Shown here in pieces: positions 1 through 64,000 of a stretch of 64,000 bases of DNA. The translations under genes and the position numbers were made by a program. The notes under the pieces are model-generated. The model made no database searches, was not told the origin of the DNA, and saw nothing but the letters and a program-made list of their open reading frames with translations. The stretch lies in the NCBI RefSeq assembly GCF_004028155.1, contig NZ_SBII01000001.1, forward strand, positions 248,001 through 312,000. Reading direction: 5' to 3'. The number at the start of each line of letters is the position of its first letter. The first letter of the stretch is position 1. Source of the stretch: Flavobacterium cerinum. GTDB taxonomy: Bacteria; Bacteroidota; Bacteroidia; Flavobacteriales; Flavobacteriaceae.

Positions 1-457
1 AATTAAAGAAAAACAATCCGAACAATCCAAATACGACAGTATATATTGGCTGAATGCCATTGCAAACCAGGTTTAGCATTAATATAGTCTTGGATTGTTT
101 TTTACTGTAATACATGGCCTTGGCGGCATATTCGCCTATACCGTTTGGTGTAAACAGTGCTGCGGTAACAGCAGCAAGCACCTGCTCAGTAGCTTTTCCT
201 AATGTAAGCGGCTGAATATAAGAAACCAGATTCTGCCATTTTAATATTTCCAGGAAACGATTAAGGAAGGTGAGCAGCAGTATCAGGAAAACGATCCAAA
301 AGGAATGCTTTTGCTGTAGTGCATCGGTAAAACGTACCCAGTCCAGCTGTTCATTATTAGCGATCCTGTCGTATATAAAATAAAAAGCCCCACCCACTAT
401 CAAAAGTTTGATAATGACAACGAGGAATTGTTTAGCTTTGCGGGTAGTGGCAGACAT
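1..457 (-). CDS. Partial flippase-like lysylphosphatidylglycerol synthase-type membrane protein (N-terminal part)
   Basis: An open reading frame starts at the ATG at 457 and runs off the left edge without a stop, giving 152 residues. It is hydrophobic, with helices near residues 9-27 and 52-68, then a stretch (LTLGKATEQVLAAVTAALFTP, with PNGIGEYAAKA after it) that resembles the membrane domain of the UPF0104 / lysylphosphatidylglycerol synthase TM family. Family members include the flippase half of MprF; many stand-alone members have no proven substrate. It is divergent from ruvC with only 23 bp between starts. A TAnnTTTG promoter box lies 4 nt upstream of the ATG (462-469). The C-terminal half is outside the window, so family assignment is moderate. 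Confidence 0.65.
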   Translation of the reverse strand, partial: MSATTRKAKQFLVVIIKLLIVGGAFYFIYDRIANNEQLDWVRFTDALQQKHSFWIVFLILLLTFLNRFLEILKWQNLVSYIQPLTLGKATEQVLAAVTAALFTPNGIGEYAAKAMYYSKKQSKTILMLNLVCNGIQPIYTVVFGLFGLFFFN

Positions 458-461
458 GCTG

Positions 462-469
462 CAAAAGTA
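462..469 (-). promoter_or_regulatory. TAnnTTTG -7 box directly upstream of the flippase-like gene
   Basis: On the minus strand the sequence reads TACTTTTG and ends 4 nt before the ATG at 457. It matches the Flavobacterium -7 consensus. A TTG lies 15 nt further upstream (485-487), shorter than the usual 17-23 spacing. If used, the transcript would have almost no 5' leader. Confidence 0.4.
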
Positions 470-480
470 AAGAAAATACA

Positions 481-1035
481 TTGGCAAACGAACGCATTAT
501 ATTAGGTATAGATCCGGGTACGACCATTATGGGTTTTGGCCTTATAAAAGTCATTAATAAAAAGATGGAATTCCTGCAGCTCAATGAATTGCAACTCAGC
601 AAGTATGACGACCATTATGTAAAGCTTAGAATCATTTTTGAGCGTACAATAGAACTTATTGAAACCCATCACCCTGATGAAATTGCTATCGAGGCGCCTT
701 TCTTCGGGAAAAATGTGCAGTCGATGCTTAAACTAGGCAGGGCACAGGGTGTTGCTATGGCAGCTGGTTTGTCACGCCAGATACCCATAACAGAATACGA
801 ACCTAAAAAAATTAAAATGGCTATTACCGGAAACGGTAATGCTAGTAAAGAACAGGTGGCAAAAATGCTTCAGCAGCTTCTTGGGCTTAAAGAATTACCT
901 AAGAACCTAGATAGTACAGATGGCTTGGCAGCAGCTGTATGCCATTTCTTTAATTCGGGTAAGGTAACTGTTGGTAAAAATTACACAGGTTGGGATGCTT
1001 TTGTAAAGCAAAATGAAGAGCGGGTAAAAAAATAA
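481..1035 (+). CDS. ruvC: Crossover junction endodeoxyribonuclease RuvC
   Basis: This nuclease resolves Holliday junctions made during recombination, working with RuvAB; RuvB is encoded at 59597. The protein has 184 residues, slightly longer than E. coli RuvC. The RNase H-like core and its four acidic residues are visible: D11 in GIDPGT, E71 in IEAPFFG, and D144 and D147 in NLDSTDGLAAAV. The start is a TTG codon; there is no upstream ATG in frame before the divergent gene, and the conserved start of the fold begins within a few residues of it. The next gene, hemW, starts 23 bp downstream and is probably co-transcribed. Confidence 0.95.
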   Translation: MANERIILGIDPGTTIMGFGLIKVINKKMEFLQLNELQLSKYDDHYVKLRIIFERTIELIETHHPDEIAIEAPFFGKNVQSMLKLGRAQGVAMAAGLSRQIPITEYEPKKIKMAITGNGNASKEQVAKMLQQLLGLKELPKNLDSTDGLAAAVCHFFNSGKVTVGKNYTGWDAFVKQNEERVKK

Positions 1036-1058
1036 GGCAGCAGCCGTATAGAATTTCA

Positions 1059-2192
1059 ATGGCAGGTATTTATATTCATATTCCTTTTTGCAGGCAGGCG
1101 TGCCATTATTGCGACTTTCATTTTTCTACATCGATGAAAAAGAAAGACGAGATGGTTTTGGCTATTGCCAAAGAGATCGCTATGCGAAAAGACGAATTAG
1201 CAGGTGAAATGATAGATACTATTTATTTTGGAGGAGGAACACCATCGGTGTTGTCTAACGACGAAATAGAATTTATTATCAACGCGGTATATTCTAATTT
1301 TACGGTTGCTCATAACCCGGAAATTACCTTAGAAGCTAATCCTGACGATCTATCCATAGAAAGGATTTCAGCATTAGCAAGTTCGCCAATTAACCGACTT
1401 AGTATTGGAGTTCAGTCTTTTTTTGAAGATGACCTTAAAATGATGAACCGTGCTCATAATGCCATGGAAGCAGAAGTTTGTCTTGCTGAAGCTGTCAAGT
1501 ATTTTGATAATATTTCTATCGACCTTATTTATGGTGTTCCCGGAATGACAAACGAGCGCTGGCTGCACAATGTACAAAAGGCATTGTCTTTTGGAATCCC
1601 TCATATTTCGAGTTATGCACTTACCGTAGAACCTAAAACGGCACTGGATAAGTTCGTAAAAAAAGGAGTTATTGCACAGCCCAGTGATGAGGCAGCCCAG
1701 GAGCATTTTATGTTATTGGTTGATACTCTAGAAGCTAATGGTTTTGTGCATTATGAGTTATCTAATTTTGGTAAGGAAGGTTATTTTTCACGCAACAATA
1801 CCGCCTACTGGTTAGGTAAGAAATATTTAGGCATTGGTCCGTCGGCACATAGTTATGATGGCTTCTCCAGAAGCTGGAATGTTGCCAATAACGCGCTTTA
1901 CCTTAAAGGTATGGACGAAGGAATGCGTCCTGCCGAAACCGAAAAATTAACCATTGCTGATCGCTATAACGAATACGTTATGACTGGACTCCGAACGATA
2001 TGGGGTGTATCTGTAGAACGTGTAGCAACTGAATTGGGTAAAATGTACAAGGATTATCTGATAGCAGAATCAGAACGATTTATTGAACAGGGATTATTAG
2101 AGAATCTTGAGGGTATTATAAAAACAACTAAAAAAGGAAAGTTTTTAGCCGATGGGATTGCAAGTGACCTGTTTTTTATAAATTTGGACTGA
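1059..2192 (+). CDS. hemW: Radical SAM heme chaperone HemW (oxygen-independent coproporphyrinogen oxidase-like)
   Basis: HemW binds heme and delivers it to respiratory proteins; it was long annotated as an oxygen-independent coproporphyrinogen oxidase. The radical SAM cluster motif CxxxCxxC is at C11-C15-C18, followed by DFHFS. GGGTPS, SIGVQSF, DLIYGVPG and the SSYALTVEP segment are typical of the HemW branch. HemN has an extra N-terminal region and a CxxxCxxCxC motif that is absent here, which supports HemW over HemN. Its 377 residues match the family. It lies between ruvC and the cyclase gene in the same direction with short gaps. Heme supply would be relevant to the c-type cytochromes encoded at 45738-52724, but linkage to that operon is only functional. 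Confidence 0.9.
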   Translation: MAGIYIHIPFCRQACHYCDFHFSTSMKKKDEMVLAIAKEIAMRKDELAGEMIDTIYFGGGTPSVLSNDEIEFIINAVYSNFTVAHNPEITLEANPDDLSIERISALASSPINRLSIGVQSFFEDDLKMMNRAHNAMEAEVCLAEAVKYFDNISIDLIYGVPGMTNERWLHNVQKALSFGIPHISSYALTVEPKTALDKFVKKGVIAQPSDEAAQEHFMLLVDTLEANGFVHYELSNFGKEGYFSRNNTAYWLGKKYLGIGPSAHSYDGFSRSWNVANNALYLKGMDEGMRPAETEKLTIADRYNEYVMTGLRTIWGVSVERVATELGKMYKDYLIAESERFIEQGLLENLEGIIKTTKKGKFLADGIASDLFFINLD

Positions 2193-2203
2193 AACACATT
2201 CCA

Positions 2204-2965
2204 ATGAAAGCAACCATACAACATAATGGGGCAACATTCACTGTTGACCTTTCTCAGCCCATAGATATATCGATCCCTCTCACGAATAATGAGCAGAATC
2301 CTATTGCCTGGTACATTGATAAGCCGGTTATAGAGCCTGTAAAAATGGGTGATTGGATAGGAAAGGTTAGTGAAGGCTCGTCGACCAACTTTAATAATAT
2401 TTTCTTTAACCCGCACGGTCACGGTACGCATACCGAATGCCTGGGGCATATTACCCGCGATTTTTACAGTATCAATCAGGCACTGAAACAGTTTTTTTTT
2501 ATAGCAGAACTTGTATCGGTACAACCGGAAGAACAGGGTGAAGATCTTGTAATTACCAAATTACAAATTGAAAAGGCATTGAACGGTAAAACACCTGAAG
2601 CTTTGGTCATCCAAACACTTCCTAATACGTTAGACAAAAAATCAAAGAATTACAGTAATACCAATCCGCCTTACATTGAAGAGGCTGGAGCTGTATACAT
2701 CCGCGAATGCGGCATAAAACATTTACTGATCGACCTGCCAAGTGTAGACAGGGAACAGGATGAAGGTAAGTTGTTAGCACACAAAGCATTTTGGAATGTT
2801 AAAGATGTAAACAGTCTTAATGCCGATGCTCGACATGATGCTACAATAACCGAAATGGTTTTTATAAAAGATGAGGTTAAAGATGGTAGTTACCTGCTTA
2901 ATTTACAGATCGCTTCTTTTGAAAACGATGCAAGTCCAAGTAAACCTACATTATACAAACTATAA
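2204..2965 (+). CDS. Cyclase family protein (kynurenine formamidase-like metal hydrolase)
   Basis: The 253-residue protein carries the metal-binding signature of the cyclase / arylformamidase fold: H71, H73, H76, E78 and H82 in the HGHGTHTECLGH segment. The usual motif is HxGTHxDxxxH, so the Asp is replaced by Glu. Family members hydrolyse formyl amides such as N-formylkynurenine or act on polyketide and isatin-type substrates; no kynurenine pathway neighbours are seen, so the substrate is unknown. It follows hemW by 11 bp. Its stop codon overlaps the ATG of the DUF4260 gene by one base (TAATG), so these two genes are very likely translated from one message. Confidence 0.8.
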   Translation: MKATIQHNGATFTVDLSQPIDISIPLTNNEQNPIAWYIDKPVIEPVKMGDWIGKVSEGSSTNFNNIFFNPHGHGTHTECLGHITRDFYSINQALKQFFFIAELVSVQPEEQGEDLVITKLQIEKALNGKTPEALVIQTLPNTLDKKSKNYSNTNPPYIEEAGAVYIRECGIKHLLIDLPSVDREQDEGKLLAHKAFWNVKDVNSLNADARHDATITEMVFIKDEVKDGSYLLNLQIASFENDASPSKPTLYKL

Positions 2966-3315
2966 TGAACACAATAATAAAGCTCGAAGAAGCAATGTTG
3001 TTTGGTTTGGGTATCTATTTATTCAGCCTGCTGGATTATACCTGGTGGTGGTTTCCTGCATTACTGCTTGTGCCTGATCTTTCTATGATAGGTTATGCTT
3101 TTGGGAATAGAGCAGGGGCATGGACATACAATATTGTACACCATAGAGGCGTTGCTGTAATCATGTACCTTGTCGGGATCTATCTAAACAATACTGCTTT
3201 ACAGCTAGCAGGGGTCATTTTATTTTCGCATTCCTGTTTCGACAGGATGCTGGGATATGGACTTAAATATGAAAAAGGGTTTAAGTTTACCCATTTAGGC
3301 GAAATCGGGAAATAG
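2965..3315 (+). CDS. DUF4260 family small membrane protein
   Basis: The 116-residue protein has three or four hydrophobic segments (about residues 11-38, 59-75 and 78-90) with the pattern ALLLVPDLSMIGYAFG, YNIVHH and SCFDRMLGYGLKY characteristic of DUF4260. No biochemical role is established for this family. The start overlaps the stop of the preceding gene by one base, indicating translational coupling. It is the last intact gene of the ruvC-hemW strand run; 50 bp downstream begins the truncated copy of the mmcQ gene. Confidence 0.8.
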   Translation: MNTIIKLEEAMLFGLGIYLFSLLDYTWWWFPALLLVPDLSMIGYAFGNRAGAWTYNIVHHRGVAVIMYLVGIYLNNTALQLAGVILFSHSCFDRMLGYGLKYEKGFKFTHLGEIGK

Positions 3316-3365
3316 ATTTTAAGTAAGGAGATTTAGACATCTCATTAACTAAGAAATTTTAAAAG

Positions 3366-3452
3366 AATATGAACATACAGGCCTTTTATGATTACTGTTT
3401 ATCCAAGAAGGGAGTAACCGAACATTTTCCGTTTGATGAAGAAACGCTGGTA
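3366..3452 (+). repeat. 87-bp direct repeat, left copy (flank of inserted cassette)
   Basis: This segment matches 5721-5807 at 85 of 87 positions by eye. It starts 3 nt before the ATG of the truncated mmcQ copy and ends at codon 28. Identity stops sharply at both ends. The pair brackets about 2.27 kb containing three minus-strand genes. Confidence 0.9.
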
Positions 3453-3458
3453 ACTTAG
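3369..3458 (+). pseudogene. Truncated 5' copy of the mmcQ/yjbR gene (28 codons)
   Basis: From the ATG at 3369 the reading frame encodes 28 residues identical to the start of the intact gene at 5724, then diverges after codon 28 (ctggta) and meets a TAG stop one codon later. Two nucleotide differences from the intact copy, at codon 18 (GAA/GAG) and codon 26 (ACG/ACA), are both synonymous. The sequence upstream of the ATG is unlike that upstream of 5724, apart from the three bases AAT. This is the left flank of the inserted cassette and is too short to be a functional protein. Confidence 0.85.
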
Positions 3459-3532
3459 TAGAAAATGGGGTGGGTGCTATTAGAATGTCCATGAGAATAC
3501 CAATGCCGAAAAAGCAGATAAGATAATATTAT

Positions 3533-3556
3533 AAAAGCCAGCAACTGCTGGCTTTT
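3533..3556. terminator. Intrinsic terminator of the inserted three-gene cassette
   Basis: AAAAGCCAGC - AACT - GCTGGCTTTT is a perfect 10-bp stem with A/T runs on both sides, so it can act in both directions. It sits 1 nt past the stop codon of the minus-strand 63-residue gene and would end that operon. Confidence 0.85.
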
Positions 3557-3557
3557 C

Positions 3558-3749
3558 TTATTGCTGACTGTATATTGCTTGTTCCAACTCACCTAAACGG
3601 AACTTGAGAGAATTCATTGTTCCTGTCATTTCTCTCATCATTTCAATTTGTACAAATATCAAAAACTCTTGTACATTTTCATCAGAATCTTTTTTAATCA
3701 AAGCCTTGAACTGGCTTTTTTTTACTTCGTAGTATTCATCGTAACTCAT
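3558..3749 (-). CDS. Small 63-residue hypothetical protein, last gene of the cassette
   Basis: I do not recognise this protein. It is charged and predicted helical, with a run rich in K, D and E (residues 8-27) and a hydrophobic/methionine-rich middle (FLIFVQIEMMREM) followed by a leucine-spaced tail that could form a coiled coil. It has no signal peptide or membrane helix. It begins 11 nt after the stop of the putAbiC-like gene and is followed at once by a terminator, so it is the third gene of the same transcript. A regulatory or antitoxin-like role is possible from size and position only. Confidence 0.6.
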   Translation of the reverse strand: MSYDEYYEVKKSQFKALIKKDSDENVQEFLIFVQIEMMREMTGTMNSLKFRLGELEQAIYSQQ

Positions 3750-3760
3750 AGTTGGTGGTT

Positions 3761-4810
3761 TTAATTGGTTTGTTGATCTGTTTTATATATTAATAGTTTA
3801 ATATTTTCGATTTCTTTGTTACATTGGATTACATTCATGCCTGTTAAAAATAACTCTTTTGTCATTACAAAATTGAATACTTTTAACTCCAATAAATATT
3901 GGCCAAATTCTCTTGTAGATGTTCCAGTCATTAATTTGTTATATAAGAGAACTTTTTCTTGATTGGTGAATGCATTTTTAATATATCGCTGTGTATTAAT
4001 TTCTTCTGGTTGAGAATGATATAATAAATCAAAAATCGCATATACCTGATTGAAATAGGCATCCAAAAATATTTCGTATTCTTTGTAAATTACTCTGTAT
4101 GCTCTTTCATAAACATCTATTTTAGATTCAAAATCTAAAAAATAAAAATAAATATTGGCAATTCTTTTCCAATACTTACTTCTCGCCATATCAGTTTCTT
4201 CCGTTGTGTATTCTTCATTTCCAAAATTATCATACAAATAATTATCATTCCTGTTGGCAATCAAATACTCTCTTAACTCTCTTCCTTTTATAATTCGCTC
4301 TTCTTCATTATATACCCTTTTATCATATAAACTAATGAATTGTGCATAATCTGAATCACTAACCTCTTCTGGTATGCTTGATAATATTGAAAAAACATAA
4401 TTTTCTCTGTAGATAATTTCTTTTTGATTCATTATATATTCCTTTAGAATATATCTGAAAATATGATACCCCTTGATTTCCTCACCTCCTCTATCAATTA
4501 CAAAATTTGATATGTTGTTTCTAAGGCTTTCAAACATCCCAGCTACCTGACTATGTATAAATTGATTCTGGGTGAGTCTATTAGCTTTTATTTGTTCTTT
4601 AAAAGCAACATAAACTAATATGAAGCCAATAAGTGTAAATAGTGGAGCTATTAATTGTGCGATGTTGACACCAAATTCAAATTTTTGTTTGCTATCAAGA
4701 GGAATATCAGTGGCAGGAAAGAAATAAATTGCTGGTGTCGCTGCAATAATAAGTGCAATACACAATCCCATTCCTTCCAGTCTGTTAAAAATCAGATTCT
4801 TGCCTATCAT
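3761..4810 (-). CDS. Membrane protein resembling putative phage abortive infection family (putAbiC-like)
   Basis: The 349-residue protein starts with two membrane helices (about residues 16-33 and 49-68), then the segment VAFKEQIKAN and a long helical cytoplasmic region with GMFESLRNNISNF and a GYHIFRYILKEY block. This layout (two helices, a FxxQ-x-x-AN hinge, an FE..LL..H-like helix and a GxxxF block) is what I associate with the putAbiC family, whose members are linked to phage exclusion by annotation rather than biochemistry. Its start overlaps the stop of the upstream gene by 4 nt (ATGA). It is AT-rich: two 60-base lines counted by hand (4081-4200) have 23% and 27% G+C. Family assignment is from pattern memory and moderate. 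Confidence 0.5.
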   Translation of the reverse strand: MIGKNLIFNRLEGMGLCIALIIAATPAIYFFPATDIPLDSKQKFEFGVNIAQLIAPLFTLIGFILVYVAFKEQIKANRLTQNQFIHSQVAGMFESLRNNISNFVIDRGGEEIKGYHIFRYILKEYIMNQKEIIYRENYVFSILSSIPEEVSDSDYAQFISLYDKRVYNEEERIIKGRELREYLIANRNDNYLYDNFGNEEYTTEETDMARSKYWKRIANIYFYFLDFESKIDVYERAYRVIYKEYEIFLDAYFNQVYAIFDLLYHSQPEEINTQRYIKNAFTNQEKVLLYNKLMTGTSTREFGQYLLELKVFNFVMTKELFLTGMNVIQCNKEIENIKLLIYKTDQQTN

Positions 4811-5595
4811 TGTAATTTTTGTAATATTTGAGATACTTGTACAAGTACTTTGGTAGCATCAGAAACTTCAAATTCAGTACTACCTTCTGCATGTACCACC
4901 TTATTCTTTTGGTTTCTCAGAGCAGAAAGAAATTGAACCTCACTTATGTCTAATATACCTTCTTTTAATATAAAAGACATGAATTCATTATATCTATATT
5001 CAGAAGCTCTATGACCTTTCTTTTCTAAATTTCTTTTAATAGAAGCGATCAAAACATTATACATTTCAAGAATAGCATGATGATAATAGCTATCGTTAAT
5101 TAAATTCTTAGCACGTTCTAAATGGTCAATTTCGCTAATTGCTTTTTGTTCTTCTGTGCGTTGTTTTCTTGCTTCGCTAATTTGCAATATGGTTCTATAT
5201 AATTGGACAATTATTAATATGAAACTTAATGTTGTTATAGATATCTTGTATATATCTGACTGGCTATTTTTAATAATAAAACTTACTAAAAAACATAATC
5301 CAATTATAATAGGCGATAATAATATGACGCAAAAAATTATAAATCCGACTTTTATAAGTATGTTCCAAAGTTTCCACCCTCCAATTTTAGTATCTCTTAG
5401 TGCTAATTCCAACACATAGAAATATAAAGATATTGAAAAACCAATAATACATGCCAAACAAATGTCAGCAAGACTCAATTGTACATATCCAAAATCTAAT
5501 ATTATTTTACTGATTTCCTCTTTAAATGCACTAAAGGATAACACGAGTGTGACAAATCCTAGAATGATTTCATATTTACCTTTTAGCTTTTCCAT
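4807..5595 (-). CDS. Four-helix membrane protein with a HEPN-like C-terminal domain
   Basis: The 262-residue protein has four hydrophobic segments (about residues 8-25, 39-67, 77-108 and 115-135), then a soluble helical region from about 145. That region ends with an ALRNQKNKVVHAEG motif (R227 to H235), similar to the RN...H signature of HEPN RNase/nucleotide-binding domains and DUF4145-like proteins. In the closest alignment the usual Arg is a Lys (K-N-K-V-V-H), or the R-to-H gap is longer than the usual 4-6 residues, so nuclease activity is uncertain. It is the first gene of a tightly packed minus-strand operon with the putAbiC-like gene. Membrane-anchored sensor plus effector pairs of this kind are common in phage defence; here that is inference. 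Confidence 0.55.
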   Translation of the reverse strand: MEKLKGKYEIILGFVTLVLSFSAFKEEISKIILDFGYVQLSLADICLACIIGFSISLYFYVLELALRDTKIGGWKLWNILIKVGFIIFCVILLSPIIIGLCFLVSFIIKNSQSDIYKISITTLSFILIIVQLYRTILQISEARKQRTEEQKAISEIDHLERAKNLINDSYYHHAILEMYNVLIASIKRNLEKKGHRASEYRYNEFMSFILKEGILDISEVQFLSALRNQKNKVVHAEGSTEFEVSDATKVLVQVSQILQKLQ

Positions 5596-5694
5596 TTATC
5601 AAAATCTTGTAAGTAAATTAACAATATTTTGATGTAATGTGAGCCTTTTCTTCTGATAAATTTCATTCATCTGTTATTGCTTAATATTATGCTG

Positions 5695-5702
5695 TAGCTT
5701 TG
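5695..5702 (+). promoter_or_regulatory. Candidate -7 box (TAnnTTTG) for the intact mmcQ gene
   Basis: TAGCTTTG ends 21 nt before the ATG at 5724. A TTG lies 15 nt upstream (5677-5679), a shorter spacing than usual. It lies inside the segment between the two 87-bp repeats, so the intact gene would be driven by DNA that came with, or was formed by, the insertion. Confidence 0.35.
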
Positions 5703-5720
5703 TAGAACCTTATCAATTTA

Positions 5721-5807
5721 AATATGAACATACAGGCCTTTTATGATTACTGTTTATCCAAGAAGGGAGTAACCGAGCATTTTCCGTTTGATGAAGAAAC
5801 ACTGGTA
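5721..5807 (+). repeat. 87-bp direct repeat, right copy (start of intact mmcQ)
   Basis: Right partner of 3366-3452, with 85 of 87 bases identical. It contains codons 1-28 of the intact mmcQ/yjbR gene. Both differences are silent third-position changes. Confidence 0.9.
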
Positions 5808-6095
5808 TTTAAAGTAGGCGGAAAGATGTTTGCTTTATCATCCCTTAAGCAATGGGAAAAAGGAGAACCATCTATAAACCTTAAATGCGATCCCGAAAGG
5901 GCTTTAGAGTTAAGAGCAGAGTATGAAGCTATTGAGGCGGGCTACCACATGAGTAAAGTGCACTGGAACACAGTAACGGTTCATGGCGATGTATCGCTGT
6001 CGCTGCTTAAAGAACTGATAGACCATTCGTATGATCTTGTTTTTAAAAGCCTCACAAAAAAGATACAGGCAGAAATAATGGAAATTAATAATTAG
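5724..6095 (+). CDS. MmcQ/YjbR family DNA-binding-fold protein
   Basis: The 123-residue protein has the full MmcQ/YjbR (CyaY-like) pattern: YDYCLSKKGVTEHFPF at the N-terminus, LVFKVGGKMFAL, a central KCDPERALELRAEYEAIEAG and the conserved HMSKVHWNTV segment before a C-terminal SYDLV. Members have a double-wing DNA-binding fold, but their cellular role is not established. The length is normal and the frame intact. Its first 28 codons are duplicated at 3369, showing that an insertion occurred at or beside this gene while a complete copy was retained. It is followed 54 bp later by the PH/SHOCT gene on the same strand. Confidence 0.85.
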   Translation: MNIQAFYDYCLSKKGVTEHFPFDEETLVFKVGGKMFALSSLKQWEKGEPSINLKCDPERALELRAEYEAIEAGYHMSKVHWNTVTVHGDVSLSLLKELIDHSYDLVFKSLTKKIQAEIMEINN

Positions 6096-6149
6096 CAAAT
6101 TAGGCAATCACTTTGTAACTTTGACTCCCTAATTACTTTGTAAATCAAT

Positions 6150-6902
6150 ATGAAAGAGCATATAAAAAACTTCCTTAACGAAGAGCAGGACCCTAAAGCA
6201 GTAGAAAAGATCACATCAAAACTTAATGATATTTTGATGAGAGGTGAAGAGATCGGCTATATAGGCGTTCAGAAAAAGCCGGCGATCAATGTTTTTCCTG
6301 ATAGTATTGTGCTTACTAATAAAAGGATTATTATTTGTAAGCCAAAAAATCTTGGATTGTCAATGGACTTTACAGATTTTCCGTGGACGCAGGTTTCGGC
6401 AACATTTGTAAAAGAAAACATACTGGGATCTGAATTCTCTTTCACAACAACAACAGATCTTACAGTTTCTATAGATTACATACCAAAGATACAGGCAAGA
6501 AAAATAAATACGTTTGCTAAAGAGCAGCTGGAGCTTTTAAAAGAAGTCCATGTACCTGCTCAGCCTGAATCTGTTTACACTGAGCCACAAGTTACTCCTG
6601 AACCTGCTGCTGTAGTAGAAGAGGCTGAAGAAATTGAGGAAGTAGAGACAGAAGAAGTGAACGACTTTGCCGAAATAATAAACAATACTGGAATGCAGCC
6701 TGCTGCACCGGTATACAATGAAGTACCTGCGCAACCTGCTGCACCTGCACAGGAAAAAAGTGGTAAAGACAAAACATTGAGCGAACTTAGTAAAGAAGAG
6801 CTTTTTGATAAATTGCAGAACTATAAAAAACTGCTGGATAATGGCCTGATCCTGCAAGGCGAATATGACGCCTTGAAAAGAGAGATATTGGCTTACCTAT
6901 AA
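6150..6902 (+). CDS. PH-domain and SHOCT-domain protein
   Basis: The 250-residue protein begins with a bacterial PH-like domain (about residues 30-130; SIVLTNKRIIICKPK and DFPWTQVSATFV are typical of the YokE-like group). A proline/glutamate/alanine-rich linker follows (about 135-205), and a C-terminal SHOCT helix pair ends the protein (ELFDKLQNYKKLLDNGLI, then a glutamate-tyrosine-rich second helix, about 213-250). SHOCT domains mediate oligomerisation; the PH fold may bind lipid or protein. No signal peptide or membrane helix is seen. The acidic repeat-rich linker gives long open frames on the other strand that are not genes. The FabZ-like gene begins 14 nt downstream. Confidence 0.8.
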   Translation: MKEHIKNFLNEEQDPKAVEKITSKLNDILMRGEEIGYIGVQKKPAINVFPDSIVLTNKRIIICKPKNLGLSMDFTDFPWTQVSATFVKENILGSEFSFTTTTDLTVSIDYIPKIQARKINTFAKEQLELLKEVHVPAQPESVYTEPQVTPEPAAVVEEAEEIEEVETEEVNDFAEIINNTGMQPAAPVYNEVPAQPAAPAQEKSGKDKTLSELSKEELFDKLQNYKKLLDNGLILQGEYDALKREILAYL

Positions 6903-6916
6903 TCTTGATAGGTGTT

Positions 6917-7360
6917 ATGAGTAAAGCTATTGAAGAACTTATTCCGCACAGAGCACCATTTTTGTTTGTAGATGAAATATTGTCTGTAAGTAATGAAGAG
7001 ATTGTTGCTGTAAATACATTCGATGATAAAGAGAACGATTTACTGAAAGGAAGTTTTACGGGATTTAATTTTATACCGGGTACAATCCTTATAGAATCGA
7101 TGGCACAATGTGGTGGAGCAGGAGTAAGGCTTCTTGGAATTACCAATGGTGTTTTTGCACTGGCACATATAGAGACGGCTCAATTTCTTAAAGGAGTTGA
7201 GTATGGTATACAGGTAAAATATATAATAAAGAACTTACGCCTTAGCGAAAAGATCATCAAACAGCAGGGTAAAGCTTATGTTGGAGATGATGTTGTATTA
7301 GAAGCTTCATGGATGAGTATAAGGATTGAAGCTCCGCAAACGCCGGAAGAAACGAAATAA
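6917..7360 (+). CDS. FabZ-like 3-hydroxyacyl-ACP dehydratase (hot-dog fold)
   Basis: The product (147 residues from this start) carries the FabZ/FabA hot-dog signature: IPHRAPFLFVDEI with the catalytic-type His (H11), and PGTILIESMAQCGG with the conserved acidic residue. The usual GHFP..P stretch is altered to TGFNFIP. FabZ itself dehydrates 3-hydroxyacyl-ACP in fatty acid synthesis; this shorter, divergent member may serve another acyl substrate. I chose the ATG at 6917 rather than an in-frame TTG at 6905 because an AGGTG sits 5 nt before it and the conserved domain begins at once. It follows the PH/SHOCT gene closely and converges on DUF4407. Confidence 0.8.
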   Translation: MSKAIEELIPHRAPFLFVDEILSVSNEEIVAVNTFDDKENDLLKGSFTGFNFIPGTILIESMAQCGGAGVRLLGITNGVFALAHIETAQFLKGVEYGIQVKYIIKNLRLSEKIIKQQGKAYVGDDVVLEASWMSIRIEAPQTPEETK

Positions 7361-7368
7361 CAGAAAAC

Positions 7369-7397
7369 AAAAATCCCACGCTTAGCGTGGGATTTTT
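7369..7397. terminator. Bidirectional terminator between FabZ-like and DUF4407 genes
   Basis: AAAATCCCACGC - TTA - GCGTGGGATTTT forms a perfect 12-bp stem with A and T runs on either side. It lies between two converging genes and can end both transcripts. Confidence 0.9.
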
Positions 7398-7399
7398 TA

Positions 7400-8500
7400 T
7401 TACATAACATTCTTTTGTTTATTCGAGAAGCTGTCAGCCTGCATTTCAAGAAGTTCAATGGCTCTTTTCTTTTTGTAATTGTAGAGTTCCCTGTCTTCCC
7501 TTATCTCTCCATACACGTCATCATAGATGCCGGCATCGGTAGTACGCATTAATTCACGCTGGTAGTTATTCTGAGCCAGGTTTGTTTTAATAGCCATTTC
7601 GCTGTCTTCCAGCTTAAAGTCATATTCACCTTTTGGAGAAAGCAATTTGGCTATAATAGGCGATGTCTCTATAGCAAGGAACAGCAGCATTATAAAAAAC
7701 GATGGCAGCCATGGCAGTTTGTTAAGCGCATTAATTCGTGCCATAAGTCCATCAAAGCCATCAATAATAGGCTGGCTATCGATTACTTTTTTATCAAGAT
7801 CGGCCTGTAATGTCTCGCCTTGTTTCTCTTTAGCCGCGATCTTGTCTAGATTGGTTTTACGCAACGCTTCCAGTTCCAGTAGCGCTGCATCATGTTTCTG
7901 ACGCTTTTCATTATACACGGGCCCTTTGCCTAATTTCAGTGTGCCTTTTGTGCCTTCAGCTTCGGTAATATAGGTGCCGTATAGTTCGTTAACTTCTTTC
8001 TCTTTTTTGGTGATTGCCGATTTTAAGCTGTCAGTTTCTGCTTTGTTCTTAGCAAGATCTCCCTGAAAAAAATTGGCAACCTGCTTTTTGTTTGCCAGTG
8101 CCATATCGTTCTTTTCTTTAAGCAGCACGGTGTCGATCTCCTTTTGAAAAATTTTAATTTCAAGCGGTTTGGAGATAACAATAGCAATGATCATGGCTAA
8201 AAGAATACGCGGTGTAGCCTGAAGGAATTCCTGACCTATACGGTCTCTTTTTCGGATGGTAGAAACAATAAAACGGTCAAGGTTAAAAATAAGCAGCCCC
8301 CAAACCAGTCCAAAAAATGTAGCCATAAATACATTGTCGAAAACAGTGTAAAGAGCATAGCTCGCAGCTATCCAAGCCATAATTGCAGTAAAGAATACCG
8401 TGGCACCGATACCTGCATACTTGTTCTGTTCTCCATTCGAACAGCTGTAGATGAGGTCTTTATCTGCCCCCGAACAGATAATAAAAAAACGCTTTAACAT
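7400..8500 (-). CDS. DUF4407 family membrane protein
   Basis: The 366-residue protein has the DUF4407 layout: an N-terminal FFIICSGADKDLI segment, membrane helices at about residues 32-52, 58-75 and 96-112, a long charged coiled-coil loop (about 125-255, rich in K, E and D), and a further helix near 265-285 before a cytoplasmic helical tail. The NLDRFIV motif after the second helix is conserved. No function is established. It is transcribed alone; TATTTTTG (8533-8540, minus strand) about 32 nt upstream is a candidate -7 box. Confidence 0.8.
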   Translation of the reverse strand: MLKRFFIICSGADKDLIYSCSNGEQNKYAGIGATVFFTAIMAWIAASYALYTVFDNVFMATFFGLVWGLLIFNLDRFIVSTIRKRDRIGQEFLQATPRILLAMIIAIVISKPLEIKIFQKEIDTVLLKEKNDMALANKKQVANFFQGDLAKNKAETDSLKSAITKKEKEVNELYGTYITEAEGTKGTLKLGKGPVYNEKRQKHDAALLELEALRKTNLDKIAAKEKQGETLQADLDKKVIDSQPIIDGFDGLMARINALNKLPWLPSFFIMLLFLAIETSPIIAKLLSPKGEYDFKLEDSEMAIKTNLAQNNYQRELMRTTDAGIYDDVYGEIREDRELYNYKKKRAIELLEMQADSFSNKQKNVM

Positions 8501-8597
8501 AGTGATTTGATTTTTGATGATGATTGATGGTACAAAAATAACGCGTTTTTTAATAAAATGGTATAAAGTGCTGATATGTTTTCTTTTAGGTAAGAAA

Positions 8598-8619
8598 AAT
8601 CCGCCACGATGGGCGGATT
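8598..8619 (-). terminator. Terminator of the BlaI-M56-M56 operon
   Basis: AATCCGCC - ACGATG - GGCGGATT, followed on the minus strand by a T run. It lies 17 nt past the stop of the M56-TonB gene. Nearly the same hairpin recurs at 11695 and 13265. Confidence 0.85.
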
Positions 8620-8635
8620 AAAAAAGAGAAGTAGG

Positions 8636-9871
8636 TTATGCTTTTATATTAATTGTAATTGGAAGTGTATAGGAAGCTCTTATAGGGTTACCATTCATTG
8701 TTCCAGGCTGCCACTTATCTTTAATTGATTTAAGTACGCGCACCGCTTCGTCACCCAATCCATGTCCGGGATCTCTTAGTACTTTAATGTCAGACAGTGT
8801 TCCGTCTTTTTCTACCACAAACGATACATGGATCTTGGCAATTAGATCCTGATTTATTTCCGGGATATTAAAGTTAGTATTCACGTGTTTGTAAAATGCC
8901 GCTATCCCCCCCGGAAATTCGGGCTGGGTACTTAGTTTCTCTGAGGAATAAACAGAGCTATCTTCTTTTATCGGAGTAGTAGTTTCTACGTTGGTTGAAT
9001 TTGTATCCTGGTTTGGCTCATTGTTCCCAGAACATGAAATCAATAGTAGGGCACCGAAAACCGGAATTAATGTAATTTGCCTTGTTAGTATTTCAAAGCG
9101 GGGAGTTTTCTTTGTCATCATAATGAATCTTTTTTTTGTTATTGAAAAGTTTATGTTGCTTGCAAGATTAACAGTATGCCCAAAAGAGGCTTTTTGTAAT
9201 AATATATTTTGATAAGGAATAGCATCGCCATATAACGTTATTACTTTTTCATCGGCCAGGAATTCATGGTTAAGCTGTATGGCTTTTTTGTATGCATAAA
9301 GTAAAGGATTGAACCAGAAGAATACTTTCAGGGTTTCTATAAATAATATATCTAATGTGTGTTTCTGGTTTACGTGTGCCAGTTCATGGGTGTATAATTC
9401 TTCTTCGATGGTCCTGTTTTCATAGTCCTCTTTATTTAAAAAGATATACTGCAAGAATGTGTGAGGAAGTATTTTTTCATCAAGAAGCACAAGTTTAGCT
9501 GTTTCATGATCTATTATTTCGCCTGAAGCTGCCCGTTTTATAAATGCTCTTATGTTATGTATAAATCGTATTGCCAGTAAAAGGGTGATAGATCCATAAA
9601 TGCTCCATAATATGAATGGTAAATAATTCGCCGATGCTTCATTGTTTTCACTGTTTAACTTAAGAGAAGGCAGTGAAATAACAGATAGCGGCCGGGCAAA
9701 TACCTCATTATATAAAGGCAGTGTTATAAAAGGTAGTACTAATGAAAATACCAGGGCAAAAATCAGGAAGAACCTGTTAAATTGATGCATTTTTTCCCTT
9801 TCAAACAATAGGTAATACAAGCCCAATAAAACAGCCATAGTAATTGTCGATTTTAAAAGGAATTCAATCAT
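8636..9871 (-). CDS. M56 (BlaR1-like) membrane metallopeptidase with C-terminal TonB-type domain
   Basis: The 411-residue protein has N-terminal membrane helices (about residues 5-22, 33-52 and 84-105), then the zinc-protease motif HELAH at 162-166. A further helix near 265-280 is followed by a lipoprotein-like ISCSG. The periplasmic C-terminus (about 320-411) matches a TonB C-terminal domain: PGGIAAFYKHV, GTLSDIKVLRDPGHGLGDEA and KWQPGTMNGNPIRASYTLPI. BlaR1 proteins sense signals outside and cleave a BlaI repressor inside. Here the sensor domain is replaced by a TonB-like domain, a combination common in Bacteroidota. It is the third gene of an operon with BlaI and a second M56 protein. Confidence 0.85.
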   Translation of the reverse strand: MIEFLLKSTITMAVLLGLYYLLFEREKMHQFNRFFLIFALVFSLVLPFITLPLYNEVFARPLSVISLPSLKLNSENNEASANYLPFILWSIYGSITLLLAIRFIHNIRAFIKRAASGEIIDHETAKLVLLDEKILPHTFLQYIFLNKEDYENRTIEEELYTHELAHVNQKHTLDILFIETLKVFFWFNPLLYAYKKAIQLNHEFLADEKVITLYGDAIPYQNILLQKASFGHTVNLASNINFSITKKRFIMMTKKTPRFEILTRQITLIPVFGALLLISCSGNNEPNQDTNSTNVETTTPIKEDSSVYSSEKLSTQPEFPGGIAAFYKHVNTNFNIPEINQDLIAKIHVSFVVEKDGTLSDIKVLRDPGHGLGDEAVRVLKSIKDKWQPGTMNGNPIRASYTLPITINIKA

Positions 9872-9903
9872 GATCTGTTCTTTTAAAATGGTTATCTATG
9901 GAG

Positions 9904-11232
9904 TTAACAATCTGTATTTGCAGGCTTATAGCGAGCCAGTTCTTTATATTCTATTGGTTTAGGCCATTGGAGGCTGTTGTATTGATTTTCGAAACCTTTT
10001 TTTGTATAAAGAAAAACCTGCGGTTTAGCATAATTGTTATTTACTTCACGGTAAACAAAATCGTTACCGGAATAGGAAGTAAGGTCTGCAGGGTTAAAGC
10101 TATCCAGGTCAGATTTTTCTATTTTTCTGTTGTCTACCCAAATACTCATATTCGCGTCATTTTTCCACTCATTCCATTGTTTTAATGAGGGATGATTTCC
10201 TTCAGATGATTGTGGAGGAGCAGGTAGATTTTTCTTTTCGGTTTCAGTGAAATCATTATATTTTTTAACTTTTACATCGCCATTTGAGGCAGTGTAACTA
10301 AAGTTTGTATTTTTATAATAATTCGCTTTACTTATTGTTTCAGGATTATTATTCTCTGTATTTATTGTTTTTAATGCTGATATAAATAAAAGGCCAATTA
10401 CTACTACGGGTATAAGTACTGCTTTTAAGATGGTCGACTTAGTTTTTGAGGTGGATTTAGTCATCATAAGTAATCGTTTTTTGGTTAATGAAAAATTCAG
10501 ATTGCTTGCAAGGTAAAATGGGTTGCCGATTGCTGCTTTCTCCAATAAAAGTTGTTGGTAGAAAACAGCATTATCAAAAGAACTAACAACTTTTTCATCG
10601 GCAAGGAATTCATGATTAAGCTGTATTGCTTTTTTATAGAAATACAATAATGGATTAAACCAGAAGACTGTTTTTAGTATTTCAATGAATAGTATGTCTA
10701 TAGTATGCTTTTGTTTTACGTGGGTTAGCTCATGTGCGTATAATTCATTTTCAATAGCATTCGCTTCATAATCCTCTATGTTTATAAAAATATAACTAAG
10801 GAAAGTATGTGGGAGAACTTTTTCAGGAATGAGAACTAATGTTGCCGGACCATATTTTAGTAAAGGGTTTTTATTTCTCTTTTTTATAAAATGATTTATA
10901 TTTATAATAAATCTAACAAGCAGTAAAATTGTTATTAAGCTATATAGTGACCATGTTGTAATAGCGATATAGTTTGTTGATGTTTCCGCTACTATAGTTA
11001 GTTGAGACGGCACAGTAGCTTTTTCTAAAATCATACCAGTCGCTGCAATTGGATTTATCACGTCATTAGGCTCAATTTCGATAGTGACAAAAGGAACTGT
11101 TAGTGAGAAAGCTAATGCAAACAACAGATAGAATCTGTTAAACCGGTGCATTTTCTCCCTTTCCAGGAAGAGACGGTATATGGCAAGCAATACCATCAGG
11201 CACAGTGATGATTTCAAAAGAAATTCCATCAT
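9904..11232 (-). CDS. M56 (BlaR1-like) membrane metallopeptidase
   Basis: The 442-residue paralogue of the next gene shares its N-terminal membrane region and zinc motif: HELTH at 167-171, in the same YxHELxHVxQKHTxD context. A later membrane helix (about residues 270-288) is followed by a periplasmic tail of about 150 residues that lacks the TonB signature and has no domain I recognise. Its start overlaps the end of the BlaI gene by 4 nt, so the two are translationally coupled. By analogy to BlaR1 and MecR1 it probably cleaves or inactivates the co-encoded repressor on a signal; the signal is unknown, and no beta-lactamase gene is adjacent. Confidence 0.85.
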   Translation of the reverse strand: MMEFLLKSSLCLMVLLAIYRLFLEREKMHRFNRFYLLFALAFSLTVPFVTIEIEPNDVINPIAATGMILEKATVPSQLTIVAETSTNYIAITTWSLYSLITILLLVRFIININHFIKKRNKNPLLKYGPATLVLIPEKVLPHTFLSYIFINIEDYEANAIENELYAHELTHVKQKHTIDILFIEILKTVFWFNPLLYFYKKAIQLNHEFLADEKVVSSFDNAVFYQQLLLEKAAIGNPFYLASNLNFSLTKKRLLMMTKSTSKTKSTILKAVLIPVVVIGLLFISALKTINTENNNPETISKANYYKNTNFSYTASNGDVKVKKYNDFTETEKKNLPAPPQSSEGNHPSLKQWNEWKNDANMSIWVDNRKIEKSDLDSFNPADLTSYSGNDFVYREVNNNYAKPQVFLYTKKGFENQYNSLQWPKPIEYKELARYKPANTDC

Positions 11233-11600
11233 TTTTTCTTTTTTTGGATCTCCTTGTCGATGATTTTTTTGAGTTCTTCCAGTTCTGCGGATGACATATT
11301 GGTTTCCTGAGTAAAGAAGGAAGCAAATTGTGATGCCGAGTTGTTGAAGAAACTTTTTATCATTCCGTTTACCTGTTTAGAGAAATAATCTGATTTTTCT
11401 ACTAAAGGAAAGTACTCTCTCGATTTACCATATTCTTTATAGCCAACAAACCCTTTATCGGTCATTCTTTTTAAAAGTGTGGCTACAGTTGTGGTTGCAG
11501 GTTTCGGGTCTGGAAATAAATCCAGCAGGTCTTTCATGAATGCCTTTTCCTGTTTCCACAGAAATTGCATTAGCTGTTCTTCGGTTTTTGTAAGTTGCAT
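11229..11600 (-). CDS. BlaI/MecI/CopY family transcriptional repressor
   Basis: The 123-residue protein opens with the BlaI winged helix: LTKTEEQLMQFLWKQEKAFM, then TTTVATLLKRMTDKGFVGY and a wing with REYFPLV. A dimerisation helix region follows (FFNNSASQFASFF) and a lysine-rich tail. In BlaI the repressor is cleaved between these two parts by the partner M56 protease. It is the first gene of the operon. A palindrome (11623-11636) overlapping a TAnnTTTG box lies 23 nt upstream, which fits autorepression. Confidence 0.9.
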   Translation of the reverse strand: MQLTKTEEQLMQFLWKQEKAFMKDLLDLFPDPKPATTTVATLLKRMTDKGFVGYKEYGKSREYFPLVEKSDYFSKQVNGMIKSFFNNSASQFASFFTQETNMSSAELEELKKIIDKEIQKKKK

Positions 11601-11622
11601 GCTCTACAATATTAGAATTGTT

Positions 11623-11636
11623 TCTACAAATGTAGA
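11623..11636. promoter_or_regulatory. Probable BlaI operator
   Basis: TCTACA-AA-TGTAGA is a perfect 6-bp inverted repeat with a 2-nt spacer. Known BlaI/MecI operators have TACA/TGTA half sites of this kind. It overlaps the -7 promoter box on the minus strand, so bound repressor would block RNA polymerase. A further TCTACA half site lies at 11603-11608. Confidence 0.6.
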
Positions 11637-11656
11637 GTTAAAAATAACATGTGCAA
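11627..11656 (-). promoter_or_regulatory. Promoter of the BlaI-M56-M56 operon
   Basis: Read on the minus strand: TTG (11654-11656), a 19-nt spacer, then TACATTTG (11627-11634). This matches the Flavobacterium -33/-7 promoter consensus. The -7 box lies inside the BlaI-type palindrome. Confidence 0.7.
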
Positions 11657-11689
11657 CTTTTTAGTAAAAAATTTTATAAATATAAATAA

Positions 11690-11710
11690 AAAAACCGCCA
11701 CTAAGGGCGG
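11690..11710 (-). terminator. Terminator after the sigma/anti-sigma pair
   Basis: CCGCC - ACTAAG - GGCGG hairpin followed on the minus strand by a run of T. It lies about 60 nt past the stop of the gene at 11770. It resembles the hairpins at 8598 and 13265. Confidence 0.75.
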
Positions 11711-11769
11711 AGTAACTAACTGGTATTAGGTTGTTTATTTGGGTTTTTTTATAGGTTTTGTGTCTGTTT

Positions 11770-12594
11770 TCAGTTTTCGAATGAAATTTTCAGCGTATCG
11801 TTTTTAGGTGTTTTAGCTTCCTTAGTTTCTAAAATTTTATTTTTTTCGCCTATTAATAGCGTCTCCCCGCTAGTGTAATATCGTTTTAGAGTTATACCAT
11901 TCAATACCGTATCCTGATTTTGAATATTAAAATTACTTGTAGGTATTTGTATCACCTTCCTGAATATTTTATGTCCCGGAGCTCTAACAATAATCATAGT
12001 ACCCGATGCATTTTTATTGTTTTCTAATGCTTTTAAAGTAAGCTCGTCAAACTGGTTTTTTGAGATCTTGTCTTTTGTTGTTATTATTATACGTCCTGGC
12101 GAAGTTGTTGTTGTAATAAGAGGGGTAATAACAGTAGTGCGGCTTTTCATGATACTGTCTGTTTCTGGCGATAGTATAGCAGTAAAAGCTTTAAAATGTA
12201 TTGCCTTAACAGTTTCAGGTTTAATTTTCTTTCTCTTTACAGTGTCATTCGCATTCTGCTGCACACTTTGTAATTCTTTTTGGTGTGTGGTAACTGGTAT
12301 AGTACGGATTATGTTCTCTGTTTTTTTAATAGGTAAGTTCTGTTCTACAATCTGTTTAATAGGGGCTGTATGCTCTTTTTTAGGTGTAAAAACATTATAA
12401 GCTATGCCAACGATCACAAGTGCAGCAACAATAACACTAACTTTTATAAATAACACTAAAGAATTAGGCTTCGGTTTTTGTTGTATTTTAGTATCAAGTC
12501 CGCATTCTATTTTTTCCCAAAGCGAATCGCTCGGTACTTCGTTAAATACCTGCTTTTGGTTTTTAAAAAAAGTATAGAGTTCTTTATCTTCCAT
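11770..12594 (-). CDS. Probable anti-sigma factor / single-pass membrane protein
   Basis: The 274-residue protein has a cytoplasmic N-terminus (residues 1-45, with FFKNQKQVFNEVPSDSLWEKIE), one membrane helix at about 46-68, and a periplasmic tail rich in Thr, Ile and Lys. It overlaps the ECF sigma gene upstream by 11 nt, the usual arrangement for a sigma factor and its membrane-bound inhibitor. The PSDSLWEKIE segment resembles the N-terminus of other Bacteroidota proteins encoded beside ECF sigma factors. No ZAS/HxxxCxxC zinc motif is seen, and the tail has no domain I recognise. The anti-sigma role rests mainly on gene order. Confidence 0.6.
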   Translation of the reverse strand: MEDKELYTFFKNQKQVFNEVPSDSLWEKIECGLDTKIQQKPKPNSLVLFIKVSVIVAALVIVGIAYNVFTPKKEHTAPIKQIVEQNLPIKKTENIIRTIPVTTHQKELQSVQQNANDTVKRKKIKPETVKAIHFKAFTAILSPETDSIMKSRTTVITPLITTTTSPGRIIITTKDKISKNQFDELTLKALENNKNASGTMIIVRAPGHKIFRKVIQIPTSNFNIQNQDTVLNGITLKRYYTSGETLLIGEKNKILETKEAKTPKNDTLKISFEN

Positions 12595-13132
12595 GATTTA
12601 CTGTATTAAAGTTAGCCGAACTAAAAAAAGTTCTTTTCAATTTCTCTTTGGCATAATGCAATTGTGATTTCGATGTTCCTTCAGAAACACCTAACTGTTT
12701 GGCTATCTCGCTATGCTTGTATCCTTCTATGGCATAGAGATTAAAAACAATCCGTGCGCCTTCGGGTAAGGTTTTAAGCATTGCTTCGATATCATTATTA
12801 TACGCATCTGTCAAACCCTCATCTCTAGTTGATAGCTGTACATCATCATGAGATACTTCAAGGTTAAAGCGGGTTTTCTTCCGCAGTTCCATCAGGCAGC
12901 TGTTAACCGCTATTTTTAAAATCCATCCTTCAAAGCTACCTTCCGTTTTGTATTGTTCTATCTTTTGAAAAACCAAAATAAAAGTATTCATTGCTACTTC
13001 TTCTGCCCGTTCTCTGTCTTTCATGTAGCGTTTGCATATGCCCATAACTTTAGTGCCATAGTTTTTATACACCTGGTGCTGAGCTAATCGATCCTGTTTC
13101 AGGCATCCTGAAATGAGTTCTTTATCGGTCAT
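12584..13132 (-). CDS. ECF-type RNA polymerase sigma factor
   Basis: The 182-residue protein has sigma region 2 (about residues 15-90; RAEEVAMNTFILVFQKIEQY and GSFEGWILKIAVNSCLMELR) and region 4 (about 115-170; LPEGARIVFNLYAIEGYKHSE, then IAKQLGVSEGTSKSQLHYAK). It lacks regions 1 and 3, as expected of extracytoplasmic-function factors. The next gene overlaps it by 11 nt and probably encodes its membrane anti-sigma factor. The regulon cannot be deduced from the sequence here. Confidence 0.9.
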   Translation of the reverse strand: MTDKELISGCLKQDRLAQHQVYKNYGTKVMGICKRYMKDRERAEEVAMNTFILVFQKIEQYKTEGSFEGWILKIAVNSCLMELRKKTRFNLEVSHDDVQLSTRDEGLTDAYNNDIEAMLKTLPEGARIVFNLYAIEGYKHSEIAKQLGVSEGTSKSQLHYAKEKLKRTFFSSANFNTVNHGR

Positions 13133-13260
13133 TAATTAATTTTAGACGTGTGTTTTATCAAATATGCAAATGGTTCTGTTTCCTAACAAGTTGTTTAAAA
13201 TGAAATAGGGTATTTATAGTAAAGATGCAGATTAAGTAGTAGATGGTTGGAACGGGTACA

Positions 13261-13285
13261 AAAAAATCCGCCACATGGGCGGATT
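13261..13285 (-). terminator. Terminator of the M20 dipeptidase gene
   Basis: AATCCGCC - ACATG - GGCGGATT is an 8-bp stem with a T run on the minus strand. It is 20 nt past the dipeptidase stop and closely resembles the hairpin at 8598. Confidence 0.85.
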
Positions 13286-13304
13286 AATATCATAAAGCCT
13301 AAAA

Positions 13305-14693
13305 TTATTTAGACATCTCTGTAAAATATTTGTAGAATAATGGGATAGTTTCAATCCCTTTCAGGTAGTTGAATATACCAAAATGTTCGTTAGGGGAGTG
13401 GATGGCATCACTATCAAGACCAAAGCCCATCATGATGGTTTTGCTTTTCAATTCTTTTTCGAATAGGGCTACGATAGGAATACTGCCTCCTGAACGCACA
13501 GGGATTGGTTTGATGCCAAAGCTTTCTTCATAAGCACTGGCAGCAGCACGGTAACCAATACTGTCAATAGGAGTTACATAAGCCTGACCTCCGTGATGAG
13601 GTTTTACTTTTACAGTAACGCCTTTAGGAGCGATACTTTCAAAGTGTTTTGTGAACAGTTCGGTAATTTCGTTCCATTCCTGATCCGGAACAAGGCGCAT
13701 CGATATTTTAGCAAATGCTTTACTTGCAATAACTGTTTTAGCACCTTCACCTGTATAACCACCCCAAATGCCATTTACGTCAAGCGTAGGACGGATAGAG
13801 TTTCTTTCGTTTGTTGTGTAAGTAGCTTCACCATATACGTCTTCGATATCAAGAGCTTTTTTATAAGCATCAAGTGAAAACGGAGCTTTAGCCATTTCAT
13901 CTCTTTCTTCACGGGAAAGTTCTTCAACCCTGTCATAGAATCCAGGAATGGTAATATGATTATTTTCGTCATGTAGCGAAGCAATCATTTTAGCCAGTAT
14001 GTTTATAGGATTTGCCACAGCACCACCATATAAACCTGAGTGTAGGTCACGATTTGGTCCTGTAACTTCAACCTCTACATAGCTAAGACCTCTTAGTCCT
14101 GTAGTAATAGAAGGCTGGGTATTAGATATCATTCCTGTATCGGAGATAAGGATAACATCATTTTTAAGTTTTTCCTGGTTGCGTTCTACAAACCATGCAA
14201 GGCTTGGTGATCCTACTTCTTCTTCACCTTCAATCATAAACTTCACGTTACATGGTAAAGTGTTGTTTTTAACCATGTACTCCAGTGCTTTTACGTGCAT
14301 GTACATCTGACCTTTATCATCACAGGCACCACGGGCAAATATGGCACCGTCCGGGTGAAGCTCGGTTTTTTTGATAACCGGTTCAAAAGGAGGGGAAGTC
14401 CATAGTTCTATTGGATCGGCAGGCTGAACATCATAATGTCCATATACTAATATAGTAGGCAGGTTTTTGTCTATTGTTTTTTCTGCATATACAATAGGGT
14501 AGCCCGGAGTTTCGCAAATTTCAACGAAATCGCATCCAGCTTTTTCTAAACTTGCTTTTACAGCGTCGGCAGTATTAATTACATCTTGTGAATAAGCACT
14601 GTCGGCACTTACAGATGGTATTTTTAACAGTTCAATTAGTTCATTTATAAATCTGTCCTTGTTTTCCTGGACATAGTTTTTTATGTTATCCAT
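13305..14693 (-). CDS. M20 family dipeptidase
   Basis: The 462-residue zinc peptidase hydrolyses dipeptides or short peptides in the cytoplasm (carnosinase/CNDP type). Metal-site motifs are in order: LVYGHYDVQPAD (about residue 84), ARGACDDKGQ (about 120), IEGEEEVGSP with the catalytic glutamate pair (about 155), LISDTGM (about 183) and the C-terminal HSPNEHFG histidine. The dimerisation lid lies between, with TGPNRDLHSGLYGG. Length fits the family. TAGTTTTG (14722-14729, minus strand) upstream of the start is a candidate -7 box. It stands alone between terminators. Confidence 0.9.
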   Translation of the reverse strand: MDNIKNYVQENKDRFINELIELLKIPSVSADSAYSQDVINTADAVKASLEKAGCDFVEICETPGYPIVYAEKTIDKNLPTILVYGHYDVQPADPIELWTSPPFEPVIKKTELHPDGAIFARGACDDKGQMYMHVKALEYMVKNNTLPCNVKFMIEGEEEVGSPSLAWFVERNQEKLKNDVILISDTGMISNTQPSITTGLRGLSYVEVEVTGPNRDLHSGLYGGAVANPINILAKMIASLHDENNHITIPGFYDRVEELSREERDEMAKAPFSLDAYKKALDIEDVYGEATYTTNERNSIRPTLDVNGIWGGYTGEGAKTVIASKAFAKISMRLVPDQEWNEITELFTKHFESIAPKGVTVKVKPHHGGQAYVTPIDSIGYRAAASAYEESFGIKPIPVRSGGSIPIVALFEKELKSKTIMMGFGLDSDAIHSPNEHFGIFNYLKGIETIPLFYKYFTEMSK

Positions 14694-14765
14694 TCTAAAT
14701 TAATGATATACGGTTGTAGGTCAAAACTACGAAAAAATTAAGTGCAAAAAAATTGAATTTTTTCT

Positions 14766-14794
14766 TTGATGATAAGAAAACATGCGTATATTTG
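14766..14794 (+). promoter_or_regulatory. Promoter of tRNA-Leu copy 1
   Basis: TTG (14766-14768), 18-nt spacer, TATATTTG (14787-14794). A perfect match to the Flavobacterium consensus, 44 nt before the tRNA. Confidence 0.75.
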
Positions 14795-14838
14795 CACCCG
14801 TATTAATGAAACGAATATATCAGTTTTATTATCGACCT

Positions 14839-14920
14839 GCGGGTGTGGTGAAATTGGTAGACACGCCAGACTTAGGATCTGGTGCCTCACGGTGTGAAGG
14901 TTCGAGTCCTTTCACCCGCA
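14839..14920 (+). tRNA. tRNA-Leu (anticodon UAG), copy 1
   Basis: 82-nt class II tRNA. The acceptor stem GCGGGTG pairs with CACCCGC, with discriminator A. The anticodon loop CTTAGGA lies between CCAGA and TCTGG, giving TAG. It has a long variable arm and a TTCGAGTCC T loop. CCA is not encoded. Identical to the copy at 15096. Confidence 0.97.
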
Positions 14921-14926
14921 CAACTT

Positions 14927-14955
14927 AAAAGCCTCTGATGTCTCAGAGGCTTTTT
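14927..14955 (+). terminator. Terminator of tRNA-Leu copy 1
   Basis: GCCTCTGA - TGTC - TCAGAGGC followed by five T. Begins 6 nt after the tRNA. Confidence 0.9.
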
Positions 14956-15024
14956 CTATTATATCCCCTCAATATTCGCTAATAATTTTTTTACTTTTTT
15001 GAGATAATTCAGCCTTTGTTTGCT

Positions 15025-15053
15025 TTGAAATTACAAAAGTAGTTGTATATTTG
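15025..15053 (+). promoter_or_regulatory. Promoter of tRNA-Leu copy 2
   Basis: TTG (15025-15027), 18-nt spacer, TATATTTG (15046-15053). The same geometry as copy 1, so each tRNA has its own promoter. Confidence 0.75.
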
Positions 15054-15095
15054 CACTCTCATAATGAAACAAATTATCGGTTTTATTATCTGCCT

Positions 15096-15177
15096 GCGGG
15101 TGTGGTGAAATTGGTAGACACGCCAGACTTAGGATCTGGTGCCTCACGGTGTGAAGGTTCGAGTCCTTTCACCCGCA
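15096..15177 (+). tRNA. tRNA-Leu (anticodon UAG), copy 2
   Basis: Identical over all 82 nt to the copy at 14839, 257 nt downstream of it. Same stems, UAG anticodon, no encoded CCA. The pair is a tandem duplication in which promoter, tRNA and terminator were all duplicated while the spacers diverged. Confidence 0.97.
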
Positions 15178-15183
15178 CAACTC

Positions 15184-15213
15184 AAAAGCCTCTGATGTCT
15201 CAGAGGCTTTTTT
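15184..15213 (+). terminator. Terminator of tRNA-Leu copy 2
   Basis: Same GCCTCTGA / TCAGAGGC hairpin as copy 1, followed by six T. Confidence 0.9.
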
Positions 15214-15286
15214 ATTCCCTGATTTTTTTAAAGTGTTTTGCTGTAACCTTGTATAATTTGTATCTTCAGGATTAAAATTATACAAT

Positions 15287-15730
15287 ATGCGTGCTTTTTT
15301 ATTTGCCTGGAATCCTGATAAATGGGAATGGCCTGATTTGGAACAAGATGTTAAAGACCTTGCTGAAACCGGTATATTTGTGGATGCCTGGAGCTGTGCA
15401 AGTCATAAAGCAGTACGCGAAGGAGATAAAGCCTACCTTATTAAATTGGGAAAAGAGCCTAAAGGAATTATGGGATCCGGATTTATTTCATCAGAGCCAT
15501 TTATAGGTGAAAATCATCGTGGCCAGCCAAGGATGCGAATATTAGTGAATTTTGACAGGCTGCTAGATCCTTATAAAGAAGAAATATTGGCATTAGATGT
15601 ATTAAAGTCGGGTGCTTTAGCTTCGCAGCATTGGTCTACACAATCATCAGGCATTGCTATTAAACCTGATCTTGTTCATGAACTGGAATCGGTTTGGCTG
15701 GATTTCCTTAAAGATAAACTACGCCGATAA
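15287..15730 (+). CDS. Stand-alone EVE / PUA-like domain protein
   Basis: The 147-residue protein consists of a single domain. Features seen are FAWNPDKWEW at the N-terminus, a WSCASHKAVREGDKAYLIKLG strand-turn, GIMGSGFISSEPF, and a C-terminal HWSTQSSGIAIKP. This pattern is that of the EVE-like PUA fold found at the N-terminus of McrB-type and HNH restriction proteins, where it reads modified bases. Here no nuclease or AAA+ part is attached and none is adjacent. It lies just downstream of the tRNA-Leu pair. It may bind modified nucleic acid, but its role is unknown. Confidence 0.65.
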   Translation: MRAFLFAWNPDKWEWPDLEQDVKDLAETGIFVDAWSCASHKAVREGDKAYLIKLGKEPKGIMGSGFISSEPFIGENHRGQPRMRILVNFDRLLDPYKEEILALDVLKSGALASQHWSTQSSGIAIKPDLVHELESVWLDFLKDKLRR

Positions 15731-15740
15731 GCTTTTAGGT

Positions 15741-16592
15741 TTATGCTGTTAGTAACTGTGCGGCTTCTTTTCTGTATACAGAGGGGCTTACACCATTATT
15801 CTTCCTGAAAAACTTATTAAAATGGCTCTCATCGGTAAAGCCAAACTCACCCGATATTTCATTAATTCGCTTGTCGCTGAATTTAAGGCGTGCTTCTATA
15901 AGCTTCATACGATGGTTGATTATATACTTTTGTATGGTCTCGCCTGTATTCTTCTTGAAATATTTACCTAAGTATGTTTCAGAAATACCAAAATAGCTAC
16001 TCATTATATCTGTTCTAAGCTGAGCTGGAGAATAAATATTCTTTTGGATATAATTAATTATATCCAGTGCTTTTTCTTCTGTCTTTTCGTCTACGGCCGC
16101 AGGTAAATATTTAGCAATATTACGGGCAACAACTACTATCAAAGTATTTACAAGCTGCTGTATCAGTTCTTTATTGTATATGTCGCGATTAACATATTCT
16201 CTAATAATAGCTTCTGCAATTGGTTTCACCAGTGTTTTATCGGAAATGTTCTTTAAAATACATCCGGGCTGATGGTTAGCATTGTTTAGTATATATTCCA
16301 GTCTTTCTATATCTTCAGAATGAAAGGCTTTTGATTTAATGTAAATGTCATTGAACTTCAGGAAAAAGAACTCTGTAGTGGTATCTATTTCAAAAGAATG
16401 ACAATCTTCAGGTGTAATGAGGAACATATGTCCGGCGCGGTAATCAAATTTATTTTTATTAATACACTGTCTTCCCGTCCCTGATATGATATATACTAAT
16501 TCAAAAAACATATGTTTATGTTCTCCCTTAGGACATTCGTCCAGCGATTTATAAACAATCTCAAACGGCTGGTATAGATGTTCTTTATTCAT
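15741..16592 (-). CDS. AraC family transcriptional regulator
   Basis: The product (283 residues from this start) has an N-terminal cupin-like sensor (about residues 1-90; YRAGHMFLITPEDCHSFEI) and a C-terminal pair of helix-turn-helix motifs (about 185-278; SYFGISETYLGKYFKKNTGE, then INEISGEFGFTDESHFNKFF and RKNNGVSPSVYR). I start it at the ATG at 16592; an in-frame TTG at 16607 lies within the likely promoter. It is divergent from the reductase-DoxX-deacetylase operon at 16679 and probably regulates it, with a ligand that cannot be deduced. Confidence 0.88.
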   Translation of the reverse strand: MNKEHLYQPFEIVYKSLDECPKGEHKHMFFELVYIISGTGRQCINKNKFDYRAGHMFLITPEDCHSFEIDTTTEFFFLKFNDIYIKSKAFHSEDIERLEYILNNANHQPGCILKNISDKTLVKPIAEAIIREYVNRDIYNKELIQQLVNTLIVVVARNIAKYLPAAVDEKTEEKALDIINYIQKNIYSPAQLRTDIMSSYFGISETYLGKYFKKNTGETIQKYIINHRMKLIEARLKFSDKRINEISGEFGFTDESHFNKFFRKNNGVSPSVYRKEAAQLLTA

Positions 16593-16596
16593 GGCA

Positions 16597-16604
16597 CAAA
16601 AGTA
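16597..16604 (-). promoter_or_regulatory. TAnnTTTG -7 box directly upstream of the AraC gene
   Basis: TACTTTTG on the minus strand, ending 4 nt before the ATG at 16592, the same distance as at 462-469 and 59585-59592. No TTG at the usual -33 distance was found. Confidence 0.4.
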
Positions 16605-16640
16605 CAATATTATAGAAAAATAATACCATTATTTGTTTTT

Positions 16641-16656
16641 TTTACGGTATAAATTT
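16641..16656 (+). repeat. 16-bp element shared with the LacI gene leader
   Basis: TTTACGGTATAAATTT occurs here, 22 nt before the reductase ATG, and again at 21005-21020, 11 nt before the LacI regulator ATG. Here the sequence continues to give TAAATTTG, a -7 box match. Confidence 0.5.
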
Positions 16657-16678
16657 GCTTTATAAAATAATATAAATC

Positions 16679-17620
16679 ATGAAAACAATTATAATAAAAG
16701 AATTTGGAGGCGTTGAGAACCTGGAATATACAGAACTGCCTTTGCCAGAATTAAATGGAAACGAAGTACTGATAGAGGTAAAAGCAATTGGTATTAATCC
16801 TGTAGAGGCAAAAACAAGAGCAGGTATTGGTATTGCGGGAAAGATTAAAGAATTTATGCCGCTTATATTGGGTTGGGATGTTTCGGGGATTGTTACTAAA
16901 ACCGGACCTGAAGCTGTAAAGTTTAAAGTAGGCGATGCTGTTTTTGGAATGGTAAATTTTCCGGGACATGGAAAAGCTTATGCAGAATATGTTGCCGCAC
17001 CAGAAGATCAATTAGCTCTAAAGCCGGCATCCGTTTCTCATAATGAGGCTGCCGCTGCTTCACTTGCAGCATTAACGGCATGGCAGTCGATCAGCCATCT
17101 CATTAAAATAAAAAAAGGAGACAGAGTACTTATCCATTCGGCAGCGGGAGGTGTTGGACACTATGCTGTTCAGATCGCTAAAAACCTGGGAGCTTATGTT
17201 ATAGGTACATCATCTTCTGCAAACAGGGATTTCGTGCTTGGGCTTGGTGCCGATGAACATATCGACTATAAAGAAAATCGTTTTGAAGATGTAGTAAGCG
17301 ATATTGACTTTGTGTATGATACTATTGGAGGTGATAACATTGACCGTTCTTTAAAAGTTATTAAGAATGGAGGGAGTATAATTAGTCTTCCGTCCAATTT
17401 GAATGGAGAAGTTATGGATAAAGCAAAAGCTTTAGGTATTAATGGCTACCAGTTTATGGTAACTTCAAATGGGAAGGATATGGAAACCCTGGCAGGACAG
17501 CTTGAAAGAGGCGAACTGAAATCGCATGTTTCTAAAACGTTTCCTTTTGATAAAATGCATGAAGCTCACCAGTATATAGAAAGCGGCAGGACTGTGGGTA
17601 AAATAGTAGTAACTTTATAA
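16679..17620 (+). CDS. NADP-dependent medium-chain oxidoreductase (quinone reductase-like)
   Basis: The 313-residue protein belongs to the zinc-free medium-chain dehydrogenase/reductase group. It has an N-terminal GroES-like domain (VLIEVKAIGINPVEAKTRAG, LGWDVSGIV, VGDAVFGMV) and a Rossmann domain with VLIHSAAGGVGHYAVQIAK (about residues 149-167). No structural or catalytic zinc cysteines are seen, which fits quinone reductase or enone reductase members. The substrate is unknown. It is the first gene of a three-gene run with DoxX (1 nt gap) and a deacetylase (3 nt gap), divergent from an AraC regulator. Confidence 0.85.
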   Translation: MKTIIIKEFGGVENLEYTELPLPELNGNEVLIEVKAIGINPVEAKTRAGIGIAGKIKEFMPLILGWDVSGIVTKTGPEAVKFKVGDAVFGMVNFPGHGKAYAEYVAAPEDQLALKPASVSHNEAAAASLAALTAWQSISHLIKIKKGDRVLIHSAAGGVGHYAVQIAKNLGAYVIGTSSSANRDFVLGLGADEHIDYKENRFEDVVSDIDFVYDTIGGDNIDRSLKVIKNGGSIISLPSNLNGEVMDKAKALGINGYQFMVTSNGKDMETLAGQLERGELKSHVSKTFPFDKMHEAHQYIESGRTVGKIVVTL

Positions 17621-17621
17621 T

Positions 17622-18014
17622 ATGAATGCTTATAGCTTTCTGATTATAAGGCTTGCTGTTGGCGTTAGTATGCTGGGGCACGGTTTAGTACGCCTGCCTA
17701 AGCTAACTGCTTTTAGTGAGTGGATGATTGATAGTTTTAGAAATTCTATGCTGCCACAGCAAATTGTAATGCCTTTTAGTTATGTCTTACCAGTAGCAGA
17801 GTTTACTATAGGTATAATGCTGATTTTGGGTTTGTTCATAAAACGGGTAGGTCTTGCGGGTGGTTTTGTTATGGTACTGCTCGTTTTTGGCAGCTGCCTT
17901 ACAGAGAATTGGGAGGCAGTACCCTCGCAACTTATACATGCAGCATTTTTTGCAGTGCTCATTCATTTTATTCGAAACAACTCATTTGCGTTAGATAACC
18001 TTATTAAAAAATAA
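17622..18014 (+). CDS. DoxX family membrane protein
   Basis: The 130-residue protein has four predicted membrane helices (about residues 4-18, 48-68, 71-90 and 97-115) and the DoxX motif LAVGVSMLGHGLVRLPKL near the N-terminus. DoxX proteins are linked to redox and thiol stress in some bacteria but have no general activity. It starts 1 nt after the reductase stop and ends 3 nt before the next gene. A second DoxX protein is at 26409. Confidence 0.85.
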   Translation: MNAYSFLIIRLAVGVSMLGHGLVRLPKLTAFSEWMIDSFRNSMLPQQIVMPFSYVLPVAEFTIGIMLILGLFIKRVGLAGGFVMVLLVFGSCLTENWEAVPSQLIHAAFFAVLIHFIRNNSFALDNLIKK

Positions 18015-18017
18015 ACC

Positions 18018-18971
18018 ATGACCGATAGAAGGAATTTTATAAAAAAAGCAGGGACTCTTGGTGTTGCCGGAATGATACTACCTAATACATCGCTTTTTGT
18101 TTCGGAGAATAATAATACTAAACCATTGTTCTCAGAAAAAACAAAATGGGCAGATGGTTCAAGAATGGTGGTGTCAGTATCCATGCAGTTTGAAGCGGGT
18201 GGTCAGCCTGATAATGCCGAAAGCCCATTTCCTCAAAACCTTGAAAAAGGATATAAAGATCTTCCTTCGGCTACCTGGTATGCTTATGGGTATAAAGAAG
18301 GTATTCCACGTATGCTGGATAGTTGGGATAAGCTGGGTATAAAGGTAACATCACACATGGTAGGGTCGGCAGTATTAAAAAACCCTCAGCTGGCGAAAGA
18401 AATTGTGCTGAGAGGACATGAAGCTGCAGCGCATGGTATGGACTGGTCATCACAGTATAATCTGTCTTATGAAGCTGAGAAGAAATTTATTAAAGATGGG
18501 GTAGATGCGGTAAAAAATATAACAGGTTTTACACCTGTTGGATATAATGCTAACTGGCTGCGCAGGGGTGAGAACACACTTAAAATATTGCAGGAGTTAG
18601 GCTTTTTATACCATATAGACGATTTGAGCCGCGACGAGCCTTTTATTATTAAAGTCAATAATAAAGATTTTGCAGTTGTACCCTATACTTTGCGCTGTAA
18701 TGATATCCTGCTTATCGAAGGTAAAAACTTTTCGACAGATCAATTTGTGAATCAGGTTAAAATGGAATTCGATCAGTTGTATGCAGAATCAGAATTTAAG
18801 CGCAGGCAGATGTCTATTAGTTTTCATGATCGTATAGGCGGATCACCTCAAATGGTAAAAGCAACGCAGGATATTGTTAAGTATATCCAAACACATACTG
18901 GTGTTAGTTTTAAGAGAAAAGATGAGATCGCTAAAATGACACTTGAAGATAAAACAAGTATAAGAGAATAA
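18018..18971 (+). CDS. Exported polysaccharide deacetylase family protein
   Basis: The 317-residue protein begins with a twin-arginine-type signal (DRRNFIKKAGTLGVAGMIL). The remainder follows the NodB/polysaccharide deacetylase fold of the PuuE / HpPgdA type: RMVVSVSMQFEAGG, HEAAAHGMDWSSQYNLSYE with the histidine-Asp block, GFTPVGYNANWLRRGENT, and a late SFHDRIGGSP. The first metal motif (usually TFDxD) reads SVSMQFE, so metal binding may differ. Its place in an operon with an oxidoreductase and DoxX suggests a small-molecule or cell-envelope substrate, but this is unknown. Confidence 0.75.
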   Translation: MTDRRNFIKKAGTLGVAGMILPNTSLFVSENNNTKPLFSEKTKWADGSRMVVSVSMQFEAGGQPDNAESPFPQNLEKGYKDLPSATWYAYGYKEGIPRMLDSWDKLGIKVTSHMVGSAVLKNPQLAKEIVLRGHEAAAHGMDWSSQYNLSYEAEKKFIKDGVDAVKNITGFTPVGYNANWLRRGENTLKILQELGFLYHIDDLSRDEPFIIKVNNKDFAVVPYTLRCNDILLIEGKNFSTDQFVNQVKMEFDQLYAESEFKRRQMSISFHDRIGGSPQMVKATQDIVKYIQTHTGVSFKRKDEIAKMTLEDKTSIRE

Positions 18972-18977
18972 AATAAA

Positions 18978-19012
18978 AAAACAGCCCGGGAACCAACACC
19001 CCGGGCTGTTTT
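18978..19012. terminator. Bidirectional terminator
   Basis: ACAGCCCGGG and CCCGGGCTGT form a GC-rich stem with A and T runs outside. It ends the deacetylase operon and probably also the converging ferritin-like operon. Confidence 0.88.
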
Positions 19013-19032
19013 AACATAAACCAATTTTAGTA

Positions 19033-19866
19033 TTATCCAACTATAAACAGACTTGCAATAGTAACTGCTTCGTCTCCTGTTATCGGTTCGTCAAAAGATT
19101 CCGGTCCTGCTCCTGCAGGTATACCGTTTACTCCTGAAGTATTGAATCCTGCCTGTATTGCATTTTCTTCACCATTATATACAGCTTGAGCCTGTACGGG
19201 TAATCCACCACGGTCATTACCTACAATCCATCCTTTTTGGCCTCTAAGTCTTCTTATTTGTGATGCGTGCATCGCTTCTACAGAATGTATTTGCAATGCA
19301 GCAGTAAGAAGGTCTCCGTTAGAGATAAGATTACCTGCCTGTCCTTTATAGGCACGTACTCCTGTATCTTCAAAAGCTTGTGATAGGGCAAGGAAAGTTG
19401 GGTAGTCTCCAAATGCATCAAATGGTCCTCCGCCATTTACGCTTTTTGCTCCTGTAAAGTCAAATGTAGGTTTTGCCGGAGCATCAGCACCAAGTGCCGA
19501 TTTTAAGAATGCTACGTGAGCATTTTCGTGTTTGGATATCTGTGCAATAATATCACGGTCAGCAGTAGGGATTAGTCCAGCTGTACTTAGTGCTATATCG
19601 TAAAATTCGTCTTCCAGGTATTCCAGTGTTAGCGCCAGTTGTAACGCAGATGTAGGCGTTGCTGTAGGTCCAAAAAATGCAGTTATAGATGCATTCGCTT
19701 TATTTGGAGTTAATAATGCTGCCAGTCCAAGTGGTACGGCCGCCATTGCAGCAGTAGATCCCATTTTTTGGAACTGTAATAAGCTATCTCTTCTTGAGCC
19801 TTTATTTGCAAGGCTGTTTATCATGCCTTCGTTAGTAAATGACTCTATAAATTTTATAATATTCAT
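19033..19866 (-). CDS. Ferritin-like domain protein (Ferritin_2 / desiccation-related type)
   Basis: The 277-residue protein contains a four-helix ferritin-like core. The carboxylate/histidine motifs are LALTLEYLEDEFYD, ISKHENAHVAFLKSAL, SQAFEDTGVRAYKGQ and IHSVEAMHASQIRRLRG, which supply paired E and ExxH metal ligands. The N-terminus has a basic stretch and a hydrophobic segment (about residues 33-54, with AAMAAVPLGLAALL), suggesting export. These proteins lack ferritin's cage signature; the plant member is desiccation-related and the activity is unproven. It lies 24 nt after a paralogue in the same direction. Confidence 0.8.
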   Translation of the reverse strand: MNIIKFIESFTNEGMINSLANKGSRRDSLLQFQKMGSTAAMAAVPLGLAALLTPNKANASITAFFGPTATPTSALQLALTLEYLEDEFYDIALSTAGLIPTADRDIIAQISKHENAHVAFLKSALGADAPAKPTFDFTGAKSVNGGGPFDAFGDYPTFLALSQAFEDTGVRAYKGQAGNLISNGDLLTAALQIHSVEAMHASQIRRLRGQKGWIVGNDRGGLPVQAQAVYNGEENAIQAGFNTSGVNGIPAGAGPESFDEPITGDEAVTIASLFIVG

Positions 19867-19890
19867 GATGTCGCGTTTTTAAGGGTTTGG

Positions 19891-20637
19891 TTATGGTAAG
19901 AATTGAGCCGAGAATGCTGTTTTGATAACACCCAGTCCGGATACTGCAGTAATAATTTGCGATGGTTTTTTGGCCTGGCCCAAACCATTTGCTACTGTAA
20001 CAACATCATCTCCGGCAAAATCTCCAGATCCCGGATTAAGTAGGCTCCTTATTGCCGATGCATGTCTTGCTTCTATAGAAACAATTTTACCGGCAATTAA
20101 TAAGTAGTTAGCACTGGTAATATATCTTCCTGCACCATTGTAGGCCGCTACTCCTGTATCTTCAAGTGTTTTAGCAGTGCCCAGAACCTGATCTCTGCTG
20201 CTAAAATTCAATTGGCCATAATCAAATTGCAGGTTAGGAAGCAATTGATCCTGACTTGTAATAACTCCTGATATTGCTGTTTTAAAAAACTCTCTATGAA
20301 TTACTTCGTGTCTGTATAAATCAGTAAGTACAGCTTGTTCTTCACTGTTAAATACATTTCCAAAATTGTTGCCATTTACTACTCTGGTATAAAAATCGGC
20401 TTCCAGCTGCTCTAATGCATAAGCATAAGTAAGTATGCCCAAGTCGCCTCCCCCAAGATCAAAGATGCCGTTTCTAACGCCGGGAAGCTGATTGTCCGGT
20501 TTACTTCCGCCATCATCGTCACTGCTGCATCCGGCCATTATTAGCCCTGCACCTGCAATGGTAAGCCCGCTAATTTTAAGGAAGTTTCGCCTGTTCTGCA
20601 GGTTAGATCGTACTTCCTCTACTTTTACTTTTTTCAT
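19891..20637 (-). CDS. Ferritin-like lipoprotein with twin-arginine-type signal
   Basis: The 248-residue paralogue of the next gene has an N-terminal NRRNFLKISGLTIAGAG signal with a lipobox (IMAGCSS), so it is probably exported folded and lipid-anchored. The ferritin-like core repeats the metal motifs: LEQLEADFYTRV, YRHEVIHREFFKTAI, AKTLEDTGVAAYNG and SIEARHASAIRSLL. Such pairs are frequent in Bacteroidota. Iron handling or oxidant protection in the envelope is a reasonable inference, not shown. It is the first gene of the two-gene unit. Confidence 0.8.
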   Translation of the reverse strand: MKKVKVEEVRSNLQNRRNFLKISGLTIAGAGLIMAGCSSDDDGGSKPDNQLPGVRNGIFDLGGGDLGILTYAYALEQLEADFYTRVVNGNNFGNVFNSEEQAVLTDLYRHEVIHREFFKTAISGVITSQDQLLPNLQFDYGQLNFSSRDQVLGTAKTLEDTGVAAYNGAGRYITSANYLLIAGKIVSIEARHASAIRSLLNPGSGDFAGDDVVTVANGLGQAKKPSQIITAVSGLGVIKTAFSAQFLP

Positions 20638-20699
20638 AATCTAAGAAAATTAATAGGTTAATAATGTGATAGGTGTGGCAGCTTGATTCGTTGATTTTT

Positions 20700-20784
20700 A
20701 TAAAATATACTTTTACTTACGCTAATTAGTTTGTTATGGTTTTTTGTAAATAGCAAGTTGTTATGTTTTTTAAGTATATTTTAT
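20700..20784. repeat. Perfect 13-bp inverted repeat, 59-nt spacer
   Basis: ATAAAATATACTT (20700-20712) is the exact complement of AAGTATATTTTAT (20772-20784). It could be a paired operator or a long stem-loop; the high A+T content raises the chance of coincidence. Confidence 0.5.
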
Positions 20785-21004
20785 GAAAACATCAACTTGG
20801 TAATTCATGGGGTAGCTTGTGTAGTGTTGTTTTAACTAAAATGATGCTGTTTTTGTAATTATGGAATTTATGTAGGTTAACCTATATAAATTTAGAATTC
20901 CTTTAACATTTGGGCGTTTGTATTTGTTTGGTTTTTAGAGCTTTATTTTTTGATAAAATGTTTTGTTTTCAATAGCCAGGCTAAACTTTCATTTTTTTCG
21001 TTAC

Positions 21005-21020
21005 TTTACGGTATAAATTT
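21005..21020 (+). repeat. 16-bp element shared with the reductase operon leader
   Basis: TTTACGGTATAAATTT, identical to 16641-16656, 11 nt before the ATG of the LacI regulator. Confidence 0.5.
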
Positions 21021-21031
21021 TATAGAAGGCC

Positions 21032-22057
21032 ATGAAACAAAAAGCTACATTAAAACAGATAGCAAAAGAACTTAACGTATCTATATCTACAGTGTCTAAA
21101 GCGCTAAGTAACAGCCCGGAAATAAGTGAGCCTACAAAAATAAAAGTGCAGGAATTTGCTAAGCTTAAAAATTATAAGCCAAACAATATTGCTGTAAACC
21201 TTAAGAATAAAAGTTCTAAGACCATTGGGGTAATAATTCCTAATATACTTAACCCTTTTTTTGCTAAGGTTTTTAGCGGTATTGAAAAAGCGGCTAATGA
21301 CAGAGGGTATAATGTGATTACGTGTATATCTAACGAATCGCTTGAAAAGGAGATACATGCAATGGAAGTTCTTAGTAATGGTACTATAGATGGTTTTATA
21401 CTTTCAATATCTGAAGAAACTCAAAAAGAACAGAACTTTAAACATTTCAAAGAGGCTATTGCCGATGATCTGCCTATTGTGATGTTCGATAGGATTTCCG
21501 ATGAGGTAAACTGTGATAAAATAATTGTTGACGATTTTGATTCTGCAGTCAATGGAACAAACCACCTTATAAAACTAAAGTGTAAAAACATTGCATTGGT
21601 ATCTACCATAGATAATTTGAGTGTAGGTAAGCTTCGTGCTCAGGGGTATAAGAAAGCACTTAAGGATAATAGCTATACCGTGAATCAAGATATAATACTG
21701 TGTACAGACAATACTGATGAATTTGATGAAAAACTTAAGGTAATGTTTGATACTAAAAAAATTGATGGTGTTTTTGCATTAGATGAGCATGCCTCTGTAA
21801 TGGCTATGAAAACAGCGATCAAGAAAGGAATAAAAATTCCTGAAGAATTACAGATCATTGGTTTTGCCGATGGCGTATGGTCAAAAAGATTAACGCCGAG
21901 TCTTTCTACAGTAAGCCAGCACGCACCTGAGATTGGTGAAACAGCTGCCGAAATGCTTATCAATCGACTGGAAGATAAATCGAAAGAACCCGCACCATAC
22001 ATAACCAAGGTGATTAAAACAGAATTAAGACAACGTGAATCCACACGTAAACTATAA
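21032..22057 (+). CDS. LacI family transcriptional regulator
   Basis: The 341-residue protein has the LacI helix-turn-helix at residues 4-50 (TLKQIAKELNVSISTVSKAL, then KLKNYKPN) and a hinge with IAVNLKNK. The periplasmic-binding-like effector domain follows (TIGVIIPNILNPFFAKVFSG, IVMFDRI, GFADGVWSKRLTPSLSTVSQ). The ligand is probably a sugar or nucleoside but cannot be named. It is monocistronic, ended by a strong hairpin. No sugar utilisation genes adjoin it, so its targets may be elsewhere. Confidence 0.9.
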   Translation: MKQKATLKQIAKELNVSISTVSKALSNSPEISEPTKIKVQEFAKLKNYKPNNIAVNLKNKSSKTIGVIIPNILNPFFAKVFSGIEKAANDRGYNVITCISNESLEKEIHAMEVLSNGTIDGFILSISEETQKEQNFKHFKEAIADDLPIVMFDRISDEVNCDKIIVDDFDSAVNGTNHLIKLKCKNIALVSTIDNLSVGKLRAQGYKKALKDNSYTVNQDIILCTDNTDEFDEKLKVMFDTKKIDGVFALDEHASVMAMKTAIKKGIKIPEELQIIGFADGVWSKRLTPSLSTVSQHAPEIGETAAEMLINRLEDKSKEPAPYITKVIKTELRQRESTRKL

Positions 22058-22058
22058 C

Positions 22059-22088
22059 AAAAAAGGGACTCAATCGAGTCCTTTTTTT
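22059..22088. terminator. Bidirectional terminator between LacI and serine-hydrolase-like genes
   Basis: GGACTC - AATC - GAGTCC with flanking A and T runs. It overlaps the last codon of the minus-strand gene ending at 22087. Confidence 0.85.
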
Positions 22089-23409
22089 ATTCTTTCTTAA
22101 ATTCGGTAATCATACCGTCTGCTTGTTTTAAAATGAATCCTTTTTTGCTAAAGGTCATTGTAATCCCGGCAGGATCAAAATTAAATATTGTTTCGCTAAG
22201 CGGGTTCAAAGGGAAAGATCCCTGATCGGTAGCGTGGGCTATAAGTGTTCCATTCACTAATTTGATATTTACTTTAAAAGGCAGTGATGGTGTACTGTAA
22301 ATACCTTCGTAACTTTTTAAAACTGTCTCGTCGATCTTTGCACTGTTGAGGTTAGGGAAAAGATAAGGCAGTTTGTAATAGCAGCTCAAAACACCCATGA
22401 CAATATCATTATAGTTGTAATTATCGCCATTTACCAAAAGCGCAAAGCCAAGCTGGTCTTTAGGGTAATATCCAACTACTGTATTAAATGATTCTATCCC
22501 TCCATTATGACCAAAGAACTTTCTTTCGATAAATGGGAAAGCAAAGATGCCACTGCCATAAGCCATATCAGTACGGGTCATGATATCCAGTAATTCTTTT
22601 TTAACGATCTTCCCATCAAACAGCGCTTTAATGAATTTAGTCATATCACTGGCGGTAGACGCTAAAGCACCGGATGCTCCGATAACCGATTCGTGCCATT
22701 CGTCTGCCTTAACCCATTTTCCATTCACAAAAGAGTAGGAGTAGGCCTCATTCTTTTTAGGGTTTATTTTTGTAAAGTAGTACGTATTTTTTAGTCCGGC
22801 AGGTTTTACCACCCTTTCCATTACATTGTCTTTGTATGATTTTTTAGTGATGTCTTGTATAATGTATCCTAAAAGAAGATAATTTGAATCACTGTAATCG
22901 CTTTTTTCTCCCGGTTCAAAAGCGGCATTGTAAGATTCCAGCCTTGTAACCATATCTTTCCTGTTTTGCAGTTTGTTTCGATAAACCAAAAACTGTGCAT
23001 CGGCAGTATAGTTTAAAATACCGCTTTTGTGGTTTAGCATATCAGCAATGGTAATTTTGCCTGCATTTTTAATCTTTGGGAAAAACTCCGAAAGTTTAGT
23101 GTCCAGCTTTAGTTTTTTCTCTTCGACCAACTGAAAAATAATAGAAGAAGTAAATATTTTTGTAACAGCACCTACTTTGTATTTTGTTACCGGAGTGGCA
23201 GCAACACCGTTTTCGACATCAGCAAAGCCATATGCTTTTTCAAAAACAATCTCTCCTTTTTCCTGTATGGCAACAGAGCCCATGAACTTGTTGTTTTGAT
23301 ACAGGTAGTTTAATAGACTGTCTATCTTCTCAAATTTTGCACCCTCATGCTGAGCAAAGCCAGTGAGGGCAAATAATAAAGTAAATAAGGTTAAAAATGG
23401 TATTTTCAT
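22087..23409 (-). CDS. Class C beta-lactamase-like serine hydrolase homologue with Ser-to-Ala at the nucleophile
   Basis: The 440-residue protein has a signal peptide (residues 1-20, ending GFAQ) and the beta-lactamase / penicillin-binding-like fold. The first motif should be SxxK in the context VGSVTK; here residues 81-84 read AVTK, so the nucleophilic serine is alanine. The Tyr motif is YSD (YSDSNYLLLGY) and the HxG motif (FGHNGGIESFN) is intact. The C-terminal part (about 345-440) is a beta-barrel-like extension. Unless the base is an error (GCT for TCT), the protein is probably not a normal acyl-enzyme hydrolase and may bind peptide or glycan. It shares strand with polA, 42 nt downstream of it. 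Confidence 0.85.
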   Translation of the reverse strand: MKIPFLTLFTLLFALTGFAQHEGAKFEKIDSLLNYLYQNNKFMGSVAIQEKGEIVFEKAYGFADVENGVAATPVTKYKVGAVTKIFTSSIIFQLVEEKKLKLDTKLSEFFPKIKNAGKITIADMLNHKSGILNYTADAQFLVYRNKLQNRKDMVTRLESYNAAFEPGEKSDYSDSNYLLLGYIIQDITKKSYKDNVMERVVKPAGLKNTYYFTKINPKKNEAYSYSFVNGKWVKADEWHESVIGASGALASTASDMTKFIKALFDGKIVKKELLDIMTRTDMAYGSGIFAFPFIERKFFGHNGGIESFNTVVGYYPKDQLGFALLVNGDNYNYNDIVMGVLSCYYKLPYLFPNLNSAKIDETVLKSYEGIYSTPSLPFKVNIKLVNGTLIAHATDQGSFPLNPLSETIFNFDPAGITMTFSKKGFILKQADGMITEFKKE

Positions 23410-23451
23410 GATCAGTAAAATTGACGATAAAACGAGTATAATCGATTGGAA

Positions 23452-26283
23452 TTAATGCGCTTCCAGCCAGTTTCGGCCTTCTCCAAGATCTACCTCCAAA
23501 GGAACATCAAGTACAAAAGCACTTTCCATTTCTTCTTTTATCATTGGTTTGATGCGTTCCAACTCACTATTATGAACGTCAAAAACAAGCTCATCGTGTA
23601 CCTGAAGTAACATTTTACTTTTCCAGTTCTCGTTTACAAGCCTTTTTTGGATATTGATCATGGCTATTTTTATAATATCGGCAGCGCTTCCCTGTATAGG
23701 GGCATTAACGGCGTTACGCTCAGCTCCGCCTCGAACGACCATATTTTGAGAGTTAATGTCTTTTAAATAACGGCGTCTGCCCGATATAGTTTGTACATAA
23801 CCCTGCTCTCTTGCTATTTCTACCTGTTCGCTTATATATTGTTTAAGCCTTGGGTACGTTTGGTAGTAAGCGTCAATAAGATCTTTAGATTCAGATCGGC
23901 TTAATGAAGTCTGGTTACTCAGTCCAAATGCCGATACACCATATACAATACCAAAGTTTACCGTTTTTGCATGGCTACGCTGCTCACGGGTTACTTCGGC
24001 TAAGGGTACATTAAATACTTTTGCTGCTGTAGCTGCGTGAATGTCTTCACCATTCTGGAACGAACGGACCATTTCCGGATCACCACTCAATGCAGCAATA
24101 ATACGTAATTCTATTTGCGAGTAATCGGCAGATACAATCGTGTATTCTTCATCGCGTGCTATAAATGCTTTTCGAATTTGTCTTCCTCTTTCAGTACGGA
24201 TAGGAATATTTTGCAGGTTAGGATTGTTAGAACTTAAACGTCCGGTCGCAGCTACTGTCTGCATATAGTCAGTATGTACACGCCCTGTTTTTGGCTCTAC
24301 CTGTAATGGTAATGCTTCTACATAGGTGTTTTGTAATTTAACAAGCTGTCTCCATTCCAGTATCTCCTGTACAATAGGATTGTCATTTGCCAGGTAAGAA
24401 AGTACTTCTTCACCTGTAGCATATTGACCTGTTTTAGTTTTCTTTTGTTTGTTGCCGCCTATTTTAAGTCGGTCAAACAATACTTCACCCAATTGTTTTG
24501 GCGAAGCAAGATTAAAAGGATCTCCGGCAGTTTCATATATTTTTTGTTCCAGCCTTTTAATGTCACTGGATAATTCTGCTGATAACTCTTTAAGATAGGC
24601 CGTGTCCAGGTTGATACCTTCCTGTTCCATGGCAGCAAGTACCGGCATAAGAGGGATCTCTATTTCGTCAAAAAGTTTTTTGGTATCTGTCTCGTCCAGC
24701 ATTGGAGCAAATACTTCTTTTAATTGTAGTGTTATATCGGCATCTTCAACAGCATATTCTTTTATCAGTTCAATCTCTACATCACGCATCGATTTTTGTC
24801 CCTTACCTTTTTTACCAATAAGGGTCTCAATAGCAACAGGAGAATATTTTAGATAAGTCTCTGCTAATATATCCATTCCATGACGCATATCCGGATTTAT
24901 AAGGTAATGCGCGATCATGGTGTCGAATAATTTACCTTTTACCGTGATGTTATAATTGGCTAGTATCTCAAGGTCGTATTTTAAGTTCTGGCCTATTTTT
25001 TCAATAGCTTCATCTTCAAAAAACGGAATGAATTTATTGATCAGTTCCTGTGCCTCGTCGCGGTCTGCAGGGAATGGAACATAGAATCCTTTGCCTTTCT
25101 CCCATGAAAATGACATTCCTACCAGTTCGGCAGTAAGGGCATTAACACCTGTGGTTTCGGTATCAAAACAAACGCTGGTTTGCTTTTGCAGATCACGCAG
25201 TAATAGTCCGGTAGCAATATTGCCTTGTACGGCCTGGTAAAAATGATCGGTGTTCTCGATAGTATTGTAAAAGCCGGATGTAGTTGCAGCAGCAGTTTCA
25301 TCGGTACTGTCTCCTCCAAATAAATCAAATTGCTGGTCATTTTTTGCAGCAGCTTTAGATGGAGCGTGAGTCAATACAGGAGTATCACTACTATTTTCGC
25401 CATCTACAAACAGTTTATGAAACTGTTCTGCCATTCGGCGGAATTCAAGTTCGTTGAATAAAGCTTCTACCTTTTCGGTATCTGGCTTTGTAAGTTCATA
25501 ATCTTCTTCGTTAAAGGTAACGTCACAATCAATTATAATGGTAGCAAGTTTTTTTGACATAATACCCTGTTCGGCATTTGCTTCAATGTTCTCACGCATT
25601 TTACCTTTTAATTCATGGGTATTGGCCAACAGATTTTCCATTGAGCCATATTCTTTAAGCAGTTTTTTAGCAGTCTTTTCACCTACACCCGGTAATCCGG
25701 GAATGTTATCTACAGCATCTCCCATCATTCCTAAAAAGTCAATAACCTGCTCCGGTCTTTCAATTTCAAAACGTTCCAGAACTTCCGGAACACCCCAAAT
25801 TTCGATACCATTACCCATACGTGCCGGACGATACATGAATATGTTTTCGCTAACCAATTGTGCAAAATCTTTATCGGGTGTTACCATGAACACCTTATAG
25901 CCTTCTTTTTCGGCCTGTTTTGCAATTGTACCAATAAGGTCATCCGCTTCACATCCTGCTAATTCAATAACAGGTATGTGCATTGCCTTTAATAGTTCCT
26001 GAATATAAGGAACTGCAATTTTTATGGCTTCGGGTGTTTCGTCACGATTAGCTTTGTAAGCCGTAAACATTTCGGTACGCACAAAACTTCCCTGTTTGTC
26101 AAATGCTACGGCAAGGTGATCGGGCTTTTCACGTTTTATAACATCGAGAAGCGAGTTCATGAACCCCATAATAGCCGAGGTATCCATTCCTTTAGAGTTG
26201 ATCCTTGGGTTTTTTATAAAGGCATAATAACCACGAAAGATTAAGGCATATGCATCAAGTAGGAAGAGTCTTTTCTGTGACAT
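23452..26283 (-). CDS. polA: DNA polymerase I
   Basis: The 943-residue enzyme fills gaps and removes RNA primers. Three domains are seen: the 5' nuclease (about residues 1-290; VAFDKQGSFVRTE, GCEADDLIGT, MVTPDKDFAQL), a 3'-5' exonuclease domain with an intact DxE motif (CFDTETTG, near 370), and the polymerase domain with motif A (SADYSQIELR, near 715), motif B (KTVNFGIVYGVSAFG) and motif C (QVHDELVF, near 895). The proofreading motif is lost in some bacterial PolI enzymes but kept here. Length is typical. Confidence 0.97.
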   Translation of the reverse strand: MSQKRLFLLDAYALIFRGYYAFIKNPRINSKGMDTSAIMGFMNSLLDVIKREKPDHLAVAFDKQGSFVRTEMFTAYKANRDETPEAIKIAVPYIQELLKAMHIPVIELAGCEADDLIGTIAKQAEKEGYKVFMVTPDKDFAQLVSENIFMYRPARMGNGIEIWGVPEVLERFEIERPEQVIDFLGMMGDAVDNIPGLPGVGEKTAKKLLKEYGSMENLLANTHELKGKMRENIEANAEQGIMSKKLATIIIDCDVTFNEEDYELTKPDTEKVEALFNELEFRRMAEQFHKLFVDGENSSDTPVLTHAPSKAAAKNDQQFDLFGGDSTDETAAATTSGFYNTIENTDHFYQAVQGNIATGLLLRDLQKQTSVCFDTETTGVNALTAELVGMSFSWEKGKGFYVPFPADRDEAQELINKFIPFFEDEAIEKIGQNLKYDLEILANYNITVKGKLFDTMIAHYLINPDMRHGMDILAETYLKYSPVAIETLIGKKGKGQKSMRDVEIELIKEYAVEDADITLQLKEVFAPMLDETDTKKLFDEIEIPLMPVLAAMEQEGINLDTAYLKELSAELSSDIKRLEQKIYETAGDPFNLASPKQLGEVLFDRLKIGGNKQKKTKTGQYATGEEVLSYLANDNPIVQEILEWRQLVKLQNTYVEALPLQVEPKTGRVHTDYMQTVAATGRLSSNNPNLQNIPIRTERGRQIRKAFIARDEEYTIVSADYSQIELRIIAALSGDPEMVRSFQNGEDIHAATAAKVFNVPLAEVTREQRSHAKTVNFGIVYGVSAFGLSNQTSLSRSESKDLIDAYYQTYPRLKQYISEQVEIAREQGYVQTISGRRRYLKDINSQNMVVRGGAERNAVNAPIQGSAADIIKIAMINIQKRLVNENWKSKMLLQVHDELVFDVHNSELERIKPMIKEEMESAFVLDVPLEVDLGEGRNWLEAH

Positions 26284-26356
26284 GTAAAATCAATTTGGTG
26301 TAAAAATAAGCAAACCGATGCAGAATAAGAAGTACCTGTATAATGAAACTTTAAAC

Positions 26357-26387
26357 AAAAGCCACATCGTTTGATGCGGCTTTAAAA
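26357..26387 (-). terminator. Terminator of the DoxX gene
   Basis: AAAGCCACATC - GTTT - GATGCGGCTTT, an 11-bp stem with one mismatch, between the DoxX stop (26409) and polA. Confidence 0.7.
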
Positions 26388-26408
26388 GTGAATAAGAAAG
26401 AATAAGTA

Positions 26409-26813
26409 TTAAACGGAAGCACGACTGCTATTCCTGTTGCCAAGACTAAGTGGACCTGAACCGAAATGGACTATAATTAGTGCGCCGCCTATCATAGAAA
26501 TGTTTTTCATAAATGCCGCCATATCCATTTGTTGCGCCATTGGGTCTGAGATTGTCCAGAAATTATGAAGCATAACTGTTACAGGTAGTAAAAACAGGAT
26601 AATAAGCCATGCGCCATATTTTGCTTTATAGCCTAAGATTATGCTTAGTGCACCAATTAGTTCTATAATTCCTGATAAAGGAACAAGGAACGAAGCCATT
26701 GGTACACCTTTTGAAGCTGCGTAGCCTATTGAAGGTTCGGAAAAATGACCAAAAGACGATAAAAGGAAAATTAAAGAGAATAATATTCTCCCTGCTAAAA
26801 GGGTGTATTTCAT
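26409..26813 (-). CDS. DoxX family membrane protein
   Basis: The product (134 residues from the ATG at 26813) has four predicted membrane helices and the DoxX pattern GRILFSLIFLLSSFGHF and SGIIELIGALSIILGY. The frame stays open further upstream, but the ATG at 26813 begins with the conserved first helix, and upstream codons would run through the divergent promoter region. It faces an HxlR regulator across about 100 bp that holds two palindromes. DoxX/HxlR pairs of this kind are common; HxlR probably represses DoxX under redox or aldehyde-type stress, by analogy. Confidence 0.85.
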   Translation of the reverse strand: MKYTLLAGRILFSLIFLLSSFGHFSEPSIGYAASKGVPMASFLVPLSGIIELIGALSIILGYKAKYGAWLIILFLLPVTVMLHNFWTISDPMAQQMDMAAFMKNISMIGGALIIVHFGSGPLSLGNRNSSRASV

Positions 26814-26842
26814 TTTTTTGGGTTTTAGTGTTTTTGTTGAAA

Positions 26843-26860
26843 CAAATGTATTTACATTTG
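26843..26860. promoter_or_regulatory. Palindrome carrying face-to-face TAnnTTTG boxes (DoxX/HxlR)
   Basis: CAAATGTA-TT-TACATTTG is a perfect palindrome. On each strand it offers a TACATTTG -7 box, one pointing to DoxX and one to HxlR. The -33 elements are not clear (a TTG 16 nt upstream on the plus strand only). Confidence 0.5.
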
Positions 26861-26876
26861 CTATACGAAAGTAAGT

Positions 26877-26894
26877 ACTATACCTGTGTATAGT
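26877..26894. promoter_or_regulatory. Probable HxlR operator
   Basis: ACTATAC-CTGT-GTATAGT is a perfect 7-bp inverted repeat, with further GTATAGTG copies at 26888 and 26906. It lies in the divergent region just upstream of the HxlR gene. Confidence 0.5.
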
Positions 26895-26913
26895 GCTATC
26901 AACCGGTATAGTG

Positions 26914-27282
26914 ATGAGAAGAGATACAGAACATTTGGAAATAGGGAAATGCATGGGGATGATACTTCCCGTTAGAGATGCCCTCGATGTGTTGAATGGT
27001 AAATGGAAGCTGCCGATATTAATTTCTCTTACTTTAGGTAAAAAGAGGTTTGGCGAAATGGCTAAAGAAATACCTAAAATAACCGACAGGATGCTTTCTA
27101 AGGAATTGCGTGACCTTGAGATGCATGGACTCGTGAAGCGTACTGTTTACGACACTATTCCTGTGGTGGTTGAATATTCGCTTACAGAATATGGATACTC
27201 ATTGGATAAAGTGATAGAAGAACTGCGTAACTGGGGCATACAGCACAGGCAACGTATTATTAATGGTGTTACCGCCAAATAG
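26914..27282 (+). CDS. HxlR family winged-helix transcriptional regulator
   Basis: The 122-residue product contains the HxlR domain: CMGMILPVRDALDVLNGKWK, LISLTLGKKRFGEMAKEIPK, ITDRMLSKELRDLEMHGLVK and VEYSLTEYGYSL. The early Cys (KCMGM) is in the position used for redox or electrophile sensing in YodB/HypR-type members. I use the ATG at 26914; an upstream in-frame GTG at 26893 lies within the operator palindrome. It is divergent from DoxX, its likely target. Confidence 0.88.
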   Translation: MRRDTEHLEIGKCMGMILPVRDALDVLNGKWKLPILISLTLGKKRFGEMAKEIPKITDRMLSKELRDLEMHGLVKRTVYDTIPVVVEYSLTEYGYSLDKVIEELRNWGIQHRQRIINGVTAK

Positions 27283-27331
27283 ATTATTTGTAACAATTTT
27301 TTGCTTTATTCGTTAATAAAAAAAAGACATT

Positions 27332-28561
27332 ATGTTTCGTTGGATATTATTCATTGTTTTTGTTGCTCTTATTGAAATCTATACCTTTCAGGCTGTAAAA
27401 ACACTCACAAAAATAAGATGGGTTCAGTATACTTATCTTGTCGTTTCACTACTCATCATTATTTATATTGCTTATCAGTTTACTCAGTTTGACAGGAGTG
27501 TAGGGCAGACAAAACAAACCATGCTTACACTGGGTTTGCTGCTTATAACGTTCCTGCCTAAAATAATCATTACAGTTGTAATGTTTGGTGAAGATGTGAT
27601 TAGGGTATTCGATGGCTTTATGAAAGAGTTTTTGGGTAACAGTAATGAATCGTTCCTGCCCGACAGGCGAAAGTTTGTAAGCCAGGCAGCATTAGGACTG
27701 GCGGCTATTCCGTTTTTATCATTGCTTTATGGTATGACAAAAGGGAAGTACAATTTCAAGGTTATTAAGCAGACTATATTTTTCCCGGATCTTCCAGATA
27801 ATTTTGATGGAATGACCATCACTCAGATTTCAGATATTCATAGTGGTAGTTTTGATGATCATGAAGAGATCAATCATGCTATTGATATGATCAATGCCCA
27901 AAAGTCAGACATTATATTGTTTACAGGAGACATTGTAAACACTCATGCTACCGAAATGCACCCCTGGATCGATGCTTTTAAACGTATTGAAACTCCGGCT
28001 ATGGGGAAATATTCGGTATTAGGTAATCATGATTATGGCGAATATGTTACCTGGCCATCGGAAAAAGACAAGAAGGACAACTTTGATGCAATTAAAGACC
28101 TGCACAGGCAGATTGATTTTAAGCTATTGCTTAATGAAAATATAAAACTGGAAAGAGACGGACAGCAAATAACATTAGTTGGAGTAGAGAACTGGGGTGA
28201 AGGCTTTAAACAGGCGGGCGATCTTTCTAAAGCATCGGTAGGAGTAAAGCCGGAAGACTTTAAAATACTAATGAGCCATGATCCATCACATTGGGAATAT
28301 GAGGTTAAAAGCAATGTAAACAATTATCAGTTAACGCTTAGCGGGCATACACACGGTTTGCAGTTTGGTATAGAAATTCCGGGAATTATAAAATGGAGCC
28401 CTGTTCAATACCGCTACAAACAATGGGCTGGTTTGTATGAAAATTTAGGTAGATATATTTATGTTAACCGTGGCTTTGGGTTTCATGCCTATCCTGGTCG
28501 TGTAGGGATCTGGCCGGAAATTACTGTTATCGAACTAAAAAAAGGCGAAAGAGTAGGCTAA
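27332..28561 (+). CDS. Membrane-anchored calcineurin-like metallophosphoesterase
   Basis: The 409-residue protein has membrane helices at about residues 3-20, 33-50 and 66-86, then a twin-arginine-like DRRKFVSQAALGLAAIPF (111-128). The metallophosphoesterase domain has all metal motifs: QISDIHSGS (D168, H170), LFTGDIVN, VLGNHDYGE, LMSHDPSHW and LSGHTHGLQFG. Family members with this architecture include YkuE-type enzymes acting on lipid-linked phosphates such as UDP-diacylglucosamine-like substrates; the substrate here is unknown. The active site faces outward if topology follows the motif order. Confidence 0.88.
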   Translation: MFRWILFIVFVALIEIYTFQAVKTLTKIRWVQYTYLVVSLLIIIYIAYQFTQFDRSVGQTKQTMLTLGLLLITFLPKIIITVVMFGEDVIRVFDGFMKEFLGNSNESFLPDRRKFVSQAALGLAAIPFLSLLYGMTKGKYNFKVIKQTIFFPDLPDNFDGMTITQISDIHSGSFDDHEEINHAIDMINAQKSDIILFTGDIVNTHATEMHPWIDAFKRIETPAMGKYSVLGNHDYGEYVTWPSEKDKKDNFDAIKDLHRQIDFKLLLNENIKLERDGQQITLVGVENWGEGFKQAGDLSKASVGVKPEDFKILMSHDPSHWEYEVKSNVNNYQLTLSGHTHGLQFGIEIPGIIKWSPVQYRYKQWAGLYENLGRYIYVNRGFGFHAYPGRVGIWPEITVIELKKGERVG

Positions 28562-28575
28562 TTTCGTAAAAATGT

Positions 28576-28583
28576 TATATTTG
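28576..28583 (+). promoter_or_regulatory. Candidate -7 box for the thioredoxin-like gene
   Basis: TATATTTG, 53 nt before the ATG at 28637. No TTG at the expected -33 distance. Confidence 0.4.
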
Positions 28584-28636
28584 TATAATAATTACTTACA
28601 AAAAAGTTTTAAAGTCAGTTTTAAAATTTCAATTTT

Positions 28637-28933
28637 ATGTCAAAATTTGGAGAACTTATAAACTCCCAGGTACCTGTACTGATTGATTTTTATACAGAGT
28701 GGAATGAGCCTTCCGTATCAATGCACCCCGTTATAAGGGATGTTGCGGCAGCGCTTGGTGATAGGGCAAAAGTCATAAAAATTGACGTTGACAAAAACCA
28801 GGAGTTGGCTGATGCGTTAAGGATTAAAGGACTTCCTACTCTGATGATCTATAAAGACGGTCAAATGGTATGGAGGCAGTCGGGCGAACTGGATGCCAAT
28901 ACCATTATCGGACTTGTGCAGGAGCAGATCTAA
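28637..28933 (+). CDS. Thioredoxin-fold protein lacking both active-site cysteines
   Basis: The 98-residue protein has the complete thioredoxin fold: PVLIDFYTEW, a central KVIKIDVDKNQELADALRI, the cis-proline GLPTLMIYKDG and a final helix. The WCGPC active site reads W22-N23-E24-P25-S26, and no cysteine occurs anywhere in the protein. It cannot do thiol-disulfide exchange, so a chaperone, docking or scaffold role is more likely. The fold is well conserved, arguing against decay. Its stop overlaps the 3' end of the convergent deacetylase gene. Confidence 0.88.
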   Translation: MSKFGELINSQVPVLIDFYTEWNEPSVSMHPVIRDVAAALGDRAKVIKIDVDKNQELADALRIKGLPTLMIYKDGQMVWRQSGELDANTIIGLVQEQI

Positions 28934-29571
28934 TTTATCGTACTAAAACTAAATCCATTTTCTTTTAGATATTCTAAAACTTTGGGAAGGGTGTATTCCA
29001 GATTGGGAAATGCCTTGACGCTGTCATGGAATATAATTACGCTGCCTTCGGTAACATTATCTATAACATTGTGCAGACACTGTTCTGGCGTTATATAGGT
29101 ATCAAAATCTGCACTAAGCACATCCCACATAATTATCTTATAGCCTTTCTCTCTAATTTCTTTTGCCTGCTGCTTTTTTATTTTGCCGTAGGGCGGGCGA
29201 AATAGCTTTGCATTACTGTTGCTTGCTCTGTTGGTAATGGATTGTTCACAGGCTTCCATATTCTCTAAATAAGACATGTTTTCAGTATTCCAGCCATTAA
29301 CATGATTATAGGTATGATTGCCTATGGTATGGCCTTCATCAATTACTTTCTGGAAAATATCAGGGTGCTTTTCTATATTGCTGCCAATACAAAAAAAGAC
29401 AGCCTTACAATTGTAGGTTTTTAGCTGTCCTAAAACCCATTCGGTGACTTCAGGGGTTGGGCCATCATCAAAAGTAAGATAAACCGTTTTGTTGTTATTA
29501 GGAATATCCCAAACGTAGCCGGAAAAGAATCTCTTTATAAACCATCGTGTTTTTACCCAATACAATTTCAT
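28930..29571 (-). CDS. Polysaccharide deacetylase (NodB-type)
   Basis: The product (213 residues from the ATG at 29571) has the five NodB motifs: TFDDGPTPEVT (catalytic base and metal Asp), TIGNHTYNH (metal His pair), FRPPYGK, a tryptophan motif WDVLSADFDTY, and IIFHDS. These are the residues expected of an active metal-dependent N-deacetylase for peptidoglycan or chitin-like sugars. An N-terminal basic/hydrophobic segment is short and may anchor the protein. The frame is open further upstream, but the domain begins soon after this ATG. It converges with the thioredoxin-like gene. Confidence 0.88.
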   Translation of the reverse strand: MKLYWVKTRWFIKRFFSGYVWDIPNNNKTVYLTFDDGPTPEVTEWVLGQLKTYNCKAVFFCIGSNIEKHPDIFQKVIDEGHTIGNHTYNHVNGWNTENMSYLENMEACEQSITNRASNSNAKLFRPPYGKIKKQQAKEIREKGYKIIMWDVLSADFDTYITPEQCLHNVIDNVTEGSVIIFHDSVKAFPNLEYTLPKVLEYLKENGFSFSTIN

Positions 29572-29584
29572 ACTATTACTTTTA

Positions 29585-29620
29585 AAAAAGAATGCAGTAC
29601 TATATAAAAAAGTACTGCAT
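29585..29620 (-). terminator. Terminator of the first DUF2723 gene
   Basis: ATGCAGTACT and AGTACTGCAT (29592-29601, 29611-29620) form a perfect 10-bp stem, followed on the minus strand by TTCTTTTTT. Confidence 0.7.
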
Positions 29621-29645
29621 CTCAAAGTTAAGAATAGTAAGTTAA

Positions 29646-32600
29646 CTATTCATTATCTCTTTTATGATTTGGAAACTTACTGTTATATTTATTAAATATA
29701 ACTTTAGCCTTATTGTAGTACTCAGTATCACCACTGTCTTTCATTATCCATAAAAGGCTTCTGTAGCGCTCTATTGCTGTGATAATATCCATATTGATCG
29801 CATTTCTGTCTGCCATAGACAGCCCTTCATAATAGGTTAGGTTCTCCTGGTACTTCTTAGACAATTCGTCTAACAACTCACGTGCTTTTTGTTTTTCGTC
29901 AAGTTCATAGTACCCTGTTGCAAATGGTTCAACTAAAGTGTAATACTCATAATATTTTACCGGCATTTTTGTCATGGCCAGGTCTATTACTTTTTTAGCT
30001 TTATCTTTTTTACCTTCTTTAATAAGGGCTTCCATAAGCCTTGCTAAATTGGTACGGTAAGTAATACTGTTTTTGCGTGTCTCAGGATCATGGTAGATCT
30101 TAGGACTTTCGCTATTGCCCCAATCCCATGACATTACAAGGCTGTACATTTTTTCAGTATCAATATAACCCATATCAAGCGGGCTGCCATCTTTAGGTAT
30201 AGCTGTTTTTACAGGGATAAGTTTATATACCATACCATCTAATTCAAGATAGTCTTTCATCCATAGGTAATCGTCATCACCAAAGCTTCCACCTGTAAAG
30301 TAAACGGGTCTTTTCCAGTTATTATTGCTAATGATGTCAAGCATCATTAGGCGGTTTTTATAAATAGCATCCCCTTTAATATCGATATCTATAGACGGTA
30401 CAATGGAGTCATACAATTGAGGTGAAACAACCTTATTTTTAATAATTTCTTCCCTGTTTACAGGAATACTTATTTTGTTTGTAGGGTAGAAATTAACAAA
30501 ATGACCATTATTCAGCTCTTTTTTAACCCTTGGGTCATCCGATGCTATAAAAGCTAAAAGATCTTTAAGCGGCCAGCGATTTTTACTTTCAGGAACATAA
30601 AGGCTGTAGTCACGGGTACCTTGTTTGTACTGGTCGTAAGTAAAGTTTATCGGCATAGGCTCCGATTCATAAGCTTTAGCTTTCATCTGCTCAATGTACC
30701 AGTCGGTCATTAATAAACTTGTATTTACGATCCTTACATCAGTACGGTAGCCTTCAATTTCCTGTGCATACCATAACGGGAATGTATCGTTATCACCAAT
30801 AGTAAATAATATAGCATTAGGCTCACATGATGACAGGTAACTTTTTGCCATTGCAATTGCTGTGTATTTACCTGAACGGTCATGGTCATCCCAGTTTTCT
30901 TTTGCCATTAATACAGGCGCTGCCAGTAATGAAACGGCTATAACAACCGGTCCGGCAATTTTAGGCTGCAGGTATTTTTTAATTCCGTCATAAATGGCAT
31001 ATACGCCAAATGCGATCCACATGGCAAACACATAGAATGAGCCTACAAGGGCATAATCTCTTTCACGCGGTTCAAACGGACGCTCATTAAGGTATATTTT
31101 TAACGCGATCCCGGTAAACAGGAATAGCGTTAAAAGTACATAGAAGCTCTTCGGGTCTTTTCTTGCGTGGAAAGCAAGCCCTATAAGCCCCAGTATGAAT
31201 GGAAGGAAGTAATACATATTACGCCCTTTGTTATTTAATTGATCAGATGGCAGGTTTTGCTGCGATCCTAAATGCATTTCATCAATCGGGGTTATTCCGC
31301 TCAGCCAGTTACCATCAATATTGTCATATTTACCCTGAATGTCATTCTGCCTTCCGGTAAAGTTCCACATCAGGTACCTCCAGTACATATAACCAAACTG
31401 GTATTCGAACATGTATTGCATGTTGTCTCCAAAAGAAGGTTTTTCTACAATAAGGTAGTCGCCGTAGGTTTTAAGGAACTTATTGTATTGGTCAAGATCA
31501 ACATCACCTTTACGGTAAGCGTTCCTAAATTCAGATACAACACTTTCTATTTCGCCTCTAACTTGAATTATAGCAGTATTATAGTCTTCCTCAGTCATTT
31601 GATCAATAGGAAGGCCATATTTCATAAGCTCTTTATCGTAATCATAACCCGGATCTAATTTAAATCCAAGGGGTTTTGTAAAACGCATATAGTTTACGGC
31701 ATGATCTGTACTCCACATTCTAGGCAAAAAGCCTTTATGGTTATCATCTGTGTTCTGTTTTGCATTTTTATAATTGTTTACAATAACATATTTACCTGTT
31801 TTGTAATCTCTCTGGTAGTTTGGCTTTTCATCCTCATAGGGTCTTGTTTTATCAAGGCCGGCATATACGTCAGAATACATAGGACCATAAAACAGCTTTT
31901 GCTCACCATACTGCTCCCTGTTATAGTAAGCAAGTACCTCTGCGGCATCCGAAGGTTTGTTTTCATTGATCACCACATTTGCATTGGCACGAATAGGTAG
32001 CATCATCCATGTAGAGAAACCTATAAAAATGAAAAGTATACAAAGTATCAGGGTATTGTAAAAAGGAAGGTTTTTCTTCTTTGTAAAGTTCAGGCTGAAA
32101 TAAAAGAACGCTATAATAAAAAGTGTTATGAATATAGTTCCTGAATTAAAGGGCATCCCTAATGAATTTACCATGAATATTTCGGTTTTCCCGAATAATG
32201 CCATGGTATAAGGCAATAGCAGTTTAAAGATAAACAGAAGTATCGCTACAATAACCACATTAGCAATAATGAAGCTTTTAACAGTGATCTTTTGGTAATT
32301 CTTAAAGTAGTAGATGAATCCGATTGACGGTATGGTTAATAAAGCCATAAAGTGAACACCAAACGATAAACCAATAACTAACGAAATGATAAGCAGCCAT
32401 TTGTTTCCTCTTGGCGTATGCATTTCCTGTTCCCAACGAAGACCCAGCCAAAGCAGTAAAGCAATGAATAAGGATGCCATAGCATAAACTTCGGCTTCTA
32501 CAGCGTTAAACCAAAAACTATCGGTAAAAGTATAAGCAAGACTGCCCACTGCCGAAGCACCTAATATTACAACAGCATTATTATTGTTTAGTTCTGAAGT

Positions 32601-32927
32601 TTTGGCTACAATGTTTTTAAGCACTATAGTTAATGACCAAAACATAAAAAGAATAGTGAAGGCACTTGAAAATACCGACATCATGTTCACCATAAGTGCC
32701 ACTTTATCAGGGGCTGTTGCAAACATGGCAAAGAAAGCGCCCATCATTTGATAAAGGGGAGCTCCCGGTGGGTGTCCTACTTCTAGTTTTGCAGCGGTAG
32801 AGATGTATTCGCCACAATCCCAAAAGCTAAGGGTAGGTTCTACTGTTAATGAATAAACCAGTAGTGCAATGGCAAAAACAGACCATCCTAAGATGGTATT
32901 CCATTTTTTGAAATCGAATGTTATCAT
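29646..32927 (-). CDS. DUF2723 (TMEM260-like) membrane glycosyltransferase, paralogue 1
   Basis: The 1093-residue protein has about 11-13 membrane helices in two blocks (roughly residues 13-320 and 575-680), a large soluble insertion between them and a C-terminal soluble region (about 700-1093). The GT-C type acidic motif lies in the first loop: SFWDCGEY (D37, E40), followed by KLEVGHPPGAPLY. DUF2723 is the domain of human TMEM260, a protein O-mannosyltransferase, so protein or lipid glycosylation at the membrane is the likely role; bacterial members are not well characterised. A paralogue of equal length lies at 34955, and a serine hydrolase gene separates them. Confidence 0.85.
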   Translation of the reverse strand: MITFDFKKWNTILGWSVFAIALLVYSLTVEPTLSFWDCGEYISTAAKLEVGHPPGAPLYQMMGAFFAMFATAPDKVALMVNMMSVFSSAFTILFMFWSLTIVLKNIVAKTSELNNNNAVVILGASAVGSLAYTFTDSFWFNAVEAEVYAMASLFIALLLWLGLRWEQEMHTPRGNKWLLIISLVIGLSFGVHFMALLTIPSIGFIYYFKNYQKITVKSFIIANVVIVAILLFIFKLLLPYTMALFGKTEIFMVNSLGMPFNSGTIFITLFIIAFFYFSLNFTKKKNLPFYNTLILCILFIFIGFSTWMMLPIRANANVVINENKPSDAAEVLAYYNREQYGEQKLFYGPMYSDVYAGLDKTRPYEDEKPNYQRDYKTGKYVIVNNYKNAKQNTDDNHKGFLPRMWSTDHAVNYMRFTKPLGFKLDPGYDYDKELMKYGLPIDQMTEEDYNTAIIQVRGEIESVVSEFRNAYRKGDVDLDQYNKFLKTYGDYLIVEKPSFGDNMQYMFEYQFGYMYWRYLMWNFTGRQNDIQGKYDNIDGNWLSGITPIDEMHLGSQQNLPSDQLNNKGRNMYYFLPFILGLIGLAFHARKDPKSFYVLLTLFLFTGIALKIYLNERPFEPRERDYALVGSFYVFAMWIAFGVYAIYDGIKKYLQPKIAGPVVIAVSLLAAPVLMAKENWDDHDRSGKYTAIAMAKSYLSSCEPNAILFTIGDNDTFPLWYAQEIEGYRTDVRIVNTSLLMTDWYIEQMKAKAYESEPMPINFTYDQYKQGTRDYSLYVPESKNRWPLKDLLAFIASDDPRVKKELNNGHFVNFYPTNKISIPVNREEIIKNKVVSPQLYDSIVPSIDIDIKGDAIYKNRLMMLDIISNNNWKRPVYFTGGSFGDDDYLWMKDYLELDGMVYKLIPVKTAIPKDGSPLDMGYIDTEKMYSLVMSWDWGNSESPKIYHDPETRKNSITYRTNLARLMEALIKEGKKDKAKKVIDLAMTKMPVKYYEYYTLVEPFATGYYELDEKQKARELLDELSKKYQENLTYYEGLSMADRNAINMDIITAIERYRSLLWIMKDSGDTEYYNKAKVIFNKYNSKFPNHKRDNE

Positions 32928-33081
32928 GTAATGATTCGTTGTTCGGGATTATTACTTAATGCAAAGAAACTATTTTTTTACAAAAGGGAAGGGTTTAAAA
33001 ACCGTTTTTATCAAGCTGGAATGGCTAAAGTTTTGCAAAAAGTGAATTTTAAGGATTTTGTTTTATAGTCTTCCTTAAAAT

Positions 33082-33115
33082 AAAACAAGGCTGCCATTTT
33101 TGGCAGCCTTGTTTT
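33082..33115. terminator. Terminator after the serine hydrolase gene
   Basis: AAAACAAGGCTGCCA and TGGCAGCCTTGTTTT form a perfect 15-bp stem with a TTTT loop, just past the stop at 33129. Confidence 0.92.
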
Positions 33116-33128
33116 AGGAGTAATCTGT

Positions 33129-34922
33129 TTATTTTTTAACAGCGGTAAATTTACCGTTTGGCTGATGCAGCTTTACCTCTTTTACGGCCCCGTCTTCACT
33201 GGTAATAAATTCAACATTAAAACCATCGAGTGTCGTTATCTTATACATGTTTTTTTCCGTTGCAATAAGTTCGTATTCAGGTTGTCCGGGAACAAGCATT
33301 CTGAGCTTATTGTTTTTTACTGATACTTTTATCGTTATTCCTTTAATAGCATACTCACCGGTATATTTGTTTAAAGTTTCGGCATCTACGGTGATTTCTT
33401 TTGGTTTGCGTTTGAATTGTATGGGATGATCCAGTGTAGGTTCTAATTTTAATGCAAGGCCCGATATCTCGCCGGCGTCGTTTGTAGAAAAATTAAAGCA
33501 AAGACTTTCATCAATTTCTACCTTATTGTTTTTAATTTCATAAGAATCAAAAATGTCATAATATTTACTCTTGAGGTAGCATTTGGTGTTTTTTAGTATA
33601 GCAAATAGTGAGTCGTTTTTAATGATTAGCTCTAAGGTACCATAGCCAGGGTTTGAATACAGTCCGGTGTAAGATGATAATGCATGCGAAGGTGTATGGC
33701 TTTCTTCGTTTGCTTTTTTATCGTCATTCTTCTCAGCCTCTTCTTTTCTCTTTTTGCGGTTCTCCTGTTTTTCTTTGTAGTATGTTACCCAATCTGTGCG
33801 TTTTACATTCAGTAACCTGTCAGCAACAGTGTTCGTTACTAATGTTGGAAGAGATGAGCTATTTTGGTTGGTAAGTACTACTATGCCAATATCATCTGCC
33901 GGGAAAAACGCTACATTGGCTGAAAAACCATCGATATTACCGCCATGTTCTACACTGTATTGCCCTTTGTATGATGAAATAAACCAACCATAACCGTAAT
34001 TAGACATAAAAGAATTTGGCATTTCTTTGCTTGGCAGGTCACTGCCTACTACAGCGTGAGAACTAATGGCTTCAGAAATATATGAATCAGGGAGGATTTC
34101 CTGATTGTTGAATTTTCCATTATTTACCCACGAGATTAGCCACTTTCCCATGTCGTTTACACTACTGTTAATGCTTCCCGCCGGACTCATTCCAGCAATA
34201 TCATAATAGTCCATTTTAGTGATAGCATCGTCCTTGAGGCCGTAGCCAAAAGCGGCATTAGATGCCTGCTTCATTTCCTGTATGGTTGTGTTGGAGCGTG
34301 TCATGCCTAACGGAGTGAAAAAGCGTTCTTTTATATTGTCTTCCCAACTTTTTTGAGTTATTTTTTCGGCGATTACACCCTGAAGCACAAACATAAAGTT
34401 GTTGTATTGCCATTGCTGTCTTAGCCCTGTACTGGGTTCCATATATTGTATCCTTTGGATAAGACTATCTTTACTGTGTGTAGGGAATAGGTACCACGAA
34501 ATGTCGTGGCGCGGAAGCCCTGTTCTGTGGGACATCAGGTCTTCTATAATGATATTCTCATTAAGACTGTTGTTGTAAAATTTAAGATTCGGAACATATT
34601 TAAGGGGACTGTCCTGAAAAGTTAATTTGCCTTCATTTTTTAATTGTCCCAGTATAGCACAGGTAAAGGCTTTTGTGCTTGAGCCTATAGCGAAAAGGGT
34701 ATTGGAGTCTACAGGAATTTTGTTTTCATAATCCCTGTAGCCAAAACCTGAACTATAGATCACTTTATCCTTTTTTATCACAGCTACGGCAAATCCCGAA
34801 GTTTTTGTCGCTTTCAGTAATGCATTAAGCTCTTTTTCGATGCCTTTCAGTCGTTTATCGGTTTGGGCTGTCGACACCATAATGGTGAAGAGAAAGAGAA
34901 TGAAAGTAAAAAAATATTTCAT
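33129..34922 (-). CDS. Exported class C beta-lactamase-like serine hydrolase
   Basis: The 597-residue protein has a signal peptide (residues 1-20, ending STAQ) and a beta-lactamase/esterase domain with an intact SxxK motif (S81-S-T-K84 in FAIGSSTKAFT), a YNN motif (QWQYNNFMF) and a late HGG motif (VEHGGNIDGFS). A KRKE-rich linker (about 385-405) leads to a C-terminal lipocalin-like extension (DUF3471 type, about 410-597). It differs from the homologue at 22087, where the serine is alanine. It lies between the two DUF2723 genes, 32 nt downstream of the second, and is probably in the same transcript. Confidence 0.88.
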   Translation of the reverse strand: MKYFFTFILFLFTIMVSTAQTDKRLKGIEKELNALLKATKTSGFAVAVIKKDKVIYSSGFGYRDYENKIPVDSNTLFAIGSSTKAFTCAILGQLKNEGKLTFQDSPLKYVPNLKFYNNSLNENIIIEDLMSHRTGLPRHDISWYLFPTHSKDSLIQRIQYMEPSTGLRQQWQYNNFMFVLQGVIAEKITQKSWEDNIKERFFTPLGMTRSNTTIQEMKQASNAAFGYGLKDDAITKMDYYDIAGMSPAGSINSSVNDMGKWLISWVNNGKFNNQEILPDSYISEAISSHAVVGSDLPSKEMPNSFMSNYGYGWFISSYKGQYSVEHGGNIDGFSANVAFFPADDIGIVVLTNQNSSSLPTLVTNTVADRLLNVKRTDWVTYYKEKQENRKKRKEEAEKNDDKKANEESHTPSHALSSYTGLYSNPGYGTLELIIKNDSLFAILKNTKCYLKSKYYDIFDSYEIKNNKVEIDESLCFNFSTNDAGEISGLALKLEPTLDHPIQFKRKPKEITVDAETLNKYTGEYAIKGITIKVSVKNNKLRMLVPGQPEYELIATEKNMYKITTLDGFNVEFITSEDGAVKEVKLHQPNGKFTAVKK

Positions 34923-34954
34923 AAGTGGTTTGGTTGGTGTGTTGAAAAGATGTC

Positions 34955-37900
34955 TTATTCGTCTTCTATTTCAAATCGCCTGAAAGCCTGGTTCAGTTTA
35001 TTGAAATCTTCTTTGCCTGAATTATAAAGATCTGTATCTCCATTATCTTTCATGATAAGAAGCAGTCTTCTGTAGCCTTCGATCTCTCTGTAAATATCAT
35101 TAAAAAGTGCATTTTGATCTACTTTGGGTAATGATTTGTAGAAAGTAATGCTCTCTTTACTTTTTTGAATAAGTTTAGCAATGAGTTCTCTTGCAGCTTT
35201 TTTGTTCCCGGTTTTATAATAGCCGTCAGCAAATGGTTCGGTTAAGAAATAAAGGCCATAATAGTCTACCGGCATGTTTGTCATGACCAGGTCGATAATT
35301 TTTGCTGCTTTGTCTTTTTTACCTTCGTTCAATAGAGCTTCCATTAGGCGGGCAAGGTTTTTTCTGTAATTAAAGCTGTTTTTAAGCGTTTGCGGATCGT
35401 GATAGATCGTAGTGCTGCCACTATTACCCCAATCCCATTTCATAGCAATATCATACATTTTATCTGTATTGATATATCCCATATCCATACGGTTGTTTTT
35501 AGGAGGAGTTGTTTTTATAGGAACCAGTTTATATACCAGGCCGTCCAGTTCCAGGTAATCCTTCATCCAGGCATAATCTTCCGGGTCAATGCTGCCCCCC
35601 GAGAAATATATTGGACGTTTCCAGTTGTTGTTACGGATAACATCCAGCATGATCAGGTTGTGCTTATATATTGCTTCTTCCGGTAGGTCAATGTCGATAT
35701 ACGGTACAATAGAATCATAGTATTGCGGTGCAACAACTTTATTTTTGATTACTGCATTTTTGTCTACCATCATTCTAACTTTATTGGTAGGGTAATAGTT
35801 GCATTTTTGGCCACTGTTAAATTCGATCTTTGCTCTTTCGTCTTCCAGCTTTACAAAATTCATAAAGTCGGTAATATCCATACGCTCTTCGGTTTTTGGA
35901 GCATAAAAAATAAAATCTCTTGTACCGTCTACATATTGCTTGTGTGTAAATGAAATTGGAACAGGAGCCGAATCATAAGCCTGACGTTTCATCTGGTCGA
36001 TATACCAGTCAGTAGGAAGTAGTGTAGAACACACAATTCTTACATCCGTACGGTAACCTTCAATTTCCTGAGCATACCATAGCGGGAAGGTGTCGTTGTC
36101 GCCTATGGTAAATAATATGGCATTAGGTTCACAGGAGTCCAGATATGATTTTGCCATAGATAAGGCAGTATACCTGCCCGAGCGATCATGATCATTCCAG
36201 TTTTCTTTTGCCATTAATAGTGGGCACGCCAATAAGGTTACTCCCAATACAACCGGAATTGCAATCTTTGGCTGCAAGTATTTTTTAATTCCGTCAAAAA
36301 GGGCATAAACTCCAAAGGCGATCCATATTGCAAACACATAAAATGAACCTACAAGAGCATAATCTCTCTCACGAACCTCAAACGGTCTTTCGTTAAGGAA
36401 TATTTTTAATGCAATACCTGTAAATAGGAATAATGTTAGGAGTATATAAAAGCTTTTAAGGTCTTTTTTTGCATGGAATATCATTCCGATTACCCCCAGA
36501 ATGAAAGGAAGAAAAAAGTAGGTGTTTCTGCCTTTATTGTTTTTCATATCAGAGGTAAGACTGTTCTGTGGGCCTAGTCTTGCTTCGTCAATAAAAGAAA
36601 TACCGCTTATCCAGTTGCCATCTATAGTGTCATACTTACCCTGTACGTCACTTTGGCGGCCTGTAAAGTTCCACATAAGGTATCTCCAGTACATATAACC
36701 AAACTGGTATTCAAACATAAAGGCCATGTTTTCTCCAAAGCTTGGTTTTTCGATAATAAGGTATTGCTTATATGATTTCAGGAATTTATCATACTCTTCA
36801 TTACCTAATTCACCTTTTTTATAACCATCCCTAAATTGCTTTATAATATTTTCCAGTTCGCCTTTAATCTGACCTACAGCCTGCATGGCTTCTTGTTCAC
36901 TAAGTGTATTAACGTCTACGCCATAATTCTTTAACTCCCTTTCATAATCATAATTAGGGTTTAATCTGAATTTTGGAGGTGTACTGAATGCCATATAATT
37001 AGCGGCATGATCGCTGCTTATCATTCTTGGCATAAAGCCATTGTGATTGGAGTCAGAATTTTGTCGGGCATTTTTGTAATTGTTTACAATTACATATTTA
37101 CCAGTTTTGTAATCACGTTCATAGTTGGGTTTAGAATCTTTATAAGGATTCTCTTCGTCAAGATTGGCATACTTCTCAGTATATAACGGGCCATAGAACG
37201 TTTTTTGTTCACCATACTGCTCACGGTTGTAGTAGGCAAGTACCTCTGCGGCATCGGTAGGGCTGTTTTCATTAATTACTACGTGAGCATTTGCTCGTAT
37301 AGGAAGCATTAACCAGGTAGAGAACCCAATTAATATAAATAGCATACATAACAATAACGTGTTATAAACAGCAAATCCTTTCTTTTTTGTGTAGCGCAGT
37401 CCAAAATAAAAGAAAGCAATTATTAATAATGTTATAAAAATTGTCCCTGAGTTGAATGGCATACCAAGGCTGTTTACCATAAAGATCTCTGTTTTTCCAA
37501 AAAGGGCCAGTGTGTAAGGAAGAAGGAATTTAAAAACAAAAAACAATATTGCGATCATTACCATGTTAGCGATGATAAAGTTCTTTATTGTAATCGTTTT
37601 GTAGTTTTTAAAGTAATATATCAATCCTATAGAAGGAATGGTAAGGAGTGCCATAAAGTGTACTCCAAACGATAAACCTATTAATAATGAGATAATTAAT
37701 AGCCATTTGTTGCCTCTTGGCTGATGCATTTCTTCTCCCCATTTTAAACCCGTCCATAGCAGTAAAGATATAAAGAGTGATGCCATAGCATATACTTCGG
37801 CTTCTGTGGCATTAAACCAAAAACTATCAGAGAAGGTGAAGGCAAGGCAGCCAATGAAAGCACTCCCTAGTACCATTATAGCGTTATCGCGATTAAATGT

Positions 37901-38233
37901 GGTGAATCCTGAAACCATATTCTTTAAAAGTATGGTTAACGACCAAAACATGAACAATATAGTAAAGGCGCTCGATGTTACTGACAGCATATTTACCATA
38001 AGTGCCACTTTATCAGGGCTGGTGGCAAACATTGCAAAGAAAGCGCCTGCCATTTGGAATAGCGGAGCACCGGGAGGGTGTCCTACTTCCAGCTTTGCGG
38101 CTGTAGCAATATATTCACCGCAATCCCAAAAACTAAGGGTACGTTCTACGGTTAAAGAGTAAATAATGAACGCAGCGGCAAATGCCGACCATCCTAAAAT
38201 GGTATTCCATTTTTTAAAGTTAAATTCTGTCAT
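34955..38233 (-). CDS. DUF2723 (TMEM260-like) membrane glycosyltransferase, paralogue 2
   Basis: The 1092-residue protein is collinear with the product of 29646 throughout, with the same SFWDCGEY and KLEVGHPPGAPLF motifs and the same two membrane blocks. Segments such as FTIGDNDTFPLWYAQEIEGY and FKNYK are near identical, while the soluble insertion and C-terminal part differ more. This looks like an old tandem duplication with divergence of the soluble parts, perhaps giving different acceptor choice. A TACTTTTG box (38265-38272, minus strand) about 32 nt upstream is a candidate promoter. Confidence 0.85.
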   Translation of the reverse strand: MTEFNFKKWNTILGWSAFAAAFIIYSLTVERTLSFWDCGEYIATAAKLEVGHPPGAPLFQMAGAFFAMFATSPDKVALMVNMLSVTSSAFTILFMFWSLTILLKNMVSGFTTFNRDNAIMVLGSAFIGCLAFTFSDSFWFNATEAEVYAMASLFISLLLWTGLKWGEEMHQPRGNKWLLIISLLIGLSFGVHFMALLTIPSIGLIYYFKNYKTITIKNFIIANMVMIAILFFVFKFLLPYTLALFGKTEIFMVNSLGMPFNSGTIFITLLIIAFFYFGLRYTKKKGFAVYNTLLLCMLFILIGFSTWLMLPIRANAHVVINENSPTDAAEVLAYYNREQYGEQKTFYGPLYTEKYANLDEENPYKDSKPNYERDYKTGKYVIVNNYKNARQNSDSNHNGFMPRMISSDHAANYMAFSTPPKFRLNPNYDYERELKNYGVDVNTLSEQEAMQAVGQIKGELENIIKQFRDGYKKGELGNEEYDKFLKSYKQYLIIEKPSFGENMAFMFEYQFGYMYWRYLMWNFTGRQSDVQGKYDTIDGNWISGISFIDEARLGPQNSLTSDMKNNKGRNTYFFLPFILGVIGMIFHAKKDLKSFYILLTLFLFTGIALKIFLNERPFEVRERDYALVGSFYVFAIWIAFGVYALFDGIKKYLQPKIAIPVVLGVTLLACPLLMAKENWNDHDRSGRYTALSMAKSYLDSCEPNAILFTIGDNDTFPLWYAQEIEGYRTDVRIVCSTLLPTDWYIDQMKRQAYDSAPVPISFTHKQYVDGTRDFIFYAPKTEERMDITDFMNFVKLEDERAKIEFNSGQKCNYYPTNKVRMMVDKNAVIKNKVVAPQYYDSIVPYIDIDLPEEAIYKHNLIMLDVIRNNNWKRPIYFSGGSIDPEDYAWMKDYLELDGLVYKLVPIKTTPPKNNRMDMGYINTDKMYDIAMKWDWGNSGSTTIYHDPQTLKNSFNYRKNLARLMEALLNEGKKDKAAKIIDLVMTNMPVDYYGLYFLTEPFADGYYKTGNKKAARELIAKLIQKSKESITFYKSLPKVDQNALFNDIYREIEGYRRLLLIMKDNGDTDLYNSGKEDFNKLNQAFRRFEIEDE

Positions 38234-38332
38234 GTAATTGGTACGGAAAGGTTTAAATGTCTTACAAAAGTAATAGCTTTATTGAATGTAGAACGCGAAA
38301 AAAAATATTTTAATATTTTTTCTTTAAAAAGT

Positions 38333-38362
38333 TTGTAAAACTGAAATTATGTGCTAAATTTG
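38333..38362 (+). promoter_or_regulatory. Promoter of tRNA-Gln copy 1
   Basis: TTG (38333-38335), 19-nt spacer, TAAATTTG (38355-38362), 20 nt before the tRNA. Confidence 0.75.
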
Positions 38363-38382
38363 CACCCGCAATGAAGGAACAA

Positions 38383-38453
38383 TGGTCTATGGTGTAATGG
38401 TAACACTACTGTTTTTGGTGCAGTCGTTCAAGGTTCGAGTCCTTGTGGACCAA
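38383..38453 (+). tRNA. tRNA-Gln (anticodon UUG), copy 1
   Basis: 71 nt. The acceptor TGGTCTA pairs with TGGACCA (one G-U), with discriminator A. Anticodon stem ACTGT/GCAGT has loop TTTTGGT, giving TTG. CCA is not encoded. Identical to the copy at 38678. Confidence 0.95.
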
Positions 38454-38461
38454 CAGAAAAA

Positions 38462-38488
38462 GTCTCTCTGCAATGAGAGGCTTTTTTT
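38462..38488 (+). terminator. Terminator of tRNA-Gln copy 1
   Basis: GTCTCTC and GAGAGGC stem, then seven T. Confidence 0.85.
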
Positions 38489-38677
38489 ATTTATAACCGT
38501 TTCAAAAAGATCGCTTTTTTGCTAAGTTTAAATCAAATTGCATCTTTTGATGTGTGGTTTTGGGTTTGAAGAGGTGTTTTGGTTTAGGAATAGGTTATTT
38601 GTTGTTTATTGAGTGTGTAAGTACATCTTGTGGTTGTTTTTGATATCAAGGAGACTTCGGGGTAGATTAAGATATAA

Positions 38678-38748
38678 TGGTCTATGGTGTAATGGTAACA
38701 CTACTGTTTTTGGTGCAGTCGTTCAAGGTTCGAGTCCTTGTGGACCAA
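38678..38748 (+). tRNA. tRNA-Gln (anticodon UUG), copy 2
   Basis: Identical over 71 nt to copy 1, 295 nt downstream of it. The similarity continues past the tRNA through the terminator and about 30 nt beyond, but not upstream. No TTG/TAnnTTTG promoter was found before this copy, so it may depend on read-through past the first terminator. Confidence 0.95.
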
Positions 38749-38751
38749 CAG

Positions 38752-38782
38752 AAAAAGCCTCTCAGAAATGAGAGGCTTTTTT
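38752..38782 (+). terminator. Terminator of tRNA-Gln copy 2
   Basis: GCCTCTC and GAGAGGC stem followed by six T. Confidence 0.87.
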
Positions 38783-39007
38783 GTGTTTATAACTATTTCA
38801 AAAAGAGTGTTTTTTACTTGAATTAGGCGTTTTTTAACGCTAAGTTATACGTGTCATTGAGTTCTTGATTATAAGAAGCGGTTTTTTTATCTTCTTTAAG
38901 GTTTTAGATCTTCTGGGTGGTACTTTACTTGGGAGTTGATGGTTTTAATTCTGTGTTTGTATTGGGGCTCTGGACTTTGTTTTGCGAAATGAGTTGTTGT
39001 AGGGTAT

Positions 39008-39036
39008 AAAAAAAGCGGCCCAAGAGCCGCTTTTTT
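39008..39036. terminator. Terminator of the universal stress protein gene
   Basis: AAAGCGGC and GCCGCTTT stem with flanking A and T runs, 16 nt past the stop at 39052. Confidence 0.88.
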
Positions 39037-39051
39037 GTTTTTATGAGTAAT

Positions 39052-39900
39052 TTATATCTTAAAGGTGATAACCGGTCTTACGGCATGATTTACCAAATCT
39101 TCACTAACGCTTCCGTTAAAGAAATGAGCTAATCCTTTTCTTCCGTGAGTACACATTCCTATTAAATCGGCATTTACACTGTTTGCGAAATGTAAAATTC
39201 CTTTTTCAACATTTACGTCATTATATACATGAGCAGTATAATTGTTTTTTATATCGAACGATGCTGCAAAGTTTTTTATTGTTTTTTCTGCTTCGTGAGT
39301 AGATTTAAAATCACTTGGAGTATTTATTAATACTAAATGCAGGTGTGTGTCAAAGCTATTAGCGAATTCAACCACTTTAGCAAAAGGTTTTTTTATTTCA
39401 TCAGAGAAGTCAGAGGCGAAAACAAATTTTTGAGGATTAAATTCTCCTTGTTCTTTTTTGATAACTAACACAGGGATGTCTGAGGTTCTTACTACTTTTT
39501 CAGTGTTCGATCCAATAAACATTTCCTGGAAGCCGCTGGCGCCATGAGAACCCATAACGACAAGGTCTATGTCGTGTTTTTTGCTGTGTTTTATGATACC
39601 GTCAAAAGCTTTTTCAAATTGTATTGCTTCAACTATGGTTATTCCCTGTAGGTAAGGTTCATTAAGAACTTCCTGAAAACGCTCACGGGTTTTCTCCATA
39701 AAGAACATAACTTCCGGTACGCCTGCGCTTGCGCCTACAGCTTTGCTTTCACCTATTCCGTCATCACTAACGTGTGATGGTAATTCCAGCATGTGAAGCA
39801 GGTATATTTCAGCATTATTTTTGCGTGCAATTTGTGCTGCAACCTTTAAGGCATATTCGGCGTGGTCTGAAAAGTCGGTTGGGACTAAGATTTTCTTCAT
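39052..39900 (-). CDS. Universal stress protein with two Usp domains
   Basis: The 282-residue protein contains two Usp repeats. The first (about residues 1-150) is complete: ILVPTDFSDHAEYALKVA, VVMGSHGASGFQEMFIGSNT and a following VVRTSDIPVLVIK, which is the ATP-binding signature GxxGxx(9)GS. The second (about 155-282) has FVFASDFSDE, LIGMCTHGRKGLAHFFNGSV and AVRPVITFKI. Such tandem Usp proteins are cytoplasmic ATP-binding stress proteins. It is a single-gene transcript. Confidence 0.9.
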   Translation of the reverse strand: MKKILVPTDFSDHAEYALKVAAQIARKNNAEIYLLHMLELPSHVSDDGIGESKAVGASAGVPEVMFFMEKTRERFQEVLNEPYLQGITIVEAIQFEKAFDGIIKHSKKHDIDLVVMGSHGASGFQEMFIGSNTEKVVRTSDIPVLVIKKEQGEFNPQKFVFASDFSDEIKKPFAKVVEFANSFDTHLHLVLINTPSDFKSTHEAEKTIKNFAASFDIKNNYTAHVYNDVNVEKGILHFANSVNADLIGMCTHGRKGLAHFFNGSVSEDLVNHAVRPVITFKI

Positions 39901-40005
39901 AAATTGTGTGTGTAATTAACAAGAATTTGGTTGTAATATCTATATAATAAAGATAAGAATTAATTTTACATTATCCAATGATTTTCAAGATATAAAAAAA
40001 TATAG

Positions 40006-40013
40006 TATATTTG
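40006..40013 (+). promoter_or_regulatory. -7 box of the rimP-nusA-infB operon
   Basis: TATATTTG with the downstream CACCG context seen at the tRNA promoters. No clear TTG at -33. It implies a leader of about 55 nt before rimP. Confidence 0.55.
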
Positions 40014-40041
40014 CACCGTTATTTAATAAATACTAAATAAT

Positions 40042-40066
40042 GAGGGGACAGGAGTCCCCTCTTTTT
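40042..40066 (+). terminator. Attenuator-like hairpin in the rimP leader
   Basis: GAGGGGAC - AGGA - GTCCCCTC followed by TTTTT is a perfect 8-bp stem and T run between the promoter and rimP. It has the form of an intrinsic terminator within the leader. An ATG at 40040 opens a 12-codon frame through the hairpin whose TGA overlaps the rimP ATG. Confidence 0.7.
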
Positions 40067-40074
40067 ATACAGAT

Positions 40075-40539
40075 ATGACATTTAAAGAAATAGTTACAGA
40101 TTTGTTGAATAAAGCCCTTGAGGAGCGGCCATCGTTGTTTCTTATTGACTTCACGATAGATAGTGCAAACAGGATACTGGTAACACTGGATGGTGATAAC
40201 GGGGTGAATTTACAGGATTGTATTGACGTAAGCAGGGCCATAGAACATAACCTTGATAAGGATGAATATGATTTTGGACTTGAAGTAGCTTCATCGGGAG
40301 CAGCAAGCCCATTAACTTTTCCTAGGCAATACAGAAAAAATCTAGGCAGGACCCTTAGCGTAAAAACCGCTACAGAGAAAATTGAGGCAGAAATTACAGA
40401 AGCGAATGATGATTTCATCGTGCTGGAGTGGAGTGCCCGCGAACCTAAGCAAATAGGCAAAGGGAAAGAGACAGTACTTAAAAGAGTAGAAATACCTTAT
40501 AAGGAAATCAAAGAAGCAGTTGTTGTAATAAAATTTTAA
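40075..40539 (+). CDS. rimP: Ribosome maturation factor RimP
   Basis: The 154-residue protein assists assembly of the 30S subunit. It has the RimP N-terminal alpha/beta domain ([36 protein letters not shown], and [20 protein letters not shown]) and the C-terminal SH3-like domain (about residues 85-154). It is the first gene of the conserved rimP-nusA-infB operon, with nusA 17 nt downstream. A terminator-like hairpin lies directly before it. Confidence 0.95.
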
Positions 40540-40556
40540 AAAAATAGAAAGTTGGC

Positions 40557-41798
40557 ATGGAAAATCTCGCATTAATCGATTCGTTTTCAGAGTTTAAAGA
40601 TGATAAGCTTATAGATCGAGTTACGCTTATGGCGATCTTGGAAGATGTATTCAGGAATGCACTGAAAAAGAAATACGGTTCGGATGATAATTTTGATATC
40701 ATCATAAACCCTGATAAAGGGGATATGGAGATATGGAGGAACCGTGTGGTAGTTGCAGATGGTGAGGTAGAGGATCCTAACCAGGAGATATCCCTTTCTG
40801 AGGCAAGAAAAATTGAGCCGGATTTTGAAGTTGGAGAAGATGTTTCTGAAGAAGTAAAACTTATTCAGTTAGGAAGAAGAGCTATATTAGCACTGCGTCA
40901 AAATCTTATTTCTAAGATACACGAACACGATAATACAAACCTATATAAGCAATTTAAAGATATAGTAGGTGATATTTATACTGCAGAAGTGCACCATGTT
41001 AGGCCAAAAGCTGTAATTTTGGTGGATGATGAAGGAAATGAAATCGTTCTTCCTAAAGAAAAACAGATTCCATCTGACTTTTTCAGGAAAGGTGATAACG
41101 TTCGTGGAATTATAGAAAGCGTTGAACTTAAAGGTAACAAACCTCAAATTATAATGTCAAGAACATCAGAACTGTTCCTTGAGAAATTATTTGAACAGGA
41201 AATACCTGAAGTTTTTGACGGACTTATTATGGTTAAAAAAGTTGTAAGAATTCCAGGCGAAAAAGCAAAAGTAGCTGTAGATTCTTATGATGACAGGATT
41301 GACCCGGTGGGCGCCTGTGTAGGTATGAAAGGTTCACGTATCCATGGTATCGTTCGCGAACTGGGTAATGAAAATATAGATGTAATCAATTATACAACAA
41401 ACACACAGTTGTATATATCAAGAGCACTAAGTCCTGCAAAAGTATCGTCGATTAAAATTGATGAGGCAAATAATAGGGCAGAAGTATTCCTTAAGCTGGA
41501 AGAAGTTTCTAAGGCTATCGGTAGAGGAGGTCACAACATTAAACTGGCAGGTCTTTTAACAGGCTATGAGTTAGATGTTATTCGTGAAGGTACACTTGCT
41601 GAAGATGAGGATGTTGAATTAACAGAGTTCTCGGATGAGATTGAAGCATGGATTATCGCTGAGTTTGCAAAAATCGGCCTTGACACTGCAAGAAGTATAC
41701 TAAACCAGGATGTACAGGATCTAGTAAGAAGAACAGATCTTGAAGAAGAGACGGTGCTTGAGGTGATGAGGATACTTAAAGAAGAATTTGAGGATTAA
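40557..41798 (+). CDS. nusA: Transcription termination/antitermination factor NusA
   Basis: The 413-residue protein binds RNA polymerase and RNA hairpins. Domains in order: the N-terminal polymerase-binding domain (about residues 1-125), an S1 domain (about 130-200; KGDNVRGIIESVELKGNKP), KH1 (about 230-300; GACVGMKGSRIHGIVRELGN) and KH2 (about 305-375; IGRGGHNIKLAGLLTGYELD). The C-terminal acidic repeats of E. coli NusA are absent, as is normal outside proteobacteria. It lies between rimP and infB. By analogy with E. coli it may autoregulate the operon through the leader hairpin. Confidence 0.96.
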   Translation: MENLALIDSFSEFKDDKLIDRVTLMAILEDVFRNALKKKYGSDDNFDIIINPDKGDMEIWRNRVVVADGEVEDPNQEISLSEARKIEPDFEVGEDVSEEVKLIQLGRRAILALRQNLISKIHEHDNTNLYKQFKDIVGDIYTAEVHHVRPKAVILVDDEGNEIVLPKEKQIPSDFFRKGDNVRGIIESVELKGNKPQIIMSRTSELFLEKLFEQEIPEVFDGLIMVKKVVRIPGEKAKVAVDSYDDRIDPVGACVGMKGSRIHGIVRELGNENIDVINYTTNTQLYISRALSPAKVSSIKIDEANNRAEVFLKLEEVSKAIGRGGHNIKLAGLLTGYELDVIREGTLAEDEDVELTEFSDEIEAWIIAEFAKIGLDTARSILNQDVQDLVRRTDLEEETVLEVMRILKEEFED

Positions 41799-41857
41799 AC
41801 AGGTTTAGCACACGGTACAGCGCAACACAACAAAGAAGATAAAATTAATAAGATTGT

Positions 41858-44803
41858 ATGTCTGAAGAAAGAGCAATAAGAATAAACAAAGTATTAAGGG
41901 AATTAAATATTTCGCTGGACAGGGCCGTGGAGTATCTTAAGGACAAAGGGCACGTTATTGAATCGAGTCCTAACGCTAAGATATCCAATGAGGAATATAA
42001 TGCCCTTTACAATCAATTTTCTGCTGACAAAGGTAAGAAAGCTGCTTCTCTCGAAGTAAGTGAAGAGAAACGCAAAGAAAAAGAAGCGCTTCGCATTGAG
42101 AGAGAAAAAGAAATTGAAGAAAAAAGGAAGCAGGACGAAGAGAGACAAAAACAGGAAGTGATCAAAGCGAGAGCTACACTATCTGGCCCGGTTTCTGTAG
42201 GCAAAATTGACCTTAATGCTAAAAAAGCTGAACCCTCTTCAGATACTCCTGCAAAAGCGCAGGAGCCTAAAGCTGCCCCTGTTGTAGAGGAGCCAAAGGT
42301 ACAAGTTGAGGCACCAAAGGTTGTTGAAGCACCTAAAGCTGTTGAGGCTCCAAAAGCTGAAACGCCAAAGGTTGAAGCACCTAAAGTTGCGGAAGCTCCA
42401 AAAGCTGAAACATCTAAACCGATTCAGAAAAAATCTGAGCCGGCTATACAGCCAAAAGCAAAAGAAGAGAAGCCAGTTATTGAGCCTAAAGCACAGCCTG
42501 AAGCTGCTGCTTCGGCACCTTCTGTAACACCGGCAGCTACCCCTGAAGTAGCGGCTCCGGAAGAAGAGAAGATCAAAACGCAATATCAAAAACTTACCGG
42601 TGCAACGTTCACCGGGCAAACTATAGATCTTTCTCAGTTCAATAAACCGAAAAAGAAAAAAGAAGAGTTTAAGAAAGAGGCTCCGAAGCCGGGTACTGCT
42701 GCTGCAAATCAGCAAAACCAGGATAAGAACAAAAGGAAAAGAATTACGCCTAAGCCTCAGGGTCAGGGTGGTGGTCAGCAAACGCAAAATAGCGGACCAA
42801 GACCTCCGGGTAATCAGATAAGACCAAATACAAATGGTCCTGCTGCTAACAAATTCGGACCTAACAAACGTCCTGCAATTGTTTCTAAAGTTGAGCCTAC
42901 TGAAGAAGAGGTTAAAAACCAAATCCGTGAGACTCTTGAGAAATTACAGGGTAAAGGAAATAAATCGAAAGCAGCTAAGTATAGAAGAGACAAGCGAGAT
43001 AGCCACCGTCAGAAATCTGATGATGAGCAAAGAATGCTTGATGAAGGAAGTAAAACACTTAAAGTTACTGAGTTTGTAACTGTAGGTGAAGTTGCTACCA
43101 TGATGGATGTGCCAATTACTAAAGTAATATCGGTATGTATGTCTCTTGGTATCATGGTTACCATGAACCAGCGTTTAGATGCAGAAACACTTACTATCGT
43201 TGCAGATGAGTTTGGATATGAGGTAGAATTTATTACTACTGATATTGAAGAAGCTATTCAGGTAGTAGAAGATAAAGAAGAAGATCTTGTACACAGAGCC
43301 CCGATCGTTACTGTAATGGGTCACGTTGACCACGGTAAAACATCGTTACTGGATTATATTCGTAAAGAAAATGTAATTGCTGGTGAGTCGGGTGGTATTA
43401 CACAGCACATCGGTGCCTATGGTGTAACACTTGATAATGGACAGAAAATTGCATTCCTTGATACACCGGGTCACGAGGCGTTTACCGCGATGCGTGCACG
43501 TGGTGCTCAGATTACAGATATTGCTATTGTTGTAATTGCGGCGGATGATGATATCATGCCACAAACAAAAGAGGCTATCAACCATGCTCAGGCAGCGGGT
43601 GTGCCAATTATATTTGCAATTAACAAAGTGGATAAGCCAACGGCTAATCCAGAGAAAATAAAAGAAAGACTTGCCGGTATGAACCTTCTTGTTGAAGATT
43701 GGGGAGGTAAAATACAGTCGCATGATATTTCTGCAAAAACAGGACTTGGTGTTAAAGACTTACTTGAAAAAGTATTGTTAGAGGCAGAGATCTTAGATCT
43801 TAAAGCTAATCCTGAAAAAGCTGCGGTTGGAACTGTAGTAGAGGCTTTCCTTGATAAAGGTAGAGGTTATATTTCTACAGTGCTTGTACAGGGTGGTACA
43901 CTTAAATTAGGTGACTATGTACTTGCGGGTAAACACCACGGTAAAGTTAAAGCAATGCATGATGAGCGTGGTAACAGTATTAAAGTTGCAGGTCCATCTA
44001 CGCCGATATCTATCTTAGGTCTTGATGGTGCTCCAACAGCAGGTGATAAGTTTAGTGTATTCCAGGATGAGAAAGAAGCTAAACAAATTGCAGCTAAACG
44101 TACTCAGTTAATGCGTGAGCAGTCTGTACGTACACAAAGACACATTACACTTGCAGAGATTGGAAGAAGGATCGCTCTTGGACAGTTTAAAGAACTTAAT
44201 ATTATCCTTAAAGGTGACGTGGATGGTTCAGTTGAGGCGCTTTCAGATTCATTCTCTAAATTATCAACTGAAGAGATCCAGATAAACATTATACATAAAG
44301 GTGTAGGTGCTATTACTGAATCTGACGTATTGCTTGCATCAGCTTCTGATGCCATCATTATCGGATTTAACGTTCGTCCTTCTGCTAGTGCAAGACAACT
44401 TGCCGACAAAGAAGAGATCGATATCAGAAACTACTCTATCATTTATGATGCGATTGATGATCTTAAGGATGCAATGGAAGGTATGCTATCTCCGGAAATG
44501 AAAGAAGAAGTTACTGGTACAGCAGAGATTCGTGAAACATTCAAAATATCTAAAATTGGTACTATTGCAGGATGTATGGTAACTGATGGTAAGATTTACA
44601 GAAACTCGAGAATCCGTCTTATTAGAGAAGGTGTGGTAATTTATACTGGAGAACTTACGGCACTTAAGCGTTTTAAAGACGATGTTAAAGAGGTTTCTAA
44701 AGGTTATGACTGTGGTATTCAGATCAAGAATTATAACGACATACAACAGCTTGACGTTATAGAGGCTTACCAGGAAGTAGAAGTGAAGAAAAAGCTTAAA
44801 TAA
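41858..44803 (+). CDS. infB: Translation initiation factor IF-2
   Basis: The 981-residue GTPase places initiator tRNA on the ribosome. It has an N-terminal helical domain (residues 1-60) and a long low-complexity linker (about 60-400) rich in repeated EAPK/AEAPKAE units, then proline/glutamine-rich stretches. IF2-N follows, then the G domain from about residue 487 ([29 protein letters not shown]) and domains II to IV. The linker accounts for the size and makes long false frames on the opposite strand. It ends the rimP-nusA-infB operon. Confidence 0.97.
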
Positions 44804-44823
44804 TTTAAGTTTTTAATATTATA

Positions 44824-44857
44824 AAAATCCCCGACTGTAATTGCAGTCGGGGATTTT
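44824..44857 (+). terminator. Terminator of the rimP-nusA-infB operon
   Basis: AAAATCCCCGACTG and CAGTCGGGGATTTT form a perfect 14-bp stem. Confidence 0.92.
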
Positions 44858-45095
44858 CTTTTTATATGAATTTTGTTGAATGAAAGATCCTGGTTCATTA
44901 AACAGGGAGGGTTTAGAAGCTTTTTTGCCGGGTTGGGAAGAATATTCGTGGCATTGGGTGGATGTGTAGCGGAAAAGCTTTTGGAGGTCTTCAATTGGCT
45001 TAGATGAGGAAAGTAATCTTTGCTGAATTAAGTCTTGATTTGGTTTTAGATTATTCTAAATGAAAAATAGCTGAAATAAAAAGTGTTTATAATGT

Positions 45096-45120
45096 AAAAA
45101 TCCCGCAATTGCGGGATTTT
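45096..45120. terminator. Terminator of the SPOR-domain gene
   Basis: AAAATCCCGCAA/TTGCGGGATTTT, a perfect palindrome with flanking A and T runs, 16 nt past the stop at 45137. Confidence 0.85.
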
Positions 45121-45136
45121 ATTGTTTGATTTTTGC

Positions 45137-45526
45137 TTATTTATTTGGTTTTATAAGCAGTGCATAAGGGTATTTTTTCTTGATGTCGATTAGTTTTCTT
45201 TCGGCATCAATACGCGATTTAAAATTTCCAACCCATACTTTATAGGTAGGGCTTTCGAAAATTATAGTACCATCTAAATTTTTGAATTCTCTTCTGAATT
45301 CAGCTAGTGTTTTTCTCGCTTTATCGTTGTCACCGTAGAATATTTGAACTTTATAGCGATCATTTACGGTTATAGATGAGTTGATTTTGCGCTTTTCTGC
45401 TAGTAGTTGTTCGAATCGTGGGTCCTGATTAACAGAAATATTGGACTCCTGGGCCATACATTCGACCCCGAAAAAAGTAAGTAATATAAAGGCCGCATTG
45501 TAAGACCTGAGGTTTAAAATTCTCAT
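45137..45526 (-). CDS. Exported SPOR-domain protein
   Basis: The 129-residue protein has a signal peptide (residues 1-25, ending CMAQ) and a C-terminal SPOR domain (about 53-129): YKVQIFYGDNDKARKTLAEF, YKVWVGNFKSRIDAERKLID, KKYPYALLIKP. SPOR domains bind denuded peptidoglycan at division sites. Between them is a short linker with no other domain. It is a single gene with its own promoter (45545-45576) and is divergent from the act operon. Confidence 0.88.
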   Translation of the reverse strand: MRILNLRSYNAAFILLTFFGVECMAQESNISVNQDPRFEQLLAEKRKINSSITVNDRYKVQIFYGDNDKARKTLAEFRREFKNLDGTIIFESPTYKVWVGNFKSRIDAERKLIDIKKKYPYALLIKPNK

Positions 45527-45544
45527 AATGAACTGTATTTAACG

Positions 45545-45576
45545 CAAAAGTACGACTAATTATTATATGCCTCCAA
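45545..45576 (-). promoter_or_regulatory. Promoter of the SPOR-domain gene
   Basis: On the minus strand: TTG (45574-45576), 21-nt spacer, TACTTTTG (45545-45552), ending 18 nt before the ATG. Confidence 0.6.
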
Positions 45577-45628
45577 GAGTAATTTATTTAGAATTGTTAT
45601 AAATTATGAGATAAGGTTTGTTTAGGGT

Positions 45629-45657
45629 TTGAGAATAATTCTTAAGTCGTATTTTTG
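45629..45657 (+). promoter_or_regulatory. Promoter of the act-cox respiratory operon
   Basis: TTG (45629-45631), 18-nt spacer, TATTTTTG (45650-45657). A good consensus match 80 nt before actA; no other promoter of this type was noticed within the operon. Confidence 0.7.
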
Positions 45658-45737
45658 TGGGAGTTTTTAAAAAGCATGGTGTTTGCTCACTACGCATGTA
45701 AAAACCTTACCTAATTAAGTCGATAATCATTTTTAAT

Positions 45738-47078
45738 ATGAAAAAAGTGGGTAACCATAATTCGTTTTCAAGGATTTTATTGTTTTGTCTGGCGTTTTCG
45801 CTGTCATTCTCCATTACATCTTATGCACAGGATGCTGCGGCACCGGCAGCAACAGCTCCGGCTGATGCAGCGGCAGCTGCCCCGGCTGAGGGCGCAGGTG
45901 ATCCTGTAAAGGGTAAAGAGTTGTTTAATACTCTTTGCGCTGCATGTCACAAACTTGATGCCAAGTCTACAGGGCCGGCATTAAGAGGTGTTGCTGACAG
46001 GCATGCTCGTACATGGTTGTATTCATGGGTGAAAAACAGCAGTGAAATGATAAAGGCAGGAGATCCTGCAGCAGTAAAACTATTTGCTGAAAATAACAAA
46101 TCAGTAATGACTCCGTTTCCGCAGTTGTCGCATGGTGATATTGATAATATCCTTGCGTATACATCTGCACCGGCACCGGTAGTTGAAAAACCGGCGGGCG
46201 CAGCTGCAGCTGGTGAAACAAGTAAAACAGGAGTGTCTAATGATCTTGTGCTTTTTGCGCTTGTATTAGTTCTTGCGGTACTAATTATAATGCTTGTTTT
46301 AGTGACAAGAACATTAAAAAGAGTATCTGCGGCTAATGGTGTAGAGGTTGTGAGTAAAGATTCTTCGGTGTCTTTATGGAGGGCTTATGCTAAAAATCAG
46401 TTCCTTGTGTTTGTGACTGTTATATTGCTGATGCTTTCTTCTTCATACTTCCTTTACGGATATCTTATGCAAATAGGGGTAGACCAAGGGTATGAGCCGA
46501 TACAGCCAATTCACTTCTCTCACAAAATTCACGCTGGTGATAATGGTATTGATTGTAAATACTGTCACTCATCTGCGAGAGTAAGTAAAACTTCAGGTAT
46601 ACCGTCACTTAATGTGTGTATGAACTGTCATAAGAATGTTTCTGAATTCCAAGGGGATAAAGATTCTACGTATGTAGATCATTCAAAAGAGTTCTATTCG
46701 GGTGAAATCAAAAAATTATATGATGCAGTTGGTTGGGATGCAGCTGCTCAAAAATATACAGGAAAACAAAAACCTGTTAAATGGGTTAGAGTACATAATC
46801 TTCCGGATTTCGTTTACTTCAACCATTCACAGCACGTTTCGGTTGCTGGTGTAGAGTGTCAAACTTGCCACGGTCCTGTTGAGACTATGGAGGTAATGAG
46901 ACAACATTCACCATTAACAATGGGCTGGTGTATTAACTGTCACCGTGAAACCGATGTTAAGGTTGAAGGTAATGATTACTACAAGAAAATCCACGATGAG
47001 CTTGCCAAAAAATATGGCGTACAAAAGCTAACTGCTGCTAATATGGGTGGTACTGAGTGTGGTAAATGTCACTATTAA
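45738..47078 (+). CDS. actA: Alternative complex III subunit ActA: monoheme plus pentaheme cytochrome c
   Basis: ActA passes electrons from the quinol-oxidising core of alternative complex III toward the oxidase. The 446-residue protein has a signal peptide (about 1-30), an Ala/Pro-rich linker and a monoheme domain (CAACH at 67-71). Two membrane helices follow (about 170-195 and 220-245), then a pentaheme domain with CKYCH, CMNCH, CQTCH, CINCH and CGKCH. This makes six CxxCH motifs, one more than the pentaheme-only ActA described from Rhodothermus. It is the first gene of the operon, 33 nt before actB. Confidence 0.92.
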   Translation: MKKVGNHNSFSRILLFCLAFSLSFSITSYAQDAAAPAATAPADAAAAAPAEGAGDPVKGKELFNTLCAACHKLDAKSTGPALRGVADRHARTWLYSWVKNSSEMIKAGDPAAVKLFAENNKSVMTPFPQLSHGDIDNILAYTSAPAPVVEKPAGAAAAGETSKTGVSNDLVLFALVLVLAVLIIMLVLVTRTLKRVSAANGVEVVSKDSSVSLWRAYAKNQFLVFVTVILLMLSSSYFLYGYLMQIGVDQGYEPIQPIHFSHKIHAGDNGIDCKYCHSSARVSKTSGIPSLNVCMNCHKNVSEFQGDKDSTYVDHSKEFYSGEIKKLYDAVGWDAAAQKYTGKQKPVKWVRVHNLPDFVYFNHSQHVSVAGVECQTCHGPVETMEVMRQHSPLTMGWCINCHRETDVKVEGNDYYKKIHDELAKKYGVQKLTAANMGGTECGKCHY

Positions 47079-47111
47079 TCAATTTTTAAGAAGCTAATAT
47101 CTATATACAAC

Positions 47112-50100
47112 ATGGCATCAAACAAAAAATACTGGCAAAGTGTTGAAGAGCTTAATGAAAACAGCTCTATTGTTGAGACGCTAAGAAACAACGAATTTGT
47201 AGAGCAGATTCCTACTGACGAATTTCTTGGTGACAAGGAAGCGCTAGCATCTTCATCTACAAGCCGTCGTGACTTTTTGAAATATGTAGGGTTCAGTACT
47301 GCAGCTGCATCATTGGCAGCTTGCGAGGGCCCGGTTATCAAGTCTATTCCTTACGTAATACAGCCGGAAGAAATCGTACCGGGTGTTGCTGATTACTATG
47401 CAACAACCATGAATGATGGTTTCGATTTCGCTAACATAGTAATAAAGACCCGTGAGGGTCGTCCTATTAAGGTTGAGAACAACGTTCTTGCCGGGGCTAA
47501 AATCGCGGCTAACGCGAGAGTACATGCATCGGTATTATCTTTGTATGACAGTATGCGTTTAAAAGAACCTTTAATTTCTGGTAAACCAGCTTCTTGGGAA
47601 GATGTGGATGCTAAAGTTAAGGATGGTCTTTCTAAAGCAGCGGCAGGTGCGGGTAGTGTAGTAGTGCTTACGGGTACTACGGCGAGTCCTTCAACTGATA
47701 AGTTAATTGCTGAATTCGGTACAAAATATCCAGGTTTTAAACACGTGGTGTATGATGCAGTATCTTCATCAGAAGCATTGGATGCTTTCCAGGCGGTTTA
47801 TGGTGAAAGAGCTCTTGCGGATTACGATTTTGGTAAAGCTGATGTTATTCTTTCTGTTGGTGCTGATTTCTTAGGAGACTGGCAAGGTGGAGGGTTTGAT
47901 ACAGGTTATTCTGCGGGTCGTATTCCTAAGCAAGGTAAAATGTCTAAGCATATCCAGATCGAGGCTAATATGTCTTTAGCTGGTTCTAATGCAGACAAGC
48001 GTATTCCATTGACGGTTACTGAGCAAAAATATGCTCTTGTTACAATATATAATGTTATTACAGGTGCATCTGTTAGCGTGCCAAAATTCGCTAATGCTGC
48101 ATACGGTGAGGCAGTTATGGCTGCTGCAAAACAAGTTAAGGCTGCTGGTGCTCGTGGAGTAGTAGTTTCAGGTCTTGATGATGTTAATGCTCAGTTATTA
48201 GTGCTTGCTATTAATAACACATTACAGTCTCAGGCTTTCAATCCTGGTGCTGCACGTCTTACAAGAAAAGGTGATGCAAAAGCGGTTGCTCAACTTGTAA
48301 GCGATATGAAAGCTGGTAAAGTACATGCGCTTATTATGAGTGGTGTGAATCCAGTTTATACCTTGCCAAACAGTACTGATTTCGCTGAGGGTCTTAAAAA
48401 AGTAAAATTATCGGTTTCTTTCTCTCTTAAAGAAGATGAAACTGCTTCTTTAACAACGGTTGCTGCTGCTGCTCCTCATTACTTAGAGGCTTGGGGTGAT
48501 GTTAGTGTAGCTAAAGGATACTATGGTATCATGCAGCCTACAATTCGTCCGTTGTTTAAAACAAAACAATTCCAGGATGCGTTACTTGCCTGGGCGGGTA
48601 ATGGTTTAGCGTATTACGATTACTTAAGAGCTGTTGCTGCTACAAGTGCAAACGGAAAATCGTGGACACAATTAGTGCATGACGGTGTTCATGTTTCTGA
48701 AGTGCTTCCTGCTGCTTCTGCTTCTGCTGCTGATTATAGTGGAGCTGCTTCTAAACTTGCTGCTGCAAAACCAGCTGCCGGATTAGAATTGGTATTGTAT
48801 ACTAAAGTTGGTATGGGAGATGGTCAACAGGCTAATAACCCATGGCTTCAGGAATTCCCTGATCCAATTACAAGAGTATCTTGGGATAACTATGCAACTG
48901 TATCTAAGTTTGATGCAGAGAAATTAGATCTTGAAAACTACAATGTTGCAAACGGTGGTCTTAACGGTAGCTATGTAACTATTGAAGTTAATGGGAAAAA
49001 ACTTGAAAATGTACCGGTAATTATTCAACCGGGACAGGCTAGAGGTACTGTAGGTCTTGCTTTAGGTTACGGCCGTAAAGCTGCCATGAAAAAAGAAATG
49101 ATCGTAGGTGTTAATGCTTACACATTATATAATAATCTTAACTCATTCCAGTCTGCGAAACTGACTAAAACTGCCGGTGACCACGAGTTTGCCTGCGTTC
49201 AGCTTCAAAAAACATTAATGGGTAGAGGAGATATCATTAAAGAAACTGTTCTTAAAGATTTCAACACTAAAGATGCTTCAGAATGGAACATCATGCCGGT
49301 TGTGTCTTTAGATCATAAAGAAGTTCCTGCTGCATCGGTAGATCTTTGGGAGTCTTTTGACAGAACAACAGGACATCACTTTAACCTTTCTATCGATCTT
49401 AATGCTTGTACCGGTTGTGGAGCGTGCGTTATCGCTTGTCACGCTGAAAACAATGTACCGGTAGTAGGAAAATCTGAAATAAGAAGAAGCCGTGATATGC
49501 ACTGGTTGCGTATTGACAGGTATTACTCTTCTGAAGAAACATTTGCAGGAGACGTTACGCGTAAAGAAGGTGCTTCAGGATTATTTGATTCAGTGTCTAC
49601 ATTCAATGCAATGGAAGATCCGTCAGAAAACCCTCAGGTAGCATTCCAGCCGGTAATGTGTCAGCACTGTAACCACGCGCCATGTGAAACTGTTTGTCCA
49701 GTTGCTGCAACGTCTCACGGACGTCAGGGACAAAACCAAATGGCTTACAACCGTTGCGTAGGTACTCGTTACTGTGCAAACAACTGTCCATATAAGGTAC
49801 GTCGTTTTAACTGGTTCCTTTATAATAAAAACAGCGAATTTGATTATCATATGAATGATGATCTGGGCCGTATGGTTCTTAACCCTGATGTGAACGTTCG
49901 TTCAAGAGGTGTTATGGAAAAATGTTCATTCTGTATCCAAGGTACTCAAGCGGTTATCCTTAAGGCTAAACGTGAAGGTAGAGTGGTTGCAAAAGGTGAG
50001 TTTCACAATGCCGCGGCTTGTTCTGCAGCCTGCAGCAGCGGAGCAATGGTATTTGGTGACGTAAACGAAAAAGAGGATCCTATTGTGGCCCTTAAAGAAG

Positions 50101-50180
50101 ATGAGAGAGCTTACCACCTGCTTAGCCAGATTGGAACTCAACCAAATGTATTCTACCACGTAAAAGTTAGAAATACATAA
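47112..50180 (+). CDS. actB: Alternative complex III subunit ActB: molybdopterin-fold and iron-sulfur subunit
   Basis: The 1022-residue protein has a twin-arginine signal (TSRRDFLKYVGFSTAAASL, about 53-71), a large molybdopterin-oxidoreductase-like domain (to about 740) that in known ActB carries no molybdenum cofactor, and a ferredoxin-like C-terminal domain. The latter starts with CTGCGACVIAC (near residue 765) and continues with CQHCNHAPCETVCP, CVGTRYCANNCP, CSFCIQG and CSAACSSG, enough for several iron-sulfur clusters. It lies on the outer face of the membrane and feeds ActA. actC follows 37 nt downstream. Confidence 0.95.
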   Translation: MASNKKYWQSVEELNENSSIVETLRNNEFVEQIPTDEFLGDKEALASSSTSRRDFLKYVGFSTAAASLAACEGPVIKSIPYVIQPEEIVPGVADYYATTMNDGFDFANIVIKTREGRPIKVENNVLAGAKIAANARVHASVLSLYDSMRLKEPLISGKPASWEDVDAKVKDGLSKAAAGAGSVVVLTGTTASPSTDKLIAEFGTKYPGFKHVVYDAVSSSEALDAFQAVYGERALADYDFGKADVILSVGADFLGDWQGGGFDTGYSAGRIPKQGKMSKHIQIEANMSLAGSNADKRIPLTVTEQKYALVTIYNVITGASVSVPKFANAAYGEAVMAAAKQVKAAGARGVVVSGLDDVNAQLLVLAINNTLQSQAFNPGAARLTRKGDAKAVAQLVSDMKAGKVHALIMSGVNPVYTLPNSTDFAEGLKKVKLSVSFSLKEDETASLTTVAAAAPHYLEAWGDVSVAKGYYGIMQPTIRPLFKTKQFQDALLAWAGNGLAYYDYLRAVAATSANGKSWTQLVHDGVHVSEVLPAASASAADYSGAASKLAAAKPAAGLELVLYTKVGMGDGQQANNPWLQEFPDPITRVSWDNYATVSKFDAEKLDLENYNVANGGLNGSYVTIEVNGKKLENVPVIIQPGQARGTVGLALGYGRKAAMKKEMIVGVNAYTLYNNLNSFQSAKLTKTAGDHEFACVQLQKTLMGRGDIIKETVLKDFNTKDASEWNIMPVVSLDHKEVPAASVDLWESFDRTTGHHFNLSIDLNACTGCGACVIACHAENNVPVVGKSEIRRSRDMHWLRIDRYYSSEETFAGDVTRKEGASGLFDSVSTFNAMEDPSENPQVAFQPVMCQHCNHAPCETVCPVAATSHGRQGQNQMAYNRCVGTRYCANNCPYKVRRFNWFLYNKNSEFDYHMNDDLGRMVLNPDVNVRSRGVMEKCSFCIQGTQAVILKAKREGRVVAKGEFHNAAACSAACSSGAMVFGDVNEKEDPIVALKEDERAYHLLSQIGTQPNVFYHVKVRNT

Positions 50181-50217
50181 TAACAAGTAATATTAATAAG
50201 AAACACTATAAAGGATT

Positions 50218-51642
50218 ATGTCGTCTCATTACGAAGCACCCATTAGAAAACCTTTAATTATAGGTGATAAAAATTATCATGATGTAACTGTTGATGTTGC
50301 AAGGCCTGTTGAAGGCAGAGCAAACAAGCAATGGTGGATCGCATTTTCAATTGCGCTTGCTGCTTTCCTTTGGGGAATAGCTTGTGTCGCCTATACAGTT
50401 GGAACAGGTATCGGAACATGGGGTTCAAATAAAACCGTTGGCTGGGCCTGGGATATCACCAACTTCGTTTGGTGGGTAGGTATCGGTCACGCAGGAACCC
50501 TAATTTCAGCAGTACTTTTATTATTCCGCCAAAAATGGAGAATGGCTATTAACCGCTCTGCGGAAGCAATGACCATCTTCTCTGTAATCCAGGCAGCTAT
50601 GTTCCCGGTATTCCACATGGGTCGTCCATGGTTAGCATACTGGGTAATGCCAATCCCTAACCAGTTTGGTTCGCTTTGGGTTAACTTTAACTCCCCGCTG
50701 CTTTGGGACGTATTTGCAATCTCAACTTACCTTTCAGTATCACTGGTTTTCTGGTGGACAGGTTTGTTACCCGATTTTGCAATGCTTCGAGACAGAGCTA
50801 TAACTCCTTTTACAAAAAGAGTTTATTCTATCCTAAGTTTTGGATGGAGTGGTAGAGCTAAAGACTGGCAGCGTTTTGAGGAAGTATCTCTTGTACTTGC
50901 CGGACTTGCCACGCCTCTTGTACTTTCTGTACACACAATCGTATCTTTTGACTTTGCTACCTCGGTTATACCGGGATGGCATACAACGATTCTTCCGCCT
51001 TACTTCGTTGCGGGAGCAATCTTCTCTGGATTTGCAATGGTAAATACCCTGCTTATCATCATGAGAAAAGTCTCTAATCTTGAAGCTTACATCACTGTAC
51101 AGCATATCGAACTGATGAATATTGTAATCATGATTACAGGTTCTATCGTAGGTATCGCTTATATTACTGAGTTATTCGTTGCCTGGTATTCAGGTGTAGA
51201 ATACGAACAGTATGCTTTCCTTAACAGGGCTACAGGTCCTTACTGGTGGGCTTATGCACTGATGATGACTTGTAATGTTATCTCTCCGCAGGTAATGTGG
51301 TTCAAAAAGATCAGAACAAGCATCTTCGTTTCTTTTGTTATTTCAATTGTTGTAAACATAGGTATGTGGTTTGAACGTTTCGTAATTATCGTAACATCAC
51401 TTCACAGAGATTACCTACCATCATCATGGACAATGTTCCAGCCTACTTTTGTAGATGCAGGTTTCTTCATTGGTACAATTGGTTTCTTCTTTGTATTATT
51501 CCTTCTTTATTCTAGGAGTTTCCCTGTAATTGCACAGGCAGAGGTTAAATCGATCATGAAGACTTCAAGTGAGACTTACAAAAAATTAAGAGAACAGGGA
51601 GGTCACGACAATCATTCACATTCAGAACAAAATCATCACTAA
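50218..51642 (+). CDS. actC: Alternative complex III subunit ActC: NrfD/PsrC-type quinol-binding membrane protein
   Basis: The 474-residue protein has about ten membrane helices of the NrfD/PsrC family and would hold the menaquinol site. Conserved segments are WWVGIGHAGTLISAVLLLFR, FHMGRPWLAYWVMP, LPPYFVAGAIFSGFAMV and NIGMWFERFVIIV. The C-terminus is an unusual charged, histidine-rich tail (GGHDNHSHSEQNHH). actD begins 4 nt downstream, so the two are coupled. Confidence 0.94.
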   Translation: MSSHYEAPIRKPLIIGDKNYHDVTVDVARPVEGRANKQWWIAFSIALAAFLWGIACVAYTVGTGIGTWGSNKTVGWAWDITNFVWWVGIGHAGTLISAVLLLFRQKWRMAINRSAEAMTIFSVIQAAMFPVFHMGRPWLAYWVMPIPNQFGSLWVNFNSPLLWDVFAISTYLSVSLVFWWTGLLPDFAMLRDRAITPFTKRVYSILSFGWSGRAKDWQRFEEVSLVLAGLATPLVLSVHTIVSFDFATSVIPGWHTTILPPYFVAGAIFSGFAMVNTLLIIMRKVSNLEAYITVQHIELMNIVIMITGSIVGIAYITELFVAWYSGVEYEQYAFLNRATGPYWWAYALMMTCNVISPQVMWFKKIRTSIFVSFVISIVVNIGMWFERFVIIVTSLHRDYLPSSWTMFQPTFVDAGFFIGTIGFFFVLFLLYSRSFPVIAQAEVKSIMKTSSETYKKLREQGGHDNHSHSEQNHH

Positions 51643-51646
51643 GATC

Positions 51647-52171
51647 ATGAGTAATAAAGTTATACATGTACTATACAATGACGATGATATCCTTATGGAT
51701 GCAGTAAGGCAAACTCGTGCTGCGCATCATCACATTGAAGAAATTTACACGCCATTCCCGGTTCACGGGCTTGATAAGGCAATGGGCCTTGCTCCTACAA
51801 GAATAGCTATTACATCATTCTTATATGGTTTAGTTGGATTATCTGTTGCTACGGCAATGATGAATTATATCATGATCCAAGACTGGCCACAGGATATTGG
51901 AGGAAAACCAAGCTTTAGCTATATTCAAAATATGCCGGCTTTTGTACCGGTAATGTTTGAGATGACTGTATTTTTTGCAGCTCACTTAATGGTTATTACT
52001 TTTTATATGAGAAGTAAATTATGGCCATTTAAAGAGGCAGAAAATCCAGATGTGAGAACTACAGATGACCATTTCTTAATGGAAGTTGCAGTTCATGGCG
52101 ATGAAGACCAAATGGTTGCTTTCTTTGAGAAAACAGGAGCAGTGGAAGTAAAAGTAATTGATAAGCATTAA
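51647..52171 (+). CDS. actD: Alternative complex III subunit ActD (DUF3341)
   Basis: The 174-residue protein has two membrane helices (about 53-75 and 100-122) and the DUF3341 features: DDDILMDAVRQTRAAHHHIE, YTPFPVHGLDKAMGL, TDDHFLMEV and a final EKTGAVEVKVI. ActD has no cofactor and helps assemble or stabilise the complex. It lies between actC and actE with gaps of 4 and 7 nt. Confidence 0.93.
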   Translation: MSNKVIHVLYNDDDILMDAVRQTRAAHHHIEEIYTPFPVHGLDKAMGLAPTRIAITSFLYGLVGLSVATAMMNYIMIQDWPQDIGGKPSFSYIQNMPAFVPVMFEMTVFFAAHLMVITFYMRSKLWPFKEAENPDVRTTDDHFLMEVAVHGDEDQMVAFFEKTGAVEVKVIDKH

Positions 52172-52178
52172 CAGAACT

Positions 52179-52724
52179 ATGAAAGCGTTATATAAAATAG
52201 CATTATTGGTAACTGTATCTACAGTATTTACTGCCTGCTTTAATAAATCAAAGCCCAATTACCAGTATTTCCCAAACATGTACGAATCGGTAGCTTATGA
52301 GACATATTCTGAATCAGCAGCTTTTGCTAATGGTAAAGAAGGTCAGCTTCCGGCTAAAGGATCTATACCAAGAGGATTTGTTCCTTATGAGTATCCAAAT
52401 ACAACTGAAGGATATGAGCTTGCTAAAGCAAACTTAAAATCACCACTTACTCCAGAAGAAGTAAACCTTGAAAAAGGAACAAAACTTTTCAATATTTACT
52501 GCGCTATTTGTCACGGTGAAAAGGGAGATGGAAAAGGAAACCTTGTTAAAAGAGAGAAATTCCTTGGGGTACCTAGTTATAAAGACAGAGTTATTACAGA
52601 AGGAAGTGTATTCCATGTAGAAACTTATGGATTAAACTCTATGGGCTCGCATGCTAATCAACTTTCTCAGCATGAGCGTTGGCAAGTTGCCGCTTATGTG
52701 ATGAAACTTAAGAGTGAATTATAA
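52179..52724 (+). CDS. actE: Alternative complex III subunit ActE: monoheme cytochrome c lipoprotein
   Basis: The product (181 residues from the ATG at 52179) has a lipoprotein signal (MKALYKIALLVTVSTVF-TAC), so it is anchored by its N-terminal lipidated cysteine. It carries one heme motif (CAICHGEKGDGKG) and a plausible axial methionine (GLNSMGSH) in a class I cytochrome c fold. It relays electrons from ActA or directly to the oxidase. An in-frame TTG at 52158 overlaps the actD end and is not the likely start. Confidence 0.92.
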   Translation: MKALYKIALLVTVSTVFTACFNKSKPNYQYFPNMYESVAYETYSESAAFANGKEGQLPAKGSIPRGFVPYEYPNTTEGYELAKANLKSPLTPEEVNLEKGTKLFNIYCAICHGEKGDGKGNLVKREKFLGVPSYKDRVITEGSVFHVETYGLNSMGSHANQLSQHERWQVAAYVMKLKSEL

Positions 52725-52750
52725 TTGTAGAACACTGAAAGCATAAATAT

Positions 52751-54238
52751 ATGTACACATTTTCAAGTAGATTAAAAACAATTGCATTCGTCCTGATGAT
52801 ATTAGGTATCCTTGGGGTAGGCTATAGTTTTTTCACTGCACCCAAAACCGTTGAAGACGTAGAGAGAATATTAGCAGCAGACAGCCATCACGGTGGTGGT
52901 CATGCTGATGCAGCACACCATGGTGACGCTGCTCATGATGCTCACGCTTCTGCAACCGAAGAGACTCATTCTCATGATGCCGTTAAAGCGCATGATACTA
53001 CGGCTGTAACTGCTCATGATTCTGTTCATGGTGCCGCTGCAGTAGCTGCACATGATGATCATAATCATGATGCACATGCTAAAGATGCACACGCTGCTCA
53101 CGAAGGCCATGATGATGCACATGCTGCTCACCAGGAACATTTAGAGCACGTTTTACATCAACAGCAAAATAAGCCTTGGGCTGCTGTTTATGTTGCTGCA
53201 TTATTCTTTATGCTTATATCTTTAGGAGCTCTTGCTTTCTATGCTATTCAATATGCCGCTCAGGCTGGATGGTCTCCTGTATTATTCAGGGTAATGGAAG
53301 GTGTATCGAGCTACCTTATACCGGGCGCTATAATAGTATTCTTATTATTAGTTGCAGGTGTAATGGGATGGCACCACCTTTTTGTATGGATGGATCCTGA
53401 AGTTGTTGCAAAAGATCATTTGATCCAGGCTAAGACAGGATACCTTAATGGTCCTTTCTTCCTTATAAGAGCTGCAATATTTATGGGCGGATGGATTTTC
53501 TACCGTCAATATTCTAGAAAAAATTCATTAGCACAGGATGACGCTACAGATAATCGTTTTTACAAGAAAAACTTTAAAGCTTCAGCTGCATTTTTAGTAT
53601 TCTTTATTATAACAGAATCTATAATGTCTTGGGACTGGATTATGTCGGTTGACCCACACTGGTACAGTACATTATTTGGATGGTATGTATTTGCGAGTTT
53701 CTTCGTAAGTGGTATTACTGTTATTGCAATGATTACATTATACTTAAAGTCATTAGGTCTTTTAGAGTATGTAAATACAAGCCACATACACGATTTAGCT
53801 AAATTTATGTTTGGTATCAGTGTATTCTGGACGTACCTTTGGTTCTCTCAGTTCATGCTTATATGGTATGCTGATATACCGGAAGAGATTGTTTACTTTA
53901 TAACACGTATTGAAAAATATAACCTTCCATTCTTTGGTATGGTAGTAATGAACTTCGTGTTGCCGATACTTATCCTTTTAAACACAGATTTCAAACGTTT
54001 ATCTTGGATCGTTGTTATGGCAGGTATCATAATCCTTTGTGGTCACTATGTAGACTTCTTCAACATGATTATGCCGGCTACCGTAGGTGACCAGTGGTTT
54101 ATTGGAGCAGGTGAAATAGGTGCAATTATGTTCTTCCTTGGATTATTTATATTTGTTGTATTTACAACTTTAGCAAAAGCACCTCTTTTAGCTAAACGCA
54201 ACCCATTGATTGAGGAAAGTAAACATTTTCATTATTAA
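52751..54238 (+). CDS. actF: Alternative complex III subunit ActF with long histidine-rich insert
   Basis: The 495-residue protein has a first membrane helix (about residues 9-29), then a stretch (about 46-136) with 24 histidines among Asp and Ala, and then about nine further helices from 145 onward. The membrane part resembles ActC and NrfD. Conserved features include HHLFVWMDPEVV, SWDWIMSVDPHWYSTLFGWY and GDQWFIGAGEIGAI. The histidine-rich loop would lie next to the membrane and could bind metal; no function is known for it. It follows actE by 26 nt, and coxB begins 19 nt downstream. Confidence 0.93.
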   Translation: MYTFSSRLKTIAFVLMILGILGVGYSFFTAPKTVEDVERILAADSHHGGGHADAAHHGDAAHDAHASATEETHSHDAVKAHDTTAVTAHDSVHGAAAVAAHDDHNHDAHAKDAHAAHEGHDDAHAAHQEHLEHVLHQQQNKPWAAVYVAALFFMLISLGALAFYAIQYAAQAGWSPVLFRVMEGVSSYLIPGAIIVFLLLVAGVMGWHHLFVWMDPEVVAKDHLIQAKTGYLNGPFFLIRAAIFMGGWIFYRQYSRKNSLAQDDATDNRFYKKNFKASAAFLVFFIITESIMSWDWIMSVDPHWYSTLFGWYVFASFFVSGITVIAMITLYLKSLGLLEYVNTSHIHDLAKFMFGISVFWTYLWFSQFMLIWYADIPEEIVYFITRIEKYNLPFFGMVVMNFVLPILILLNTDFKRLSWIVVMAGIIILCGHYVDFFNMIMPATVGDQWFIGAGEIGAIMFFLGLFIFVVFTTLAKAPLLAKRNPLIEESKHFHY

Positions 54239-54257
54239 TATTTAAAGAAATAAACAA

Positions 54258-55451
54258 ATGACAAGTTTATTGGTAATTATAGTTTTAGTTTTATTAGGCA
54301 TTGCAATATGGCAATTAACTAAAATATTTCACCTTACACAGGTTGGCGCAGCTAATAATGATGAATTTTCAGAAGTAGCTAACGACAGAGATAATAATGT
54401 AAATGGTTACCTAATGTTTGGCTTCATAGGCTTTATCTACATTGGCACTATCTATTCTTTATTAAAATGGGGTCACCTTGTATTAGGTACACCAGCTTCT
54501 GAGCATGGACCGGATTATGATAATCTTATGGCCATCTCTATGTGGCTTATCTTTATCGTTCAGGGCTTAACTCAGTTTTTACTTCACTACTTTGCGTTTA
54601 AACACAGAGGTAAAGAAGGTAATAAAGCATTTTACTATGCAGATAATGATAAACTTGAGTTTATCTGGACTATTATCCCGGTAATCGTTTTGGCAGGTCT
54701 TATCCTTTACGGATTGTATGCTTGGACAAACATTATGTTTATTGATCAGGAGAAAGAAGATACAGTATTAGTAGAAGTTTATGCGAAGCAATTTAGCTGG
54801 GAAGTGCGTTATGCAGGACCGGACGGAGTTCTTGGTAAAGCTAACGTTAGATACATAGAGGGAGTTAACACTTTAGGTGTTGATATGTCTGATCCAAATG
54901 CACAAGATGATATCGTTGCTACTGAGCTTCACCTTCCAAAAGGTAAGCAGGTAGTATTTAAATTCCGTTCTCAGGACGTATTGCACTCTGCTTATTTCCC
55001 TCACTTCAGAGCTCAGATGAACGTTGTTCCTGGTATGGTTACAGAATTTGCTTTTGTACCTACTGTGAATACTGACGACATGCGTCAGGATGAAGGTATT
55101 ATGAAAAAAGTGGCTAACATTAATGAGATTAGATCTAAGAAAAGTGCTCAGCTAGTAGCTGAAGGTAAAACAGCTCTTGATCCTTATACATTTGATTACT
55201 TACTATTGTGTAACAAAATTTGTGGAGCTTCTCACTATAACATGCAAATGAAGGTAGTTGTTGAAGATGATGCTGATTTCAAAAAATGGTTAAGCGATAA
55301 AGAAACTCTTGCTTCTGCTGTAAAGAAATCTAAAGAAGATGCAGCGAAACCGGCTGAACCAGCAGGTCAAGCGGTTCCTGTAAAAGGAGCTGACTCAACT
55401 GCAGCTGCTAAACCGGATTCTACAATGGTAGCACAGGTAATAAAAAAATAA
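54258..55451 (+). CDS. coxB: Cytochrome c oxidase subunit II
   Basis: The 397-residue protein has three or four predicted membrane helices (about 1-22, 52-75, 92-115 and 135-160) and a cupredoxin domain with the CuA-site ligands: HSAYFPHFRAQMNVVPGM and CNKICGASHYNMQM (near residue 317). A C-terminal extension rich in Ala, Pro and Lys (about 360-397) follows and is of low complexity. It accepts electrons from cytochrome c or ActE and passes them to subunit I. There is no fused cytochrome c domain. Confidence 0.93.
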   Translation: MTSLLVIIVLVLLGIAIWQLTKIFHLTQVGAANNDEFSEVANDRDNNVNGYLMFGFIGFIYIGTIYSLLKWGHLVLGTPASEHGPDYDNLMAISMWLIFIVQGLTQFLLHYFAFKHRGKEGNKAFYYADNDKLEFIWTIIPVIVLAGLILYGLYAWTNIMFIDQEKEDTVLVEVYAKQFSWEVRYAGPDGVLGKANVRYIEGVNTLGVDMSDPNAQDDIVATELHLPKGKQVVFKFRSQDVLHSAYFPHFRAQMNVVPGMVTEFAFVPTVNTDDMRQDEGIMKKVANINEIRSKKSAQLVAEGKTALDPYTFDYLLLCNKICGASHYNMQMKVVVEDDADFKKWLSDKETLASAVKKSKEDAAKPAEPAGQAVPVKGADSTAAAKPDSTMVAQVIKK

Positions 55452-55482
55452 TTCTTTTTAAATATATTCAAATTAAAGAAAT

Positions 55483-57294
55483 ATGTCAGCAGTAGGACAC
55501 GAAGTACACGGTCACGACGATCACGGGCATGATGCACATGAACACCACCATAAAGATACTTTTATAACAAAGTACATCTTTAGTATTGACCATAAAATGA
55601 TTGCCAAGCAATACCTTATTACGGGTATTATCATGGGAGTTATCGGAGTGGGAATGTCATTATTATTCCGTATGCAAATCGCATGGCCGGAAGAATCTTT
55701 CAAAATCTTTGAAATTCTTTTAGGTGATAAATTTGCTCCGGACGGAGTTATGCGTAATGATATTTACCTTGCATTAGTTACAATACATGGTACTATAATG
55801 GTATTCTTTGTATTAACTGCCGGTTTGAGTGGTACATTTAGTAACCTTCTTATTCCGTTACAGATTGGTGCACGAGATATGGCATCTGGATTCATGAATA
55901 TGATTTCTTACTGGTTGTTCTTCCTTTCAGCTGTTATAATGATCATGTCATTATTTGTAGAAGCTGGTCCTGCATCTGCAGGTTGGACAATCTACCCACC
56001 ATTAAGTGCATTGCCACAAGCAATTCCTGGTTCTGGTACAGGTATGACTCTTTGGTTAGTTTCTATGGCTATCTTCATTGCGTCTTCACTTATGGGTTCA
56101 TTGAACTATGTAGTTACAGTTATCAATCTTAGAACAAAAGGTATGTCTATGACTAGACTTCCTTTAACTATCTGGGCGTTCTTTATTACTGCTGTTATCG
56201 GTATCGTTTCGTTCCCGGTATTATTATCTGCAGCATTACTACTTATATTTGACAGAAGCTTTGGTACTTCATTCTTCCTTTCTGATATCTTTATCGCTGG
56301 TGAAGTTTTACATTACCAAGGTGGATCTCCGGTATTGTTCGAACACCTTTTCTGGTTCCTTGGACACCCTGAAGTTTACATCGTAATCTTACCTGCGATG
56401 GGTCTTGTTTCAGAGATCATGGCAACTAACTCACGTAAACCAATCTTTGGTTACCGTGCGATGATTACTTCAATACTTGCAATTGCTTTCCTTTCAACTA
56501 TCGTTTGGGGTCACCACATGTTCGTATCAGGTATGAATCCGTTCCTAGGTTCTGTATTTACATTTACAACATTATTGATTGCTATCCCATCTGCGGTAAA
56601 AGCATTCAACTGGATAACGACACTTTGGAGAGGTAACCTGCAGCTTAACCCTGCAATGTTGTTCTCTATCGGAATGGTATCTACGTTCATTACTGGTGGT
56701 CTTACAGGTATCATTCTTGGGGACAGTACACTTGATATCAACGTTCACGATACATATTTCGTTATTGCTCACTTCCACCTTGTTATGGGTATCTCTGCAC
56801 TTTATGGAATGTTTGCTGGTATTTACCACTGGTTCCCTAAAATGTTTGGTAGAATGATGAACAAAAATCTTGGTTATATCCACTTCTGGGTAACTGCAGT
56901 ATGTGCTTACGGAGTATTCTTCCCAATGCACTTTATAGGTCTTGCAGGATTACCAAGACGTTACTATACTAACACAGCATTCCCATTATTTGATGATCTT
57001 GCTGATGTTAACGTTCTTATTACTTTATTTGCTATTGTAGGTGCTGCGTTCCAAATCGTATTCTTATGGAACTTCTTCTATAGTATATTCAAAGGTAAAA
57101 GAGCTCCACAAAACCCTTGGAGAGCTAACACACTTGAGTGGACAACTCCTGTAGAACATATCCATGGTAACTGGCCAGGTGAAATTCCTGAAGTTTACAG
57201 ATGGCCTTATGACTACAGTAAACCAGGTCATGACGAAGATTTCGTTATGCAAACGGTACCAATGAAAGAAGGCGAAGAGGTTTTACACCATTAA
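55483..57294 (+). CDS. coxA: Cytochrome c oxidase subunit I
   Basis: The 603-residue heme-copper oxidase subunit has 12 membrane helices. The CuB/heme ligands and channel motifs are visible: HPEVYIVILPAMG, TIVWGHHMFVSGMN and VHDTYFVIAHFHLVMG. The GHPEVY glutamate marks an A1-type oxidase. The first 25 residues contain nine histidines. A strong terminator follows directly, and no subunit III gene is present downstream. Confidence 0.95.
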   Translation: MSAVGHEVHGHDDHGHDAHEHHHKDTFITKYIFSIDHKMIAKQYLITGIIMGVIGVGMSLLFRMQIAWPEESFKIFEILLGDKFAPDGVMRNDIYLALVTIHGTIMVFFVLTAGLSGTFSNLLIPLQIGARDMASGFMNMISYWLFFLSAVIMIMSLFVEAGPASAGWTIYPPLSALPQAIPGSGTGMTLWLVSMAIFIASSLMGSLNYVVTVINLRTKGMSMTRLPLTIWAFFITAVIGIVSFPVLLSAALLLIFDRSFGTSFFLSDIFIAGEVLHYQGGSPVLFEHLFWFLGHPEVYIVILPAMGLVSEIMATNSRKPIFGYRAMITSILAIAFLSTIVWGHHMFVSGMNPFLGSVFTFTTLLIAIPSAVKAFNWITTLWRGNLQLNPAMLFSIGMVSTFITGGLTGIILGDSTLDINVHDTYFVIAHFHLVMGISALYGMFAGIYHWFPKMFGRMMNKNLGYIHFWVTAVCAYGVFFPMHFIGLAGLPRRYYTNTAFPLFDDLADVNVLITLFAIVGAAFQIVFLWNFFYSIFKGKRAPQNPWRANTLEWTTPVEHIHGNWPGEIPEVYRWPYDYSKPGHDEDFVMQTVPMKEGEEVLHH

Positions 57295-57310
57295 TATCGT
57301 CTCCATATAT

Positions 57311-57352
57311 AAAGCAAAAGAGGATGTCCGTTAGGACATCCTCTTTTGCTTT
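57311..57352. terminator. Terminator of the act-cox operon
   Basis: AAAGCAAAAGAGGATGTCC - GTTA - GGACATCCTCTTTTGCTTT, a perfect 19-bp stem. Confidence 0.95.
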
Positions 57353-57364
57353 ATAGCAGTTTTT

Positions 57365-57496
57365 AATATTCCACTATCTGTACATTTTGGGGTGGAATAA
57401 TTAAGTTTTTTATAGTGGTGATAACCAGTGCTTAAGTGGTGGATTAATCCTAATGCTCCACTTTTAGTTTATATCGAGTGGAATAAGTGGAATATT
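57365..57496. repeat. Inverted 11-bp repeats within the GTGGA cluster
   Basis: AATATTCCACT (57365-57375) and AGTGGAATATT (57486-57496) are perfect complements 110 nt apart, with five further GTGGA or TCCAC words in or near the interval. Confidence 0.5.
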
Positions 57497-57616
57497 GTTG
57501 CTAACTGTCCACTGTAGGTTGTTTTCATGCTGACATATTCCAATCTGACAACATTCAACTAATATGAATTTGGTCTCTGTTTAAGATTTAAATGAGACCT
57601 GATAGTAAAAGGTAAA

Positions 57617-57646
57617 AAGAAACCCGAAGTTTACTTCGGGTTTTAT
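57617..57646. terminator. Terminator of the APC permease gene
   Basis: AAACCCGAAG - TTTA - CTTCGGGTTT, perfect 10-bp stem, 26 nt past the stop at 57670. Confidence 0.9.
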
Positions 57647-57669
57647 ATTCTACTCAGATAAGTTTTATG

Positions 57670-59106
57670 TTATTCCTGATCTTGGCTTTCAGGAGCTTCT
57701 TTTGGTTTTGTCAAGTAATAAACCGGTATACCTGCCAGCATGATCAAAACACCCCATCCGCAGGTACTTGTTCTGTCTTTAAGCAGGAAAAAGCAAAATG
57801 CTGCTGCAAGGATGATATAGATTATCGGAAGTATTGGATAACCAAAAGCTTTATAGGGACGCTCTGCATTAGGCATTTTCTTTCTTAGTATAAAGATACC
57901 ATATATGGTAAGGATATAGAAGATCACTACAATGATCATTACATAATCCAACAGATCGCCATATTTGCCGGTAAGGCAAAGTGCCGATGCCCATATACAT
58001 TGAAACCACAATCCCCAACCCGGAACACTCGATCCGTTAAGATGTGCAGCTTTTTTAAAGAACAAACCGTCTTTTGCCATGGTGTAATAAACACGTGCCC
58101 CAGCCATAATAAGGCCATTGTTACATCCAAAAGTCGATATCATGATCATAACAGCAATAATGTAAGTACCTGTATTACCAAAGATATGCTGCGATGCTTC
58201 TACAGCAACCCGCTCAGAAGGTGCAAAAGCAATTGATTCCATTGGCATTACAGCAACATACATAATATTTGCGGAGATGTAAATTACAGTAACGATCAGC
58301 GTTCCGAAAAAGAGGCTTAGCCCTACATTGCGCTGTGGATTCTTGATTTCTCCCGATATAAAAGTTACTCCGTTCCACGCATCACTTGAGAATAATGAAC
58401 CTACCATCGATGCTGCAATTGCTGAAAGCAGGACAGCACCTCCAATCGACCCCCATGAGTTGGTGTCTTTATTGAATGATTTAGCAGCCCAGGCATCCGT
58501 CCAGTTGGCATTCCAAATATCTGCTTTTGCAGCGAGGATGAATCCGAAGATGATAAGTCCAAATAGTGAAGCGATCTTGGTAATTGTAAAAACGGTTTGA
58601 ATGTACTTTCCATTTTTTACGCCTTTACTATTAATATAGGTAAGCAGTATTATGGTAGCAATAGAAACCAATTGTGCTGCATTCAGTTTAAACGCTCCCA
58701 TCTCATAAAGTATATTCTGATCACTTACTGGTGGATAGAGATAGGCGGTAAATTTGGAGAAAGCCACACCTACAGCTGCGATAGTTCCCGTCTGGATAAC
58801 GGCAAAAAAACTCCAACCATACAAAAAGGCAATAAGTTTGTTATAGGCTTCTTTTAGATAGACATATTGTCCGCCGGCTTTTGGGAACATGGCACTTAGT
58901 TCGCCATAGCTTACTGCAGCAATTATTGTCATAATTCCGGACAAGATCCAGATGAATGTTAGCCATCCGGCACTCCCCACATTTTGTGTCATACCCGCGC
59001 TCACAATAAAAATACCCGATCCTATCATTGAGCCTACCACGAGCATGGTGCCGTCGAGCAGGCCTAGTTCACGTTTTAAGTGTTTTTCTTCGTTTTCTTT
59101 TTCCAT
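57670..59106 (-). CDS. APC family amino acid permease
   Basis: The 478-residue protein has about 12 membrane helices. The APC signatures include GTMLVVGSMIGSGIFIVSAG (helix 1 substrate unwinding), AVSYGELSAMFPKAGGQYVY and a late NGLIMAGARVYYTMAKDGLF. The N-terminus is charged and cytoplasmic. Substrate specificity cannot be deduced; members of this subgroup carry neutral or polar amino acids. It is transcribed alone, convergent with the cox operon. Confidence 0.9.
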   Translation of the reverse strand: MEKENEEKHLKRELGLLDGTMLVVGSMIGSGIFIVSAGMTQNVGSAGWLTFIWILSGIMTIIAAVSYGELSAMFPKAGGQYVYLKEAYNKLIAFLYGWSFFAVIQTGTIAAVGVAFSKFTAYLYPPVSDQNILYEMGAFKLNAAQLVSIATIILLTYINSKGVKNGKYIQTVFTITKIASLFGLIIFGFILAAKADIWNANWTDAWAAKSFNKDTNSWGSIGGAVLLSAIAASMVGSLFSSDAWNGVTFISGEIKNPQRNVGLSLFFGTLIVTVIYISANIMYVAVMPMESIAFAPSERVAVEASQHIFGNTGTYIIAVMIMISTFGCNNGLIMAGARVYYTMAKDGLFFKKAAHLNGSSVPGWGLWFQCIWASALCLTGKYGDLLDYVMIIVVIFYILTIYGIFILRKKMPNAERPYKAFGYPILPIIYIILAAAFCFFLLKDRTSTCGWGVLIMLAGIPVYYLTKPKEAPESQDQE

Positions 59107-59260
59107 AATTGGTGTTTGGTTGATGCGTTAAAGATATTTAAAATATCCTTTGTTTAGGTTATGTGTTAAATTATTGCGGTTTGTAAAGTGTTATAAGGAA
59201 ATCACAATATCAATTGGAGGTTGAGCATAATAATTTTACCTTTATTAAAAATCCTTTCTC

Positions 59261-59566
59261 ATGAAAAATGAAAATTCAAAAGACAATTTTAAGGTTAACG
59301 AAGATGGTAAACAATTTGAACTGTATGTAGACGGAGGTATGGCTTTTTTAGAATATTACCGCGAAGGAGAGAAAATATATCTGACTCATACAGAAACACC
59401 AACAGCTTTGCGCGGAAAAGGTGTTGCTGCGGAACTCGTAAAGCGTACATTAGAATGTGCCAAGAAGAACGGACTTACCGTAGTGCCGTCCTGCTCGTAT
59501 GTGGCACATTATATAAACGAGCATCCCGAATGGAGTGAGATCTTATCTGAAGGATACCAGATGTAA
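59261..59566 (+). CDS. Small GNAT acetyltransferase (NATD1-like)
   Basis: The 101-residue protein is a minimal GNAT domain: GGMAFLEYYREGEKIYLTHT, the acetyl-CoA loop PTALRGKGVAAELVKRTLE and a VVPSCSYVAHYINEHPEW tail. This matches the short NATD1/YjdJ type rather than full-length GNATs. The substrate is unknown. It lies alone upstream of ruvB with a 30-nt gap. Confidence 0.85.
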   Translation: MKNENSKDNFKVNEDGKQFELYVDGGMAFLEYYREGEKIYLTHTETPTALRGKGVAAELVKRTLECAKKNGLTVVPSCSYVAHYINEHPEWSEILSEGYQM

Positions 59567-59584
59567 TGCAAAGGGAAAATCGAT

Positions 59585-59592
59585 TATCTTTG
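59585..59592 (+). promoter_or_regulatory. TAnnTTTG -7 box directly upstream of ruvB
   Basis: TATCTTTG ends 4 nt before the ruvB ATG, the same spacing as at 462-469 and 16597-16604. No TTG at the expected -33 distance. Confidence 0.4.
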
Positions 59593-59596
59593 CAGG

Positions 59597-60622
59597 ATGA
59601 ATGAGAATTTAGATCCTACCAACACAAATTATAATGCCGAAGAACTGGACCTTGAAAAGAAATTGAGGCCCCTCTCATTCGACGATTTTACAGGTCAGAG
59701 CCAGGTACTCGAAAACCTGCAGATATTTGTGCAGGCAGCAAACATGCGTGGTGAAGCCTTGGATCATACACTTTTTCACGGTCCTCCGGGATTGGGAAAA
59801 ACAACACTGGCTAACATTTTAGCGAATGAGCTGGGTGTAGGTATCAAAATAACTTCAGGACCGGTACTGGACAAGCCGGGTGATTTAGCCGGACTGCTTA
59901 CCAACCTTGATGAAAGGGATATCCTTTTTATAGACGAAATCCACCGTCTTAGTCCTATCGTAGAAGAATATCTGTATTCTGCAATGGAAGATTTTAAGAT
60001 CGATATAATGATTGAATCGGGTCCCAATGCCAGATCGGTACAAATTGGACTTAATCCATTTACACTGGTAGGAGCAACAACTCGTTCCGGACTTTTAACT
60101 GCACCTATGCGTGCGCGTTTTGGTATTTCAAGCCGTTTACAATACTATACCACAGAATTGCTTACAACTATTGTTGAGCGTAGTTCTGCTATTATAAAAA
60201 TGCCTATAACCATGGAAGCTGCAATAGAAATTGCAGGTCGCAGCCGTGGTACACCGCGTATTGCAAATGCACTATTGCGCCGTGTGAGGGATTTTGCCCA
60301 GATAAAAGGGAATGGTAAAATCGATATCGAAATCGCTCGTTATTCGTTAAAAGCACTGCATGTAGATGCACATGGTCTTGATGAAATGGACAACAAAATA
60401 CTTACTACGATTATCGATAAATTCAAAGGAGGACCTGTAGGTTTATCTACCTTAGCAACTGCAGTTTCTGAAAGCAGCGAAACAATTGAAGAAGTATACG
60501 AACCTTTCCTAATCCAGGAAGGTTTTATAATGCGAACGCCAAGAGGGCGTGAAGTAACCGAGAAAGCTTATAAGCATCTTGGTAAAATGAAGTTAGGGCC
60601 ACAAGGTGGTTTATTTGATTAA
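59597..60622 (+). CDS. ruvB: Holliday junction branch migration DNA helicase RuvB
   Basis: The 341-residue AAA+ motor drives branch migration with RuvA. It has Walker A (GPPGLGKTT, residues 62-70), Walker B (FIDEIHR, D113-E114), sensor motif VGATTRSG and arginine finger region PMRARFG, and a C-terminal winged helix ending with [20 protein letters not shown]. Length matches the family. It is followed by queG 19 nt downstream. Confidence 0.96.
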
Positions 60623-60641
60623 ATGAAAGTGATAAGTTATT

Positions 60642-61568
60642 GTGATAGATAACAAACAAAAATATACAGCGTTTATAAAAGCCGAGGCCAAACGCCTCGG
60701 TTTTTTGTCATGTGGTATTTCTAAAGCAGGATTTTTAGAAGAGGAAGCACCCCGTCTTGAAAAGTGGCTTAATGAAAACCGTAACGGCCAGATGCAGTAT
60801 ATGGAAAATTATTTCGATAAGCGTCTGGACCCAACACTTCTTGTTGAGGATGCTAAAAGCGTGATCTCATTACTACTGAATTATTACCCGGGCGAAACCC
60901 AAACGGATGCTTCTTATAAAATATCGAAATATGCTTACGGGCAGGATTACCATTTTGTAATCAAAGAGAAACTCAAAGAGCTGCTGCATTCCATGCAGGA
61001 AAATATTGGTGAAGTAGGAGGAAGGGCATTTGTAGATTCGGCACCGGTACTGGATAAGGCATGGGCGGCTAAAAGTGGCTTGGGCTGGAGGGGGAAAAAC
61101 AGTAACCTGTTAACTAAACAGGTGGGTTCTTTCTTTTTTATTGCCGAACTTATTGTTGATATTGACCTAGAATACGATCATGCAGTAACCGATCATTGCG
61201 GAAACTGTACGGCCTGCATTGATGCCTGCCCTACGGAGGCGATTATTGAACCCTATGTGGTAGACGGCAGCAAATGCATTTCTTATTTTACCATTGAACT
61301 TAGGGATAATATGCCGAATGAGATGAAAGGTAAAATGGACGATTGGGCATTTGGGTGCGATATCTGCCAGGATGTATGCCCGTGGAACCGCTTTTCGAAA
61401 CCACACAACGAACCACTTTTTAACCCACATCCTGATTTGTTATCGATGACAAAAAAGGATTGGGAAGAGATAACCGAAGATACCTTTAGGGCCGTGTTTA
61501 AAAATTCGGCAGTAAAACGAACGAAGTTTGAGGGGCTTAAAAGGAATCTGGATTTCCTAAAACCTTAA
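60642..61568 (+). CDS. queG: Epoxyqueuosine reductase QueG
   Basis: The 308-residue enzyme reduces epoxyqueuosine to queuosine in tRNA using cobalamin and two [4Fe-4S] clusters. The two cluster motifs are [16 protein letters not shown] (about 186-201) and [11 protein letters not shown] (about 239-249), with [21 protein letters not shown] upstream. The protein is shorter than the E. coli enzyme because it lacks the C-terminal HEAT-like part. The start is GTG at 60642; no ATG is better placed. Its stop overlaps the next start by one base. Confidence 0.93.
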
Positions 61569-62047
61569 TGCAGAATAAGATTATGGGATTTAAACATTTA
61601 TTTAAAGCAAAAGCTTTCTGGTCTTCAGAGAAGAAAAATAAAAATATAAAAAGCTATAGTAGAAGCCATACTATAGTTATAGAAGGGAAGCCGGTTTTAA
61701 ATGTATCTGCAGCAAAAGCTTTTAAAGGTGATCCATTGCTGTACAATCCGGAAGATATGCTGTTGGGGAGTTTAGTCTCCTGCCATATGATGTCTTACTT
61801 ATATGTATGTGCCCAAAATGGGATTGAAGTGCTCGCATATTCTGATGATGCTGTGGCCACACTGGAAGTAGCACTGGATGGATCAGGACGCTTTACAGAA
61901 GTAGTATTGAATCCGAAAGTAATTATCGCAGATATTGAAAGAAAAGAAGAAGCTTTAGCCCTGCACAAAAAAGCGAATCAATTGTGCTTTATTGCAAATT
62001 CTTGTAATTTTCCAATCCTTCATAATCCAAGTTGCGAAACAGCATAA
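61568..62047 (+). CDS. OsmC family peroxiredoxin-like protein
   Basis: The 159-residue protein has the OsmC fold with two positioned cysteines: LLGSLVSCHMMSYLYVCAQ (first catalytic Cys) and CFIANSCNFPI near the end. OsmC proteins reduce organic hydroperoxides. The N-terminus includes an extra basic segment (FKAKAFWSSEKKNKNIKSY). It overlaps queG by one base (TAATG); a second ATG at 61583 is possible. The operon is ruvB-queG-osmC-like, ended by a hairpin at 62071. Confidence 0.82.
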   Translation: MQNKIMGFKHLFKAKAFWSSEKKNKNIKSYSRSHTIVIEGKPVLNVSAAKAFKGDPLLYNPEDMLLGSLVSCHMMSYLYVCAQNGIEVLAYSDDAVATLEVALDGSGRFTEVVLNPKVIIADIERKEEALALHKKANQLCFIANSCNFPILHNPSCETA

Positions 62048-62070
62048 GGATATACGATAAAGTGTATATA

Positions 62071-62111
62071 AACAAGAAGTCCGATTATACAATATAACCG
62101 GACTTCTTGTT
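62071..62111. terminator. Bidirectional terminator between OsmC and DUF885 genes
   Basis: AACAAGAAGTCCG and CGGACTTCTTGTT form a 13-bp stem with a 15-nt loop. Confidence 0.85.
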
Positions 62112-62134
62112 TTAGTAAACAGTATTAAAAAGTG

Positions 62135-63907
62135 TTATTTCTTACTGGTTATCCAAGTATCTATTTTATCTTCAAGTACCGTTAACGGCAGGCATCCTGC
62201 ATCCAGTACCTGATTGTGGAATTCTTTAATGCTGAATTTGCTTCCCAATTCTTTTTCGGCTTTTGCACGTAATTCTAGAATTTTAAGCTGACCTATTTTA
62301 TAAGAAAGTGCCTGGCCTGGTATTGCCATATAACGCTCGATCTCGGCAACAATGCTTTCTTCCGGCTCTGCTTCATTTTCCATAGAATATTTGATAGCCT
62401 GTTCCCTTGTCCATCCTTTGGTATGGATTCCGGTATCTACAACAAGGCGTATCGCACGGTGCATTTCGGCACTTAGCATTCCGAAGTATTGGTAAGGGTC
62501 TGTATACAGTCCTAGTTCTTTACCTAATGATTCGGTATATAAAGCCCATCCTTCTCCATAAGCATTAAACCAAATGGTTTTTCTAAAGGCAGGAAGTCCT
62601 GTGTTTTCCTGTTGAAGAGAGATCTGGTAATGATGTCCCGGAATCGCTTCGTGAAGGAAAAGATCTTCATCAGCAAACACATTATATTTCTTTACATCAG
62701 GAATTGGTACATAAAAAATACCAGGACGTGTGCCATCCAAAGAACCCTGATTGTATTCTGCACTTGCCGATGCCTCACGGAAAGCTTCTGTTCTCTTTAC
62801 TTCAAAAGGAGTTTTCGGTTTTAAATCGAACAGTTTATCTAAGTTAGGCTTCATCTTTTCATGGATCGCATTAAAGTTGTCAATAACCTGCTGCGGATCA
62901 GTGAAAGGCATAAGCTCTTTTTTGTTTCGCACATAATCAAAGAACTCTTTTAAAGAACCTTTAAAGCCAACCTGCGTTTTTACTTTTTCCATTTCAGATG
63001 ATAAACGGGCTACTTCTTTTAATCCCAACTGATGAATTTCATCGGCAGTCATATTCGTAGTAGTATAGCGCTTTATAAGATGCTTGTAATATTTATCACC
63101 ATCCGGCATAGCAGAAATTCCGCTTGTTGTACGGCTTGCTGCCAAATAATCGGTATTGGTATAATTGTAAAGGTTTTTAAAAGACGGGATAAGTTTGTCG
63201 CTAAGTATTTTAGTGAATTTATCGGTAAGATCTTTCTTTTCGGCATCGGTAAAACTTTCAGGGAAGGCTTTTACCGGGCTGTAAAATAAATGGTTTTTTA
63301 AGTCGGTTTCAGCAAGGTCTTTTAACTGTGGTAATAACTTTGCCGTAAGCGATTTTGGTAGAACATACCCCTTCGATACGCCTTCTTTCATACGTTGTTG
63401 GGCAGTGATCAGCCAGTCGTTAAAAGCATCAAGGCGTTGCAGCCAGTTATTATAATCTTTAACCGTTTTAAAAGGCTGGGCACTGGAACCGCTTGCAAAT
63501 TGCCCTATGGTTAATGGTAGTGAAGTGAACTGGTTAAGTGGCATTAAGTTCTCCTTAAAGTCCAGTTGTTCCAGGTTAATGTCACATTCCCATTTCAATA
63601 GCGATATGCTTAATTTGTCATTTTCAGATAGATCATCTTCCTTAAATTTAGACAGTGATTCTTTGTACTTCGTGAAAAAAGATTTTACATTTTGGGTATA
63701 ATCATCCGTAAGCGTATTAGGCAGGATGTTGTTGTAAAGGCTATCGCCTGCCATGGTAGCTTCCATAGGGAAAAGCTTCATTCTTTCCTCATAGTAATGC
63801 TGAAGTGTTTCGCCCAGTTCTTTATTATCAGTGGTAACAGGCTCTTTTTTACCGCACGATTGCAGGATCGTTGTTAGTGCAAAAAGAAATAAAAATGTTT
63901 TCTTCAT
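62135..63907 (-). CDS. DUF885 family lipoprotein (metallopeptidase-like)
   Basis: The 590-residue protein has a lipoprotein signal (MKKTFLFLFALTTILQSC) and a large helical DUF885 domain. A zinc-type motif, LHEAIPGHHYQ, lies near residue 415, followed by YGEGWALYTE; together they resemble the HExxH plus E sites of gluzincin peptidases. Family members are predicted peptidases or membrane-associated enzymes without firm substrates. It is transcribed alone. Confidence 0.82.
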   Translation of the reverse strand: MKKTFLFLFALTTILQSCGKKEPVTTDNKELGETLQHYYEERMKLFPMEATMAGDSLYNNILPNTLTDDYTQNVKSFFTKYKESLSKFKEDDLSENDKLSISLLKWECDINLEQLDFKENLMPLNQFTSLPLTIGQFASGSSAQPFKTVKDYNNWLQRLDAFNDWLITAQQRMKEGVSKGYVLPKSLTAKLLPQLKDLAETDLKNHLFYSPVKAFPESFTDAEKKDLTDKFTKILSDKLIPSFKNLYNYTNTDYLAASRTTSGISAMPDGDKYYKHLIKRYTTTNMTADEIHQLGLKEVARLSSEMEKVKTQVGFKGSLKEFFDYVRNKKELMPFTDPQQVIDNFNAIHEKMKPNLDKLFDLKPKTPFEVKRTEAFREASASAEYNQGSLDGTRPGIFYVPIPDVKKYNVFADEDLFLHEAIPGHHYQISLQQENTGLPAFRKTIWFNAYGEGWALYTESLGKELGLYTDPYQYFGMLSAEMHRAIRLVVDTGIHTKGWTREQAIKYSMENEAEPEESIVAEIERYMAIPGQALSYKIGQLKILELRAKAEKELGSKFSIKEFHNQVLDAGCLPLTVLEDKIDTWITSKK

Positions 63908-64000
63908 GATTGATGTGGCATTAAAATTTGTTTAAAGATACATTTTTCGTGGGAAAAACCTTTGGTAAAAGAATAGCGTTAAAAATTTCTCAATTTCTCT

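Follow-up and report, generated by a model that had tools for sequence, protein, structure and literature searches.

A rare AT-rich insertion at the start of mmcQ in Flavobacterium cerinum carries a candidate defence pair of predicted membrane proteins

The stretch of the Flavobacterium cerinum genome analysed here (64 kb, referred to as the window) carries at the start of mmcQ a rare insertion with three genes, p1, p2 and p3, as listed in Table 1. On balance, we lean towards reading this cassette as an abortive-infection anti-phage system, with p2 as the membrane trigger and p1 as the HEPN effector. A defence islet had also been proposed when the DNA was interpreted without database searches (the sequence-only reading); the family calls and the insertion have now found support, and the defence role stands as a candidate that we infer from protein family and gene neighbourhood.

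Table 1. Features at the mmcQ locus, in coordinates of the window
Feature	Position	Strand	Basis
DUF4260 gene, adjoins mmcQ in empty-site relatives	2965..3315	+	Pfam, locus comparison
Left 87-bp repeat copy, mmcQ start, remnant of 29 codons (3369-3458) to TAG	3366..3452	+	Repeat and frame analysis
AT-rich inserted DNA, 29.0% G+C, without a recognised recombinase gene	3453..5720	.	Composition, ORFs, Pfam
Terminator-like hairpin immediately beyond p3	3533..3556	.	Inverted repeat, terminator scan
p3, 63 aa, without convincing relatives	3558..3749	-	ORF, family and homologue searches
p2, 349 aa, two predicted membrane helices, putative divergent putAbiC-group member	3761..4810	-	Profile comparison
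p1, 262 aa, 3-4 N-terminal hydrophobic helices, C-terminal HEPN 145-262, motif K230-NKVV-H235	4807..5595	-	Profiles, model
TAGCTTTG, fits -7 box TAnnTTTG, 21 nt 5' of mmcQ ATG; weak	5695..5702	+	
Right 87-bp repeat copy, opens intact mmcQ	5721..5807	+	Repeat search
Intact mmcQ (YjbR family), target gene	5724..6095	+	PF04237, 3e-31

The open reading frame list confirmed the coordinates of the minus-strand three-gene layout described in the sequence-only reading, including a 4-nt overlap between p1 and p2 and an 11-nt gap between p2 and p3. The two larger genes are likely translationally coupled via this overlap, and because of it we regard p1 and p2 as presumptive partners. The direct repeat of the mmcQ start that had been noticed on either side of the genes was recovered as well, with 98% identity over 87 nt, 56 bp as the longest exact run, and 2 mismatches (repeat positions 57, A/G, and 81, G/A) that are silent in the mmcQ reading frame. 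The cassette had been described as AT-richer than its neighbours, and this holds for the insert as a whole against the 37.7% G+C of the window; only 2 of 618 sliding 2,268-bp segments were as AT-rich (starts 3501 and 3601), and both overlap the insert. The GC3 values of p1 and p2 were 0.198 and 0.229, whereas that of p3 was 0.344, compared to 0.328 for hemW and 0.419 for the DUF4260 gene, and the composition of p3 is therefore unremarkable. The hairpin that had been read as a terminator closing the operon is real and this role is plausible, although the number of terminator-like sites is near chance (2 observed versus 0.9 +/- 1.1 in shuffles) and the scan places the hairpin on the plus strand. 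No Rfam match was found in region 3300-5900. The source genome comprises 4.1 Mb in 31 contigs, and the cassette, of which the DNA is single copy within its own genome, is located at 251-254 kb of a 634-kb contig, thus a contig end is not its cause. Elsewhere in the window there are two pairs of same-anticodon tRNA genes, at 14839-15178 and 38383-38749 (Leu tag, Gln ttg).

The mmcQ locus was compared between relatives, using sets with one genome per species: 117 loci from 116 other Flavobacterium genomes (L043-L079, L130-L209) and three further loci (L213-L215), 120 in total, of which 118 had at least 2.4 kb of upstream sequence. For the 117 loci this was at least 2,468 bp, except for L055 (1,073 bp) and L151 (257 bp). 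None of the 117 contained a match to p1, p2 or p3 at E 0.01, nor a duplicated mmcQ start, one 19-bp match in L178 aside, which was taken as chance; L213-L215 agreed in having neither the cassette genes nor the duplication, so that the cassette was found at 0 of 120 other loci. The nearest tested gene upstream of mmcQ was a cyclase gene in 65 of the 117 loci, a DUF4260 gene in 48 and hemW in two, and the two loci without any tested gene were L151, with its short upstream sequence, and L186, where other genes are in place. When the flanks were joined without the insert, they aligned in one piece to genomes G033, G290 and G209 (75, 74 and 71%), and in two pieces to a fourth locus, L215 of genome G285, which has no DUF4260 at the site. 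Since the genes and the duplication are missing at 120 loci, and the joined flanks are contiguous in three of four relatives, the cassette is a rare insertion. Neither of the outcomes that the sequence-only reading had named as fatal to itself, a cassette of normal composition in all relatives or proteins of housekeeping families, was found.

We found no support for mmcQ as a general insertion hotspot. More than 500 bp separated mmcQ from the nearest tested upstream gene in 15 of 117 loci; the eight of these that were inspected contained cellular-looking genes and no recombinase recognisable by reading. Two loci oriented with mmcQ on the plus strand carry similar 353-aa genes between DUF4260 and mmcQ (L067, 3438-4499; L157, 3432-4493), so that the spacer upstream of mmcQ differs in the genes it contains. 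Two matches to the first 30 MmcQ residues were present in 7 of 298 other genomes, and in the two for which the second match was followed up, G147 and G161, both copies were long. None of the top-ranked results from a partial literature collection dealt with insertions at mmcQ.

The cassette appears to have arrived horizontally. No integrase or recombinase frame was recognised in 3453-5720 by means of the open reading frame list and Pfam, and genome-wide there are three Phage_integrase genes, one approximately 340 kb away on the same contig and two on other contigs. Because the insert lacks a recognised integrase, and no similar event was seen at the other sites examined, an integrative element and a one-off recombination with foreign DNA that brought an mmcQ start with it are equally likely. 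Upstream of the intact gene, TAGCTTTG matches TAnnTTTG, the Bacteroidota -7 promoter box, and a -33 box partner gave no match at the spacings tried, so that this is a weak indication of a promoter. The insertion shows that a candidate defence islet can occupy a core gene and yet leave an intact copy.

The sequence-only reading had suggested HMM searches for putAbiC, HEPN and DUF4145; with single sequences these nearly missed the relationships, and matches were obtained at the family level. For p1, Pfam returned only HEPN_Swt1 (E 0.096). When the p1 family was scanned at E 0.01, 23 of 31 members matched DUF4145 and 15 of 31 matched HEPN, and in a fold search the predicted model of p1 matched HEPN structures, which bears out the HEPN-like C-terminus seen earlier. 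The N-terminus of the family is strongly conserved (KYEIILGFVTLxxSxSAFK-like). Other libraries gave little: NCBIfam matches were far under the cut-offs (TIGR04402, mob_CxxC_CxxC, E 0.0085; NF046000, E 0.081), PHROGs matches were to families of unknown function (phrog_1027, E 0.00041, over the partly hydrophobic residues 90-155; phrog_9828, E 0.058), and a PDB sequence search gave one unrelated-looking match (E 0.14). A p1 profile found five matches in 395 genomes of the phylum, including its own, the other four being partial (E 7.8e-23 to 5.1e-4). Searches of viral contigs, phages and plasmids gave no p1 match. In all five other p1 loci for which neighbourhoods were compared, the p1 homologues were AT-rich relative to their surroundings.

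At the position of the HEPN motif, p1 departs from the catalytic Rx4-6H pattern by having lysine, K230, where the other 30 of 31 family members have arginine; the histidine is likewise kept in 30 of 31. RNLEKKGH at residue 188 fits the bare pattern, but lies off the motif position of the family. The lysine leaves the predicted RNase step uncertain and makes catalysis the weakest link of the proposal. The main rival, by analogy with Csx28, which we take to carry a HEPN label, is a HEPN protein that would act on the membrane without RNA cutting: the HEPN domain of p1 would be dead or nearly so, and p1, with p2 as partner, would act as an oligomer or pore in the membrane and so depolarise the cell. 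We consider this unlikely. K230 and the hydrophobic N-terminal helices argue for it, as does the octameric Csx28 pore that depolarises the inner membrane according to the available part of the source (PMC12669027), but H235 is retained, and the RNxxAH motif is complete in the two nearest p1 relatives (71 and 67%), so that the lineage as a whole has not lost the arginine. Csx28 was absent among the fold-search matches listed for the p1 model. A more elaborate scenario, to which we attach very little weight, is a mobile defence islet of about 2.3 kb without a recombinase that would invade the start of a core gene, bring a working first 28 codons and a promoter with the host gene surviving, and deliver an abortive-infection pair of two membrane proteins, of which the HEPN partner without its catalytic arginine would act at the membrane in another way.

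The first protein search with p2 returned only p2 itself, and Pfam gave no family at E <= 1, PF16872 staying below its gathering cut-off. A PF16872 search of the own genome gave no match, as did its control. Matches to p2 were present in 19 of 398 Flavobacterium genomes, including its own, many of them only over the two N-terminal helices, and a profile search returned six proteins including p2, two of which (P0035 and P0037) carry PF16872; the best three other proteins were 23-26% identical over 74-85% of p2. Ten relatives were scanned for PF16872 (putAbiC), which was found in four (L106, L115, L116 and L117) and not in six, the latter including the three full-length relatives nearest to p2. 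Aligning p2 and these three with the four carriers, thus four sequences per side, gave an hhalign match of 99.1% (E 1.4e-18) over 272 columns with 17% identity, covering both helices and the C-terminal domain. The putAbiC-like character proposed earlier is therefore upheld at the family level, and on profile evidence p2 is probably a divergent putAbiC protein. The p2 model (pLDDT 75) gave no solved match at E 0.001 in a fold search, and no match was found in a PDB sequence search or in plasmids and phages. In genome G373 a relative has apparently been lost except for a C-terminal fragment (L100:8164-8475, 48% identity), and transposase-like genes lie no more than a few kb from it. A viral contig contains a gene with p2-like N-terminal helices (L080:4827-5684; 31%, residues 47-113) on the strand opposite to the larger frames on both sides.

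For p3, family libraries, viral contigs and 299 genomes gave no convincing relatives; the seven weak matches in the genomes besides its own (E 0.003-0.009) all lie inside frames of 672-689 codons and were taken as chance. The protein may be a regulator.

The neighbourhoods of p1 and p2 relatives were then compared with the cassette. Five other p1 loci had long flanks, except that L005 has only 1.1 kb on one side. In Flavobacterium sp. LC2016-12 (L003), Septu PtuA/PtuB are located approximately 1.8 kb upstream (6329-8198), in L006 an AbiH gene lies 56 bp upstream, and in L042 a weak HEPN-like gene adjoins. A prophage origin of the L042 region was rejected, since none of nine proteins matched PHROGs at E 0.001. 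L005 has a phage-type integrase gene at approximately 4.3 kb and a RelA/SpoT gene at 1.5 kb, and among the L004 neighbours nothing was recognised by reading. Of 17 p2-like loci listed, four were picked by eye for scanning, a choice that favours defence, and many of the remaining 13 have ordinary-looking neighbours by eye. One Flavobacterium genome contains a cluster of a type ISP restriction enzyme, AbiH, a short p2-like protein and GmrSD (L105:3162-10899). The putAbiC carriers L106 and L117 have GmrSD and LmuB nearby, respectively, and in L116 an operon-like run of helicase, GIY-YIG, putAbiC and PD-(D/E)XK (PDC-S26) genes (4300-11526) is a possible multi-gene defence locus. In a profile scan of L001-L209, a p1 relative was found near a p2 relative in the window only. 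No matches to p1, p2 or p3 at E <= 1 were found in PADLOC-DB 2.0.0, none to the cassette DNA in plasmids, and no paper on this gene set among the top-ranked results of the partial literature collection.

These neighbourhoods also bear on the idea of a toxin-antitoxin-like or stress module kept for its own sake, in which p3 or p2 would neutralise p1 without any anti-phage effect. HEPN-MNT pairs resemble toxin-antitoxin systems, in the accessible text of PMC3710099, and the operon is compact with an overlap, but four p2 relatives carry putAbiC, three of them (L106, L116 and L117) beside defence genes, and the five other p1 loci share no constant partner gene, and we regard such a module as improbable. 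We also doubt that the genes are no longer functional and that the cassette is either what remains of a larger, decaying integrative element or an accidental product of recombination. The flanking repeat without recombinase, K230 and the G373 fragment would fit such an origin, but the three intact frames and their tight spacing argue against it.

In the abortive-infection system that we favour, p2, as a putAbiC-like sensor of infection at the inner membrane, would activate the p1 HEPN domain; this domain is predicted to cleave RNA at the cytoplasmic face, and the infected cell would be stopped, with dormancy or death as the presumed outcome. In the consulted part of a study that recovered E. 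coli systems by functional selection, 6 of 21 had HEPN-like domains, and in the four cases that were mutagenised, the systems depended on key residues of the predicted domains (PMC9519451). If the defence role is true, the cassette contributes a membrane HEPN family whose named hosts so far are Bacteroidota, p1 with a divergent putAbiC protein would be a candidate pair missed by PADLOC-DB 2.0.0, and K230 would be a natural experiment on whether the arginine is required for HEPN defence.

Compared to known systems, the insert resembles SXT (prfC) and IMEVchUSA3 (dusA), elements that sit in gene starts: in the portion of PMC8409611 available, these share with it an insertion in the 5' end of a housekeeping gene, the start of which is resupplied at the far junction. 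It differs from them by its size of 2.3 kb, by having no recognised integrase or transfer gene, and by a new promoter that is only a candidate. For membrane HEPN proteins, the part of Anantharaman et al. 2013 consulted describes groups with one TM helix and a WP signature, with one TM helix after an all-alpha domain, and with an N-terminal HEPN, two TM helices and a Zn ribbon, and proposes RNA processing at the membrane (PMC3710099). Like these, p1 is a probable inner-membrane protein with a HEPN domain predicted to be cytoplasmic and RNA as the proposed target; unlike all three groups as described there, it has a C-terminal HEPN after 3-4 helices and a conserved N-terminus, and W is missing from the invariant and nearly invariant columns of its family. 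With Csx28 of Cas13b systems, in the available text of PMC12669027, p1 shares the character of a small membrane protein with a tie to defence, which for p1 is putative, and a p1 pore would be an analogy. p2 has the two N-terminal helices and helical C-terminal region of putAbiC (PF16872), to which the profile match extends, but differs by having no Pfam match of its own and no close relatives. Septu, AbiH, GmrSD, type ISP and Lamassu-like loci adjoin some p1 or p2 relatives, and a membrane HEPN protein with a divergent putAbiC protein is a candidate for known kinds of protein in a new variant combination.
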